Shown here piece by piece: positions 1 through 64,000 of a stretch of DNA of 64,000 nt. Origin of the DNA: Chloroflexi bacterium 54-19 (GTDB taxonomy: Bacteria; Chloroflexota; Chloroflexia; Chloroheliales; Chloroheliaceae); NCBI GenBank assembly GCA_001898225.1, contig MKTJ01000059.1, forward strand, positions 1 to 64,000, in the 5' to 3' direction. Under the pieces are notes generated by a model, which ran no database searches, was not told where the DNA came from, and was given only the letters and a program-made list of their open reading frames with translations. The translations under genes were made by a program, and so were the position numbers. Position 1 is the first letter of the stretch. Each line of letters begins with the position of its first letter.

Positions 1-61
1 CAAAATCGTTATCCTACTTATCAATCAATTCTAGACTAACTACTAGCAATCAAGGTATTTA

Positions 62-600
62 TTATCTGAAAATCCCTGGTTTAACAGACCCAGGGCTGAA
101 TTGACCTTCTTCAGTCGAGCCGGTCAGGGCGGTGGTCGAAGAAGTATCCCCACTGTTAACCAGAGAAACTTAGTCAAAATAACCGGTTCTAACCTCCCGC
201 TGGTGCTTCAATTTCGTGTAACCGGTTTCGCTACCAGATTCAGCTCCTTTCAGTTCGGCCAATGTCGACATATCCCAAAAAAGATATACCCAGGAAAAAA
301 CGAACCAGCCAAAATTTATGGTGTCAAAACCCACCTGCGTAATAAACTGGAATCTGTAACCCATCTCTCCTGATTCCTGCTGGAACCGGGCAATCTTGGC
401 TGATAAGAGCTTCTTCTTCCAGTTGAAAGATGGTGAACAGTTTTGGCCAGCATTTTGCCAGGAAAGTGTGCGTGGATGCGCCCGGCAAATTCGCTGGCTT
501 CGTCCAGGTCCGGTTCGGAAATTTCGCAACAGATAAGAACGGCAAAAGGCGCCTTTTGCCTGAATGCCTTGCCTTATATGTAGTAAATATTGTCGAAGTT
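62..600 (-). pseudogene. aceA: Isocitrate lyase C-terminal remnant (decayed)
   Basis: Minus-strand frames together give '[38 protein letters not shown]' / '[33 protein letters not shown]' / 'GYTKLKHQREVRTGYFD*VSLVNSGDTSSTTALTGSTEEGQF', the isocitrate lyase C-terminal pattern, interrupted by frameshifts and an in-frame TAA at 170-172. Confidence 0.8.
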
Positions 601-874
601 CCTGGCTTGCGACCGTTTGGTTTGGGTAATATTAAACCTGGCAACCAGGAGAAAGATGAAGGGGACAACGCCATTGTCTATCATCTTTGAGCTTTTCATA
701 AGGAAAGCTTATAGTGCATTTAAGCATAAACTTTTAACCTGTCAAGTGTTTTCATAAAAGAGCTTAATACTTTAATCTTATAAGGGGTGGTTTTACCCAT
801 ATCCAACCTTACCAGGTTATTCCCATTATGAAGATAAAATGAGTTGCTGGAAGAAATTACAGGCCAGGTTTGTA

Positions 875-3420
875 TTAACTACCCTTAGAATTAAATAAAA
901 CCTCTAACCAGTGTCCTCGCCAGCAGGTCCGCAGCAGCCAACCCCATAAGGCGACCAACCCGACCAGGAGCAAATACTCCCACGGCTTTAACGCCACCAA
1001 ACCCAGGAATTCCTCCAAAGCGGGAAAGGCTAAAGCAACGCCAAAGACAACTATTATTAGTAGGGCCAGCCAGGCTGGGCGACGGTCAAAGGCAGGATAA
1101 AGCTTTTCCGCCCCGGTCCAGAAACGGCTCGGTGGTTTTGCAAAGAGAATTAACAGCAGCCCGCTCAGGACTGCCGCCAGGAAAAGGGCCGTGCATGCTG
1201 CCGGGAAAGCCCGGTCTTCCAGGACATTTTCCGGCCAGGTTGGGTTTTGAGTTTTAAGGAGCCATAAATAGAGGAAATAATAGGTCAGGAATACAACCAG
1301 TCCCAGGATGCCCCGTCTCAAAATAGCAGGAATGATAAAGGATTGAATTGTCCTTTTTCCGTTTTGGCCCGGTTGAGCCCAGACCGTCACCCCTACTACC
1401 AGCAAACCGACCGTTAGAAATACCATCACCGCGCTCTGGCGGGGCAGGAAGGGGAAAGCCAAGGCTGGCAACCGCCAAAGAAATGATGAGCATTGCCTCA
1501 AAGCCGATCCGTGGCGGGTGTAGTTTCAGGTTATCCTGCATCCCGTTGCGGATACGCTGCCCTTCCTTAAATGGTTCCGGTAAACTCTCATAAGAGTCGC
1601 CCAGCAGAATAATTCCTGCTATCGCGCGGGTGGCCTGGCCCACGCTTTCCATAGCGATTCCCAGGTTAGCTTCCTTTAGCGAAAGGACATCGTTTACCCC
1701 ATCACTAATCATGGCAACGTAGCGCCCTCCGGTCTGCAAAACCGTGACCAGCCGTTCTTTTTGCTTTGGGGTATCCCGCCCAAAGATAGTTGCTTCTCTA
1801 GCCACCAGGAGTAATTCCTCATCAGTCATCAGGTCAAGTTCTGGCCCGGTCAGGGTCCGGGAGGTAGCGCTTACCTCCATACCGGCCTGGCGGGCTAAAG
1901 CCTGGACCGTTTGAGGATTATCACCGGAAATGATTTTAAGCGAAACCCCGGCCTCGGCAAAGGCGTGGATAGTTTTACTGACCTGGGGCCGTAACCCATC
2001 ATTCAATGCTACCAGACCAATAGGGGTTAACATTGCAGGAAGTTTAGGTTGGCCCGCCTGGTCGTGCAAACCTTCCAGGGAAGGATTACCGCTAAATATA
2101 AGAACTCCCAACCCTTGAACCTGCCACCCGGCAATAGTTTCCTGGGCGGCCTGGTCGAGTAGGGCGATCTGGGCTAGTATTTCGGGCGCACCCAACACTT
2201 AAGTTCCGGCTAAATCTGCTCCATTAAAGGAGAGGCCGCTCCATTTGTGCGCTGAAGAAAAAACCACCTCATCTACCGCCGGTCTGGCTGACCTACCCAG
2301 ACTATCCAGGAGAGTTTGACTGGTCTGGTTACGAGCGGTCGAACTTGCCACAAAGGTACCCAGTTGTTTTTTGAACTCACTATCACTAAGCCCAATGGGG
2401 TAAACCCCGGCTATTTGCAAACGATTCGCCGTCAGAGTACCGGTTTTATCCAGGCAAAGCACCTCCACATTGCTTAAGGACTCCACCGCATTTGCTTCCT
2501 GGATTAAAGCGCCCCGCCTGGCAATCCTGACCGCACCCAGGGCATAGGCCAGGGTAATCATCATAAAAAGACCGTTGGGAACCAGGGCCGCTATGACAGC
2601 CGGCATCTGCAGTAACCGGCAATCATGACTTCCAGCCTGACTACCTGGTAAAGTTCCCTTTGGAGAGGAGTCAGTACCCGGCGGAACAGCCGGGCATCAG
2701 AAGCAAGCCGGTTGGCAAAACTGTCCAGGCCCACTTTTTGAGCCTGGTACATCCCGCATCCCGTTACACAAAAACTGCCGGATAAAACTGGCGCACCCAC
2801 TTGTTTTGCAACCAGGTTCGATTCTCCGGTCAATAAAGATTCACCTACTGCCAGGCTGCTACTTGCTAAGACCTGACCGTCTACCACCACCTGGTCCCCT
2901 GGCCCCAGCACCAGTACATCATCCACTACGATTTCAGAGGGGTCGAGATTGTAAACTGTGCCCTCCCTTAAAACGGCTGCCTTTGGGCGGGTCATGAGGC
3001 TGATCCGGGCTAACTTCCGCTTGACCAGGACTTCCTGGAACAACCCAACCAGGGTATTAAAGGAGATAACCCAGATTGAAGTCACCGCATCAGTGAATTG
3101 GTTGAGCCAGAGTAAGAGCAAACCAATCGTGAAGGGAACGGCGTTAAGGAAAGTGAAGACATTGTCTTTGAGAAGGCGCAAATAAGACCGGCTGGACGGC
3201 AGCTTTACCGCATTTCCCAATCCCCTGGCCCGCCGTTCGAGTACTTCGGCTTGAGATAGACCCCTTGGGTTTAGACCTTTTGGAGGTGTAGTTAGTTGCT
3301 CAACAGTATTAACAGGTAGGGGTGAAGGTGACTCCTGGGGCAGGGAAGGAATTTTTCTGGCGGGTTTTGAAGAACCCGGCTCATCTGGACTTTTGAGGTT
3401 AGAGGTTAGAATAGCAATTC
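875..3420 (-). pseudogene. Cation-transporting P-type ATPase (HAD-IC), degraded
   Basis: Four consecutive minus-strand ORFs carry ordered P-type ATPase motifs: 'LTGESNLV', '[14 protein letters not shown]', 'ISGDNPQTVQALA', 'MISDGVNDVLSLKEANLGIAM'. In-frame TAA at 2199-2201 ('LAGT*VLGAPEIL', expected GTYVLGAPE); frameshifts near 2600 and 1460. Confidence 0.85.
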
Positions 3421-3666
3421 CTCTGTAACCAGTCAGGTTAATTTAAATCAAAACCGATTGGCCCTATTCTAGGGCTACCTCGCCTTCGGGTGGACCATTT
3501 TAATCTTCCGGAAGAACCAGGAAATCCGGGTGAAAATGGTAAACAACTCGTAACTTTCTTTTCCGGTAGCGCCCCTAATTACCTTAAATAGTAAAAATAT
3601 GGATGAATAATAAATATCACCAGGGTCCGGGTTTTTATATGATTAACTGGGTGTTTAACGGTTGAA

Positions 3667-4076
3667 CTATTTGGATGCTGAATTCCTCTCGAATAAAAAT
3701 AGGATACCACAAACCACTAATAAAGCTCCACTTATAAGATAGGTTAAAACAGGATCGATAAGCCAGTACCCCGTTGTATTACTGGGTATCCCATTTTTAG
3801 AATATAACCATAATCCTATACTTAATCCCAGTCCACCCAAAACAAGTTCAACAACGCCAGCCCAGCCGGTTTTTTTAATCCAAGCAGAAAACCGATAATG
3901 GCTAGTATGGTAGGTAAAACAAAGGCAATTGTTGAAAGTCCTATTTCTAGCCTGACCATTCCAAAACTATCTTTAGCGGCCCCTGGCAACCTATAGTTAA
4001 GTTCCAAAATAAAGCTCGCAATTAATACCCCGATAGCCCCTAGGCCAAATCCAAAGGTTAAAAATCTCTTTAACAT
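3667..4076 (-). pseudogene. Small membrane protein, frame broken at a T7/A7 run
   Basis: ORF 3822..4076 is hydrophobic; after a one-base shift at the T run 3870-3876 it continues as 'TGWAGVVELVLGGLGLSIGLWLYSKNGIPSNTTGYWLIDPVLTYLISGALLVVCGILFLFERNSASK*'. Confidence 0.5.
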
Positions 4077-4729
4077 ATTTCTACCCTTCTCTTTCTTGAG
4101 GAAAGGACCTCATTCCCAGTCTTTCCACCCAACCCCTTGCCTGCGGCCGGTCTTTTTTACCCTTTCACAATCCTTAGTCCATATATACAACCTTCAACCG
4201 GGCCGCCCTGAATTTGTCGGGCCGTAACTGGCGGTCTTTGATATGGGGACAACCGGGCCGCCCTAAAAACAAGTATGAAATGAAAAAGTTCAGCCGAGTC
4301 CAGGAAGTAAAATAGGGGTAGTTACCTTCGCTCCCAATTCCAGTTTAGTTACTTTTTATTAATTTCAGGGTTTACTTAAATTTTAGGAGGGTGAAAATTA
4401 TCCTGGTTAACTTTTACCCTTTAATTGCTATTTGCAAAATCCAATCAGGGTAAGTTAAAGCAACTGCCTTCCATTAACCCCATTGTCCTGGCCAGAGCCC
4501 TATGATACTGGCAGAATTTGGGTTAGTCTGCCAATACATGTTGTTCGGTTAAAATTAATAATTCCACTTAAAAAGCAGGTTATTTATACACCCTTAAACC
4601 CTCCTTTCAACTCCAATATAATAAAATTAATCTGGGTAGAAATGTAAAAGCGAAAGGTGAAAGGTAAAAAGTAAAAAGTAAGGGGAAAAGAATAATTTAG
4701 GAAACGATTTTCATTTAAGGGTAAAGGGG

Positions 4730-7700
4730 GTGATGGGTATGTTAAATACCAACAAACCCTTATGGTCGAAATCGAACCAATATCACCATCAGTATAACTT
4801 AAAAAACACCTCAGTTACGGTGGTCTGTTTATTCATGTTCGGCCTGATTCTTGGGATGTTTCAATTTTCGCCGGTTGGTATCAGCCTGGCTGCTACCACG
4901 GCAGTCCCGGTAAGCGAAGCCGGGGCAGCTAACAGCCTGGCTTATTCCGATTCCACGCGAAAAGTTGCTGTGTCTGCGGAGGGCGATATTTATCTAGCTT
5001 ATCACGGTGAGAATGGCTTGCGGGTTAGTCATAGCACCAACCGGGGTTTAAATTTCTTACCTAGCGTCCAGGTTACTCCATTTGACCGGGAAGCCGAAAT
5101 AGCAGTGACAAATAACGGCTATATTTACCTGGTCTATTCCGGTTCAGAAGGTTACTACATTTTAAGCCGGAGTTTTGATAAAGGAGCCCATTTTTATCCT
5201 ATCTCCGTAGTAGGTAAAACCTATTGCGGCACCGCTCACCTCGCTACAGACGGAGCAAATATTTATGTGCTGGACCGGTGCGGCACCGAAATGTACCGGA
5301 ATGATGCCTATGGGGTTGGTGGGTTCGAAAGCACCGGGCTGTCTTCGAACGGAATAGTTTTCTCGGAGGTACAGGCCGACCTTGCCACCCACCAGGTCTA
5401 TGTAGAAGGTGGGGGAGGTACAACCAGTTTGCGCCTGACTTCCAGTCAGGACCGGGGCCGCACTTTTGGCCCGGTGTCAAACCTCGGTAAAGGTGGGTTT
5501 GCCAATCCAACTTCGGCCCTTTCAAATGGCCCCAACGGTAACTTCTTATTTTTCGGCGGGGGTCAATCCGACGGTCAAAATGGGGACCAGGCATTCAGGG
5601 TCAACCTCAACAACCCTGATTTTGAACCGCTCATTTTTGGCTGGAATACCAAAAGCCGGGGACGGTCGCTGGTAGCCGACCAGTACGGTAATTTAATCGA
5701 CGGCTACCATAGTTCAAGTTCGGCGGTTTCCTTCCAGGTAAGCCGCGACCTTGGGTTAACCTTTGAAGAGCCCGTCCAGGTGAGCGCGAACGCCGGGGCA
5801 ATTAATGTAGCTATCAACGATGTGTTTGGAGATGTTATTGCGGTATACGAAAGTCAGGGCCGCATTCTGGCCAATATCTACCCGGACATTCTGGCCGTAC
5901 CTGATTTAGCGCTAAGTCTTACTACCGATAATCCCCAACCAAATTATGCCCAGGCGGCCAGCTTTGATGTAAAAGTGAGTAATAACGGGCGCGTAGAAGC
6001 CCACGCTATCCAGGTCAAAGTGGAAATGCCTGCCGGGTTAAAACAGGTTTCTCAGGCCACAAGCCTGGGAAGTTACCAACCTGCTACCGGGGTGTGGAAT
6101 ATTGTGAACCTGGCTAAAGGCCAATCCGCTCGGCTTACAATCCTGACCTGGGTTACTCAGTCTAATTTTAAACCAATCGTATCCGCAAAGTTACTTGGTG
6201 CAACACCGGAGGATCAAAGTCCGACTAACAATGAACAGGTGCTGAATCTAAGTGTTCCGTCCTCGGCTGATACAGGCTTGGACCTCAACCTGGCACCAAC
6301 CTTGCCTTCTCCGGGGGAAACGGTTCAAATAACCTTACACGCGGTAAACCACGGACCGGATGCGGCCACCGGGACCAGGATTTCAATTGACTGGCCTGAT
6401 GGACTGGATTTCCTGGGGTATTCTACCGGCTCCGGCACTTATTTGCCGGAAAACCACCTGTGGAATATCGATGTTCTTCCCATTGACCAACCGGCAACGC
6501 TCGTACTTACCGGGAGGGTCAATACCACGAAGGCTTTTGACCTGGGCACCCTGCTGACTTCCCAGGACCAGTACGACTCTAACAGCATCAATAATAGTGT
6601 AAAAATCCGCCCGGGTGTCGCCGCAGGCGCGGATATAGCAATCCAGATTATGGCAGACAATTCCCGGCCTTTGTTCGGACAGGATGTTAATTTCACCGTG
6701 ATGGCGACCAACCAGGGACCTGGTCAGGCCAGCGGTGTTATGGTATTGGACCGCCTGCCAGAAGGATTACTCTACAAGAGCAGTATAGCTAGCCAGGGTA
6801 CCTATAACCCGGTTAGCGGGATTTGGAATATTGGCTCGATTGGGGCGGGCCAGGCGACCAGTCTGAAAATCACAGGCCAGGTCAGGACCGCCGGAACAAT
6901 GCTAACCAATGAAGCCAGGCTGGTAAACCTTGACCAGGTTGACCCTAACCCGGCCAACAATATCCAGGCGGTTACCCTGGAAATTTCACCCGCTTACGAC
7001 CTCTCTTTGTCCGCTAGCGCGGATAACCTTTATTCACGGGTCGGGCAGAACGTTTTGCTCAACCTGGTGGCACGTAACCTGGGTCCGGGGTCATTGCCCG
7101 ACTCGAACGTGATTAATATAAAGGTGCCGGTTGGGCTTAATTACCTATCGAATTCGGTGAGTCAGGGCAAGTTTAATCCTGACAGCGGTCAGTGGACCTT
7201 TGGTTCCCTGGCAGCAGGTGAAGAAGCCAGCCTGCAAATAAAGGCGCTGGTCAGCCAGGGAGGAGCCCTGACCGTGTCCTTTAGCCTGGCAGACCCCAAC
7301 CAGGACCTTGACCGGTCCAATAATAATGCCAACCTTACCATTTACGGGCAGAACTGGATACCCCTGGATGGGGTAGCGGCCCAGTTAAGAGTAACCCCCG
7401 ACCGTGAATTCTCCCTGGCCCCTGGCAACCTTTTGACTTACCGGTTGCTGGTAAAGAACCTTGCCGGTGAGGAAAGAGAAAATGTCACCCTTCGGTTCCC
7501 GGTTAATTCTAACCTTGAGTTGGCCGGTGTTACCTTCAGCGATCCCCTGGTCTGGGTCAGAAAAGTGGAGGCATCCTCACCTGAACCTTATATAGAAATG
7601 CAATTGCCCGACCTGCAAGTCCAGGAAATGGTAACGGCCACAGTCCAGTTCCGCGCGAAACCGGGAGCCTCTCCAGGGCTGACCATTTTTAGCCGATTTA

Positions 7701-8161
7701 GCGTGCAGGTGAGTGAGCCTGAAGGGGAAAGTTATACCACTCTTTCCAACAGTGTGCGCCTTACCCTTACGGGTAATTCCAATCGGGATGAAAGTGGCGG
7801 AAGTATCCAGTTCTTTACACCACAAAATCTTACGACGGGGACCGCCACTCGCCTCAAACTGATTGGTGACTTCTATACCCCCGGTGAGAAAATTACCCTG
7901 TGGTATACGGATGAAAAAGGATTAAGCGTGGCCCTTGGCGACATCTATGCCGACAAGAAGGGTCAGATTGCACCGTATATCAACCTCGAACCAATGGCAA
8001 AAGGGCAAAGTTACGTGGTAGCCGGTTACGGTAACCAGAGCGAGGTTATCGGAAGCGCGGTAATAACGATAACGGGGCAAAGTGGACCGGAAGTTAAATC
8101 TTACACAGTCCGGCCACTTAACCCCCAGGAATTAATAAAGCAATTGAGTCAGGCAACCTGA
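4730..8161 (+). CDS. Large secreted protein: N-terminal sialidase/BNR-like region plus DUF11-type repeats
   Basis: 1143 aa, N-terminal hydrophobic export segment, four DUF11-like units with the signature 'G.Y.P.(T/S)G.WNI..L..G....L.I'. Confidence 0.85.
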   Translation: MMGMLNTNKPLWSKSNQYHHQYNLKNTSVTVVCLFMFGLILGMFQFSPVGISLAATTAVPVSEAGAANSLAYSDSTRKVAVSAEGDIYLAYHGENGLRVSHSTNRGLNFLPSVQVTPFDREAEIAVTNNGYIYLVYSGSEGYYILSRSFDKGAHFYPISVVGKTYCGTAHLATDGANIYVLDRCGTEMYRNDAYGVGGFESTGLSSNGIVFSEVQADLATHQVYVEGGGGTTSLRLTSSQDRGRTFGPVSNLGKGGFANPTSALSNGPNGNFLFFGGGQSDGQNGDQAFRVNLNNPDFEPLIFGWNTKSRGRSLVADQYGNLIDGYHSSSSAVSFQVSRDLGLTFEEPVQVSANAGAINVAINDVFGDVIAVYESQGRILANIYPDILAVPDLALSLTTDNPQPNYAQAASFDVKVSNNGRVEAHAIQVKVEMPAGLKQVSQATSLGSYQPATGVWNIVNLAKGQSARLTILTWVTQSNFKPIVSAKLLGATPEDQSPTNNEQVLNLSVPSSADTGLDLNLAPTLPSPGETVQITLHAVNHGPDAATGTRISIDWPDGLDFLGYSTGSGTYLPENHLWNIDVLPIDQPATLVLTGRVNTTKAFDLGTLLTSQDQYDSNSINNSVKIRPGVAAGADIAIQIMADNSRPLFGQDVNFTVMATNQGPGQASGVMVLDRLPEGLLYKSSIASQGTYNPVSGIWNIGSIGAGQATSLKITGQVRTAGTMLTNEARLVNLDQVDPNPANNIQAVTLEISPAYDLSLSASADNLYSRVGQNVLLNLVARNLGPGSLPDSNVINIKVPVGLNYLSNSVSQGKFNPDSGQWTFGSLAAGEEASLQIKALVSQGGALTVSFSLADPNQDLDRSNNNANLTIYGQNWIPLDGVAAQLRVTPDREFSLAPGNLLTYRLLVKNLAGEERENVTLRFPVNSNLELAGVTFSDPLVWVRKVEASSPEPYIEMQLPDLQVQEMVTATVQFRAKPGASPGLTIFSRFSVQVSEPEGESYTTLSNSVRLTLTGNSNRDESGGSIQFFTPQNLTTGTATRLKLIGDFYTPGEKITLWYTDEKGLSVALGDIYADKKGQIAPYINLEPMAKGQSYVVAGYGNQSEVIGSAVITITGQSGPEVKSYTVRPLNPQELIKQLSQAT
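5890..7350 (+). repeat. Four tandem DUF11-type domains in the 4730..8161 protein
   Basis: 'GSYQPATGVWNIVNLAKGQSARLTI', 'GTYLPENHLWNIDVLPIDQPATLVL', 'GTYNPVSGIWNIGSIGAGQATSLKI', 'GKFNPDSGQWTFGSLAAGEEASLQI'. Boundaries approximate. Confidence 0.75.
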
Positions 8162-8383
8162 AATAGGGGTTCTTGCCGGTACTTGCTCTTTAAATGGGGT
8201 TCCGAAATCAGGGTTCCCACTCAGTTGTTATCTGTTGGGGCCGGAATCTACGGTGGCCTTACTTCCGCCAACCCGGCCCTGGCAGTTTTTCAGGGGAGCC
8301 GGTAGACTTGCCCAAAGTTTCGCTCACCGACCAGCAAAAATTCTTCTACCAGGCCTTATCAGGTTGAGGGACGCCGAAAAGCG

Positions 8384-8508
8384 TTAAGATTTGCCCAGTA
8401 AGGTATTGGTAAAAAGGTCAATTTCTGCCAGAGTGTTGTAGAGGTACGGAGAAATCCGCAAGTTCTGGCCCCGCACACTGGTTCTGTCATTTCCGAATCC
8501 GCATTGCT
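8384..8508 (-). pseudogene. C-terminal scrap of a class-V aminotransferase-like protein
   Basis: Reverse complement reads 'EQCGFGNDRTSVRGQNLRISPYLYNTLAEIDLFTNTLLGKS*', resembling the class-V aminotransferase C-terminus; no upstream portion seen. Confidence 0.4.
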
Positions 8509-8752
8509 CTTTAGAACAAATGTATCCCTCCAAATTAGCTACTATTGCTAAACCAATAACATCTCACTCTGCTTCCAAATCAACTTCGTTGCCAGGAATT
8601 TTTTCCTTAACCGCAGAAACTGCTCTTTAATATGGACCCTTCGCTTTATCGCCGGCACTATTTCGTTTCGGAATTCCCTGATCTTACCCCGATAAAGTGG
8701 AGAATGGATAGAGCCGAGATTCTATACTTCTTTTAAGGAGGTCGCATCATTT

Positions 8753-8891
8753 ATGGCCAAGCAGCAGCGCAAATATACCCCGGAATTTAAGCGGGAAGCC
8801 GTCAACCTGGTTGAAACAAGTGGTAAAAGTGTTCCCCAGATCGCCAGGGATTTGGGTATTTCTGCCTCCATACTCTACAAGTGGCAAAAAC
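8753..8891 (+). pseudogene. Truncated IS3-family OrfA of a second element
   Basis: 'MAKQQRKYTPEFKREAVNLVETSGKSVPQIARDLGISASILYKWQK', cut where the left inverted repeat of the next element begins. Confidence 0.75.
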
Positions 8892-10176
8892 TGATGTTGC
8901 ACCACTTTTAAGGAGTATACAAAGGCGAGAAGAAAGATTGTATACTTATCGGGAAAGGGAAATTTATGGGCAACAAATATCCACGGAAAATATATACGGC
9001 AGAATTCAAACGGGAAGCAGTCCGGCTACTCGAAACGAGTGGAAAAGCGGCGCTGTAATTGCCCAGGAGTTAGGCATCTCGGATGGCAGCCTGTATACCT
9101 GGCGTAAGCAACTCTCCGAGCAAGGGGAAGAGGCTTTCCAAGGTAAGGGTCATCAGACCCCAACCGAGGGGGAATTCCGCCAGCTTCGTGCTGAGGTTGA
9201 ACGGTTGCGTCAAGAGAGGGATATTTTAAAAAAAGCCATAGCAATCTTCAGTCAGCCTCCCGGCCAAAGGTAAAATACTAATTCATTGAAGAGTAGCGGT
9301 CAGAATTTCCGGTGCGAGTGCTGTGCCAGGTGCTAAGGGTGAGTGAAAGCGGCTATTACACCTGGCGAAAACGAGAGCCAGGCCGACGTCAAAAGGAAGA
9401 TGCCGAGCTCACTAGCCAGCTCGGAACGGTATTTGAACAGTCCCGCCAGACCTATGGGAGTCCCAGAATTCATGCAGCTTTACGCGCTAAAGGCGTAAGC
9501 TGCTCTCGGCGTAGGATCGCCCGGTTGATGCGCAAAAAGGAGTTGGTGTCATGCTGGCGGCGTAAGAAACGAAAAGTAATTACGACCGATAGCAATCACG
9601 ATCAGCCAGTAGCGCCCAACAAACTGGACCGGGATTTCACAGCCCTGGCTGCCAACAAGAAATGGGTTGGTGACATCACAGGAGTTTGGACCGATGAAGG
9701 CTGGCTTTACCTGGCGGCCCTTGTAGATTTATATTCGCGAAAGGTAGTGGGCTGGGCCATGAGTGAATTGCGGGATGAGCGATTGGTCGAAGATGCGTTA
9801 TAGATGGCCTTGATCCGCCGCCAAGTTGCAGTAGGGAGTGGTCTATTGCATCATACCGACCGAGGTTCTCAGTATACCAGCCGGTCGTATCGAGGGTTTT
9901 ATCTCATTACGGTATTGACCTCTCAATGAGTCGGAAGGGCAATTGCTGGGATAATGCCTGCATCGAAAGTTTCTTTGGAACCTTGAAGGCCGAACTTTGT
10001 GATCGTAAGCTCTTTAAGAGCAGGCAAGAGGCCAAAACAGAAATCTTCAAGTATATGGAAGTGTTCTACAACCGCCAGCGGCTACACTCTTCGTTAGGGT
10101 ATATTTCGCCGGAAAACTTTGAAATGCGGTCAGATTTACTCGTGTTCTAATACTCCGTTAAACTGGTGCAAGCTCA
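8892..10176 (+). mobile_element. IS3-family insertion sequence, inactivated
   Basis: 26-bp imperfect terminal inverted repeats TGATGTTGCACCACTTTTAAGGAGTA (8892-8917) and TACTCCGTTAAACTGGTGCAAGCTCA (10151-10176), 21/26 matching, bracket OrfA/OrfB. OrfA is frameshifted; OrfB has an in-frame TAG (9801-9803) and a frameshift near 9900. Confidence 0.85.
9312..10150 (+). pseudogene. IS3-family transposase OrfB (rve integrase core), broken
   Basis: 'NKKWVGDITGVWTDEGWLYLAALVDLYSRKVVGWAMS' then 'MSRKGNCWDNACIESFFGTLKAELCDRKLF' in a different frame. Confidence 0.85.
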
Positions 10177-11231
10177 CGAAGCACCTCCCCGAATAAATGG
10201 TGGTAGCGGAACCCTTCCCGTTTGTCGTCCAGGAGAATGATAAAGAGGTTGGCTTCTTCCAACCGGCTCAGCAGGCTTCCGGCGTTTGTAGAACCCGTTA
10301 CCACTTCGCAGAGCGGCCGGTTAAACTTTTCCAGGATGCTGGTACGCAGTAAAAAGTCCCTTAAGTCGCCCGGTAAATTCGCCAGCACTTCTTCTGATAG
10401 ATAATCGAGAATAAAGCGGTGACTACCGGCAAAATCCTCAATAAAGCGGAAGGTATCCTTGCCGGTTTTCTTCTGACCCTGCAAGGCAAGACCGGCCATT
10501 TGTAACCCGGCCACCCAGCCCTCAGTGCGAGTAGAAAGCTTTTTAACTTCTTCACGACTCAGCTTAAAGCGGATAGTATCCTCAAAGAAGTGGGCGGTTT
10601 CTTCTTCGCTAAAAAGTAAATCTTCGGCCCGAACTTCCACCAGCCAGTCGCGAATCCGGTAGCGGGCCAACGGCAGGTTGGGATCGAAGCGAGTAGCCAG
10701 CACCAGGTGTACGCCCGGCGGTACGCGCTCTACAAACAGGCTCATGCCCTTATGGATGGAGTTTTCAGTTAGCAGGTGGTAATCATCCAGCACGACAACC
10801 AGGGGCTGGTCAGGATTAACCGAAACACTCAGTTCGTTTATGAGGAGAGTCAGAATAGCATCTACCGGGGCGGGCGTAAAGGTGCGGATTAGTCTTGAAA
10901 CTTCTTCTTCAATCTCGTTATCACCCAGGGCTATGCACCAGGCTCTCACGAAATAGTGCCAGAACCTGGCCGGGTCGTTATCCATCTCATCGAGGGATAA
11001 CCAGCCCAACCCAATTCCAGCGGCAGTGGGCCGGGTTTTCAACCGGGCGCACCAGGAGCCGAGTAACGAGCTTTTCCCGAACCCGGCCGGGCTTACCACA
11101 ATCGCCAGGCGCTTAGCTAAAGTTTCTTCCAGCTGTTCAAAAAGCCGGGCACGCGGAACGAGGGTGCTCTGAACCGAGGGGACGGTTAACTTGGATTGGA
11201 GCAGCGGGTAATTAATGGAAGTATCAACCAT
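10158..11231 (-). pseudogene. MalT-like LuxR-family regulator, N-terminal NTPase part only, truncated by the IS
   Basis: 'KRLAIVVSPAGFGKSSLLGSWCARL', 'LVVVLDDYHLL', 'FRYHHLFGEVLRELAPV*': the last five residues and stop are encoded by the IS terminal repeat; TPR and HTH regions absent. Confidence 0.85.
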
Positions 11232-11533
11232 GTTTTAGTCTACCTGCAGGTTTTCTAAAAACACTGGGAAGTCCTGACGCTTCGGTGTTGGTGTAGGTAT
11301 CAGTTTTGCCAATATTCTTACTACTGGATTCAGGTAGTAGTTATGGCATAAATTATACAACCTTTAGAAGACTTTTGGCTAATTACCGGCTAAAGACCAA
11401 TCAAGGGTTAAATTTCCGGTTTCTTTATTACGGCTGCTCCTGACTTTAGCTATGACAATAAAGCCAAGACAGTTCTGGTTAAGGCTGAATCATGATCATG
11501 CGTGCGTGGCAGCCGTGAAAATAGCAGGCAACT

Positions 11534-11570
11534 AAAAAGGGTTGCCAGGCTTTAACCTCGCAACCCCTCT
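11534..11570 (-). terminator. Intrinsic terminator of the copper ATPase gene
   Basis: GGGTTGC (11539-11545) / GCAACCC (11560-11566) stem followed by a T run on the minus strand. Confidence 0.65.
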
Positions 11571-11587
11571 TCAAAGATATTGGCGAC

Positions 11588-14500
11588 TCAGGAAACGGTC
11601 AGGATGTAGCTGAAGATGAGCACCTTACCCTGGTACTGAAATTCTGCCCAGATTTTGTAGGTTCCGGCCTGTTCAAACTTCAATTTGTAACCAATCTCCG
11701 GTCCGTACTTCTGCCCTGGCGCAACCGGGGCCATCGCTTCCTCCTGGGGCTGTTCCCAGCCCATGCTTTCGGCCGGCGCTTCCTCTTGCATTGGGGCCGC
11801 GCCTGGCACCTGGCCGTGAATGTGCTTGAAACTGTTGCTGTCCTGTGAAAGCACAATCATGTGGCTGGCTTCTTCCAGGTACGGTTCAAGCTCGGCAAAG
11901 GGCTTGCCGTCCTTTTCAAATTTGAATTTGAGTTCGGTAGTCTCCCCAGCCTTGACCGCCTGCGGCATTTCAAGGGTAGCTTTAAGCTCGCCAAATAGCT
12001 GCTCAAGTCCACCGCCGGGAACCAGGGCCGGGGCTGCGCTGTTTGGGCTTTCCTCGCCTGTGCCGATAGTAAGGTCGTGCCGGTAGAGAATTTTCTGACC
12101 ATTTTTCAGCACGATCTCGTCAAAAACCCGGTACTTACCAGTCGCAGGGAAGTTCACGTTAAAGCTGAACAAACCTTCTGCCGCATCACCGGGGTGAATA
12201 TGGCGGTAGAAGCTGCCGTCCTCGCTAACCACGATCAGGTGCATCAGCTTGGTATGGGCCATTTTCAGGTCCGACCCGGTAAGCACCTTCCCGGTTTTAG
12301 GATTGGTCAGTTTAACGATGACCAGGGAGGGTTCACCCACTTTCGGCATTTCAGGGTAAGTATTCAACTCAAGGCGCACGTCACCTACCTGGAAAGGGGT
12401 GGGCAAATTCACGGCATTGGCAATCGGAATTACATCCGGTTCCGCTTCGGCCACCGGCCCCGCCATCGCGGCCTGGACCGGCGGCCGGTTAAGGTAGTCT
12501 ATACCCTGTTTGCCGATTACCCCAACGAGGCCGACCAGCAGCACTACCAGCCCAAGCTGCCAGCCCAGTTCCAGCCGCTTGCGTCGCTTTTCGGTCGCGG
12601 TTAAAGGCCGGTCGTACTTGCCCCGGTAACGGTTTAAGAGCAAGGAGTTTGACACCACCGAAACGCTGCTGAGAGCCATCGCCCCGGCGGCCAGGATCGG
12701 GTTGATAATACCAAAGATTGCCAGCGGCACCAGCAAAACGTTGTAAAAGAGCGCCCAGAAAAGGTTCTGCCAGATTTTGCGCATAGTCGCCCTGGAAAGG
12801 CTAATCGCGGTAGTCACCAGCCGGACGTCCCCGTGCATGAGGGTAACGTCGGCGGCTTCCATCGCAATATCGGTCCCTGTCCCTATGGCGATCCCAACAT
12901 CGGCCTGGGCCAGGGCCGGGGCATCGTTGATGCCGTCACCCACCATCGCGACAGTTTTACCTTCGGCCTGGAGACTTTTAACCATGGCAGCTTTTTCTTC
13001 GGGCCGGACCTCTGCGAACACCCGGCTAATCCCGGCCTCGCGGGCAATCGTTTCGGCGGTGCGCCGGTTATCCCCGGTCATCATCACCGGCTCGATATTG
13101 CGCGAGCGGAGTTCCGCGACCGCCTCGCGGCTGCCCGGTTTAATCGTGTCGGCCACCGCCACGAACCCGGCCAATTGGTTGTCTACGCCTAACAGGATCA
13201 CGGTTTTGCCCTGGGCCTCAAGCCCGGCGATCCGTTCTTCGACCTCTTGCGCTATAAAAATGCCGTTTTGCAAGAGGAGCCTGCGGCTGCCAACCCGCAC
13301 CCGCCGCCCGGTGACTTCCCCGCTAATTCCTGCCCCGGTAAAGCTCTGGAAGTTTTGAGGCTCTACGTCAAGATAAATTCCCCGGTCTCTGGCACCACGC
13401 ACGACCGCTTCCCCCAACGGGTGTTCGCTGCCCTTTTCAACCAGGGCGGCCAGCCGCAGCAAGGCGGTTTCATCAGTTTCAGGGTCCAGGCTGATTACCT
13501 CGGTAAGCTGGGGTTTACCGAGCGTGAGCGTGCCGGTCTTGTCCAGAACAATCGCGTTTATATCGCGGGCGTGTTCCAGGCTTTCGCCGCCCTTGATAAG
13601 AATACCTCGCTCGGCCCCTACACCCGTACCGACCATAATCGCAGTCGGGGTCGCCAGGCCCAGGGCACAGGGACAGGCTACCACCAGTACGGCCACCGCT
13701 GGCAGGATTGCTTCCTGGAAAGAGTGCCCGGTGAGCAGCCAGCCTACCAGCGTAAGCAGTGCCGTCAGGATTATAACCGGGACGAAAAAGCCGCTAATCG
13801 TATCGGCCAGCCGTTGCACCGGGGCTTTGGAACCCTGGGCGTCTTCCACCAGGCGGATGATCTGGGACAGCACGGTATCCTGGCCGACCCGGTTTGCTTT
13901 TACCCGCAAGAGGCCGTTCTGGTTGACCGTTGCGCCGATCACGCTGTCGCCGACTGCCTTATCCACCGGCAGGCTCTCGCCCGTCACCATGCTTTCGTCC
14001 ACCGCGCTCTGGCCTGCTTCGACGATACCATCGGTCGGGATTTTCTCGCCAGGCCGGACAATCAGCATATCTCCTATCAACACCTCGCTCACCGGCAGGT
14101 CATGTTCCTGACCGTTACGCAGCACACGGGCGGTCCGGGGTTGGAGTTCCATCAGCTTGCGAATGGCATTTCCGGTGCGGCCTTTAGCCAGCACTTCCAG
14201 GAATTTACCCAGGTAGATCAGGGTAATCACCAGCGAGGAAATTTCAAAGTAGGTAACCGCTTCACCCCCGGTCGGGCCGGTGGACATACCGTCCGGTGTG
14301 GTGGCGTACTTGTTACCCCAGAAAAGCAGCCAGGCGCTATAGAGATAGGCCGCCGTAGAACCAAGTGAAATCAGGGTATCCATAGTCGAAGCGAGGTGGC
14401 GGGCGGCCCGGAGCGCTCCCCGGTGAAACTCCCAGCCCACCAGCGTCCAGACCAGCGTATTCATGCCGAATAGTAGCAGGTCGCGGGTCCGCAGGTTGCT

Positions 14501-15073
14501 AAACCAGTCCATGCCGAACATACTAATCACGAAAACCGGCACGGTCAGGAGAACTCCCAACCCCAGCAGGTTACGCCGCCGGATAATCTCCTGGCGCTTC
14601 CTGGTCCGGGTGCGTTCCAGCCTGGCTTCAACTTGAGTTTGAGAATTACCTGGTGAGGTGTAGTTCCCAGCCGGTTCACTTGCCGCCGGTTCCATTACAA
14701 TTTCAGGTTGCCTTACCACTTTTATAGAAGTTTCTACCAGCTTTTCTTCTTCTACTGGTTGGTTAGCAGCAGGTGTTTCCGACTGCGACGTTTCAGGCTT
14801 ATCATTTCGCGGCCTGGCCTTATATCCGGCAGCTTCGATAGCCTCAATTATGGCGCTGAGGCTGGTTTGTTCGGTCGTATAAGTAAAAGAGCCTTCTTCG
14901 GTAGCCAGGTTAACGCTGGCCTTTTCGACGCCCGGCACCTTTTTAACTTTACGTTCAATCCGGTTGACGCAACTGGCGCAGGTCATACCCTGTAACTCAA
15001 GGGTAACCGTTTCAACCGCTGGTGGGGCCACCAGTGGAGCGGCGCTCGGAGTCTTTTCAACAGTCTGGGACAT
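11588..15073 (-). CDS. copA: Copper-translocating P1B-type ATPase with C-terminal duplicated His/Met-rich extension
   Basis: '[24 protein letters not shown]' HMA, '[13 protein letters not shown]' CPC, 'DKTGTLT', '[12 protein letters not shown]'; then ~310 extra residues with '[19 protein letters not shown]' and '[18 protein letters not shown]'. Confidence 0.93.
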
Positions 15074-15218
15074 TTTTACAACCTTTCAGATTTCAGCGAA
15101 TTAAAAGCCAAGCCAATCACCGGCAGGTAATTGGACCGGGCAAACTTTCCTGTTATTTATTTAGAAATAAGGTAGGTTGCCAGGCGGGGCAGTCAATTAC
15201 CCGCCCGGCAGGGTTATA

Positions 15219-15425
15219 TTAAGACTGGTGGCGGTGGCCTTCGCTGTGGTTATGGTACTGGTTATCTTCAGTCAAATACGCTTCAGGTTCTTCCTCAAAA
15301 TCAAGCTTACAACCGGGAGCGCAGAAGTAGAAGGTGGCACCGTTATGTTCGGAGATGTATTTGGCACTCAGAGTATCTACTTCCATTTGGCAGACCGGGT
15401 CAATCGCTATCGTTGGGTTTTTCAT
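15219..15425 (-). CDS. YHS-domain protein
   Basis: 'DPVCQMEVDTLSAKYISEHNGATFYFCAPGCKLDFEEEPEAYL'. Confidence 0.85.
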   Translation of the reverse strand: MKNPTIAIDPVCQMEVDTLSAKYISEHNGATFYFCAPGCKLDFEEEPEAYLTEDNQYHNHSEGHRHQS

Positions 15426-15438
15426 TGTTGGTCCTTTC

Positions 15439-16352
15439 TCATTTTTTAATTGAATTGAAATTGTTAAAAGATTCTGTTACCAGTTCTTCGTTTATTTGCA
15501 TGGCAGCCAGCGCCCCGCTGGCAGCGGCCAGGACCACCTGCTGGGCCAGGGAGGAAGTGTCACCGGCTACAAATAGCCCGTACACCTTTGTAAGTCCGCC
15601 TCCATTCGCTTCGATCAAGTTATGTTCGTCCAGTTCAAGCCCCAGGCTGTGGGCCAGGGCGCTTTGCTGTTTTTGGGCCGGTCTTGCGAACAGCCCCGGC
15701 ACTCGACCTCCCGGCCATCCTCGAAGATGACCATTTCCAACCGGTCCTCCCCGGCCAACAGCCTGATTTTTGTTTCATTAAGGGTTATCCCGGCGGCTTC
15801 GAACTGCTGGCGCTGGGATAGGCTCAACTCGGCCGGGCCATCGGAGTAAAGGGACACTTTCCGGCTCCAGGCCGTCAACAACCGGGTCCGGCGAAAGGCA
15901 TCTTCACCCTTGCCGTAGACCGCCAGGGGCAAATCGCGCACTTCCCAACCGTCACAGTAGGGACAGTGGTAGACTCCCCGCCCCCACAACCGGCTAAAAC
16001 CTTCGAATTGGATCAGCTCGTCCCGCACCCCGCTTGCCAGTAGTAACTTCCGAGTCTAACGCCGTTCTCCACCCTCGATTACCACCTCAAAGCCGCCTTC
16101 ACATTGTTTTACCTCTACAACCGCTGCGTCCAGAAATTTCACGCCGGGGTAGGTGGCTAACTGCTGGCGGGTAATTTTGCGGAACTCGCCCGGTTGCATG
16201 CCATCCCGTGAAATAAAGCCATGCATGCCCTGGGAGGCGGTGTTACGGGGCTGGTTACTATCTATGACAAGGACTTCCCGGCAGGCCCGGCCCAGGTAGA
16301 GGGCAGAGGTTAGCCCGGCCGGCACACCACCCACGATAATTATGTCTTCCAT
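15439..16352 (-). pseudogene. Thioredoxin-reductase-like FAD/NAD(P) oxidoreductase, degraded
   Basis: 'VGGVPAGLTSALYLGRACREVLVID', 'GVYHCPYCDGWEVRD', 'VYGLFVAGDTS'; in-frame TAG at 16056-16058 ('GGERR*TRKLLLASGVRDEL') and frameshift near 15690. Confidence 0.85.
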
Positions 16353-16375
16353 GGTTAGTTGCCCTTTCTATTTGA

Positions 16376-17758
16376 TTAAGCTAGCCCGGCTTTAAGGGCC
16401 GCCTCCTGGCTGGCCAACCGGCGAACCTTGGGTGTATAGATGTAAGCCCTGAGACCGCTTATAAACCGGATTAAACGGGGCAGCAACTTAAAGTGCGAAT
16501 AGTCGATCCCCCCAAAGGGTGGCCGGGGGTCATATTGAATCAACCACTGCACCTGGCGGGCGGTCTCGTCATTGGTTAACCTGGAAACCATATAAAGAGC
16601 CGTATCGATCCCGGCCGACACTCCGGCCGAATTGACGATGTTTCCGTTGGCGGTCCAGCGCTTCTGGACATAGGTAGCGCCCAGTTGCTTCAGGATCCGC
16701 ACGTAGGCCCAATGGGTAGTGACGTTCCGCCCTTCCAGAAGGCCAACCGCGGCCAGGATCAGAGCCCCGGTGCAGACCGATACAATCCACCTGGCCTCCT
16801 GGGACGCTGTCTGGATATAAGAGCGGATGGCCAGGTTGGACATAGCCTTAAGAGTAGCCGTGTCGCCGCCGGGTACAAAAAAAGCATAGGGGTTGGGCAA
16901 GTCTGCAAAGGTGCAGTTCGGAACCATCATGACCCCGATGTCGGTTTTGACCGGCTCAGTATTTTCGGCCACCACCAGGGGGCGGATATGCGGAGCCAGG
17001 CGGCTTAAGGCTGAGAAGACCTGTAAGGGACCGGCCAGATCAAAGATGGTCAGGCCGGGGTAAATCACGAAGGCGATTTCCTGCCGGTCGGTAGAATTAT
17101 CAGGTGCCATTTCCCGGGTCATTAGCGGGTCTAGGGTCTGCCGGTCAAAAGTTGTCCAGTCAAGTTGACCCAAAGGCGGGTCAGGATCGTACTCAATCAT
17201 TAACTGCGCGAACTTAGCGGTAGCCGGGTTGGTCAAATTGGCACCCAATCCAATAGCCATATCAATAGCGCCTGATACGCCAGCCGCCGTGGTGAATTTA
17301 CCATCCGTTACCCACCCTTCCGCCTGATAGGCGGCTCCCAACTTCTCCAGGTGTTCTTTATAGGCCCAATACGTTGTGGCCTTGCGCCCCGCAAGCAGAC
17401 CGGCGGCAGCCAGCAGCAGCGAGCCGGTGCTGGTCGAGGCCACCCATTCGGCCCGCTCACCGGCCTGCTTTATGTACTCAACCAGTTCCGGGTCTTCCAG
17501 AGCGCCCATTGTTCCAACCCCACCACCGATTACAACCAGGCCGTCCGGGTGTGGCACTTCGGCGAAGGTTTTTTGCGGGATAATTGAAAGCGGCGTATCG
17601 GTTGGAATTACTTTCAAACTGGTACTCACCACCACCGGTTCAAAACCGGCTCTTAACTTCAAAATGTCCCCTAGCAGGGTCCGGTTGCCTACCAGTTCCA
17701 GCAGCGAGATACCGGGATAGACTACGAAAGCCAGGGTTTTCTTTTTTGTCTTTGCCAT
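16376..17758 (-). CDS. Tandem DJ-1/PfpI-family protein (two domains)
   Basis: Two homologous halves: 'LAFVVYPGISLLELVGNRTLL..STSTGSLLLAAAGLLAGRKATTYWAY' and 'IAFVIYPGLTIFDLAGPLQVF..SVCTGALILAAVGLLEGRNVTTHWAY'. Confidence 0.88.
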   Translation of the reverse strand: MAKTKKKTLAFVVYPGISLLELVGNRTLLGDILKLRAGFEPVVVSTSLKVIPTDTPLSIIPQKTFAEVPHPDGLVVIGGGVGTMGALEDPELVEYIKQAGERAEWVASTSTGSLLLAAAGLLAGRKATTYWAYKEHLEKLGAAYQAEGWVTDGKFTTAAGVSGAIDMAIGLGANLTNPATAKFAQLMIEYDPDPPLGQLDWTTFDRQTLDPLMTREMAPDNSTDRQEIAFVIYPGLTIFDLAGPLQVFSALSRLAPHIRPLVVAENTEPVKTDIGVMMVPNCTFADLPNPYAFFVPGGDTATLKAMSNLAIRSYIQTASQEARWIVSVCTGALILAAVGLLEGRNVTTHWAYVRILKQLGATYVQKRWTANGNIVNSAGVSAGIDTALYMVSRLTNDETARQVQWLIQYDPRPPFGGIDYSHFKLLPRLIRFISGLRAYIYTPKVRRLASQEAALKAGLA

Positions 17759-17812
17759 TTTGTTCCTCTTTATTATTTTTAATCTTTTTACTTTGTTTAT
17801 AGTTATTGGGGC

Positions 17813-18931
17813 TTAACCGCCCAGCGCCACCGCTTCGTGGTACATGTTAGGTTGGGTGCCTTCCGCCCTGATGTTTTCCAGAATTTGCCGGGAAAGTAAA
17901 TCAGCATCGCGGCCTACTCCCCAGATCAGAGAAGAACCGCGTGACCGCTGCCAGGGCCGGCCAATGTGGTAGAAACCGGCTACGGGAGAAATGCCTTGCC
18001 AGTGGATAAAATTGCCGTCTTCATCCTTCACTTCCGGAATGGCGACCCAATCGCTACTATCCCGGTAGCCGGTCGCCCAGAAAACACTAGTCACCTGGGC
18101 GGTTTCTCCCCCGGCAAAGGTTACGGTGTTACCATGGCACTCCTTTAGCCGTGGTAGGATCTGGACGCCTTTTTCCGCTAACTTCTTCAAAGTTTTGCCA
18201 TTGTTGGGAAAAGCGTCACCCTCTTTAATCCGCTGTCCCAGGCCCGACTCACCGGGTAAAGTCAAAATCCCCAGCTTATCCAGCCACCACCAGCTACTCT
18301 TTCCGAGGAAGCGGGCCGGAATGAGCTTACGCCGCCGCCCGGTCGCCAGGATAACCTTATGGCTACCGGCCAGTTCGTTCGCAATGTCTCGCCCGGTCGC
18401 TCCATCCCCGACTACCAGCACGGTTCCCGGTGGCACATCGGTGGAGGTTTTGTAGTTATGGGTAGTGAATTGGGCCACCTTTTCACCTAGCCTTCCGGCA
18501 ACTTTAGGGATAGCCGGGACCTGGAAGGCGCCGGTCGCCAGCACCACGGCTCTCGCTTCCAGGCACTCCCCGGTAGCAGTGACCGCCCGGTAAGGGTAGC
18601 GGCTATCATAGTTTCGGATGAGTAGCGCGACCCCCACCCCGGTCCTTACCCGCAAATTGAAGTGGTAGGCGTAATTTTCAAGATAACCGGCAACCTCATC
18701 TCTATTGGCAAAGCCTTCCTGGTCGCCCGTCATTTCAAGGCCCGGCAGGGCGCTATAGGCGCGAGGCGTAAACAGGGTCAGGGAGTCGTAGCGGTTGCGC
18801 CAGCTATCCCCAATGCGCCCGTTACTTTCTAAAAGTTGGAAGCTCAGCCCGGTACTTGCCAGGTGATAACCGAGAGCGAGGCCCGCCTGGCCCGCGCCAA
18901 TTATGAGGACATCTAATTTTGAATTATTCAT
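17813..18931 (-). CDS. Flavin-containing monooxygenase-like NAD(P)/FAD oxidoreductase
   Basis: 'VLIIGAGQAGLALGYHLASTGLSFQLLE' Rossmann motif, 'VLVVGDGATGRDIANEL', 'VFWATGYR'. Confidence 0.88.
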   Translation of the reverse strand: MNNSKLDVLIIGAGQAGLALGYHLASTGLSFQLLESNGRIGDSWRNRYDSLTLFTPRAYSALPGLEMTGDQEGFANRDEVAGYLENYAYHFNLRVRTGVGVALLIRNYDSRYPYRAVTATGECLEARAVVLATGAFQVPAIPKVAGRLGEKVAQFTTHNYKTSTDVPPGTVLVVGDGATGRDIANELAGSHKVILATGRRRKLIPARFLGKSSWWWLDKLGILTLPGESGLGQRIKEGDAFPNNGKTLKKLAEKGVQILPRLKECHGNTVTFAGGETAQVTSVFWATGYRDSSDWVAIPEVKDEDGNFIHWQGISPVAGFYHIGRPWQRSRGSSLIWGVGRDADLLSRQILENIRAEGTQPNMYHEAVALGG

Positions 18932-18955
18932 AGCCTTTTCTTTTTTCTTTATTAT

Positions 18956-19624
18956 TTACAAAGCCATTAGTTGCCGGGCGTGGGAATGAACTTCAATGGC
19001 GCAGGTACAAAGCTCCGGGTTGATTTTGCAGTTGCAGACCACCTGTCCGATACAACCCCAGCACGGACTGAGGCCGTCATCAAACAGGTCTACGCCCAAC
19101 CGGACCGCGCCAACCCCGGCTTTTTCAAAAGTGGCGCTGTCGATGGGAATAAGGCCAACCGCACCATCGGCTCGGAAGGAAAGTTGCCCGACTATTTGGA
19201 ACCCGGCTTTCTGGATGCCCGCGCCGGATGGTGAGTTTTCCGGGGCGTAAATAATCCAGTAACGTTCAGCAGCTTCGGCCTGGATAATGGCCTGCAAGAG
19301 CCGGGGATAGAGCCCCTGGCCCTGCCATTCGGGGAGAGTTGCGAAATCCCACAGGTAGCGTTCGTTTGCCGGAAGGGCAAAGTTAAGGTCAAGTTCGCCG
19401 ATAGAGGCAGAGCGGGTAGCTACCCAGCCGTAAGTTACCGGGACGCCATCCATATAGCCCACGTATGGACGATGTCTGGTCTGTTTGCGTGTTTCCACCT
19501 CGTTTTCACTTAATTTATTTAGCCGGGCCAGTTCCTTATTGTCATGGGCCAGTTTCACAGAGAAATTTGGTAGCGGGTTTAAGGTCGTTAAAGGGTCATT
19601 ATGCCACCAGCTTGCGAGTGCCAT
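18956..19624 (-). CDS. GNAT-like N-acetyltransferase with Cys-rich C-terminal tail
   Basis: 'YLWDFATLPEWQGQGLYPRLLQAIIQAE' acetyl-CoA-loop-like motif; tail 'CWGCIGQVVCNCKINPELCTCAIEVHSHARQ'. Paralogue of 24558..25142. Confidence 0.78.
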   Translation of the reverse strand: MALASWWHNDPLTTLNPLPNFSVKLAHDNKELARLNKLSENEVETRKQTRHRPYVGYMDGVPVTYGWVATRSASIGELDLNFALPANERYLWDFATLPEWQGQGLYPRLLQAIIQAEAAERYWIIYAPENSPSGAGIQKAGFQIVGQLSFRADGAVGLIPIDSATFEKAGVGAVRLGVDLFDDGLSPCWGCIGQVVCNCKINPELCTCAIEVHSHARQLMAL

Positions 19625-19676
19625 TTTTGTTTTCTCCTTTACTGCTTCCGGTACAGTGGTTTACTTATCAGGCTGA

Positions 19677-19820
19677 TTAAGATTTGTAAGTTAAAAGGGT
19701 AGAAATTTCGTTATCAACAATCGGGTCAGCCTCCCGGCTGCTTTTGCCCCACTTTATGGCCGCCAGGTCAAGTAACCCCAGGGCCAGTATCATTAAGCCC
19801 AAAAATAGTAAGATTTCCAT
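19677..19820 (-). CDS. 47-aa single-pass membrane peptide (below ORF-track cutoff)
   Basis: Reads MEILLFLGLMILALGLLDLAAIKWGKSSREADPIVDNEISTLLTYKS*; purine-rich Shine-Dalgarno-like stretch upstream; fills an otherwise empty gap in the minus-strand block. Confidence 0.55.
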   Translation of the reverse strand: MEILLFLGLMILALGLLDLAAIKWGKSSREADPIVDNEISTLLTYKS

Positions 19821-19891
19821 AATTTTTTAGCCTTTCTTTTCTTTTCCTTTTTCTTTTGTTCCGCTCTGTTATGACTTTATCGTCTACATTC

Positions 19892-20101
19892 CTAGTTCAT
19901 TGGGGAAGCAGAACGGTTTTTAGTACCGAAGAACCAGTTGAATTTCACTTTATGCTCTCTTTTCTGGTCCCCGGCTTTAGTCCGTTGCTTACCCGATTGT
20001 TTTAGTTCGCGGACCATGGCCTCGCGCCGGGCCTCTGCTATTAATTCGTTCTGGCGGTACTCTATAAATTTTTCTTCGAGGTAGTAAATGGTGTTCATCA
20101 T
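19892..20101 (-). CDS. Small charged hypothetical protein
   Basis: 69-aa ORF 'MMNTIYYLEEKFIEYRQNELIAEARREAMVRELKQ' with RBS-like upstream sequence, collinear with neighbours. Confidence 0.5.
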   Translation of the reverse strand: MMNTIYYLEEKFIEYRQNELIAEARREAMVRELKQSGKQRTKAGDQKREHKVKFNWFFGTKNRSASPMN

Positions 20102-20294
20102 TGTTTTAACCTTTCTTTTCCTTTAATTACTAATTACTTTTTAGATATTGCTCTCGACACGCTTAATGTACCAGCCGGGAGCGAAGGTGTAAGTAGACCA
20201 GGGGCTTATTCTTCCCAGGAAATGCAAGGTATACCCTGGTATTATTGGTTGGTCGTCAGGTACAATCCTGTAGATTACCTGTCCTATGCGGTAT

Positions 20295-21044
20295 TTATGA
20301 GTTTGCAGGTTCCGGGGATGGCCCTGGCGGCTCACCCAGGTTGCTAATTTTTGCTGTCCAGGCGCCCATGGTAGGTGAGTTGAATCCTTTAGCGATAAGC
20401 CATACGGGGAGAATTAGTTCAAATAAGCCTCCTGGCACATATTGGATCATATTAAGGTTTAGGCCGAATAGCTCAACCAGACCTCCCACGAACAACCCTG
20501 CATAGCCAACCAGGCCCAGGACTGCTATGAGTCGCGGAATGAGACTTGCCCGGTAAAGAAGATAACAAAAAGGCATACTACCCAGGCCAAGGGCGATCAT
20601 AGCGATTTGAAAGCCCAGTTTACCCTGGTTCACAGTTATGGTGCTTATTGCCTGAAAATGGGAAGTATTCGCAGTTCCTGCCTGTATATATTCCTGACTA
20701 AGTGGGATCAGGGCCAATGAACTAATTCCAGCCAATATCACCAGTAAGCACTCGATAATCCTGGTGCCAGCATAGCCCAGCCCGATCACTTCGTTGTATT
20801 TTCTCAGGATTGGATACAGCATAATGCCAATGGTGGCAACGGCTACGGCATCAATAAACTCAAGAAGCACGCCGCTTACTAACTGAAGGCTCCTGCCATA
20901 GACCTGAGATAGCTGGTCCGAACCATTCAGGAGGGATCCGAGAAGTCCGAAACCAACCATATATGTAACCGTAGCTACCAGGAACAAAGCGCCTACAATT
21001 CTGGCTGTCCGCTTGTTTGAATTAATTTCTTCTCTGAAAGACAT
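20295..21044 (-). CDS. DUF4386-family membrane protein
   Basis: 'NSNKRTARIVGALFLVATVTYMVGFGLLGSLL' and multiple TM segments typical of DUF4386. Confidence 0.75.
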   Translation of the reverse strand: MSFREEINSNKRTARIVGALFLVATVTYMVGFGLLGSLLNGSDQLSQVYGRSLQLVSGVLLEFIDAVAVATIGIMLYPILRKYNEVIGLGYAGTRIIECLLVILAGISSLALIPLSQEYIQAGTANTSHFQAISTITVNQGKLGFQIAMIALGLGSMPFCYLLYRASLIPRLIAVLGLVGYAGLFVGGLVELFGLNLNMIQYVPGGLFELILPVWLIAKGFNSPTMGAWTAKISNLGEPPGPSPEPANS

Positions 21045-21171
21045 TGCTTTTTCCTTTTTACTATTTCAAAAATTGGAAATTGAATTTGACTAACTAAAGC
21101 GCGTGGTGAACCAGGCTATTCCAGGGGCTTGAAACAGGCTGGAAATTCCTTAAACCACTACCATTCCTCGC

Positions 21172-22209
21172 TTAATGGCCCCGAACCTGCGTGACCACCT
21201 GCCGCACCGCGTCAAGAACCAGCCCCGGCTGTTCCAATTGAATGTAGTGCCCGCTGCCTTTGGCAACCATCAGGCTGCCTTTTGTACTGAGAGCCGCCAG
21301 CCGTTGCTGAGCTTCGGGCCAGTTTGGTAGCTCCTTCATGTTCTGCTCGGCGGCCAGGACAATCAGCGGCCGGTTGCCCAGCGAAGGCGCTGCCTCCAAT
21401 TGAGCATCGTCTGCCGCACGCCCCTGAGCTTCGGCGATAACAGTGTCACGGCTCTGCTGGGTTGTACTTAAAAGGGCCATCTCGGTACTTATCTTTTCAG
21501 GCACACCCGGCATACTCCAGAAACTGGCCCCAACCAGGCGAATAAGACCGACCCGCCGCAGCAACCCCTTAAAGTTCTCTTGAGCCTCCATCATATCTTG
21601 AAAGCCCTGCGCTTCGGCCAGTGATGTCTGCGCGTCCACATACTCACTCCGGGCGTCAATCAGGACCATTCCAGCGACAAGGTCAGGGTGTTGCTGTGTA
21701 AAGATGCGAATATTCTTGCCCGCCAGGGAGTGACCCACCAGTACGTAAGGGCCTTCGATGCCCGCGTTATTGAGCAGAGTGTATAGCTCACGAGCTATCT
21801 GGTTAGGAGTGCGCGGCTGGGGTCCGGCCTCGCTCCACCCTAAACCGGCCCGGTCGTAAGCACAGACCCTGTTCGTCTTGCTGAGGTCATTTTGCACCAG
21901 GTACCAGTCGAGGGAGGTGCCGCCCAGGCCAGCATCGAGTACAACAGTCGGGCTTCCCGAACCCATACACTGAATATGCAGCCGGTAACCACCTACATCA
22001 ACGAGTTGGCCGGGAGGCGGATAGGCTTTTGCATCACCGCCTGAGGCAATTGCTTCGTAGCTGGCCCCGGCCAGGATCAGCCCCACGATCAGAACCAATA
22101 ACAATCCAAACCCGATGGCGATACGGCGCAACACTCGCCGGAGACGACTCCCCGTGCTAATCGGGAGCGGGGCTGGAGAAGGCAGTTTATCAGTTGCAGT
22201 TTCCAACAT
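21172..22209 (-). CDS. Alpha/beta hydrolase with N-terminal TM segment
   Basis: 'TVVLDAGLGGTSLDWYLVQ', 'VCAYDRAGLGWSEAGP', 'YVLVGHSLAGKNIR'. Confidence 0.88.
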   Translation of the reverse strand: MLETATDKLPSPAPLPISTGSRLRRVLRRIAIGFGLLLVLIVGLILAGASYEAIASGGDAKAYPPPGQLVDVGGYRLHIQCMGSGSPTVVLDAGLGGTSLDWYLVQNDLSKTNRVCAYDRAGLGWSEAGPQPRTPNQIARELYTLLNNAGIEGPYVLVGHSLAGKNIRIFTQQHPDLVAGMVLIDARSEYVDAQTSLAEAQGFQDMMEAQENFKGLLRRVGLIRLVGASFWSMPGVPEKISTEMALLSTTQQSRDTVIAEAQGRAADDAQLEAAPSLGNRPLIVLAAEQNMKELPNWPEAQQRLAALSTKGSLMVAKGSGHYIQLEQPGLVLDAVRQVVTQVRGH

Positions 22210-22285
22210 TGTTAGTTCCTTTCAAATTTCTATTTTTCTATATTCCAACGTTGCAAAAAAATAAATACCTTATGCTTTCTTAGAT

Positions 22286-22387
22286 AGTGTAGCTTTAACC
22301 TGAGAAGTTGAAATCAGACTATAGGGACTAAAAAAGCAGTCCTATCAGGCGAGGTGGAACGTCCTTTTCTAGTCCTTTTGATATAGT
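22286..22387. promoter_or_regulatory. Copy 1 of a ~102-bp conserved intergenic element with GGACT/AGTCC half-sites
   Basis: Hand alignment gives about 84/102 identity to 26439-26540 without gaps; contains GGGACTAAAAAAGCAGTCCT and CTAGTCCTTTTGAT. Confidence 0.75.
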
Positions 22388-22638
22388 AGAATTAAGGCAA
22401 AAATGTTTTTCTGAAGCGAGGTTGGAATTTTCAACCTTTTATTTTAAGGTTGAAAGGCGTTTTCCAGGTATTGGTGAGTTAAGAGCAGGTAGTAATCGAC
22501 TTTCATTCAAACAAAGAAACTAAATGGTTTACTCAAGACCTGTGATATAATTTGTTTAATCAAAACCTGACAAGGCCCTTTTTCAAGACATTCGGCAAAC
22601 AGTTTCAACACCAATAGCTTAAAATTAGGGGTTATTTT

Positions 22639-23277
22639 ATGACAATCCGTATTTTGATCGCCGACGACCATAGTGTGGTGCGGGAAGGTTTACGTTTGTT
22701 CCTGACCCTTGACCCTGAGCTGGAAGTAGTAGCCGAAGCTGAAAACGGGGCTGAAGCCCTTAAAGCCGCGAGTGAGGTAAAGCCTGATGTGGTGCTGATG
22801 GATTTATCGATGCCGGAAATGGATGGCATTCAGGCTACCGCCGCTATACGGCGACAGTTACCCGAAACCGAAATCCTGGTCCTCACCAGTTCGGTGGACA
22901 GTAACTTGGCGGTGGAAGCGGTCCGCGCCGGGGCAATCGGTTATTTACTTAAGGACACCAAAGCCCACGAGTTGTGCCGAGCAGTCAAAGCCGCCGCCGC
23001 CGGGCAGGTCCAACTTTCACCGCAGGCGGCGGTATGGCTACTAAAGGAATTGCGTGATCCGGTAAGCCCCGAACCTGAACCTCTCACCAATCGTGAAAAT
23101 GCGGTGCTTAGTCTCCTGGCGCAAGGTAAAGCTAACAAAGAAATCGCCGACATTCTTTCGATTGCCGAAAGAACCGTTAAGACCCACATCAGCAGCATCC
23201 TGGCAAAACTCGGCATGCAAAGCCGCACGCAGGCAGCCCTCTACGCCTCTCGAATTGGCTTAATTCCCAAAAACTGA
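22639..23277 (+). CDS. NarL/FixJ-type response regulator
   Basis: 'ILIADDHSVVREGLRLFL' receiver, 'VLMDLSMPEMDGI', LuxR HTH 'TNRENAVLSLLAQGKANKEIADILSIAERTVKTHISSILAKLGMQSRTQAALYA'. Confidence 0.93.
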   Translation: MTIRILIADDHSVVREGLRLFLTLDPELEVVAEAENGAEALKAASEVKPDVVLMDLSMPEMDGIQATAAIRRQLPETEILVLTSSVDSNLAVEAVRAGAIGYLLKDTKAHELCRAVKAAAAGQVQLSPQAAVWLLKELRDPVSPEPEPLTNRENAVLSLLAQGKANKEIADILSIAERTVKTHISSILAKLGMQSRTQAALYASRIGLIPKN

Positions 23278-23323
23278 CCAACTCGTCCTGTTTCAACCTG
23301 CTTTTTTTAGTGAGGATAAGAAT

Positions 23324-24544
23324 ATGTTCGGTACTCTACAACAAGAGGATGCTAACCGGAACCTAGTGCAGCGTCTAAAAGAGGTGGAAAGGGAAGCGGC
23401 GCGAGAAAGGCAGGCTGCCGAAGGTTTGCGAGATATTTTGAGCTTTCTCAACGCCAACCATACCCTGAAAGATAATCTTCAGTACATTGTCAGCCAGGCT
23501 TGCCGTTTGCTGAACAGCGAAGGCGGGGCATTATGTATTTTACAGGAAAAAGAGGGGGTGCTGCGGATCCAGGCTTCGCAGGGTTTATCCGTTGAATACG
23601 TGGCTAAAATGTTTCACACCATAGGACCGGGGCAGGAAATAGATGCAGTCCAACCCGGCCAGGCAATAATCAATTCTACGGATGTAGCGGAAGATGCGTA
23701 TCCCGACCTGGAGCGGCAGGCTGTCTCACGGTGGTTGGAAAGCCAATACAAGATTAAATTTTCAGTGCCGCTTTATGTAAAAAATAAAAACTATGGCGCC
23801 CTAACTCTCTATTACCGCGAAAAGCGCCAGGTTTCAGCCGATGATATTGCCCTGGCCCTGGCCTTTGCTGATCAGGCCACCCTGGCAATTGAAACCGCCC
23901 GGCTGTATAACGAGGCCCAGGGCAAAGCAGCCCTTGTGGAGCGACAAAGATTGGCCCGCGAACTACACGACTCGGTCTCCCAGGCTTTATTTGGAATTGC
24001 CCTGGGAACCAACTCGGCCATAATGCTTTTAGAACAAAATCGAGATGCGAGCCGGGTGCAGCAGGCCCTGGAGTATGTTCTTTCTTTAGCCGAGACCGGT
24101 ATGGCCGAAATGCGGGCTTTGATTTTCGAATTGAGGCCTGAATCGCTTGAAACGGAAGGGCTGCTGGCCGGTATAATAAAACAGGCCACCTCATTAAAAT
24201 CACGCCACCGGATCGAGGTACAGCTTGAATTAGGTGAAGAAGAACCCGAACTGTCCCTGGATGTAAAAGAAGCCCTCTACCGGATTTGCCAGGAAGCCTT
24301 GCATAACATTATTAAACACGCCCATGCTAAAGAAGTAAGGTTGGGCTTGAACTGGCAAAGAAGTGAAGGGGTGTTGCTTGAGGTCCGGGACAACGGAGTT
24401 GGCTTCGATACAGGCGGGTCTTTTCCCGGTCATCTCGGCCTGCGTTCCATGCAAGAACGGGTGGAAAGGTTAAAAGGCAGCTTCGAGATGGACAGCTCTC
24501 CCGGTAGCGGCACTCATTTGAAGGTTTATTTCCCTGTTAGCTAA
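23324..24544 (+). CDS. GAF-domain sensor histidine kinase (HisKA_3, NarX/DevS-like)
   Basis: 'QRLARELHDSVSQALFGIALG' H-box, 'EALYRICQEALHNIIKHAHAKEV' N-box, 'LEVRDNGVGFD', 'HLGLRSMQERVERLKG'; N-terminal GAF-like region. Confidence 0.92.
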   Translation: MFGTLQQEDANRNLVQRLKEVEREAARERQAAEGLRDILSFLNANHTLKDNLQYIVSQACRLLNSEGGALCILQEKEGVLRIQASQGLSVEYVAKMFHTIGPGQEIDAVQPGQAIINSTDVAEDAYPDLERQAVSRWLESQYKIKFSVPLYVKNKNYGALTLYYREKRQVSADDIALALAFADQATLAIETARLYNEAQGKAALVERQRLARELHDSVSQALFGIALGTNSAIMLLEQNRDASRVQQALEYVLSLAETGMAEMRALIFELRPESLETEGLLAGIIKQATSLKSRHRIEVQLELGEEEPELSLDVKEALYRICQEALHNIIKHAHAKEVRLGLNWQRSEGVLLEVRDNGVGFDTGGSFPGHLGLRSMQERVERLKGSFEMDSSPGSGTHLKVYFPVS

Positions 24545-24557
24545 TTTTTCGTTTTTC

Positions 24558-25142
24558 TTAACTTAGATCCCCGCTAGGCTCAGGCAAAGAGATAACCGGT
24601 ACACCTAGCAGAGCCGCGCCGATTAAAACCCTCTCACTTTCCGGCACCTTCCTCTTGGCTGGAATTAGCCCAACTTTGCCATCAGGCTGCAATGAGAGAT
24701 GGCCCACCGCTTCGAAGCCGGTTTTGGATATGATTTCAACCGAAGATTGGTTTTGGGGAGTAGGGACAAGCCAGAAGCGTTTGGCATGCTCGGCCTGGAC
24801 TATCGTTTGCAAAAGACGCGGGTAGTACAAGTCCTTTCCTTGCCAGCCGGGTAAAGTCGCGAAATCCCACAGAAACCGATCACCTGAAGGTACCGGGAAA
24901 ACCAGATTATATTTTACAATAGAAGCTTCGAGGGTAGCCACCCAACCATAAGTCACCGCTCTCAGGCCTAAATAGCCTATATAAGGGCGGTGGCCGGTCT
25001 GCCGTCTTTCCTTAACCTGGCGAGTTGTTAGATGATTTATGCGGGCCAGAACCACATCATCGTCGGCCAGTTGTATCTGAAAATTTAATAAAGGGGGCAG
25101 GTCGATCAAAGGGTCGCCCACCCACCAGGTTGCAAGGTCCAT
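24558..25142 (-). CDS. GNAT-like N-acetyltransferase, paralogue without Cys tail
   Basis: 'FLWDFATLPGWQGKDLYYPRLLQTIVQAE', aligned along its length with 18956..19624 up to the tail. Confidence 0.72.
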   Translation of the reverse strand: MDLATWWVGDPLIDLPPLLNFQIQLADDDVVLARINHLTTRQVKERRQTGHRPYIGYLGLRAVTYGWVATLEASIVKYNLVFPVPSGDRFLWDFATLPGWQGKDLYYPRLLQTIVQAEHAKRFWLVPTPQNQSSVEIISKTGFEAVGHLSLQPDGKVGLIPAKRKVPESERVLIGAALLGVPVISLPEPSGDLS

Positions 25143-25285
25143 TGTGGGGCTTCCTCCAGGTAGAAGATTTACCCTCCGACTTAGCGCCGAAAGGTTACCG
25201 GCATAACTTCATTCGGAAATTATCCAGCCGCATCGGGCGCTCTTAACAAAGCCGGGAGGGTAGAAAGCCTGGGTTTTTCCATTAC

Positions 25286-26266
25286 TTAATCTTGTTCCAT
25301 TGTTATAACTACTTTTCCGGTAGCGTGTCCTTCTTCAAGAAAGCGGATAGCTTCTGCAACCTTGTTCAGTGGGTAATAATTATTTATAACCGGCACAATC
25401 TTTCCAGTTTCTAAAAGTTCCTGCACAAAAATCAGATCTTTTTTGTTGGGTTTCGCTATCAAATTACCCATTTTCTGGCCTCCGGTCATTGAAATCCAAG
25501 GTCCAATGAGCATAATCTTGAACATCTGACCACCATTGCCGCCGGTTCTGACAAATATTCCAGCAGGGTTTAAGGCTCGCTTATAATCTGAAAGCGCATG
25601 ATGCCCGTTGGCGCTAAGAATCAGGTCGTACTGCTTCCCATTTTTGGTGAAATCTTCTTTTGTGTAATCAATGACATAATCAGCCCCAATCGAGCGGGCC
25701 TTATCCAGATTCCTGGTGCTACACACGGCAGTTACCTCAGTGCCAAACGACTTGGCAATTTGCACCGCAAATGTACCTACGCCCCCAGACGCACCGTTGA
25801 TCAAGACCTTTTGCCCGGCAGAAATCTTTCCTTTATCGCGAAGGCCTTGCAACGCAGTGAGGGCGGCTGAAGGTGCTGCCGCGGCTTGCTCGAAAGTCAC
25901 TTTAGCCGGTTTCAACACCAGAGCATTTTCATTGGCACACACATACTCGGCAAAACCACCAAAACCACACTCGGCCATATCCCCGAACACCTCGTCGCCT
26001 GGTTGAAATTGGGTAACCCTGGGACCAACCGCTTCCACCCGCCCGGCTATGTCAGTGCCAGGTATGCTGTATTTTGGTCTTAGAAGCCCGTAACCCATCA
26101 ATCGCATGACGAAAGGTTTACCCCTGACGAGACGCCAATCGCCTGCATTTACAGAGGCCGCATAAACTTTCACCAATACTTCATTGTCTTTTGGCACCGG
26201 TTTAGGTACTTCCTGAATTTGAAGCATATCCGGTGATCCGTATTGTGTACCAACAATTGCTTTCAT
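25286..26266 (-). CDS. MDR-superfamily NAD(P)-dependent alcohol dehydrogenase/quinone oxidoreductase
   Basis: 'MKAIVGTQYGSPDMLQIQEVPKPVPKDNEVLVKVYAASVN', 'GQKVLINGASGGVGTFAVQIAKSFG'. Confidence 0.9.
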   Translation of the reverse strand: MKAIVGTQYGSPDMLQIQEVPKPVPKDNEVLVKVYAASVNAGDWRLVRGKPFVMRLMGYGLLRPKYSIPGTDIAGRVEAVGPRVTQFQPGDEVFGDMAECGFGGFAEYVCANENALVLKPAKVTFEQAAAAPSAALTALQGLRDKGKISAGQKVLINGASGGVGTFAVQIAKSFGTEVTAVCSTRNLDKARSIGADYVIDYTKEDFTKNGKQYDLILSANGHHALSDYKRALNPAGIFVRTGGNGGQMFKIMLIGPWISMTGGQKMGNLIAKPNKKDLIFVQELLETGKIVPVINNYYPLNKVAEAIRFLEEGHATGKVVITMEQD

Positions 26267-26438
26267 TTAAAAATCCTTTCTATTAGATAGTAGTAACAAT
26301 AATTATTTTCAGTCATTACTGAGGTTCCTCATTAACTGGCTGGTGACTGACGACCTATTTATTCTTAACCGGTTAAAAACCACAAGAAAAGTTACTTCTT
26401 TAACACGAAGCTTACGTTGTATCCATATTGATGATTTA

Positions 26439-26540
26439 AGTGTAGCTTTAACCGGAGGAGTTGTAATCAAACGAAAGGGACTAAAAAAGTAGTCCTACCG
26501 GGCAGATTAGAACGACTTTCTCTAGTCCTTTTGATACAGT
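26439..26540. promoter_or_regulatory. Copy 2 of the ~102-bp conserved intergenic element
   Basis: See 22286-22387; contains GGGACTAAAAAAGTAGTCCT and CTAGTCCTTTTGAT. Confidence 0.75.
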
Positions 26541-26640
26541 GTAGTGGATATTCTATGGGTTTTAAGAGCAGAAGTTCAATTGATGAATTTGCCTAATATC
26601 ATATAATAAAAAAGAAATCATCATATAAGGATATAAAAGC

Positions 26641-29421
26641 ATGTCTACACATACGCCTACGCCTGTTCTAGCCACCAAACTTTATATCCCACTGCCTCCA
26701 CCAAAATCGGTGTTTCGGCCCCGCCTGATTGAGCGGCTTAATGCTGGTTTGAACCACAATCACAAACTAACCCTGGTTTCTGCCCCAGCCGGTTTTGGCA
26801 AGACAACTCTAGTAACGGCATGGCTCACCTCCCATGATCGGCCAGTTACCTGGTTATCGCTAGATGAAGGAGACAGCGAACCCGGTCGCTTTCTAACCTA
26901 CCTGGTAGCGGCTTTACAAAAGATTAAGCCCAATTTGGGAGCCGGGTTGATAGAGGTGCTTCAATCTCCGCAACCTCCTTCAAATGAAATTATTTTATCC
27001 GCCCTGCTTAACGAAACAACCGCCATTCCGGGTAACTTCTTCCTGGTGCTTGACGACTACCACTTAATTGAATCCAGGCCGGTTGATAAGGTACTCACCT
27101 TCCTGCTTGAACATCTCCCACCCCAGATGCACCTTGTTATTACCACTCGCGAGGATCCCCAGGTTCCACTGCCACGCTTACGGGCGCGGGGCCAGTTGAC
27201 CGAACTGCGGGCTAACGACTTGCGCTTCACTGCCGCCGAAGCAGCCGAGTTTCTCAAGGAGGTTATGAGCCTTTCTCTCACCCAGGAGGACCTGGCAACC
27301 CTGGAAGACCGTACCGAGGGCTGGATTGCCGGCCTCCAACTTGCCGCCCTTTCGATGCAAGGCCACCACGATATGGCCGGGTTCGTCCGAAGCTTTGCCG
27401 GAGATCACCGTTACATTCTGGACTATCTGGTCGAGGAAGTTCTGAGACGCCAGAGTGAAGATGGGCGCAACTTCTTACTCCAGACTTCCATCCTGAACCG
27501 TTTAAATGCCTCACTTTGCGAGGCCGTTACGGGCCAGGCGCAGGGCCAGGTTCGGTTGGAGGCGCTTGAGCGAGGCAATTTCTTTATCGTGCCACTCGAT
27601 GACAAACGCCAGTGGTACCGGTATCATCATCTTTTTGCTGATGTGCTGTATGCATATTTAAAAACGGAGCAACCCGAAAAGGTATCAACTTTGCACCGGC
27701 GGGCTAGCGAGTGGTACGAGCATAACGGTGCGGCAGCCGATGCAATCCGCCACGCCCTGGCAGCCAGGGATTTTGAGCGAACGGCGAGTCTAATCGAGTT
27801 GTGTGTCCCAGCAATGCGCCGGAGTAGACAGGAAACCGTAGTGTTGGGTTGGTTGAAGGCGCTACCTGACGATGTGATCCGCTGCCGACCGGTGCTCAGC
27901 CTTCAGTATGCCGACACCTTAATGCTTACCGGTAAGTTGGAGGGTGTGGATGCACGCCTGCGGGATGCCGAACAGGGGCTGGATTCGATGGCACAATTGA
28001 ATGTTGATGTGCATCTTCATGTTTCACCGGCTGTAACATCCCCAGAACAAGACCGAAAATTGGTGGTCGTCAATAAAGAGGAATACCGTCGTCTACCAGG
28101 TGCAATAGCAATAAACCGGGCTGGATTGGCCCTTGTGCAGGGCGATGTACCCACTACCATTAAATATGCCCAGCGGGCTCTTGACCTATTACCCGAAGAA
28201 GACCATCTTGGCCGGGGAGCCGCGGCTTCCCTGCTTGGACTTTCCTATTGGACGAACGGTGACCTTGAGGCCGGGTACCATTCGTATGCCGAGGGAAGGG
28301 CCAGACTGCAACTGGCCGGGCACCTTGCTGACACCATGGGATGCACAATTGCTCTAGCGGATATTCGGATTACTCAGGGGCGTCTCCACGATGCAATGAC
28401 CACTTATGAACTGGCCTTACAGCTTGCGACCCGACAGGGCATGGATGTGCTGCGAGGAACGGCCGATATGTATGTGGGAATGAGCGAGCTCTATTTTGAG
28501 CATAATGACCTTATTGGAGCCACCCAGTACCTACACCGAAGTCGGGAGCTGAGTGAAATTGCTAGCTTACCCCAGTACCCTTATCGCTGGCGAGTTGCGT
28601 TTGCTCGAATAAAGCTGGCCGAGGGTGATGGTGCTGGCGCTCTCGAATTGCTTCACGAGGCAGAACAAGTATATACGGGTGACTTCTTCCCAAATGTCCG
28701 CCCTATCGCGGCCATGAAGGCAAGGTTGTGGGTGAGACAGGGCAGGTTAGGTCTAGCTCTGGACTGGGTCCGTGAGAGAGGGCTCTCGGTAGAAGATGAT
28801 CTCAGTTACCTGCGTGAGTACGAGCATATTTCCTTTGCCAGGGTGCTTTTGGCCCAGGCCCAAAATAACAGATGGCAAAACCGTAACCGGGCTGATTTCT
28901 ATACCAATGAGGTCTTTCGACTGTTGAAAGGGTTGTTACAGGCCGCCCAGGAGGGCGGAAGGAAGGGAAGCCTTATTGAAATCCTGGTGTTGCTCTCGCT
29001 TGCTCACCAGTCGCAAGGTGACCTGCCGTCTGCTCTTGCTGCATTGCAACAGGCGCTGACGCTGGCTGAACCGGAGGGTTATGTGCGCATTTTTGTGGAT
29101 GAAGAACCGGCCATGGCTCATCTTCTTCAGGAGGCGCTGAAACACCAAATCGTTCCAAACTATACCCGGCAACTGCTGGCAGCTTCTGGCAAGGTTGAAG
29201 AAATAAAACCTTTCAAACAACCTTTGGTTGAGCCGCTAACCGAACGAGAGCTCGAACTGCTGCGCCTGCTCAGGACCAACCTGACCGGTCCGGAAATCGC
29301 CCGCACTCTCCTGGTATCTTTGAGCACGATCCGCACCCACACCCAGAATGTTTATACCAAGCTTGAGGTGAACGACCGTCGGGCCGCAGTCAACCGGGGT
29401 GAAGAACTCGGTTTATTGTAG
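26641..29421 (+). CDS. MalT-like LuxR-family transcriptional regulator (NTPase-TPR-HTH)
   Basis: 'KLTLVSAPAGFGKTTLVTAWL', 'FLVLDDYHLIE', C-terminal HTH 'LTERELELLRLLRTNLTGPEIARTLLVSLSTIRTHTQNVYTKLEVNDRRAAVNR'. Confidence 0.93.
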   Translation: MSTHTPTPVLATKLYIPLPPPKSVFRPRLIERLNAGLNHNHKLTLVSAPAGFGKTTLVTAWLTSHDRPVTWLSLDEGDSEPGRFLTYLVAALQKIKPNLGAGLIEVLQSPQPPSNEIILSALLNETTAIPGNFFLVLDDYHLIESRPVDKVLTFLLEHLPPQMHLVITTREDPQVPLPRLRARGQLTELRANDLRFTAAEAAEFLKEVMSLSLTQEDLATLEDRTEGWIAGLQLAALSMQGHHDMAGFVRSFAGDHRYILDYLVEEVLRRQSEDGRNFLLQTSILNRLNASLCEAVTGQAQGQVRLEALERGNFFIVPLDDKRQWYRYHHLFADVLYAYLKTEQPEKVSTLHRRASEWYEHNGAAADAIRHALAARDFERTASLIELCVPAMRRSRQETVVLGWLKALPDDVIRCRPVLSLQYADTLMLTGKLEGVDARLRDAEQGLDSMAQLNVDVHLHVSPAVTSPEQDRKLVVVNKEEYRRLPGAIAINRAGLALVQGDVPTTIKYAQRALDLLPEEDHLGRGAAASLLGLSYWTNGDLEAGYHSYAEGRARLQLAGHLADTMGCTIALADIRITQGRLHDAMTTYELALQLATRQGMDVLRGTADMYVGMSELYFEHNDLIGATQYLHRSRELSEIASLPQYPYRWRVAFARIKLAEGDGAGALELLHEAEQVYTGDFFPNVRPIAAMKARLWVRQGRLGLALDWVRERGLSVEDDLSYLREYEHISFARVLLAQAQNNRWQNRNRADFYTNEVFRLLKGLLQAAQEGGRKGSLIEILVLLSLAHQSQGDLPSALAALQQALTLAEPEGYVRIFVDEEPAMAHLLQEALKHQIVPNYTRQLLAASGKVEEIKPFKQPLVEPLTERELELLRLLRTNLTGPEIARTLLVSLSTIRTHTQNVYTKLEVNDRRAAVNRGEELGLL

Positions 29422-29444
29422 AACTCCAAACATTTCTTAAGTCT

Positions 29445-29485
29445 AAAGCCCGCCTGTTTTTTAGATCCAGGCTGGGGCTTTTTCT
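29445..29485 (+). terminator. Intrinsic terminator after the MalT-like gene
   Basis: AAAGCCCGCCTG ... CAGGCTGGGGCTTT stem followed by T-rich tract. Confidence 0.6.
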
Positions 29486-29733
29486 TATACACCCGGTCAT
29501 CCTCTCTCATCACATTACCCTTTATAAAAATCATCACAATGTGATGATGCCATCTAGTCACATTAGCTTTTATCTTATTGCTGTAGAACAAGGCAAGCCT
29601 TGAGCAACCAAATACAGGCGGCTAAGTGGAGCAAGTTCCATTGATTGTTAAATTTTGGAACCACGACGCTAATAGTCAAAAGAGAAGTCAAACTAAAGAA
29701 TGCCAATTATCAGACTCACATCAATAAGACCAA

Positions 29734-30435
29734 ATGGAGAACGAAATGAAATTAACAACCTCAAATTTGATCCGTTGGACCGGTTTATCGGCAATAATGG
29801 CTGGGGTCCTTTATGTGCTGGTTGGAATTTTCCATCCCCTTAACGTTCTTTCCTCGGTCAACACTACTGAATGGATAGTCGTTCACATTTTTGCCACCGC
29901 TATGTGTTTTTTCGGACTGCTCGGCATTACAGGCCTTTACGCCAGGCAAATGAAAAAGACCGGGTGGCTTGGCCTGGCCGGCTTTCTTCTGTTGAGCCTG
30001 TGGTTGATACTCATAGGGGGCTTTACTTTCGTAGAAGTCTTTATCTTACCGGTGTTGGCGACCACGACTCCGGCGTTTGTAGAAGGCTTTTTGGGAAGCT
30101 ACAGCGGAACAGCCAATGGGACTGACTTCGGAGTCCTCACAGCGGTATGGAATCTAACCGCTCCTCTGTATATCCTGGGCGGCTTATCGTTTGGCATCGC
30201 GACCATTCGGGCTGGCCTCTTGTCGCGCTGGGCGGCCGGATTGCTTGCTTTCGGTACGGCTTTGGCTCCTTTAGCAGCCCTCCTTCCCGCCGATTTTGCC
30301 CCTAAAGTGGCGGTGCCGGTGGGATTAGCTTTGGCCTGGTTAGGCTATTCACTCTGGTCAGAACGCCCGGCCTATGTCGTGGATCCGGTACCCGGTAGAG
30401 AGAAATCCCAGAGCCAGCCAATTTTAGCAGAATAA
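29734..30435 (+). CDS. Multi-pass membrane protein (tandem paralogue 1)
   Basis: 'LIRWTGLSAIMAGVLYVLVGIFHPLN..TAMCFFGLLGITGLYARQMKKTGWLGLAGF'; shares ordered motifs with 30825..31598. Confidence 0.75.
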   Translation: MENEMKLTTSNLIRWTGLSAIMAGVLYVLVGIFHPLNVLSSVNTTEWIVVHIFATAMCFFGLLGITGLYARQMKKTGWLGLAGFLLLSLWLILIGGFTFVEVFILPVLATTTPAFVEGFLGSYSGTANGTDFGVLTAVWNLTAPLYILGGLSFGIATIRAGLLSRWAAGLLAFGTALAPLAALLPADFAPKVAVPVGLALAWLGYSLWSERPAYVVDPVPGREKSQSQPILAE

Positions 30436-30457
30436 AGTTGCTTATGACTAAACGCCC

Positions 30458-30487
30458 GAGATAAGCGGCTGTGCAGCCGCTTATCTC
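30458..30487 (+). terminator. Perfect hairpin after 29734..30435
   Basis: GAGATAAGCGGCTG (30458-30471) / CAGCCGCTTATCTC (30474-30487). Confidence 0.55.
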
Positions 30488-30824
30488 TACAAAGAACTGA
30501 AAGTCGCCAAACTTATCCTAGTCCCTGAACAGGATACAGCACCGTCTGGCGGTTTGATGGAAAGTGCTTTTCAACACAACACGGCGCTGCATCCAACTCA
30601 TCAAACGAGATAAACGTGAAAGCAAACATCCAGGATGAGAGTCGAGCCATCCAGTAACTTTCCTAACTTATTAACCAATCACCATGTCTTGTGATGCCTG
30701 CTCACCATGTTGACCGCTATAGTGTTATCGAAGACAAGAACGCATTCACTGAGAGTGCAAACTCTGATAAACCTAAAAATACCGAGTCATCCATACACTT
30801 AAACAACAAGCAGGAGACAAACAG

Positions 30825-31598
30825 ATGAGCACCATTACTCGCCAGAACGCAATTAACTTAGAGAACAAACAGGTGAACCGGTCGATTGTTCCTACTATCA
30901 TCCGCTGGTCCGGTTTAGCGGCTGTCGGGGCCGGGGTCATTTTCGCGGGTATTCAGCCGGTCCATCCGGCGGACGTGGTTGCGTCAGTTTCCACCCCCGA
31001 ATGGGCCGTCATCACCACCCTGAAGACCGCCATGTGCTTCCTTTTCCTGGCCGGAATCGCCGGTATCTACGCCAGGCAAACCAGTAAAGCCGGTTGGCTG
31101 GGGGTGGCAGGCTTGATCATATTTAGCCTCTCCTGGTGGCTTCAGACGGCTTATGTCTTTGCCGAAACCTTTATCTTCCCGGTCCTGGCAAACACCGCCC
31201 CCCAGTTTGTGGACGGCATGCTGGCTTATATCAGCAATCGGCCCGGCGACATTAAGATTGACCTTGGCGCTCTACCCGGCCTGTATTCGCTCTTAGGCCT
31301 GTTTTACATGCTCGGTGGCATGCTGTTTGGTGTCGCGACCTTCCGGGCTAACATCCTGCCGCGTCCGGCGGCCGGTCTAATGGCTTTGACGGCTTTATTA
31401 ACTCCACTGGCAGCCTTGCTTCCCCACCAGATCCAGCGGTTTGCTGCGGTGCCGATGGGCCTGGCGGTGGCCTGGCTTGGAGTTGCCCTCCTGATCGAAC
31501 GTCGCGCTAATGCTAGTGAAAACCTGGCTGTTACCGGTACTGGCAGTGGCAGCGGCAGCACCCCGCTCACCCAGACTGCGGGCGAAGCGAGTAATTAG
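30825..31598 (+). CDS. Multi-pass membrane protein (tandem paralogue 2)
   Basis: 'IIRWSGLAAVGAGVIFAGIQPVHPAD..TAMCFLFLAGIAGIYARQTSKAGWLGVAGL'. Confidence 0.75.
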   Translation: MSTITRQNAINLENKQVNRSIVPTIIRWSGLAAVGAGVIFAGIQPVHPADVVASVSTPEWAVITTLKTAMCFLFLAGIAGIYARQTSKAGWLGVAGLIIFSLSWWLQTAYVFAETFIFPVLANTAPQFVDGMLAYISNRPGDIKIDLGALPGLYSLLGLFYMLGGMLFGVATFRANILPRPAAGLMALTALLTPLAALLPHQIQRFAAVPMGLAVAWLGVALLIERRANASENLAVTGTGSGSGSTPLTQTAGEASN

Positions 31599-31614
31599 TT
31601 TGAAGAAACTTTAC

Positions 31615-31650
31615 GGCTGAGGCACCCGGTGTACTCCGAGTGTCTCAGCC
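31615..31650 (+). terminator. Hairpin after 30825..31598
   Basis: GGCTGAGGCAC (31615-31625) / GTGTCTCAGCC (31640-31650), one mismatch. Confidence 0.45.
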
Positions 31651-31738
31651 GGGAAGGGTTATCACCATGTAGCCCTGTAGCTTCCAAGCTTACTTAATAA
31701 ACATCAAGCGTTAAAACAGTTCTAACAGGGAGTTAAAA

Positions 31739-32503
31739 ATGAAAGCGAATGCGAATGTCTACGATGAAGGTTCCACCACCCATGCCCGTAACCTTCAACT
31801 GACCGAAGCAGAAAGCCCAACCTCACCGAAAATCAGAGTGGCAGCAAAAGTTGGCTCGGCCAGATGGCTCATTATAAGCCTGTTACTTCTGAGCGCCATT
31901 CCTCTCACGGCCGGAGCTTACCGCCTGTCCGAGCTTATAAGAGGGGCGGAAGTCACCCCGGCTAACGCTCGCTTCTTTGAATCACCCGCACCAGTGGTGG
32001 TGCATATCGTGGGGGCGGCGGTCTATGTCATCCTGGGTTCTTTCCAGTTCGCCACTCGCTTTCGGCAGCGTCGGCCCGGCTGGCACCGCCGGGTGGGGCG
32101 GTTCCTGGTAGGTTGCGGTTTACTGGTGGGGCTGTCAGGCGTGTGGATGACCCTGTTTTATCCTGTTCCGGCTGGTAGCGGGGGTGGGTTACTGCTTTTT
32201 GCCTTTCGGCTGGTGTTCGGGTCAGCTATGGTCGTCTCTATTGTCCTGGGGTTTAACGCGATCCGGCAAGGAACCGTGGCTCAGCACCGTGCCTGGATGA
32301 TGCGCGGCTACGCTATCGGGTTGGGGGCGGGTACCCAGGTGTTCACTCAAATGATCGGAGAATTGATTGCCGGTAAACCCGACGAAGTGAGCCGGGCTCT
32401 TCTGATGGGGGCAGGCTGGGTGATCAACCTGGCCGTGGCCGAATGGGCCATCCGCCACCGCAGTCGCAAGCAGCAAGCCTTCCCAAATCGCACAGCGATA
32501 TAA
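31739..32503 (+). CDS. DUF2306-like membrane protein
   Basis: 'HIVGAAVYVILGSFQFATRFRQRRPGWHRRVGRFLVGCGLLVGLSGVWMTLFYP', 'QHRAWMMRGYAIGLGAGTQVFTQ'. Confidence 0.75.
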   Translation: MKANANVYDEGSTTHARNLQLTEAESPTSPKIRVAAKVGSARWLIISLLLLSAIPLTAGAYRLSELIRGAEVTPANARFFESPAPVVVHIVGAAVYVILGSFQFATRFRQRRPGWHRRVGRFLVGCGLLVGLSGVWMTLFYPVPAGSGGGLLLFAFRLVFGSAMVVSIVLGFNAIRQGTVAQHRAWMMRGYAIGLGAGTQVFTQMIGELIAGKPDEVSRALLMGAGWVINLAVAEWAIRHRSRKQQAFPNRTAI

Positions 32504-32555
32504 ATTTTTAACGAAAATCACAATTTAACTAACTTAAATAAGAAAGGACAAAAAA

Positions 32556-33572
32556 ATGAAAGCAATTGTTGCCAATAAATACGGCTCGCCAGAAGTTCTT
32601 CACCTCCGAGAAGTGGAAAAACCGGTGCCAAAAGATAATGAACTACTTGTCCGGGTGCGCGCCACAACAGTAAGTGTGGGGGACTACCGGATGCGCAGTT
32701 TTAACATTCCACCCTTGCTCTGGCTGCCCAGCCGCCTTGCCCTGGGTATTACCAGGCCGAGAAATCCTATCTTCGGTATGGAACTGGCCGGAGAAGTAGA
32801 AGCGGTCGGCCAGGCTGTAACTCGCTTTAAGGCCGGTGATCAAATCCTGACCTCAACCATGGAAAACGGCTTTGGCGCTCACGCCGAATATAAATGCCTG
32901 AGGGAAGACGGAGCGGTAGTCTCAAAACCGGCCAGCATGAGCTATGAGGAAGCGGCTACTCTGCCGGTTGGAGCAAATACCGCTCTGTTTTACCTTCAAA
33001 AAGCAAATATCCAGCCCGGCCAGAAAGTGCTTATCAATGGCGCTTCCGGAGCGGTTGGCACGGCGGCGATCCAGCTTGCTAAACACTTTGGGGCAGAGGT
33101 TACCGGAGTATGCAGCTCGGCGAATGTTGAAATGGTAAGGGCGCTGGGCGCAGACCAGGTCATTGATTACGCCAACGAGGATTTTACCAGAAACGCTCAG
33201 ACCTACAACATCATTTTTGATACGGTCGGTAAGCTTTCCTTCTCAAAATGTAAAGGTTCGCTAGCTGCAAACGGAGTCTATCTGACTACCATGCTTTCCC
33301 TGCCGATAATTGGGCAAATGTTGTGGGGTTCGCTGGTCGGCAAAGGCAAGGGAAAGAAAAAAATCTGGTTCGGGGATATTGGTGGGCGGCCCACCAGCGA
33401 AAGAGCCAAAGACCTTCTTTTCCTCAATGAACTCATTGAGGCGGGAAAGTTTAAAGCTGTGATAGACCGCTGCTATCCGCTAGACCAAATCGCGGCAGCC
33501 TACCGCCATGTTGAAACCGGCCACAAACGAGGTGATGTCGTTATTAAGGTTACGGCAGATAGAGCTCAATAA
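32556..33572 (+). CDS. MDR-superfamily NAD(P)-dependent alcohol dehydrogenase (paralogue of 25286..26266)
   Basis: 'MKAIVANKYGSPEVLHLREVEKPVPKDNELLVRV', 'GQKVLINGASGAVGTAAIQLAKHFG'. Confidence 0.9.
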   Translation: MKAIVANKYGSPEVLHLREVEKPVPKDNELLVRVRATTVSVGDYRMRSFNIPPLLWLPSRLALGITRPRNPIFGMELAGEVEAVGQAVTRFKAGDQILTSTMENGFGAHAEYKCLREDGAVVSKPASMSYEEAATLPVGANTALFYLQKANIQPGQKVLINGASGAVGTAAIQLAKHFGAEVTGVCSSANVEMVRALGADQVIDYANEDFTRNAQTYNIIFDTVGKLSFSKCKGSLAANGVYLTTMLSLPIIGQMLWGSLVGKGKGKKKIWFGDIGGRPTSERAKDLLFLNELIEAGKFKAVIDRCYPLDQIAAAYRHVETGHKRGDVVIKVTADRAQ

Positions 33573-33621
33573 ATTAATAATGACCTACTATTTCAAAGTT
33601 ACTAACAACAGGAACAATACT

Positions 33622-33864
33622 ATGTCAAACAAAAAAGATGCAACCAACGCACCGAATCAACCGGTAATTTATGAAATCAGGCTCAAAGGTCATTTGAGTG
33701 CGGTGTGGACCGATTGGTTCGAGGATCTGACTATCACGCTGGAAGATAACGGCGAAACGCTGCTAACCGGTCCGGTAGTTGATCAGGCCGCCTTGCACGG
33801 GCTTCTTAAAAGAGTGCGCGATCTGGGCATGCCCTTGCTTTCGGTTAATCCACTTCCCGACTAA
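33622..33864 (+). CDS. Small conserved hypothetical protein ('YEIRLKGHLS..W' family), copy 1
   Basis: 80 aa from ATG 33622; shares 'YEIRLKGHLS..W..WFE....L.ENGET.LTG.V.DQ.ALHGLL.R.RDLG.PLL.VN' with 41508..41765. Confidence 0.75.
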   Translation: MSNKKDATNAPNQPVIYEIRLKGHLSAVWTDWFEDLTITLEDNGETLLTGPVVDQAALHGLLKRVRDLGMPLLSVNPLPD

Positions 33865-33949
33865 AGCACGCACGCCAAAGACCTTCGAACCGTTAATTGC
33901 AGCATGGTACGCCGCTAATTAATAAAGAAAGAAAAGGAGAAATAAAACT

Positions 33950-34780
33950 ATGTTTGGAATGGTAAGAGCCGAATGGATGAAAGTTTACCGGCAGGGCACC
34001 ACCAGGATTTTGATGGGGCTACTGGCAGGCATCAGTCTTTTATTTGTGATAGGCCTGGCTGTTTCCGTCACTGGTACCGACGGCGGTAGTGAAGCCCTCC
34101 TGGTCCGACAAGAGGCTTTTAACAGGCTTAGTTTTCCAGGGGGTATCTTTACCGGTATTGCCCTGGTCAAAATCGTGGGGCTGTTTATCGTCGCTATCAT
34201 CTTTAGCAGCGTAATAGGCAGCGAGTATGGCCTTGACACCTGGAAGAATCTACTGGTGCGAAACAAAGCCAGGGGAGGCTTTATGGTCGCCAAGCTATTG
34301 GTTACGGGTGCAACTTTGCTAATTATCTTCAGTTTAGCTGTGGCATTAACGCAGTTGTTAGCCCTGGGCGGCTATGCCTTCGTCGCGGATACCGCTATTC
34401 ATAACGGGCTTACAAACCTGCCTACTTCCGCCGACCAGTTCTTTCACACCCTTCTGGTAGAAGCGGTTCCGTTGGTACTTAACTTTTCGGTCATTGCGGC
34501 TATTGCCGCAATGCTTACCGTTATCAGCCGTAACACCGTAGCCGGAATTATGCTGACAATTGTGTGGAACACCCTGGATGTAACCGTTTCTTTGCTGGTA
34601 CCTTCGGTGGGTAACGCTACCCTCGGTAAAAATCTTGCTTCTATCGGCAGCCACTTGGATAGGGCAGGTTCGGGTGAAATGCCGCTGTGGCAAAATTTGG
34701 CAGTGTTAGGGGTCTACTTTTTCATTCCAATGATTGTAGCAATCATTACTTTCCGCCGTCGCGATATGGCTGGTAACTAG
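33950..34780 (+). CDS. ABC-2 type transporter permease
   Basis: 'MFGMVRAEWMKVYRQGTTRILMGLLAG', 'GSEYGLDTWKNLLVRNKARGGFMVAKL'. Confidence 0.83.
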   Translation: MFGMVRAEWMKVYRQGTTRILMGLLAGISLLFVIGLAVSVTGTDGGSEALLVRQEAFNRLSFPGGIFTGIALVKIVGLFIVAIIFSSVIGSEYGLDTWKNLLVRNKARGGFMVAKLLVTGATLLIIFSLAVALTQLLALGGYAFVADTAIHNGLTNLPTSADQFFHTLLVEAVPLVLNFSVIAAIAAMLTVISRNTVAGIMLTIVWNTLDVTVSLLVPSVGNATLGKNLASIGSHLDRAGSGEMPLWQNLAVLGVYFFIPMIVAIITFRRRDMAGN

Positions 34781-34930
34781 GTTCAGGCACCAGTGTAGGG
34801 ACCGGCGCTGGCACCCGTGCAGGCGAGTAAACCGCCGGTCCACTTAAACTTTCCGATTTACCAGAGTTTTAAGAAAGGCTGGATTTAGCCAGTCGAAATT
34901 AAGTAGTAAGAAAGAACAGGAGTAATAATC

Positions 34931-35950
34931 ATGACGGGTACAACTATAACCAGGCAGGAAATGCAAATGCCTCAAACCTCTCAGCAATATAAAGAGGCGC
35001 TGGCTATCGAAGTGCAAGGGCTAACCAAACGCTATGGCCCCAACACGGTTGTTAATAATCTGCACCTGGCTATTCCCCAGGGTTCTATCTTCGGCTTCCT
35101 CGGCCAGAACGGAGCTGGTAAAACTACTACCATTCGCATGCTGCTGGGCCTGATCAATGCCACCAGTGGTCGGGCCAGCATCCTCGGCCACGATACCGTA
35201 ACCGGGCGACACCATATCCTGCCAAAGGTAGGGGCAATTGTCGAAACTCCCACCTTTTACCCCTACCTTAGCGGGCGTGAAAATCTTAAACAGTTGGCCC
35301 TAGTCGCAGGGGCTCCTTTTTCACGCATAGATGAAGTGTTGGAACAAGTCGAGCTCAGCGAGCGGGCCAAAGACAAAGTTAAGACCTATTCGCTGGGAAT
35401 GAAACAACGTTTAGGCATCGCGGCCGCTCTCTTAAACAATCCCCGGGTTATCTTTCTGGATGAACCGACCAACGGCCTTGACCCGCAGGGAACCGTGGAT
35501 ATGCGCAACCTGATATTGCGGCTGGGACAGAGCGGCCACACCATCTTTGTTTCCAGTCACCTGCTGCACGAAGTAGAGCAGATGTGCAGCCACGTGGCTA
35601 TCATTAACCGGGGCAAACTGGTGGTACAAGGCAGCATCGAGGAATTACTTGAAGGGACGACCAAAACCCTGCTGGAAGTAACCCCGATACCGACTGCTGT
35701 ACAAATCTTGACTCAAATTTTGGGGCAAGAAGCCAGAGTGAGAGAGATGGATGCGCGCACAATAGAGCTTGAGATTGACCCCGAGACGGTGCCGGATGCT
35801 GTCCAGGCTCTGGTTGGAGCAGGAGTACGCATCTACTCGGTCGCGCAACAGAAAGCCTCTTTGGAGAATTACTTTTTGGCCGTAACCGGTGTCGGTAAAG
35901 ACCTAGAAGATAATCAACAAACTGTCGCTGCCCCAAACCTGGCGGCGTGA
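34931..35950 (+). CDS. ABC transporter ATP-binding protein
   Basis: 'GFLGQNGAGKTTTIRMLLGL' Walker A, 'YSLGMKQRLGIAAALLNNPRVIFLDEPTNGLDP'. Confidence 0.95.
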   Translation: MTGTTITRQEMQMPQTSQQYKEALAIEVQGLTKRYGPNTVVNNLHLAIPQGSIFGFLGQNGAGKTTTIRMLLGLINATSGRASILGHDTVTGRHHILPKVGAIVETPTFYPYLSGRENLKQLALVAGAPFSRIDEVLEQVELSERAKDKVKTYSLGMKQRLGIAAALLNNPRVIFLDEPTNGLDPQGTVDMRNLILRLGQSGHTIFVSSHLLHEVEQMCSHVAIINRGKLVVQGSIEELLEGTTKTLLEVTPIPTAVQILTQILGQEARVREMDARTIELEIDPETVPDAVQALVGAGVRIYSVAQQKASLENYFLAVTGVGKDLEDNQQTVAAPNLAA

Positions 35951-36063
35951 TGTACGCTAGGTCACCTCTGTCCAAAGGTAATTAACCCGTTTAACATCCA
36001 ACTATCCAAGGCACAATTGTTTATTTAATTTATTCATCTTTAGGGTCTTGCGGATACACAACC

Positions 36064-36109
36064 AATGTGATAAACTATGTGCGTGCGCACGCACATAGTT
36101 TATCACATT
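36064..36109. promoter_or_regulatory. Perfect 46-bp palindrome upstream of a marR gene
   Basis: AATGTGATAAACTATGTGCGTGC|GCACGCACATAGTTTATCACATT, 23-bp arms, no spacer, 20 bp before the start codon at 36130. Confidence 0.85.
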
Positions 36110-36129
36110 AAGTGACCTGAGGGGGTTAA

Positions 36130-36558
36130 ATGAACAATTTATTAACTCTTTTTGATTTAATTGGCGAACTCGCCCGGCGACGCTTTCAAATTGCCGAAAA
36201 ACACTATTCCGCCCTAAGGCTAAATCATACCGAAGCACGATTACTAACTCTTCTTCACCGGGAAGATGGTAAGGCCAGTCAGGATACCCTTTCTAATATG
36301 CTCAATGTAGACAGAAGCAATGCTGGTCGCGCTCTCAAAAACCTCGAAGCTGAAGGCTATATTGAACGCTACCAGAGTGCCGCCGATAAAAGAACCAATC
36401 TCGTTAAGATTACGGACAAGGGGCGTGAAACTGTCGCCGAAATAGAAAAGTTAAAAGAAAAAATGATTCAGGAATTTTTGGGTGACCTCTCTGAAGATGA
36501 GGCTGGCCAGATTATTAATCTCCTGAGAAAGGTTTATTCAAATGAAGCAGATTTATAA
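36130..36558 (+). CDS. MarR-family transcriptional regulator
   Basis: 'LNHTEARLLTLLHREDGKASQDTLSNMLNVDRSNAGRALKNLEAEGYIERYQSAADKRTNLVKITDKGRE' winged helix. Confidence 0.92.
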   Translation: MNNLLTLFDLIGELARRRFQIAEKHYSALRLNHTEARLLTLLHREDGKASQDTLSNMLNVDRSNAGRALKNLEAEGYIERYQSAADKRTNLVKITDKGRETVAEIEKLKEKMIQEFLGDLSEDEAGQIINLLRKVYSNEADL

Positions 36559-38044
36559 CAATTCTCCCAAAATCTATGTGGATGGACAAATAGAAGCAAA
36601 AGTCGAAAGCCCGGCAATGCTGCCCCAGGTACGCTGGGCCCTCGTCAGCCTTTCGCTTGCCACATTGTTACCTGCCCTTGGTACAAGCATTGCCAGCGTT
36701 TCCCTGCCAACCCTGGCCCAGACTTTCAATGCTTCGTTTCCGCAAGTTCAGTGGATTGTCCTGGCCTATCTCCTGGCAACGACTGCCTTGGTCGTCAGCG
36801 CGGGGCGGCTTGGCGATATTTTCGGCAGGCGGCGGTTACTAATGAGCGGCCTGGTTGTGTTCACAGCGGCTTCGATCCTGTGCGGTGCTGCTCCTACTCT
36901 CTGGCTACTAATTGCTGCTCGCGCAGCCCAGGGATTTGGGGCGGCGGTCATGCTGTCGCTCAGTATGGCTTTAGTCGGGGAAACGGTCCCCAAACAAAAA
37001 ACTGGCAGCGCCATGGGTCTGCTCGGCACGATGTCCGCGATTGGTACCGCCCTCGGCCCATCGCTGGGAGGCATCTTGATCTCAGAACTGAGTTGGCGGT
37101 CAATTTTCCTGATTAACCTGCCGCTCGGCGGCCTGACCTTTTTCCTGGCCTACCGTTACCTGCCGGTTGAGCAAGGAAAGAAAGCAAGGGAAGGGGAACG
37201 GGTCCGCTTTGACACGCTTGGGACGCTGGTGCTTGCCCTGACTTTAGCAGGCTATGCTCTTGCCATGACGCTAGGGGGTGGGAAATTCGGCGTCCTCAAC
37301 ATAGCACACTTGGTAGCTGCTCTGTTCGGGGCCGGTTTGTTCGTTCTCACCGAGGCAAAGGCAACCTCACCGTTGATTAAATTGGCCGTGTTCCGCAATC
37401 CGCTTATGAGTGGGGGCTTCGCTACCAGTACCCTGGTTACGACGGTGCTAATGGCTACGCTGGTGGTTGGCCCATTCTATCTGGCATATGGACTAGGGCT
37501 TGGTTCGGCTCTTATTGGCCTGGTCATGTCGGTTGGACCGGTGGTTGTAGCCCTGACCGGCATACCGGCTGGTCGCCTGGTGGATCGCCTGGGCGCGCAA
37601 CGCCTGACAATTTTAGGGCTTGTCACAATCATGGTTGGCGCCTTTGGTTTGACCTTGATACCGTTCGGGTTCGGTATTCCCGGCTACCTTGCCCCCATTG
37701 CCTTTATTACCTTCGGTTATGCGTTGTTTCAGACCGCTAATAACACCGCAGTTATGAAGGATGTGCCTTCGGACCGGCGAGGGGCTATTTCCGGTCTGCT
37801 CAACTTGTCACGCAATCTTGGGCTTATTACCGGAACCTCGGTGATGGGTGCGTTATTTGCCCTGGCGTCTGGAACAAGCGAAATCACTGAGGCGAGCGCT
37901 GAGGCTGTTGCTGGAGGTATGCGGATTACGTTTGCTGTCGCGGCAGGTTTAATTCTGGTAGCCCTTATTATTGCGAATGTAAGCCGCAGCATTTCACATT
38001 TGCAGCGCAACCTTCTTGTGATCCGTGAGCAAAAAGAAGCATAA
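36542..38044 (+). CDS. MFS drug transporter, DHA2/EmrB-QacA type
   Basis: 'PTLAQTFNASFPQVQWIVLAYLLATTALVVSAGRLGDIFGRRRLL'; overlaps marR by 17 nt. Confidence 0.92.
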   Translation: MKQIYNNSPKIYVDGQIEAKVESPAMLPQVRWALVSLSLATLLPALGTSIASVSLPTLAQTFNASFPQVQWIVLAYLLATTALVVSAGRLGDIFGRRRLLMSGLVVFTAASILCGAAPTLWLLIAARAAQGFGAAVMLSLSMALVGETVPKQKTGSAMGLLGTMSAIGTALGPSLGGILISELSWRSIFLINLPLGGLTFFLAYRYLPVEQGKKAREGERVRFDTLGTLVLALTLAGYALAMTLGGGKFGVLNIAHLVAALFGAGLFVLTEAKATSPLIKLAVFRNPLMSGGFATSTLVTTVLMATLVVGPFYLAYGLGLGSALIGLVMSVGPVVVALTGIPAGRLVDRLGAQRLTILGLVTIMVGAFGLTLIPFGFGIPGYLAPIAFITFGYALFQTANNTAVMKDVPSDRRGAISGLLNLSRNLGLITGTSVMGALFALASGTSEITEASAEAVAGGMRITFAVAAGLILVALIIANVSRSISHLQRNLLVIREQKEA

Positions 38045-38173
38045 CTTAGTACACCTTAATTACCTAGAATTCGTCCAAAAATAGGCAAGAGCCACTTTGG
38101 ACAGAGAACTTTAACAAATTAAAAAGAGAAGTTGGAGTGGGGAGGTCGGTGGTAAAAGTCCCTACATCTTTTC

Positions 38174-38380
38174 CGCAGCCTGATTGCTCCAGTAGTATTT
38201 TTACTAACAATCCCGCTGTCGTTCTTTAGTTTGACCCTGACTTACTTCTCGTGGGGCCTAATAGGGGTGCTGGGTATACTTTTGAACTGGTTTTTTTCTT
38301 ATGAAGAAACAACAGAGTTTGAAAGCACTCCAACTGAGAAGGAAAGAGTGGAGGCCCTGGCAGTTTTGGGAAGAGGGTAA
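38174..38380 (+). pseudogene. C-terminal fragment resembling TMEM175/DUF1211 channel protein
   Basis: Open frame 'RSLIAPVVFLLTIPLSFFSLTLTYFSWGLIGVLGILLNWFFSYEETTEFESTPTEKERVEALAVLGRG*', no N-terminal part visible. Confidence 0.4.
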
Positions 38381-38440
38381 ATGCCGGGTCTATAAACTGG
38401 CTTATGGCTTACCCTCCCTTTTTTAGATATTTGGCGCTAT

Positions 38441-41281
38441 TTAGAGTAGTTTTAATTCACGCGCGCGGGCAATGGCCTGGGTCCGGCTGGAAACGTCAAG
38501 TTTGTTATAAATTCGGTTGATATGCGCCTTTACGGTATTGAGACTTATTACCAGCTTTTCGGCAATCTCCTGGTTAGAGAGCCCGGTAGCGATCAGAGCC
38601 AAAACTTCCAGTTCGCGTTCGCTCGGTTTCTCGGTAAACTGGTTATAGGCCGGTTGGATCGGGTGGGAAGAAATAGTAGATAAAGGTGGCTTTGAAATAT
38701 CACTTCTAGCGGTTTTCGCAGTTACCCCTACAGCCGGACTGATGGCACTTTCCGGCGAGGGTGCAGGTTTAGGGCCGACCAACAATTGGCTTTCAGTAAA
38801 GGCGGAAAGTAAATTTTGTAGATAAGCTTTTGGATAAGTTAGGTGAGACCCGGCCTCAAGCTGATGGAGTAACCTCAGCAATGGCAAACCTTCTGCCAAA
38901 AAAAGCTGCCGGTAGCCCTCAGGTTCGGCCAGCGTCAGAGTAGCGGCCAGAATATTTAATGCTCGCGTGCGGTTGCCAAGCGCGGACCAGGCCAGTGCCT
39001 GTAAAAGTTGGTCTTCGATTAAATAACCGGTCAATCCCTGGACCTGACTTTGCAGTTGTTCGAGCAGCTCCAGGGCGCTTTCATACTCCTGTAGAAAGAG
39101 TCTGGCCCGGACCAGCACCATCGCTTCCTGCCAGAAAAAGCGCACCGCCAGATTTCGCGGTTTTTCGTTGGTCTGGCGATAGGTCCAGTCCCGAACCAAC
39201 TTTACCGATTTTTCGTCCTGGGGCAGACTTTCCTTCAGATACAACCAGACCCGGTAGCTTTCGAGCAGGCTTTTGACTTCGTTCAGCTTTGAAGCCAGGT
39301 CCGACTTTTCTATTTCGGCCAGCCGCTCAAACGCTTCGCTCATCTTGCCCTGGGCTGCTAACAGCCGGACATTCAAGAATTTCTCGAATAGGGTAATCCG
39401 CAAGTTTCCCACATAAGGGCTTAATTCGCTGGCAATTTTAAGGCTTTCGGCGGCTTCATCCAGCCGGTCCCACTCAAACTGAATTTCGGCCAGATGGCTG
39501 TAGGCTTCGCTGGCAAGAGGCAGGGGTTTGTTTGGGGCGATTTGACCAAGTTTAACCGCCTCCTGATAAAGTGAGGCAGCTTCCAGCAAATGCCCTTTTG
39601 CCATTTGTATCTCACCCAAGGCCACCACGGCTGAGATTGTGGTGTAGAGGTTTTTTGCCAGCCGCCCGAACTCCAGGGCTTTCTGAAAATACTTCTCGGC
39701 GGCGGTTGGATTATTCCTTTGAAAGTAAGTTCGGGCCACAATCAGGGCCAGGCTGCTCCCGGCGGAATAGGTATCGGCACTTATAAGCTCAAACGCTTTA
39801 GCCGATAGTTCGATAGTCCGTTCAAAGTTGCCTTGCTGGTAGGCCAGATGCGCCTGGATAACCGCCAGGTTACTCTCCACAAAGCTGTGTACCTTTGCCG
39901 GTTGGGGTTCCCCTGGCACTGCCACTGAGCTTCTACTTTCGACAGCATCGGCATATTTAGCCACCCTGTTGCCCTGCCCGGTCAGGAGCAAGGTCCAGCA
40001 GTAGCTGATAGTCAGCAGAGGCCGGGAGAGGAACAGTTCTTCCGGTAAGGCTGCCAACCAGTTTCGCAACGGCAAAAGTTCGGCTCGCACAATCATACCC
40101 TCAGCAACTTGTTCGATCAATTCCCCGGCCAGGCCATAATCGTGGGCGTTAAGGGCATGGTTTACCGCTGCACTTTCCTGACCATTCTGCTGGCACCAGC
40201 GGCTGGCTCGGCGATTTAATTCGTCAATCTGAGGGGGTGTGTAATTATGTTGAAGGTGATGGCGCAAAAGCCCGGCAAAAAGATGATGGTAACGGTACCA
40301 CTCACGGCGGCTATCGAGCGGGATAAGAAAAAGGTTACTCTGCTCTAACTTCCCCAGAATGGCAGTGGCATTTTCGAGGCCGGTGATTGCACGCGCCAGG
40401 GCGCCATTAAACCGGTCGAGGATGGATGTTTCGAGAAGAAAGGTCTGGACCTCTGCGGGCTGGCGGTTGAGCACTTCTTCGAGCAAGTAGTCCACTACAA
40501 AGCGGTCGTTTCCGGCGAAATTCTCGACAAAGCGATGAGCTTCTTCCGGGCTGTAATCTTGCAGGGAAAGGGCCGCCAGTTGCAACCCGGCGACCCAGCC
40601 TTCGGTCCGAGTTGCCAGTCGTTCGACATCTTCACTCGCCAGCGCCAGGTTCGGCTTCGATTTAAAGAAAGCCGCCACCTCTTCCAGTGAAAAGCGCAAC
40701 TGCGCCGACCGAATTTCGGCCAGTTCGCCGCGCACCCGCATGCGGGAGAGTGGTAAGGCCAGGGGGTCAGCCCGGGTCGTTATAAAAAGGCGCAATTGGG
40801 GGGGCAGGTGTTCCAGTAAAAAAGTCAGCCCCTGGTGAATGGCCTGGTCTTGTATAGCGTGGTAGTCATCCAACACGAGGCCAAACACGTCTCCGGCAGG
40901 CAGTGAGTTTATTTCGTTGATAAGACCGGTCAGAATTGCTTCAACAGGCGGAGCCACCTGGGTCGAGCCGCCCGACTCCAGGGAAAGTTGAATTACTTCA
41001 CCCAAGGCGGGTTTAACCTTGCGGACAGCCGCCACAAAATAACGCCAGAACTGGGTAGGGTCATTATCACTACTATCCAGAGAGTACCAGCCGAACGAAA
41101 GAGCGCCGGTTGCGTGCCAGTCAACCAGCAGACTGGTTTTGCCAAAACCGGGCGGAGCTGTGATCAAAATTAGTTTCCGCTGGACAGAGTGATTTAGAAG
41201 TTCCATTAAACGGGGCCGGTCTATTCTATCCGGGCGCGGGGCGGGCAGGTATAACTTGGTAGCTAAAAGTGGTTGAGGCAT
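38441..41281 (-). CDS. MalT-like LuxR-family transcriptional regulator (full length)
   Basis: '[23 protein letters not shown]', '[10 protein letters not shown]', HTH '[61 protein letters not shown]'. Confidence 0.93.
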
Positions 41282-41507
41282 GGCGTGTTAGTTTATTGCT
41301 GCCAGACCGGTGTAGTCTGGATCGTCCAGTCATTCAAGTAAGTTCGTTTTAAAGCCTTTATCAGCCAATTTTTTGCTCTATTTTACCATGCTCACTCCAA
41401 TTAATGCCCTGTATTAAACCTTTAGTTTGATTTCTCGGCCTCCGAAACGCGTTAGACTTAAGACGATTTATTGGATAGGTAACTTAAGAAAGATTCGGAA
41501 AAATAAT

Positions 41508-41765
41508 ATGGCTAACCAATACGAAATCAGGCTTAAAGGCCATCTCAGTTCGCAGTGGGCCTCCTATTTTGAGGGGTTTAAGCTGGTTCTAGGTGAGAAT
41601 GGCGAGACCGTTTTAACAGGTGAAGTTATCGACCAATCTGCTTTACACGGGTTACTTGACCGTATTCGCGACCTTGGCCTGCCTCTTCTGGCGGTAAACC
41701 TTCTGCAAAATGAGAAAGGTCGTGGTAGTGGACCAGCTCAAACTGAAACCGAGAATGAAAATTAG
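41508..41765 (+). CDS. Small conserved hypothetical protein, copy 2 of the 'YEIRLKGHLS' family
   Basis: 'MANQYEIRLKGHLSSQWASYFEGFKLVLGENGETVLTGEVIDQSALHGLLDRIRDLGLPLLAVNLL'. Confidence 0.75.
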   Translation: MANQYEIRLKGHLSSQWASYFEGFKLVLGENGETVLTGEVIDQSALHGLLDRIRDLGLPLLAVNLLQNEKGRGSGPAQTETENEN

Positions 41766-42078
41766 AAGGTTGAATAAAAGGCACTTACAAGCTTACCCTT
41801 TTAAGGAATGTATTGGACAAAAGATTTAACCATAAAAAGTTTTGAAAATGTTGAAATTCTCTTTCCCCAGATGTAAAATTTTGCCAACTAAATTGGCAAT
41901 TAATCCATATTTCAAAAACATTGTGACCAAAGAATTGGAATTTTCAGGTAAACGAACCGGCGCTTATACCGGTATAGTTAACCAGGACATGGTGGCCTTC
42001 AGACTAATTTTTTCTGCGCAAACAAGTACAACCTTGAGACTGAGCCTGAAAATTACCTGACCAGGAAAGAGATACCCA

Positions 42079-43857
42079 ATGTTAGAAAAACCGAATAATC
42101 TGGCCCGGTCATTCTGGCCAATGACCCGGCTTTTAGCTATTCTTCTTATGATAGCCATTGTTCTGAGCGGTTGTGGTGAAAGCTTTCTCGTTTCGCAAAC
42201 CCCTGGCCCTGCAGCCAGCCCCACCGTGAGTACTATTTCAAATCAACTCACAAACACCGCCCCTTTTGCTACTCCCCAGCCGGACCCGTCAGTAGCCACG
42301 ATTCCGGCAACTGTGCCAGGTGCCCTGACTACTTTTCCAGCTACACTAACAAGCACGTCTGCTGCACCCAAGAAAGGTGGCGTAATGCGGTTGGCTCTTA
42401 CCGATGAGCCGGATATATTAGACCCGGCCCGCACTGTCAACGGCGCAGCTAATAGTATAAATAATTTGCTGTATGAACGGTTGGTATATATTGATAAAGA
42501 CGGCCTACCAAAACCGTGGCTGGCAAGTTCCTGGGAAATCAGCCCGGACAGTTGCACAATAAGCTTTACTTTGCGCCCAAACCTTAAATTTCAAGATAGC
42601 ACTCCGCTTAATGCGGTCGCGGTTAAAACTAATTTTGACCGAATACTCGACCCAAAGGCAGCCTCACCCACCCGAAACTTCTTTGGTAGTTTGCAATCGG
42701 TTTCTACTAACGGCGAAACGCAGGTAATCTTCAACTTCAAGACACCTTTTGCTTCTATCTTTACAAATCTAAGCTTGGCTTATGGGGGTATCGTCTCCCC
42801 CACCGCCCTTGCAAAATATGGAGACCAGTTTGGCCGCCATCCAGTTGGCTCCGGCCCTTTCATTTTTAAGGAGTGGAAGACCGGTCAGGAGATTGACCTG
42901 ATCCGCAATTCAAACTATCACAGCTACCGGGAAGACCTTGAGAATAAAGGTACGGCTTTTCTGGAAGAAGTGGATTTTTTGATAATCCCGGCGCCCGCCA
43001 CTCAGATTGCGGCCCTGGAACGGGGCCAGCTAGATATGGTGACACCACTTCAGACTGAAAATGTGCAGCAGGTGCGAGGGGACAGCCGGTTTAAGCTGGT
43101 GGAATTGCATAATTCAAGTAATCTGGTCCTGCTCGATTTCTCAGATAAACCCCCTTTTAATTCTCTCGAATTCAGGCAAGCTCTTTCGTATGCGGTAGAC
43201 CGTAAGCAGATTGTCAAAAATGGGGTGGAAGGCTTTGCCTCAGCCAACCAGAGCCCCCTGCCAAATGGTCTGGCCGGGTGGGAGGGAACTCTCTCCGGCT
43301 ACGGGTTTGACCCTGAAAAAGCCCGGGGTATCTTAAAAAACGCCGGATGGAAACTTAATAGCAAGGGTGTTTTGGAAAAGGATGGAGTTGCCGCCAGTTT
43401 CAAATTATTAAGCCTGGCTGGTAGTAGTTCTATTAAGCGGACCAGTGAAATTATCCAGGCCAATCTTAAAGAAGTTGGCATCGAAATAACCATCCAAAAT
43501 CTGGAACTCAGCGCCGGTATTCCCCTGCTCGCAAAGGGCAATTTCGATATGGCGATTTTCTCGCTGGGCTGGCCGGACCCCTCTTTCTTGTCACTTCTTT
43601 ACAAAAGCAATAGCTCGCTGGTCAAACGGGGTGGTGATAGCGAGCTGGACAGCCTGCTGGATAAGGTAGATACAACTCTCGATATAGCCGCCCGCCTGGA
43701 TTATGTCCGAGAAGCGCAAAAATTGATAATTGAAAAGGCTAAAGTCGTCCCGTTGTATTCGCCCTGGACTTTGATAGCTTTTCAAAACAGGGTCCAAGAT
43801 ACCAAACTGGATGGTCTGGCCCTGCCACTCTATAACGATGTCTGGTTCAAGGATTAA
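42079..43857 (+). CDS. ABC transporter substrate-binding lipoprotein, peptide/nickel (SBP family 5) type
   Basis: Lipobox 'AIVLSGCGES'; 'MRLALTDEPDILDPARTVNGAANSINNLLYERLV', 'FRQALSYAVDRKQIVKNGVEG'. Confidence 0.92.
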   Translation: MLEKPNNLARSFWPMTRLLAILLMIAIVLSGCGESFLVSQTPGPAASPTVSTISNQLTNTAPFATPQPDPSVATIPATVPGALTTFPATLTSTSAAPKKGGVMRLALTDEPDILDPARTVNGAANSINNLLYERLVYIDKDGLPKPWLASSWEISPDSCTISFTLRPNLKFQDSTPLNAVAVKTNFDRILDPKAASPTRNFFGSLQSVSTNGETQVIFNFKTPFASIFTNLSLAYGGIVSPTALAKYGDQFGRHPVGSGPFIFKEWKTGQEIDLIRNSNYHSYREDLENKGTAFLEEVDFLIIPAPATQIAALERGQLDMVTPLQTENVQQVRGDSRFKLVELHNSSNLVLLDFSDKPPFNSLEFRQALSYAVDRKQIVKNGVEGFASANQSPLPNGLAGWEGTLSGYGFDPEKARGILKNAGWKLNSKGVLEKDGVAASFKLLSLAGSSSIKRTSEIIQANLKEVGIEITIQNLELSAGIPLLAKGNFDMAIFSLGWPDPSFLSLLYKSNSSLVKRGGDSELDSLLDKVDTTLDIAARLDYVREAQKLIIEKAKVVPLYSPWTLIAFQNRVQDTKLDGLALPLYNDVWFKD

Positions 43858-43982
43858 AAAAACTGACAGGTAAAAGGTAAAGTAGTAACCGTGCTCAATT
43901 TATATTTTCTCCGCGCTACTTTGTGGCTAAAAGTGAATTCCTTGCTTAAACCACCTTTATTTGTTGCTGCTGCCAAACTTGC

Positions 43983-44026
43983 TGGGCGAGTTTGCCACCT
44001 CACCGGAAGGTTGGCAAACTCGCCCA
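43983..44026. terminator. Long hairpin between convergent genes
   Basis: TGGGCGAGTTTGCCA (43983-43997) / TGGCAAACTCGCCCA (44012-44026), perfect 15-bp arms. Confidence 0.6.
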
Positions 44027-44104
44027 ACTGGCGTGTCTGGCCGGTTTTGTTCAAGGTTGCTTTCTGGCCTGGTTAAAACCACTGGTTATTTTTTAGGCCA
44101 GGCT

Positions 44105-44518
44105 TCAATGATTCCGCTGCCCCAACCAGACATAAAGCGCCTGGTTCAACAGGCCGATAACCCAGGGCCCAATTACCCAGAGCGGCCAGAAATAGCCGCT
44201 CTGGCTGCTAAACCAGACCAGGACCAGTAAGGCGCTAAAGAGCATAAAACTTACCGCATTGACTATAAGTAAATTTCTCCGGCGCACCAACCGGGATTGC
44301 CGGGAACGTTCCTGGGGTTGGTAGTAGACCGGAGCCGGGCCTGGGGCCGGGTAATTTTGGTTTAGCTCGGTGTTGTTAGAAAAGCCGGTTTGGTGCCGGT
44401 CGAATACCGGCTGGACCTCTTCCATAGGAAAATAACTGTTCAGGCGCTCTTTCCTGGCTCTGCGCCGTTCCTCTCGGTACTCGCGGCGAGAGGTGTAATC
44501 TGGATAATTTTCGTTCAC
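44105..44518 (-). CDS. 2TM-domain hypothetical membrane protein
   Basis: Charged N-terminus then 'LLIVNAVSFMLFSALLVLVWFSSQSGYFWPLWVIGPWVIGLLNQALYVWLG'. Confidence 0.6.
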   Translation of the reverse strand: MNENYPDYTSRREYREERRRARKERLNSYFPMEEVQPVFDRHQTGFSNNTELNQNYPAPGPAPVYYQPQERSRQSRLVRRRNLLIVNAVSFMLFSALLVLVWFSSQSGYFWPLWVIGPWVIGLLNQALYVWLGQRNH

Positions 44519-45044
44519 TTCGAGCTTCCTTTCCTTTTTTTTCTTTATCAGGTTTTAAACCGCCTATTATACGGCCATCCACGGGCTCTAAATCTTAGTT
44601 TTTGACCGGAGTTTGCCGCCCGACTGACACTACTAGCTTAAAACTTTCCGGTATATAGGCAATTAACCTAAAGGTTTAATCGGCAGGATTAATCGTCTCT
44701 ACCATTTAAACCCCTGGTGCAATTGTGTCTGGTTGAAGTAACCAGCTCAGCTTGAAGCAGCGAGTGATTCTTCAGACTGACTAGCTTCTGGCAGATATGT
44801 TCCCATTTACATTAATCCTTTCCATTAACCCTTTCGGTTGATTGCATGGTAGGGCTCGCAGCTTAAACTTGGAATGTCCGGCAGCCAGCAGCCTAAACCG
44901 GACAGGTCAAACCCAAGCTGAACTGAGAAAATAAAGAATTTTGAAACCAATCAACTAATATGCAGCAACTGGACTCGGTTAGAAATATTTTACGGATTAA
45001 CCTAGAAATACATAGAAATAAAGGAAAGGAAAAGTAGCCTTTAT

Positions 45045-45881
45045 ATGGTAACTTTAAAGCAGCGCCCTACAACCACTCAAACCAATATTGCCCAAACCGA
45101 AAAGGAAGAAAAGCTAGCAGGTGCTCCCACCGAGCTCGTTACCTTCTTCGGCATGGCTTACCTGATAACCTGGATTATTGTTGGCTTGAAAATCTTTACT
45201 GACATCAAAATCCCGGGCTTTTTCGCGCTGGCCGGACCGACTATCGCGGCCCTGGTCGTTATTGGCTTCAGTAGCGGGTTAACTGGGTACAGGGAACTGG
45301 GAAAACGGTTAATACGCTTACGCTTTGGTCTGAAATGGTATGCTCTGGCTCTCCTTATCACACCGGCTATAAGTCTAACAGCTTATATTATGGGCAAAAC
45401 CTTCAACCTGGGCGATATTCCCGCCGAAAGCGATTTGGTGCTGGTTCTGCCGATGTTACTGGGCAACTTTGCCCTGTTCTTCTTTACCGAAGAGATCGGC
45501 TGGAGGGGATACGCGTTGCCAAAATTGCAAAAGATGTTTAATCCGCTTGTTTCGAGTCTGGTTTTGGGAATTCTCTGGGGACTGTGGCATCTGCCCTACT
45601 GGTTTGTGCCAGGTTCGTTTCAGGCGGGGCTGCCCTTCGCCGGGTTTATGCTGCTGACGGTATCCCAGGCTGTTTTGATGACCTGGCTCTACAACAACAG
45701 CCGGGACAGCGTCCTGCTGGCGGTCCTTTTTCACGCCGCCGCCGATACCGCCTTTGCTTTCTCAGGGGTTCTTTCGGGGCCACAAACCCTTTTCTGGCTG
45801 GTGGTTGGATTGCAGTGGCTGGTAACCTTGGGAGTGATTGCTTATACAAAGGGCGGCTTACATATCAGAGCAGCCAGGTAA
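45045..45881 (+). CDS. CPBP-family intramembrane metalloprotease
   Basis: 'FFTEEIGWRGYALPKLQKMF' and 'GILWGLWHLPYW' (EExxxR and H motifs). Confidence 0.88.
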   Translation: MVTLKQRPTTTQTNIAQTEKEEKLAGAPTELVTFFGMAYLITWIIVGLKIFTDIKIPGFFALAGPTIAALVVIGFSSGLTGYRELGKRLIRLRFGLKWYALALLITPAISLTAYIMGKTFNLGDIPAESDLVLVLPMLLGNFALFFFTEEIGWRGYALPKLQKMFNPLVSSLVLGILWGLWHLPYWFVPGSFQAGLPFAGFMLLTVSQAVLMTWLYNNSRDSVLLAVLFHAAADTAFAFSGVLSGPQTLFWLVVGLQWLVTLGVIAYTKGGLHIRAAR

Positions 45882-45904
45882 ATAACCGGTTACCAAGTGA
45901 GTTG

Positions 45905-45950
45905 AAATCAAAATGAACGGTTTGGAAAACGAAACCGTTCATTTTGATTT
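45905..45950 (+). terminator. Perfect 19-bp-arm hairpin after the CPBP gene
   Basis: AAATCAAAATGAACGGTTT (45905-45923), loop ggaaaacg, AAACCGTTCATTTTGATTT (45932-45950). Confidence 0.7.
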
Positions 45951-46305
45951 TATTTCTCCAAAATTGTGTAATGGGTGAAATCAAAAATATTTAGCAAAGG
46001 TGCTGGAACGATTTTCTTTTTGAATAAGGAGGTTGATTTAAAGAGCTTTAAATTGAGCTCCTCTTAAATTTTAGAGAAGGTTTTAAATCTGATCTGATTG
46101 AGAATTGAGGCAGCTTTGATAAGGTAACTTTTACCAATTATAGGGAAACCGAACCTTTACCAATCCCTCAAATGTACAGTACTGAGCGGTGCGAAATTAC
46201 AGAAAACACGAGCATTGTGGCTGAGGAAAGTCGCTATAAACCGAAATCACCAGAATACCGAGTTAAGCGCAGTTCAAACTCGGCCACAATTTTCCACCCA
46301 AAATT

Positions 46306-46695
46306 CTACAACTGGTAAAGGTGAATTATATTGCCGCAACCATCCTCAAAGAAAGAACTTACCATACCCTGTTCCATCTTGGTAGGTTCCATTCGGAAAA
46401 TTACCCCGGCTGCTTTCAAGCGTTCGTAATCATCTTGGATATTTGCGGTGCGAAATGCAATAAAAGGCGAACCTACCCGATACAAGGTTTCCTGATATGC
46501 TTTTGCCTCCGGGAACATCATTGGCTGAAGCAACAACTCAACTTCGCCTGCCGCAGTTGAAGCGGTTACGGTTAGCCAGCGGTAATCCGAACCTATCATC
46601 AGGTCGGTTTTCTTGTTGAAACCGAGTAATTCCGTGTAAAATTGTAAAGCTTTCTCTTGATTGTCCACCAATAAGCTGGTTGTTCCTATCTGCAC
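46306..46695 (-). CDS. VOC/glyoxalase-family protein
   Basis: 'SLLVDNQEKALQFYTELLGFNKKTDL', 'SSFFEDGCGNIIHLYQL'. Confidence 0.85.
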   Translation of the reverse strand: MQIGTTSLLVDNQEKALQFYTELLGFNKKTDLMIGSDYRWLTVTASTAAGEVELLLQPMMFPEAKAYQETLYRVGSPFIAFRTANIQDDYERLKAAGVIFRMEPTKMEQGMVSSFFEDGCGNIIHLYQL

Positions 46696-46755
46696 AAGTA
46701 ATCTCCTTAAATAGATTAGCTAATTAAAGTCGAGCATTTATATTGTGGTTCATTT

Positions 46756-47502
46756 TTAGGTCTCAGTCTTGTATAAAAGGGACACTTGAGTGGAAGAATT
46801 AGGTTTGACAATACTGGCCGGCGTCTGGCCCGTAAAATGTTTGAGGGCCCTGGTCAGATGCGCTTGGTCGAAATAACCGGCCTGCTCAACTGTATCCAGG
46901 ATAGAAACTCTTTCCTGTAAAAGTAACAGCGCATGACGAGCGCGCTCAATCTGCTTAAAAGTGTTGAAGGTAAGTCCGGTGGCCTGCAAGAAATGTCGCC
47001 GAAGGGTTCGAATCGATTTGCCATGAGGTAAGTTTTGCAAAACCGATTCAACAACCCTATCGCGAACCAGCAAATTCCTTCGTACCATTCTGTCTATAAA
47101 TACGTCGGCGTTATCATAGTCGGGATATTGCCAGGCTGCACTATCCAGCCAGAAAGACCGGCTGCTGGCAGCCGGTAAGGTAATATCATTTTTGTTCAAA
47201 ATGGTGGCTACTGGCAGGTGGGGCATATAAATCCCAGGTTTAAATACAATGCCAAAAAATTCAGTGTCGGTGGGACTGCAAGCCAGAGTAGCTTTAGTTT
47301 CAGGGCCCCTAACGGTCAGTGTGGTTTTACCCTTGTATCTGGTTACTACCAACTCCCAACGCGCAGCGGCAAGGGAAGTAAAAGGTTCGGCGGTTTCCGT
47401 TTGAGTACGCCAGACTCTTTCAACAAAAGGGTTATCCAACAAGGTCTGCTCGAAACTAAAGCCCATTTTGATCTCCATGTGAACATAATATGTGGTAGCC
47501 AA
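46756..47502 (-). CDS. AraC-family transcriptional regulator
   Basis: C-terminal HTH 'SIRTLRRHFLQATGLTFNTFKQIERARHALLLLQERVSILDTVEQAGYFDQAHLTRALKHFTGQTPAS'. Confidence 0.87.
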   Translation of the reverse strand: MATTYYVHMEIKMGFSFEQTLLDNPFVERVWRTQTETAEPFTSLAAARWELVVTRYKGKTTLTVRGPETKATLACSPTDTEFFGIVFKPGIYMPHLPVATILNKNDITLPAASSRSFWLDSAAWQYPDYDNADVFIDRMVRRNLLVRDRVVESVLQNLPHGKSIRTLRRHFLQATGLTFNTFKQIERARHALLLLQERVSILDTVEQAGYFDQAHLTRALKHFTGQTPASIVKPNSSTQVSLLYKTET

Positions 47503-47728
47503 TATAAGCCAGTTCTAAGGTACTTAGCAAAGCTGAATATATAATGGCCGAACTAAACAATACGGTAATAATGTTTTATCGGCTATTTTGTAGTTTTGGG
47601 CCGGTTCGGGTGTTCGTTAGGGCAGGTGGGTTGTGGAAAAAGGTCAGGCTGATAAATGATTGAAAATCGGGTTCTTCGTACCGATGAAACCAAATGTCAA
47701 GGCTTCAAGAAAATTTTGATTTCTTAGG

Positions 47729-47801
47729 CTTGAAAGACTGCGGATTCACTTTCAAGTACGATTCCGCAGTCTTTCAAGGCCTTCTCGGCCTGGCCGAGAA
47801 G
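47729..47801. other. Two adjacent stem-loops in an empty intergenic region
   Basis: CTTGAAAGACTGCGGA (47729-47744) / TCCGCAGTCTTTCAAG (47763-47778); then CTTCTCGGCC-T-GGCCGAGAAG (47781-47801). Confidence 0.6.
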
Positions 47802-47941
47802 TATCTAAAAAAACTACACCTAACCTCGACTTTACACATTTCTGAGAGGAGAAATGGATAAAAAGAATTGAGGAAGGCAATTGCCTTGCCGCCCGAGGTA
47901 ATAAATGTTCGCCAAAACTATACATCCTCAGGAGAATTACA

Positions 47942-48172
47942 ATGCATTTGCCCGACCCTATTATAGCAATTTGTATCCATTTCCAACCTCTTTTTACTGC
48001 TCCAACTTACCGTAAAATGCTGCTACTCGTCTGCGGCACTTTACTGGCAAAAGACAGACGCACTGCTACCGCAGCTCTAAAATTTTTAGGGCTGGACCAA
48101 GATCACAACTGGCCAAGTTTCACAACATCCTTCATAAGCAGCTCGGAAATATCCCTGAGAAATAATTTATAG
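47942..48172 (+). pseudogene. N-terminal remnant of an IS701-like DDE transposase
   Basis: 'LPDPIIAICIHFQPLFTAPTYRKMLLLVCGTLLAKDRRTATAALKFLGLDQDHNWPSF' then continues as 'FHNILHKQ' in a shifted frame before terminating. Confidence 0.6.
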
Positions 48173-48807
48173 CGCAAACGCCAGGTAACCACCTTGAAGA
48201 TTAGCTCACTGGGATAGCGTAAAAGATTAAATAGAGACAACGTTCTTTCATTAAAGACTTTCTATAGTTACGGCAGTGGTAGCATTTGTAGCCTTGCTTA
48301 GTGAAAGCTTTTCGTTCTAAAGTGCTGCTAGATGAACAATGAGGATAATCCATTTTAAGTCTACTCTGTGATTATGTTATTTCAATTTAAAGTCGTTGGT
48401 AGGCACTTAGGTATGACCATCCTCATAAATAGCATAAAAGGGAGGGGTTAGCAAGTAATTCTTAAAATACCAAGAAATGATGGATTTATGGTTCTATCAA
48501 GACGGAAAACTTACCTTTTATTTACTGCGAATCCGGAAATGACAGAACCGATCAAGTTTCGTCTAGTACACCTAATTGGAATATGACAAACCGTTTCAGA
48601 TTATTTTTATTTTAGTCTCTAGATACCAGCAAATTGGCAGTTTCTCTATATTGTAGTCCCTAAAACTACTAATATTGAACAATTTTTTCCTTAAAAACTA
48701 CCGCTAATATTAGTTTCAAACCCAAACCGCCCTTTTTGGTCCCAATGTTCGAGAAAGCCGAAATGTAGTCAGTTTTTGCCTAACTATCCTGAGTTTCCCC
48801 AAATCTC

Positions 48808-48837
48808 TTGACTTCAAGCGCTTTAAGTTATTAAGCT
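48808..48837 (+). promoter_or_regulatory. MerR-type operator/promoter copy 1 upstream of the CMD gene
   Basis: TTGACTTCAAGCGCTTTAAGTTATTAAGCT; near-palindrome CTTCAAGCGCTTTAAG at 48812-48827. Confidence 0.7.
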
Positions 48838-48999
48838 TAGCTTAAAGGACTTTAATGGGCTAAAAACTGACTAGTGGAGAAAAACCCCTATTTTTGTAAA
48901 AAGTGACTTGAATAATGATTGGTATAGAATTTACTCCATAGGTAAATATCCAATTTATCTGGTAGCCTCCTAAAGTAAATATTAATTAGCACAAGGAGA

Positions 49000-49764
49000 G
49001 TGTTGATGCCCCCAAATGAACAAGCTAAAAGAAACCACGACGCACTATTTCCAGGCCATATCTCAACCCTGGCTGTGACCGACCCGGAACTGATCGAGGC
49101 CTTTGATAACTTCGCCTTTGACGAGGTCCTCCGTGAGAGTAAGCTTGATGTGCGAACCCGCCTCATGGTCCAACTGGCGGCCCTGATTGCCAGCCAGGCT
49201 TTGCGCGAATATCGCGTGATGGTCGGAGCAGCCCTTACCGTGGAAGTGTCCCCGATCGAGGTTAAAGAGATTGTTTACCAGGCCATCCCTTATGTGGGCA
49301 TGGGTAAGGTCTTTGATTTTATCCATATCACCAATGAAGTGCTTACCGTGCGAGGTGTGGCGCTGCCTTTACCCGGCCAATCGACAACCAATCCTGAAAA
49401 CCGGCTGGAGAAAGGGCTGGCTGTTCAGAAGCAAATTGTAGGGAACACCACTGTCGATAATCTTTATGCGAATGCACCTGCCGACCAGCAGCATATCCAG
49501 CGCTTTTTGTCGGACGACTGCTTCGGCGATTACCTGACCCGCTCAGGGCTCGATATACCGACCCGCGAACTGCTCACCTTTAGCATGCTTGTAGCACTCG
49601 GCGGCTGCGAACCACAGGTAAAAGGGCATGTTGCCGCCAATCTTAATGTAGGCAATGACCGGGCTAAACTGATTGATGTGTTAACCCAGCTACTGCCCTT
49701 TATCGGCTATCCCCGCACTCTCAACGGGTTACGGATGGTAGACGAGGTCACCGCCTCAAAATAG
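49000..49764 (+). CDS. Carboxymuconolactone decarboxylase-family protein, two CMD domains
   Basis: 'SKLDVRTRLMVQLAALIASQALREY..EVKEIVYQAIPYVG' and 'LDIPTRELLTFSMLVALGGCEPQVKGHVAANLNVGND'. Confidence 0.88.
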   Translation: MLMPPNEQAKRNHDALFPGHISTLAVTDPELIEAFDNFAFDEVLRESKLDVRTRLMVQLAALIASQALREYRVMVGAALTVEVSPIEVKEIVYQAIPYVGMGKVFDFIHITNEVLTVRGVALPLPGQSTTNPENRLEKGLAVQKQIVGNTTVDNLYANAPADQQHIQRFLSDDCFGDYLTRSGLDIPTRELLTFSMLVALGGCEPQVKGHVAANLNVGNDRAKLIDVLTQLLPFIGYPRTLNGLRMVDEVTASK

Positions 49765-49803
49765 TAAATAGATAAAAAGAAAGTAGAAAAAGAAGAAGAA
49801 ATC

Positions 49804-50657
49804 ATGATGTCCTAACACAAGCGGACCTGGCTCATTACGGGGGTAAGCAGCGGCTTTGGCCGCCAGCTCACCGAATTGCTCCTTGAGCAGGGCCAAACCG
49901 TTGTCGGAACCGTTCGGAACGACGCCAGAGTCAACGACCCCCTGGAGAAATATGCCCAGACCTTCCATGTCTAAGAGCTCGATGTAACAGATGTTACAGC
50001 CTTTCAAGAGGTGGTCGAGCGTTCATTTGCCAGGCTTGGCCGGATTGATTTGGTTATCAGCAATGCCGGGTATGGTTTGTTCGGCGCGGCGGAAGAGCTA
50101 AGCGACCAGCAAATTGAGCAAATAATTGCGACCAACCTGGTCGGGTCGATCCAGCTCATCCGGGCGGCGCTGCCACACCTGCAAACTCAGGGTGGTGGCC
50201 GGATTATATAAAAATTTTTACCTATGGCAGGCAGGTAGCCTTCGCCGGGAACTCGCTCTACCACGCTACCAAGTGGGGTATCGAGGGTTTTGCGGAGCCG
50301 GTGGCCCAGGAGGTAGCTCCCTTCGGTATTGGTGTAACTATCGTCGAACCGGGTGGCGCCCGGACGGAATTCCGCTACAGTAGCGCCCAGGTAGCCGACC
50401 TTTCACCGGTCTACGACAATAACCCGGCTCATAGCTTCTTAAAGATGCTCGACCCCCAAAACGGCCTGGCTCCCGGTGACCCGGTGAGGATGGCTGCCCG
50501 CATTATCGAGAGTGTCGATGTAAATCCGGCTCCGCTGCGGATGGTACTCGGTTCCCAGGTTCTGGAGAGTACCCTGTCGGTCCTTCGCAAGCGGATCGCC
50601 GGTTTTGAATCTCAAAAGGAACTGGCGGCTTCGACCGATTTCCCGCAAGGTGAATAA
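49804..50657 (+). pseudogene. SDR-family oxidoreductase, degraded
   Basis: 'HKRTWLITGVSSGFGRQLTELLLEQGQTVVGTVR', 'ISNAGYGLFGAAEELS', 'YHATKWGIEGF'; in-frame TAA at 49813-49815 and 49972-49974, TAA plus frameshift near 50209. Confidence 0.88.
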
Positions 50658-50725
50658 GTTTAACTTTGTGAAGTGTGCAAACTTGAAGAACTTTAATGAA
50701 TTTTCAAAATTGGCTTTAAAAACTA

Positions 50726-50755
50726 TTGACTTAAAGCGCTTTAAGTTATTAGACT
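50726..50755 (+). promoter_or_regulatory. MerR-type operator/promoter copy 2 upstream of merR-family gene
   Basis: TTGACTTAAAGCGCTTTAAGTTATTAGACT; perfect 16-bp palindrome CTTAAAGCGCTTTAAG at 50730-50745. Confidence 0.75.
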
Positions 50756-50776
50756 GAATTTGCGAGGTTAATTGGA

Positions 50777-51262
50777 ATGAATACTACTGTAAATGAGATT
50801 ATGGAAAAAACACTAATCTACACAATCAAAGAAGCCTCCGAATTAAGCGGTCTGCCGGAAAGCACCCTCCGCTACTACGAGACAATCGGCCTCCTGGGGC
50901 CGATCAACCGCGGTTCGACCAGTAAGCAGCGCGAGTATACCGAGCGCAATATTGATGAGGCGATTTCAATCGCGTGCCTGAACGCCACCGGTATGTCGAT
51001 AGAGGACATGCGCGCCTATCTTGGTAACCGGACTCAGGGTGTGGTGGGAGCCAGGGACCAGGTGGCGCTGCTGGAAAACCATACAGGGCGGTTGGCTGAC
51101 GAGGCTTATTACTTGCAGCTTCGCCAGCGCTATGTTGACACTAAGATTAGCTACTGGAAAGCGGTGGCCGAGGAAGATAGCGAACAGGCCCAGGCCATGA
51201 GTAAGAACGCGAAGCTGATAGCCAAAGAGCTTAAATTCACCAGGGAAAAGCTTGGTCAGTAA
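50777..51262 (+). CDS. MerR-family transcriptional regulator
   Basis: 'YTIKEASELSGLPESTLRYYETIGLLGPINRGSTSKQREYTERNIDEAISIACLNATGMSIEDMRAYL'. Confidence 0.93.
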   Translation: MNTTVNEIMEKTLIYTIKEASELSGLPESTLRYYETIGLLGPINRGSTSKQREYTERNIDEAISIACLNATGMSIEDMRAYLGNRTQGVVGARDQVALLENHTGRLADEAYYLQLRQRYVDTKISYWKAVAEEDSEQAQAMSKNAKLIAKELKFTREKLGQ

Positions 51263-51405
51263 TACTATTACCGTCAGCATTGACGGCCTGGCCCGGTTAA
51301 ATTTGTTTTATCTTTACCTGATTGATAAAAAAGAGAATCAAAAGTAAAGTTACTGACCTGGTTAGCTGCTCCACAGTTGAACCTAAGAAAGAAGTGTATT
51401 GATCG

Positions 51406-51786
51406 ATGGCAAGTTGGACAACTGATGAACTGAAAAAAATTGAGGCAGCCGAAGAACTCTCGATTGCCTCGCTGCGAGCGGATGGCACACTGCGAAACCC
51501 GGTCACGATCTGGGTGGTGCGGGCCGGTGACAACCTGTATGTCCGCTCGGTAAACGGGCGAAACTCGGGCTGGTTCCGGGGGGTGCAGGCTCACCACGAA
51601 GGCCAAATAAGGGCGGGAGGCGTCACTAAAGATGTTGCTTTAGAGGAAATAAGTGCCGACAACGAAATCAATAAACAGCTTGATACCGCCTACGCTACCA
51701 AATACCGCCGCTATGCTAAAAGCATTATTGACCATATCAATAGTGCGGGTGCCCGTGCTGCCACCATCAAACTGAACCCGCACTAA
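51406..51786 (+). CDS. DUF2255-family protein
   Basis: 'SWTTDELKKIEAAEELSIASLRADGTLRNPVTIWVVRAGDNLYVRSVNGRNSGWFRGVQAHHEGQIRAGG'. Confidence 0.82.
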   Translation: MASWTTDELKKIEAAEELSIASLRADGTLRNPVTIWVVRAGDNLYVRSVNGRNSGWFRGVQAHHEGQIRAGGVTKDVALEEISADNEINKQLDTAYATKYRRYAKSIIDHINSAGARAATIKLNPH

Positions 51787-51966
51787 CCTGATTATTAACC
51801 CTGAATTCAGCCCGGGCTTACCCCAAAATCTGTACTTTTACCGGCTGAATCAGTCCTAATTCCCTGGCAAATCGAAAACCGATACTTTAAAACCTGGTAA
51901 AGACCCGTGGTTTGTTAAGTGCAACCATCAAAAAGAAAGCTAAAGAAAGCGAAGAAGGAGATTGAT

Positions 51967-52956
51967 ATGGAATATACCAAACTGGGCAACACCGGCATGG
52001 ATGTCTCGCGCATCTGCCTGGGTTGCATGGGGTTCGGAGACGCCCAGCGCTGGACCCACAAGTGGGTTCTTAACGAGGAAGATAGCCGCCCGATTATCAA
52101 GAAGGCACTCGAAATGGGCATCAATTTCTTCGATACCGCTAACATCTACTCCATCGGGGCCAGTGAAGAAATCCTTGGCAACGCGCTCAAAGATTTCGCC
52201 AGCCGTGACGAGGTGGTCATCGCCACCAAGGTCCATGGCAAGATGCGCAATGAACCGAACGGCGGCGGGCTTTCCCGCAAGGCTATCCTGAGCGAGATTG
52301 ACAATAGTTTGACCCGGCTCAAGACCGACTATGTAGACCTCTACCAGATCCACCGCTGGGACTACTCGGTGCCAATTGAGGAAACCATGGAAGCTCTTAA
52401 CGATGTGGTGCGGGCCGGGAAAGCTCGTTATATCGGGGCTTCGGCCATGTTCGCCTGGCAGTTTCAGAAAGCCCTGTTTGTGGCTGAGAAACACAACTGG
52501 AGCCGCTTTGTCTCGATGCAAAATCATCTAAACCTCATCTACCGCGAGGAAGAACGCGAGATGATGCCGCTCTGCCTGGATGAAAAAATAGGAGTTATTC
52601 CTTACAGCCCGCTCGCTTCCGGCCGCCTGACCCGTGACTGGTCGGCTGAAAGCACCCTGCGGTCCGAGACAGACCAAATCCAGAAGAGTAAGTATGATGC
52701 GTTTGCCGAAAAGGATAAGCAGATTGTGGAACGAGTGGCTGAAATCGCGGACAAACATGGAGCCTCCCGCACCCATATTGCCCTCGCCTGGCTGTTGAAA
52801 AAGCAGCCGGTAACCGCCCCTATTGTGGGAGCCACCAAGATTTCGCACCTTGAAGAAGCGGTTGGCGCATTCTCGGTAACCCTCACCCAGGAAGAAATTA
52901 ACTATCTGGAAGAGCCGTATGAGCTGCATCAGGTGGTTGGAGCTAATTTGAAGTAG
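51967..52956 (+). CDS. Aldo/keto reductase
   Basis: 'MEYTKLGNTGMDVSRICLGCMGFGD', 'FFDTANIYSIGASEEILG', 'VDLYQIHRWD'; start chosen at 51967 after a GAAGGAG ribosome-binding site. Confidence 0.93.
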   Translation: MEYTKLGNTGMDVSRICLGCMGFGDAQRWTHKWVLNEEDSRPIIKKALEMGINFFDTANIYSIGASEEILGNALKDFASRDEVVIATKVHGKMRNEPNGGGLSRKAILSEIDNSLTRLKTDYVDLYQIHRWDYSVPIEETMEALNDVVRAGKARYIGASAMFAWQFQKALFVAEKHNWSRFVSMQNHLNLIYREEEREMMPLCLDEKIGVIPYSPLASGRLTRDWSAESTLRSETDQIQKSKYDAFAEKDKQIVERVAEIADKHGASRTHIALAWLLKKQPVTAPIVGATKISHLEEAVGAFSVTLTQEEINYLEEPYELHQVVGANLK

Positions 52957-53050
52957 AGAAGTGCCTGCCGAAAGCTATCCTACCGCCCTGGCTAAAGTTA
53001 GCTCGCCGGGCGGTCTGGGGCGAATAGCAATCGGCGCTTGACTAAAGGAG

Positions 53051-53470
53051 TTGTCGCAAATGGAACTTAAAAGAAGCGGGTCACAACCATCAGCCAGAGG
53101 GCCAGAACAAAACTTTACCGGGAATGTCCGGGTTGACCCGTTATTTCAGGCTCCCGCACCGGGTCGGATCACCGGGGCGCTGGTCACCTTCGAGCCGGGC
53201 GCCCGCTCAGCCTGGCATACTCACCCCCTTGGGCAGACCTTGATTGTAATGTCCGGTTGCGGCTGGGTGCAAAGCGTGGGCGGCCCCAAACGGATAATTC
53301 GGCCAGGCGATGTAGTAAGTTGCCCGCCCAATGAAAAACATTGGCACGGGGCGACCGCCACCACCGGCATGAGTCACCTTGCTATTCAGGAAGCCCTTGA
53401 CGGTAAAGCGGTTACCTGGCTGCAAAAGGTTACGGATGCGGAATACATGGCCGAGGCCAGCGAAGATTAA
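53051..53470 (+). CDS. Cupin-domain protein
   Basis: '[52 protein letters not shown]'. Confidence 0.92.
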
Positions 53471-53511
53471 ATATTAGAGAAGAGAAGATTAGACAAAGGA
53501 AGTATTTAGTT

Positions 53512-54534
53512 ATGCAAGGCACCATAATGTACGGTCCTCGGGACGTACGCTTCGAGGAAAGACCTGATCCAGTAATTTTAGAACCGACCGACGCTATTAT
53601 CAGGATTTCGGCCGCCTGCGTCTGCGGCTCGGACCTGTGGCCTTACCGAGGTATCGCTAGGGTCAACGGGCCAACTCCAATGGGTCATGAATACTGCGGC
53701 ATTGTCGAGGAAGTCGGCCCCCGGGTATCCCAAATAAAGGCCGGCCAGTTTGTGGTCGGCTCGTTTCTCACTTCCGACAACACCTGTGAGATTTGCCAGG
53801 CCGGATACCAGAGCCGTTGCGTCCAGGGCCAACCGGTAGGAGCCGGCGGCGCCCAGGCCGAACTGCTGCGGGTTCCACTGGCCGACGGCACATTAGTGGC
53901 GACACCAGGTATGCCGACCCCGGATCTTATCCCTCACCTCTTGGCGGCCTCCGATGTGCTGGGGACCGGCTGGTTCGGGGCGGTTGCCGCCGAAGCCGGA
54001 CCGGGCAAGACCGTCGCGGTTGTCGGTGATGGGGCGGTTGGCCTGCTTGGTATCCTGGCGGCCAAACAATTAGGGGCGGAGCGCATAATCGCGATGAGCC
54101 GTCACGAGTCCCGCCAGCGTCTGGCCCGTGAGTTCGGGGCGACCGACATCGTGACCGAGCGGGGTGCCGAGGGCGTGGCAAAGATAAAGGAATTCACCGG
54201 CGGGCTGGGAGCGCACTCGACTATCGAAGCGGTCGGTACCCAGGAGTCGATGATGCAGGCCATTCGGGCGACCCGGGCAGGCGGCCATGTCGGCTATGTC
54301 GGGGTAGCTCACGGCGTGCAACTACCCGGTGACGAATTGTTTTTCGCCGAAGTGCATCTGCTGGGCGGACCGGCCCCGGTGCGGCGCTTTCTGCCTGACC
54401 TGATCAATCTTATCTGGGAGCGGAAAATTGCCCCCGGCAAAGTCTTTGACCTCGAACTGCCGCTTTCCGAGGTAGCCGAGGGCTACCGGGCCATGGACGA
54501 GCGCAGGGCTATCAAAACCTTGTTACGTCCCTGA
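53512..54534 (+). CDS. Zinc-dependent alcohol dehydrogenase-family protein
   Basis: 'CVCGSDLWPYRGI', 'MGHEYCGIVEEVG', 'GKTVAVVGDGAVGLLGILAAKQLG'. Confidence 0.92.
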   Translation: MQGTIMYGPRDVRFEERPDPVILEPTDAIIRISAACVCGSDLWPYRGIARVNGPTPMGHEYCGIVEEVGPRVSQIKAGQFVVGSFLTSDNTCEICQAGYQSRCVQGQPVGAGGAQAELLRVPLADGTLVATPGMPTPDLIPHLLAASDVLGTGWFGAVAAEAGPGKTVAVVGDGAVGLLGILAAKQLGAERIIAMSRHESRQRLAREFGATDIVTERGAEGVAKIKEFTGGLGAHSTIEAVGTQESMMQAIRATRAGGHVGYVGVAHGVQLPGDELFFAEVHLLGGPAPVRRFLPDLINLIWERKIAPGKVFDLELPLSEVAEGYRAMDERRAIKTLLRP

Positions 54535-54690
54535 CACTGCGGCAATTGAGATCCAGGGCGGTCAAAAAAATTATAGAGTGTCGCCAGGAAACATCGTGTA
54601 AGAGTCGCCCTAAACTACACAAAAATTGTCTTAGTAAAAACCCGGTTTTTATAATTTTTTGCTCAGTTTTCATGGAAGAAAGAAAGCAAC

Positions 54691-55478
54691 ATGGCAGAAA
54701 CAAAATGGCGCGACCTTTCTTTTGAAGGAAAATCTGAAGGAAAATCAGCCGTGGTGACCGGAGCCACCCGTGGTATTGGCCGTGCCATAGCCTATCGTCT
54801 GGGCGGGCTGGGAGCGCGCACAGTGATCTAAGACCGCGACCAGGATGTGGTTGAGCAAACCGCCGAAGAGTTACGCGATCTACTAGCCCCTGGCCGACCC
54901 AATAAGATTGTGGGGGTGGCGGTAGATATTTCCGATGCGCCTACGGTTTAGCAAGAGATGGCGGCAGCGGCCCGGCTGGGCCTTGACGTACTGGTAAACT
55001 GTGCTGCCATCAATCCAGGCGGCAAGATTGAAGACCTATCCCTGGATCTGTGGGCGAAAACACTTGGTGTCAATCTCAGTGGACCGTTTTACTGCTGCCG
55101 AGCGGCCGCTCCTTTTCTAAAGCAACGGCCAGGTGCGGCAATCGTAAATATTTCGTCGAGCACCGCCCTGGTCAGTCAGGTCGGGGCAAACTATGCCGCC
55201 TCAAAAGCTGGCATGATGGTTTAACCCGTCACCTGGCCGTGGAACTCTCCCCCAACGTGCGGGTGAACTCGATCCAGCCGCGTACTGTCAACTCGGATGG
55301 TTTTCGCTCTTACACCGAACAAACCTATGCCGATCCAGCCCCGGCGTTAGAGCAACTGGTAGGGATGATTCCGCTAAGGCGGCATGGAGAACCGGAAGAT
55401 ATAGCCGATCTGACTGCATTGCTTGCCTCCTATTGGGCCAGTTTTATCACCGGCCAGATCATCCTTGTGGATGGCGTT
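54691..55478 (+). pseudogene. SDR-family oxidoreductase, degraded and fused to an integrase remnant
   Basis: 'AVVTGATRGIGRAIAYRLGGLGART', 'VNCAAINPGGKIEDLSL', 'YAASKAGMM'; in-frame TAA 54829-54831, TAG 54949-54951, frameshift near 55220; ends 'ITGQIILVDG'. Confidence 0.87.
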
Positions 55479-55645
55479 ACACCCCACGGCCTGCGCGCTA
55501 CTTTTGTAACCCTGTGCCTGGAAGGGGAGCAAAACTTCAACAGGTTCAAAATGCGGCTGGTTATGCTGACCCGCGTACTACCGAACCCTACCAGCGTCGT
55601 AAACTTAATCTTGACGACAGTGCTACGGATTATGTGCGAGTTTGA
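55476..55645 (+). pseudogene. C-terminal remnant of a tyrosine recombinase/phage-type integrase
   Basis: 'TPHGLRATFVTLCLEG' then, after a one-base shift, 'GAKLQQVQNAAGYADPRTTEPYQRRKLNLDDSATDYVRV*' (HxxR box and terminal Tyr region). Confidence 0.72.
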
Positions 55646-55771
55646 ACTCCTAATGCGGCCGATAGTAAATTCGATCTTTCCCTCTAGGGTCTTTTCCCGG
55701 TCAGATCCACTACCTTTTGTTCCTGAGCCAGTGTTTGTATTTTCGATTACTTTTCCATATTCAACTTCTAG

Positions 55772-56668
55772 TTAAACTCCGCTGAAAGCGCTGAAGCCGC
55801 CATCTACCGGCACTACCACTCCGTTAACGAAACTCGCTCCTCGCCCGCACAGCCAGATCAAAGCGCCTAGCAGTTCTTCGGGTTGGCCGAACCGGCCCGC
55901 CGAAGTATGGTCGATAATAGTCTGGCCTCGTGGAGTAAGCGTGCCATCCGGTTTGAGCAGCAGCGCCCGGTTCTGTTCGCCTACAAAAAAGCCGGGAGCG
56001 ATAGCGTTTACCCGTAAATGGCTGCCAAAGGCCCGCGCTAACTCCACTGCCAGCCAGCGAGTGGCGTTTTCAACTGCGGCTTTGGCAATCCCATAGCCGG
56101 CTACCCTGGTCATAGCTCGCCCGGCGGACATCGAGGAGATATTTATAATACAGCCCTGACCGGCCCGCGCCATGGCTTCGCCAAAAATCTGGCTCGGTAA
56201 TAAGGTACCCTGCAAGTTCAAAGCAAGAACCTGATCCAGACCTTCTACCGGCATATCAAAAAAGGAGTGGCCGGGAGCGAGGGTAGCTTCGGGCATATTT
56301 CCGCCGGCGGCATTTACGAGAATATCCAGCCGTCCCCATTGTCCCAGAATCTGGTCGCGGGCAGTTTCAAGCTGGGTTCTCACCAGCACATCGGCCCTTA
56401 CCGCCATGGCCATGCCACTTCCCCCAACAGTGTTTATAGCTTCAACAACTGCCTGGGCTTGCTCTACTCTGCGGCCCAGTACGGCTACCTTAGCTCCTGC
56501 CTTTGCCAGCCCTTCGGCCATTACACTTCCCAGGACCCCGGTACCGCCGGTAACAACCGCTACCTGTCCTTTCAGACTAAATAACTCAGTCAAGTTTGGA
56601 TTCACATGCTCTAGATTATGGCCGTTCCTAATTGTTTTGCTAGTTACTTTTCTGGCTTGCTGAACCAT
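55772..56668 (-). CDS. SDR-family oxidoreductase, D-mannonate/fructuronate oxidoreductase-like
   Basis: 'FSLKGQVAVVTGGTGVLGSVMAEGLAKAGAKVAVLGRR', 'NAAGGNMPEATL', 'YGIAKAAVENATRWLAVELA'. Confidence 0.82.
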   Translation of the reverse strand: MVQQARKVTSKTIRNGHNLEHVNPNLTELFSLKGQVAVVTGGTGVLGSVMAEGLAKAGAKVAVLGRRVEQAQAVVEAINTVGGSGMAMAVRADVLVRTQLETARDQILGQWGRLDILVNAAGGNMPEATLAPGHSFFDMPVEGLDQVLALNLQGTLLPSQIFGEAMARAGQGCIINISSMSAGRAMTRVAGYGIAKAAVENATRWLAVELARAFGSHLRVNAIAPGFFVGEQNRALLLKPDGTLTPRGQTIIDHTSAGRFGQPEELLGALIWLCGRGASFVNGVVVPVDGGFSAFSGV

Positions 56669-56747
56669 CCATCATTTCCTGTCTTTTGTCTTATATAAGT
56701 TCGTTCCTGCTACTAAACCCAGATAAAAATACCCATTGGTTTTAATT

Positions 56748-57845
56748 TTAATTACCCTTATCCGGCTCTGCGGCAGGAGTTTTAACCGCGGCCCTGGCTT
56801 TAGCAGTGGCAGGCTCTTCGCCCGGTCCATACAGGTGGCAGCGAACCCAGTGATCACCATCCTTGCTCAGGTATTCTTTACCAGGCATACTCTTTTTACA
56901 GATGTCCATTACCTTCGGGCACCTCGTCGCAAAAGGGCATCCCGGCGGTAGATCCGTTAAAGACGGAATTTCTCCCCTGGCTTCGGCTTTTTTCTTGATG
57001 AGGCCACCTTCGGGGTTTGGCACGGCTCCCATCAACATTTGGGTGTAGGGATGGGCGGGTTGCTCCATTAGCTCCCGGCTTTCGGCCGCTTCGACCACAT
57101 AGCCGGTGTACATCACCATCGTCTGGTCTCCGATGTAGCGGGCGCTCGCCAGGTCGTGGGTAATGTAGAGAAAACCGATACCTCTCTCTTCCTTTAACTG
57201 TTCCATTAAATTTAAAACGCCCATACGGATAGACACGTCCAGCATTGAAATAGGCTCGTCAGCCAGAATAATCTCAGGTTCAACCGCCAGGGCCCGGGCA
57301 ATAGCAACACGCTGGCGCTGCCCGCCCGACATCTGGTAGGGGTACTTGCGGGCCGCTTCCTCAGGTGGGGTAAGACCGACCGTGGAGAGCAGTTCGTGGA
57401 CCCGCTCCAGGGGATACCGGTTCTTGAGCATCTTGTGGATGTGCAGTGGCCGTTCGATATGGTGTTCGATTGTGTGCACCGGGTTAAGCGAGCCGAAAGG
57501 GTCCTGGAAGATCATCTGCACTTCCTTGCGATAGGAAAGAGAAGGCCTACCCGGCTCGGTCTTGAGCACATTCTTGCCGCGCAGGATAATCTCACCGGAA
57601 GTGGGCGGCATCAGGCGGGAGATCAGGCGGGCAGTAGTGGATTTACCGCTGCCGCTCTCCCCTACCAGGGCGACAACCTGGCCCCGGCGTATGGTAAAGG
57701 AAACATCGTTAAGGGCTTTGACCACTTTAGGCTTGAAGAAGGTTCCGGCCGGAAAGTGTTTGGTCAGGTTGCGCACCTCCAACACTACTTCACCTGCTTT
57801 AGGGGAACTGGCTTGTTGTCCATTATCGGCTACCGATTGTGTCAT
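56748..57845 (-). CDS. Dipeptide/oligopeptide-type ABC transporter ATP-binding protein (DppF-like)
   Basis: '[27 protein letters not shown]', '[33 protein letters not shown]', C-terminal '[17 protein letters not shown]'. Confidence 0.93.
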
Positions 57846-57964
57846 ACTGCTTGCCTCTATCTTCCCTGATCTGATTTATTACTTTGCGCCATTTTTGGAA
57901 TTCTTCCTGGAATCCCTTTTACTTTGTCTAGCTTTGCCTTAGATTTTACCTGGAACCGCTCTTA

Positions 57965-58996
57965 TTAAACCCCCGGCATCCCCTCGTGGTAGGCCAGCCA
58001 GTGGCCCGGCAGCACCTCTTGCAAAGTAGGATTGACCACTTTCTCGACCGGCTGGCACATGGTGCAGCGCGGGTGGAACCGGCAGCCGGTGGGCGGTTCG
58101 GCCATGTTCGGCGGGGAACCGGGAATACCCGTCATCTTGTGCTTGGGCCCGACCAGCGGCGGGAACGAACTGATCAAGCCCTTGGTGTAAGGGTGCAGTG
58201 GGTTCTCAAAGATTTCCCTGGCCGGGGCCATTTCCACGATTTCGCCGGCATACATAATGGCAATCCGGTTGGAGAATTCGACCATTAGCGACATATCGTG
58301 CGTGATAAAGAGGATTGAGAAGCCCATTTTCTCTTTGAGTTCTTCGATCTGCTGCATGATCTCTTTTTGCACCACCACATCCAGGGCGGTAGTCGGCTCG
58401 TCCATGATCATCATGGGTGGGTTGAGAGCCAGGGCGATAGCTATGACGGCGCGCTGGCGCATCCCACCCGACAACTCATGCGGATAAGCATCTAGCCGCT
58501 TTTTGTCGATGTTGACAATATCGAACAGTTCACCGGCTCGCTGCCAGGCTTCTTTTTTGGAAATCTTCTTGTGCTTGACCAGCACGTCGGCAATCTGGTC
58601 GCCCACTTTCATCACCGGGTTGAGGCTGTTCATGGCGCTCTGGAAGACCATCGAAATATCCTGCCAGCGGAAGGCTTCCAGTTCGTGTTCGGCCAGCGAA
58701 AGCACATCTTTACCCTTGAAACGGACCTCACCTCCGGTGATAAGGGCCGGAGGCCGCAGCACCCTGAGGAGGGCGTGAGCGATGGTAGACTTACCGCTAC
58801 CGGACTCCCCGGCCAGGCCGAGAACTTCGCCGGGAGCAATCGAGAAGGAGACACCGTCCACCGCCCGAACCGGCCCTTTGGGGCTGAGATACTCTACCCG
58901 CAGATCGCGCACATCTAAAAGCGTTTCATTTTGGACCTGGCGGGCTATTTTGATTTGGCTTTGACTCATAACTTCACTTTGTCCTTGTACTTGCAA
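57965..58996 (-). CDS. Dipeptide/oligopeptide-type ABC transporter ATP-binding protein (DppD-like)
   Basis: '[22 protein letters not shown]', '[33 protein letters not shown]', '[12 protein letters not shown]'. Confidence 0.93.
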
Positions 58997-59008
58997 CTTT
59001 GCATTCTC

Positions 59009-60136
59009 TTACTTGGGCTGCGATTGGCGCAGCACCGGGGTCGCCCTGGTTTTGGTCTTTTTGAAAGCAGTCCCTTTGAGAGTCCTGTTCAATTCCTTCT
59101 CAGCCCGCAGGCGGGGGTTGGTTACTTCATCCAGGGCGTAGTTAATAAACGAGAGGCCGAAGGCCACCAGGGCCACGCACAGTCCCGATGGCACAAACGT
59201 CCACCAGGCTCCCTGCAGGATCGCCCCACCGTTCTGCGCCCAGTATAAATTTGTACCCCAGGTCACTTCGCTGACGTTGCCAAGACCGATAAAAGCCAGG
59301 GCGGTAGAGGCCCCGATGGCATAAGTGGTCGAACTGATGAAGCTGCCCATGATAATCGAAATCATATTTGGCATAATCTCACTGAAAATAATCCTGAAGC
59401 CACTCTCGCCGCTCACTTTGGCTGCCGCTACAAAGTCTTTTTCCCGCAGAGAGAGAGTTTGGGAACGCTTGACCCTGGCGCCAAAGGCCCAGCCGGTAAA
59501 GGCCAGCGTGCCGATGATGGTGCCGGTGCCGGGTGACAGGAAAGCCGACAGGATTATAAGAAGCGGCAAGCCTGGTATCACCAGAAAAAGATTGGTTAGA
59601 AGGGTTAGCAGATCGTCAACTCGCCCCCGGAAGTACCCGGCTGTCATGCCTATAACGGTGCTGACTATCGTGATCAATAAACCGGTTGCAAAACCGATGA
59701 GCAGCGAAATCTGCGCGCCCCAGACGGTCTGCCGAAAGACATCCTTGCCCTGGCCTTCGGTGCCAAAGAGATGAGCCGCAGAAGGAGGCAGGTTAGGGGC
59801 ATCCACGAACTCGGTTGGGTCGCCGGGGGCAATTACCGGGGCCAGAACGGCTACCAGGATGAAAAAGACTACAATGGCAATACCCACCAATGCTTTAGGA
59901 TTCTTTAGTAGTGTTCGCAACCAGACCAACCGCTGGCGGGTAGGCACCGGCAAAGTAGCGGGCGGGGCTACCACGATTTGACCGGCGGGAGTACCCTCGA
60001 TTTCGACCGGTTGCTCCTGGCGGCCCGGTTGTTCAATAGGGTGCCCTTCCGGCGAGGCTACCGGTACGTCTACGGCTTCGGGCGAGGGAGTTTGTTGCCC
60101 GTTTGGAGTATGGGCAACCTTTTTGTGTGTATCCAT
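59009..60136 (-). CDS. ABC transporter permease (DppC-like)
   Basis: 'AHLFGTEGQGKDVFRQTVWGAQISLLIGFATGL', 'KDFVAAAKVSGESGFRIIFSEIMPNM' EAA-like loop. Confidence 0.92.
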   Translation of the reverse strand: MDTHKKVAHTPNGQQTPSPEAVDVPVASPEGHPIEQPGRQEQPVEIEGTPAGQIVVAPPATLPVPTRQRLVWLRTLLKNPKALVGIAIVVFFILVAVLAPVIAPGDPTEFVDAPNLPPSAAHLFGTEGQGKDVFRQTVWGAQISLLIGFATGLLITIVSTVIGMTAGYFRGRVDDLLTLLTNLFLVIPGLPLLIILSAFLSPGTGTIIGTLAFTGWAFGARVKRSQTLSLREKDFVAAAKVSGESGFRIIFSEIMPNMISIIMGSFISSTTYAIGASTALAFIGLGNVSEVTWGTNLYWAQNGGAILQGAWWTFVPSGLCVALVAFGLSFINYALDEVTNPRLRAEKELNRTLKGTAFKKTKTRATPVLRQSQPK

Positions 60137-60162
60137 TCCTTTATACTTCTCCTACCTGACCT

Positions 60163-61155
60163 CTAACCTGCTCGCACCCGGGGGTCCAGGCGGGTGTAGA
60201 TAATATCCACGATAAAGTTAATCACCAGCACCGCGAAGGTAATCATCAAAAACAAACCTTGCATAAGGGGATAGTCCAGCTTCTGCACCGAGCTAATTAG
60301 AAGGAAGCCGAGGCCCGGATAGGAAAAGATCTGCTCGATCAAGAGTTGGCCGCTGAGGACAAACCCGAGGACAATCCCAAAAGCGGTGATGCTGGGTAGC
60401 ATGGCGTTGCGGGCGGCATAGCGGAACATAATCCGGTTCTGGGTCAGCCCTTTCGCTTCAGCCATGGTGATGTAGTCTTCGGCCAGGATAGCTACCATCG
60501 TGTTGCGCATTCCGAGGGCCCAACCGCCCAGTTGGGTGAGGACAAGCACCAGGACCGGCAGCAGCATATGCTGAATCACGCTACCGAAGAAGGCCGGGTC
60601 AAAACCAGGAGTAAGGGTGTCTTCATAAGCGTGGCGAGTGGGGAACCAGTGGAGTTGGAAGCCCAAGAGGTAAACGGCGCACAGTCCCAGGAAGAAAGGC
60701 GGGAAAGCCCCGATAAATACCAGCAGGGGTGGCACAAAGCTGTCCACCGCACCACCCCGCCGCCAGGAGCCAAAGATGCCGACCAGGTTGCCGATAATAA
60801 AGCTGATAATGACCGAACTGCCCCCCAAAAGTAAGGTCCACCATAAACCGGTCAAAATAACACTGATAACCGGGACGGGAAAGTTGGAGAAAGAAATACC
60901 GAAATCGCCCCTGACAACGTGAGTAAGATAGGTGAAATACTGCAAAATCAGGGGTTGGTCGCTGAGGCCCAGCGCTTCTTTAACGGCCTGAATCTGGGAA
61001 GGGTCGAGCTGACCACCGGTCCCCAGGATGGTAGCAGCCGGATCACCGGGTAAAAGGCGGGGCAGGAAGAAGTCGAGGGTTATGGCGGCCCAGAGAGCCA
61101 CCAGGTAAAACCCCAATCGGCGCAGAATGTAGCGCATCCTTGCACTCCTTAACAA
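60163..61155 (-). CDS. ABC transporter permease (DppB-like)
   Basis: 'MRYILRRLGFYLVALWAAITLDFFLPRLLPGDPA', 'EDYITMAEAKGLTQNRIMFRYAARNAMLPSIT'. Confidence 0.93.
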   Translation of the reverse strand: MLRSARMRYILRRLGFYLVALWAAITLDFFLPRLLPGDPAATILGTGGQLDPSQIQAVKEALGLSDQPLILQYFTYLTHVVRGDFGISFSNFPVPVISVILTGLWWTLLLGGSSVIISFIIGNLVGIFGSWRRGGAVDSFVPPLLVFIGAFPPFFLGLCAVYLLGFQLHWFPTRHAYEDTLTPGFDPAFFGSVIQHMLLPVLVLVLTQLGGWALGMRNTMVAILAEDYITMAEAKGLTQNRIMFRYAARNAMLPSITAFGIVLGFVLSGQLLIEQIFSYPGLGFLLISSVQKLDYPLMQGLFLMITFAVLVINFIVDIIYTRLDPRVRAG

Positions 61156-61290
61156 ACTAACTAAACGAAAAGAAAAGAATTAAATCTCTATTTTTTTTAA
61201 AAGAACGTCCAGCCGGCCAGCCGGTTGAAATATTTTGAAGAGAGGGCAATCTCTTGCGAGATCGCCCCTGGTTGCTTGCCCAGCTTGTCT

Positions 61291-63096
61291 CTATTTAGGC
61301 TTGATTGTGGTAATAATTGGCAGAATTGGGCTGGTGCCGTCCTGGGAGTTATCGCCACGCTGCCCGGCGATATAAGGATTGTCCTTGGTCGGGAAGCCCT
61401 CGAAGTTGGTCGTGTTGTACTCGTACCACTGCGGGAGCGGGAAGAGCGGGAGTAAGGGCGCTTCATCGGCAAAGACCTGTTGGAGTTGGCCGGCGATTTC
61501 CTTCTGCTTGGCCTCGTCGGAAGTGCCGGCAAACTGAGTTAAGAGGTCATCGGCTTTCCCACCGCTATACCGCTCAAAGTTGCCGGCAACGGTAGCCTCA
61601 CCCACTGGCTTTAAGAGAGTATTTGACATTGCGTTGCGATAGATGATGTATGGGTTGGAACCGTTCATCAGGCTGATGGTCATGTCGAACTGACCCTTCT
61701 GGCGCAACCCGATCCAGGCCGCCGCATCGGTCTGCGTCACCGAAACGTCAATTCCAACCGCTTTCAGGTTCTGGACGATAATCTGGCTGGCCGCAATCCA
61801 GTCGGTAAAGCCGTTGACGGTGCTAAGGGTGAACTTAAGCGGGGTGCCATCGGGCAGGGTGCGCATCCCGTTACTACCTTTTTTGAGCCCGGCGGCGTCA
61901 AGCAATTGGTTAGCCTTGGCAACATTGTAGTTAGTCCAGTCCCCCAGCTTGGTCGGGTCGGCTACCTTGAACTTGGGTTGACCTTCGGCGAGGCCTGTGA
62001 CATCGGCCGGTTTGGTGTAACCGGATTCGGCCACGGTTGCCATCTGCTGGCGGTTGAGGGCATAGCTGATCGCTTTGCGCACATTTACGTCATCGAAGGG
62101 CTTTTTGGTCAGGTTAAGAGCCAGCACGACCATCTGGCCGGTTAGGGGAAACCAGTAGCCGTAGTTAGCCGGTTTTTTGGCGACGTAGACATCCTCAACT
62201 TTAGGAATGTAGGTGCTGGCCCAGTCAATCTGACCGTTAGCCAGGGCCAGGTTAAAGGCGTCATTGCTGCCAAAGGCGAGCATACGGATCGACTGGAAGT
62301 AAGGCTTGCCGGGCTGCCAGTAATTAGGGTTCTTATCCACCTGGTAAGCCTGGGACTGAAAGTTCGTGACCTGGGTAAAGGGGCCGGTGCCGACCGGGTT
62401 GTCATTGGTAGCTTTGCTGGGATCGGCTACATCTTTCCAGATATGCTCAGGCACGATCATCTGGCCGATAATGTCGTAGAGGCCAGGGGTAAAAACTTGC
62501 TTGAAGTTGAAAACCACGGTGGTGTCGTCGGTAGCGGTAACGCTCTCAACATAGGCGTTGTTACCGGTCATAGCCACCAGGGACGGACCCTGCAAACCGG
62601 GCTTGTTTTTGAAGAGATTGAAAGTGAAGGCCACATCTTTAGCCGTGAAAGGCTGTCCGTCCGACCACTTGACGTTATTTTGCAGAGTAAAGGTCAACTG
62701 TTTATTATCAGCGCTCCACTTATAACCCGTCGCCAGCCAGGGCATTAGCTCGCCTTTGACCGTGTTGTAGATCATCAACGGCTCGTAGATGGTGTTCATG
62801 GTTAGAAAGAGCGGAGAGCTTACAAAAGGATTAAAATTGCGGCTAAAGGTCGAAGTAGTACCGTTACCTAAAGTAAGGACGCCCTTCCCGGCGGGCGTGG
62901 CTGTGGCACCTACACCGGTAGTAGCTACGCTCGCCACCGTAGCGGATCCGGTCGCGGCAGTCGTGGATCCACTGCCCGCCACTGCTGCCGTGGTAGCACC
63001 ACCTGAAGCCGTAGTAGGAGTGTTATCTCCACAGGCAGCCAGCAGTGTGAACAGGACCATGATAATGGTCAGAAACGACACTGTTCTTTTTAGCAT
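61291..63096 (-). CDS. ABC transporter substrate-binding lipoprotein (SBP family 5)
   Basis: Lipobox 'FTLLAACGDN', Ala/Thr-rich linker, 'VRKAISYALNRQQMATVAESG', 'NNVKWSDGQPFTAKDVAFTFNL'. Confidence 0.93.
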   Translation of the reverse strand: MLKRTVSFLTIIMVLFTLLAACGDNTPTTASGGATTAAVAGSGSTTAATGSATVASVATTGVGATATPAGKGVLTLGNGTTSTFSRNFNPFVSSPLFLTMNTIYEPLMIYNTVKGELMPWLATGYKWSADNKQLTFTLQNNVKWSDGQPFTAKDVAFTFNLFKNKPGLQGPSLVAMTGNNAYVESVTATDDTTVVFNFKQVFTPGLYDIIGQMIVPEHIWKDVADPSKATNDNPVGTGPFTQVTNFQSQAYQVDKNPNYWQPGKPYFQSIRMLAFGSNDAFNLALANGQIDWASTYIPKVEDVYVAKKPANYGYWFPLTGQMVVLALNLTKKPFDDVNVRKAISYALNRQQMATVAESGYTKPADVTGLAEGQPKFKVADPTKLGDWTNYNVAKANQLLDAAGLKKGSNGMRTLPDGTPLKFTLSTVNGFTDWIAASQIIVQNLKAVGIDVSVTQTDAAAWIGLRQKGQFDMTISLMNGSNPYIIYRNAMSNTLLKPVGEATVAGNFERYSGGKADDLLTQFAGTSDEAKQKEIAGQLQQVFADEAPLLPLFPLPQWYEYNTTNFEGFPTKDNPYIAGQRGDNSQDGTSPILPIITTIKPK

Positions 63097-63329
63097 TTAT
63101 TCCTCCTCAGAAACTTGTAAATAACTTCGGGTTTTCAATTTGGAACCCTCAACTGGTTTTCAACTTGGAACCCGAACAAAATGACTTAAGGAAACTGGCA
63201 ATAGCAAAGAGAAGGGGTGTAAAGGAAAGGGTTGTATTTCCCTGACCACCTAACCTAAATTTCTTAAAATTACCGGCTGTTTTCTATTCAAACTGGAGTT
63301 TTAAGGCTTTTAAACTCCGGTATTTGCAT

Positions 63330-64000
<671 letters not shown>

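Follow-up and report, generated by a model that had tools for sequence, protein, structure and literature searches.

A 46-bp perfect palindrome ahead of a marR-MFS efflux operon in Chloroflexi bacterium 54-19 as a candidate autoregulatory MarR operator

The 64,000-nucleotide stretch of Chloroflexi bacterium 54-19 DNA analysed here (the window) carries, just ahead of a marR-type repressor gene and an MFS efflux transporter gene, a palindrome that raises two questions: what it does and why it is so long. The sequence, AATGTGATAAACTATGTGCGTGCGCACGCACATAGTTTATCACATT, equals its own reverse complement at 46 of 46 bases, and the marR ATG at 36130 follows after a gap of 20 bases. Given the size and base composition of the window, the expected count of perfect palindromes with 23-bp arms is 9e-10; over the 9.25-Mb genome (93 contigs) it is 1.3e-7. 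Arms of 10 bp are found both in the runner-up within the window and in the longest perfect palindrome from other stretches of the same genome, for which the palindrome statistics rest on a sample of about 400 kb. These findings confirm that the palindrome is real and far beyond chance, and they bear out a sequence-only reading that had described a perfect palindrome of unusual length and exactness 20 bp before a marR-MFS operon (Table 1).

Table 1. Features of the palindrome, the marR-MFS operon, and its surroundings in the window
Feature	Position	Strand	Remarks
46-bp perfect palindrome	36064..36109	.	dyad between 36086 and 36087
Conserved core operator (candidate), AACTATGTGCGTGC/GCACGCACATAGTT	36073..36100	.	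23/28 bases same in orthologous operon
22-bp kernel, TATGTGCGTGCGCACGCACATA	36076-36097		inside 28-bp core; single occurrence in own genome
Left outer arm, AATGTGATA	36064..36072	.	not conserved; appears to run into candidate extended -10
Right outer arm, TATCACATT	36101..36109	.	not conserved
Candidate promoter, TTGCGG-17-TAAACT with extended TG	36048..36076	+	weak: matched by 28% of shuffled sequences
Likely Shine-Dalgarno (GAGGGGG context)	36121..36125	+	predicted from sequence
marR-type repressor gene	36130..36558	+	142 aa
MFS efflux transporter gene, DHA2/EmrB type	36542..38044	+	500 aa; 17-nt overlap with marR end
ABC transporter pair	33950-34780, 34931-35950		other side of palindrome from marR; ABC ATPase stop 35950

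Elsewhere in the window, we observed a 20-bp perfect palindrome (GGCAAAAGGCGCCTTTTGCC) at 541-560 and an 18-bp perfect palindrome (ACTTAAAGCGCTTTAAGT) at 50729-50746, the latter 30 bp before a MerR-family regulator gene (50777-51262) of which it is possibly the operator. A 19-bp perfect stem with an 8-nt loop, followed by a T-rich tract, spans 45905-45950 just past a CAAX-protease-like gene (45045-45881) and looks like an intrinsic terminator.

The product of the downstream regulator gene scored 49.8 bits against PF01047 (cut-off, 24.6), which places a MarR winged-helix domain in it, and its membership in the family was also backed by structural relatives found by sequence. Its scores against the NCBIfam equivalogs MprA, SlyA, MarR, and BilQ were all far under cut-off, the best being BilQ at 59 versus 125 bits. 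The transporter matched MFS_1 (PF07690) at 216 bits and reached 191 bits against TIGR00711, below the cut-off of 230; it is EmrB-like, not a certified DHA2/EmrB member. Since a genome of the same genus (G001) keeps the ABC transporter pair (67-79% identical) in a flank without marR-MFS, the operon looks like an accessory unit.

Palindromes in marR promoters are bound by MarR dimers, and autoregulation is common among such regulators (PMC5487221). The palindrome of the window likewise has dyad symmetry and sits in the promoter or leader of the marR gene right behind it, and we consider it very probable, judging from sequence comparisons, that its inner 22 to 28 bp serve as the autoregulatory operator for homodimers of the MarR protein that this gene encodes. 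The MarR dimer would cover the -10 and start region of the marR-MFS promoter and block RNA polymerase. It would be released by a ligand, probably some toxic substrate of the pump, and both regulator and pump would thereby be induced. Such ligand-released autoregulation is typical of the family (PMC5487221). The outer 9 bp on each side would add little to specificity. Beyond the palindrome itself, the computational evidence for an inner MarR operator comprises a conserved position and core, a conserved helix, symmetric changes, and close matches that fall near-exclusively at repressor promoters.

The sole orthologous marR-MFS operon among 158 class genomes is in G338 (MarR, 49-51% identical; MFS, 59% identical), in a neighbourhood otherwise unlike that of the window. 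At the same place, 33 bp before the marR ATG, G338 has a 32-bp near-perfect palindrome, CTAAATATATGCGTGC/GCACGCATGTATTTAG. The two upstream regions are hardly alignable outside the palindrome, and neither 28-bp core has a better match in the other sequence than its counterpart. Counted from the dyad, arm positions 1-7 are identical on both arms. Five positions differ within the 16-bp arm of G338, and four of these (8, 12, 15, and 16) changed on both sides with pairing kept; position 9 changed on one side only, and beyond position 16 the G338 palindrome is asymmetric. Both MarR proteins have the same predicted recognition-helix segment, DRSNAGRALK. The site is conserved with its orthologous regulator on the basis of this single ortholog; searches for others found none in plasmids, none in 47 genomes of another class (a search without a positive control), and, in genome contigs, only a distant Veillonella MarR.

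A comparison of orthologous marR-MFS loci, which the sequence-only reading had proposed as a check, found a related palindrome at the only ortholog among the 158 class genomes. The suggested link to MarR gains support from this related palindrome at the same place and from the recurrence of the core almost only at repressor promoters. The idea that outer and inner blocks could be separate is also supported, as conservation covers the inner ~28 bp and leaves out ~9 bp at either end. Exact conservation of both arms held in part: the inner ~32 bp are symmetric in the ortholog, but conservation does not extend out to 46 bp.

With up to three mismatches allowed, the kernel still occurred once in the source genome. 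Scanning the 158 class genomes with up to two mismatches gave three sites, in the window itself (G000), in G338, and in G027, each directly upstream of marR. Three-mismatch sites in these genomes were, a second G027 copy apart, little commoner than matches to a reversed control, and no marR gene was found at the remaining ones inspected. Across 400 phylum genomes, the strict kernel matched five sites in four genomes, all at repressor-gene promoters (three marR, one tetR), versus two sites for the reversed control pattern; 15 of the 22 kernel columns were invariant over four sites. We saw no genome-wide regulon, with the kernel and the outer arm each single-copy in the source genome, and a repeat element or mobile palindrome family was rejected on the same lack of a second copy. 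A viral source was also rejected, there being no exact kernel match in viral contigs, and a partial core match at window position 28804 (19/28), inside a coding frame, was taken as chance. Upstream of five other MarR paralogs of the genome that were examined, we found at most ordinary inverted repeats with 10-bp arms, such as TTAGTCAAGG-A-CCTTGACTAA, and palindromes upstream of distant MarR homologs had no sequence in common with the 46-bp palindrome.

The G027 site, in a third family, lies before a gene not known beforehand whose product is a MarR protein by Pfam. Because this protein is only 21% identical to the MarR of the window, the similar operator may be convergent. G027 carries tandem candidate operators, TATGTGATTGCGCACTCACATA and TATGTGCGTGCGCACGCATTTG, with centres 30 bp apart (L116, G027:C17, 3778-3829), in the divergent region between a gene for a small predicted protein and the marR gene. 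The likeness consists of the same 22-bp kernel following a TTGCCA/TATACT promoter; in contrast to the window, the regulator is of another MarR subfamily and there are two shorter imperfect palindromes rather than one long perfect one. In G276, a palindrome of the same class (TATGTGTGTGAGCACTCACATA) overlaps the start of a gene assigned to the TetR type by sequence inspection (L128, G276:C160, about 1501-1522). The motif is therefore not MarR-specific, and the two regulator families may have come to use similar operators by convergence.

The length of the palindrome calls for a separate explanation, since the G338 ortholog lacks the outer 9 bp on each side. These arms could have arisen by template-switch extension, could form a second half-site pair, or could repeat a -10 element symmetrically; we favour template switching. 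Quasipalindrome template switching during replication would have made a core with imperfect flanks exact, leaving outer arms that are under no selection. This is an established route by which imperfect inverted repeats become perfect (PMC7202029), and it fits the unconserved outer arms, but we found no close relative carrying the operon in which the arms could be compared; we put its probability slightly short of even. Template switching concerns the outer arms only and is compatible with an inner MarR operator.

Alternatively, two MarR dimers, or MarR and a second regulator, could occupy the full 46 bp, with the outer TGTGATAA/TTATCACA blocks supplying the second half-site pair. In favour are the perfection of the outer arms, another copy of the half-site ATGTG 12 bp further out, the two operator copies before marR in G027, and the precedent of the MarR-type regulator AesR, which protects 44 bp containing two side-by-side palindromes, an arrangement ascribed to a dimer pair (PMC13413800). 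However, the outer blocks are absent from the G338 ortholog, their sequence is found nowhere else in the genome, and by eye no inverted partner stands at the proper spacing from the outer half-site, so that we regard such an extended or double operator as unlikely. A two-tier composite, in which a MarR-dimer core and outer half-sites recruiting a second dimer pair or another regulator would be occupied with strong cooperativity, with a -10 element (TGATAAACT) on both strands, seems to us a somewhat poorer prospect still.

Whether the palindrome acts as DNA or as RNA depends on where transcription starts. The G338 promoter, TTGCCA-17-TATACT, is near-consensus (reached by 1.9% of shuffles), overlaps the palindrome edge, and puts the predicted transcription start inside the palindrome. 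The G027 promoter, TTGCCA-18-TATACT with an extended TG, is also near-consensus and lies upstream of the operator copies. A near-consensus promoter just upstream of the palindrome in both genomes favours a DNA operator over an RNA hairpin; for the window we only infer the promoter step, because its own candidate promoter is weak. Furthermore, the core conserves base identity and not only pairing, indicating protein recognition.

A hairpin in the 5' leader controlling translation or stability of the marR-MFS message, which the sequence-only reading had also entertained, is disfavoured by these results and in our judgement highly improbable. A transcript of the full palindrome would have a folding energy of about -37 kcal/mol (z, -7.2), but with a start inside it, as the ortholog promoter implies, the leaders cut at the predicted starts gain little or nothing in folding over shuffles (z, -1.2 for the window and -0.8 for the ortholog). 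The hairpin would also stop about 11 nt short of the ribosome-binding site and leave it unmasked. A Rho-independent terminator of the upstream ABC operon deserves almost no credence and was in effect refuted: a stem-loop does lie between the ABC ATPase and marR, but the + strand has no T-tract after the stem, the only terminator call of the scan is on the - strand, on which no gene ends, and the palindrome goes with marR rather than with the ABC genes, which G001 keeps without marR-MFS, and recurs in another neighbourhood in G338. Nor was a CRP-like reading of TGTGA...TCACA retained, since the two blocks lie much too far apart.

MarR-family autoregulatory operators of efflux operons include those of MarR and MprA/EmrR, and SCO3205 provides a marR-adjacent operator. 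The locus of the window shares with this class a dyad site near the marR start, a regulator encoded with an efflux pump, and a dimeric winged-helix regulator, and differs from it in a perfect 46-bp symmetry with a GC-rich TGCGTGC/GCACGCA centre. To our knowledge, no characterised MarR operator has this sequence, and none turned up when open papers were searched for MarR together with the letters GTGCGTGCGCAC; as far as we searched, the operator sequence is undescribed. AesR of Corynebacterium glutamicum, with its 44-bp footprint, recognises the half-site ACTATG...CATAGT, which is also present in the window core (PMC13413800). The AesR half-sites are 3 bp apart in two side-by-side palindromes, whereas in the single palindrome of the window ACTATG and CATAGT are 14 bp apart, and the shared letters are likely a coincidence. 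The kind of switch is ordinary and known; the length and perfection of the palindrome are unusual.

For a so far uncharacterised efflux operon, these findings name a regulator, a candidate operator (TATGTGCGTGC/GCACGCACATA), and a target pump. With its single site and high symmetry, the operator could find use as a biosensor part or as a clean model of how MarR binds DNA. The locus further raises the question of why certain operators drift towards perfect symmetry over a length well in excess of the protein footprint.
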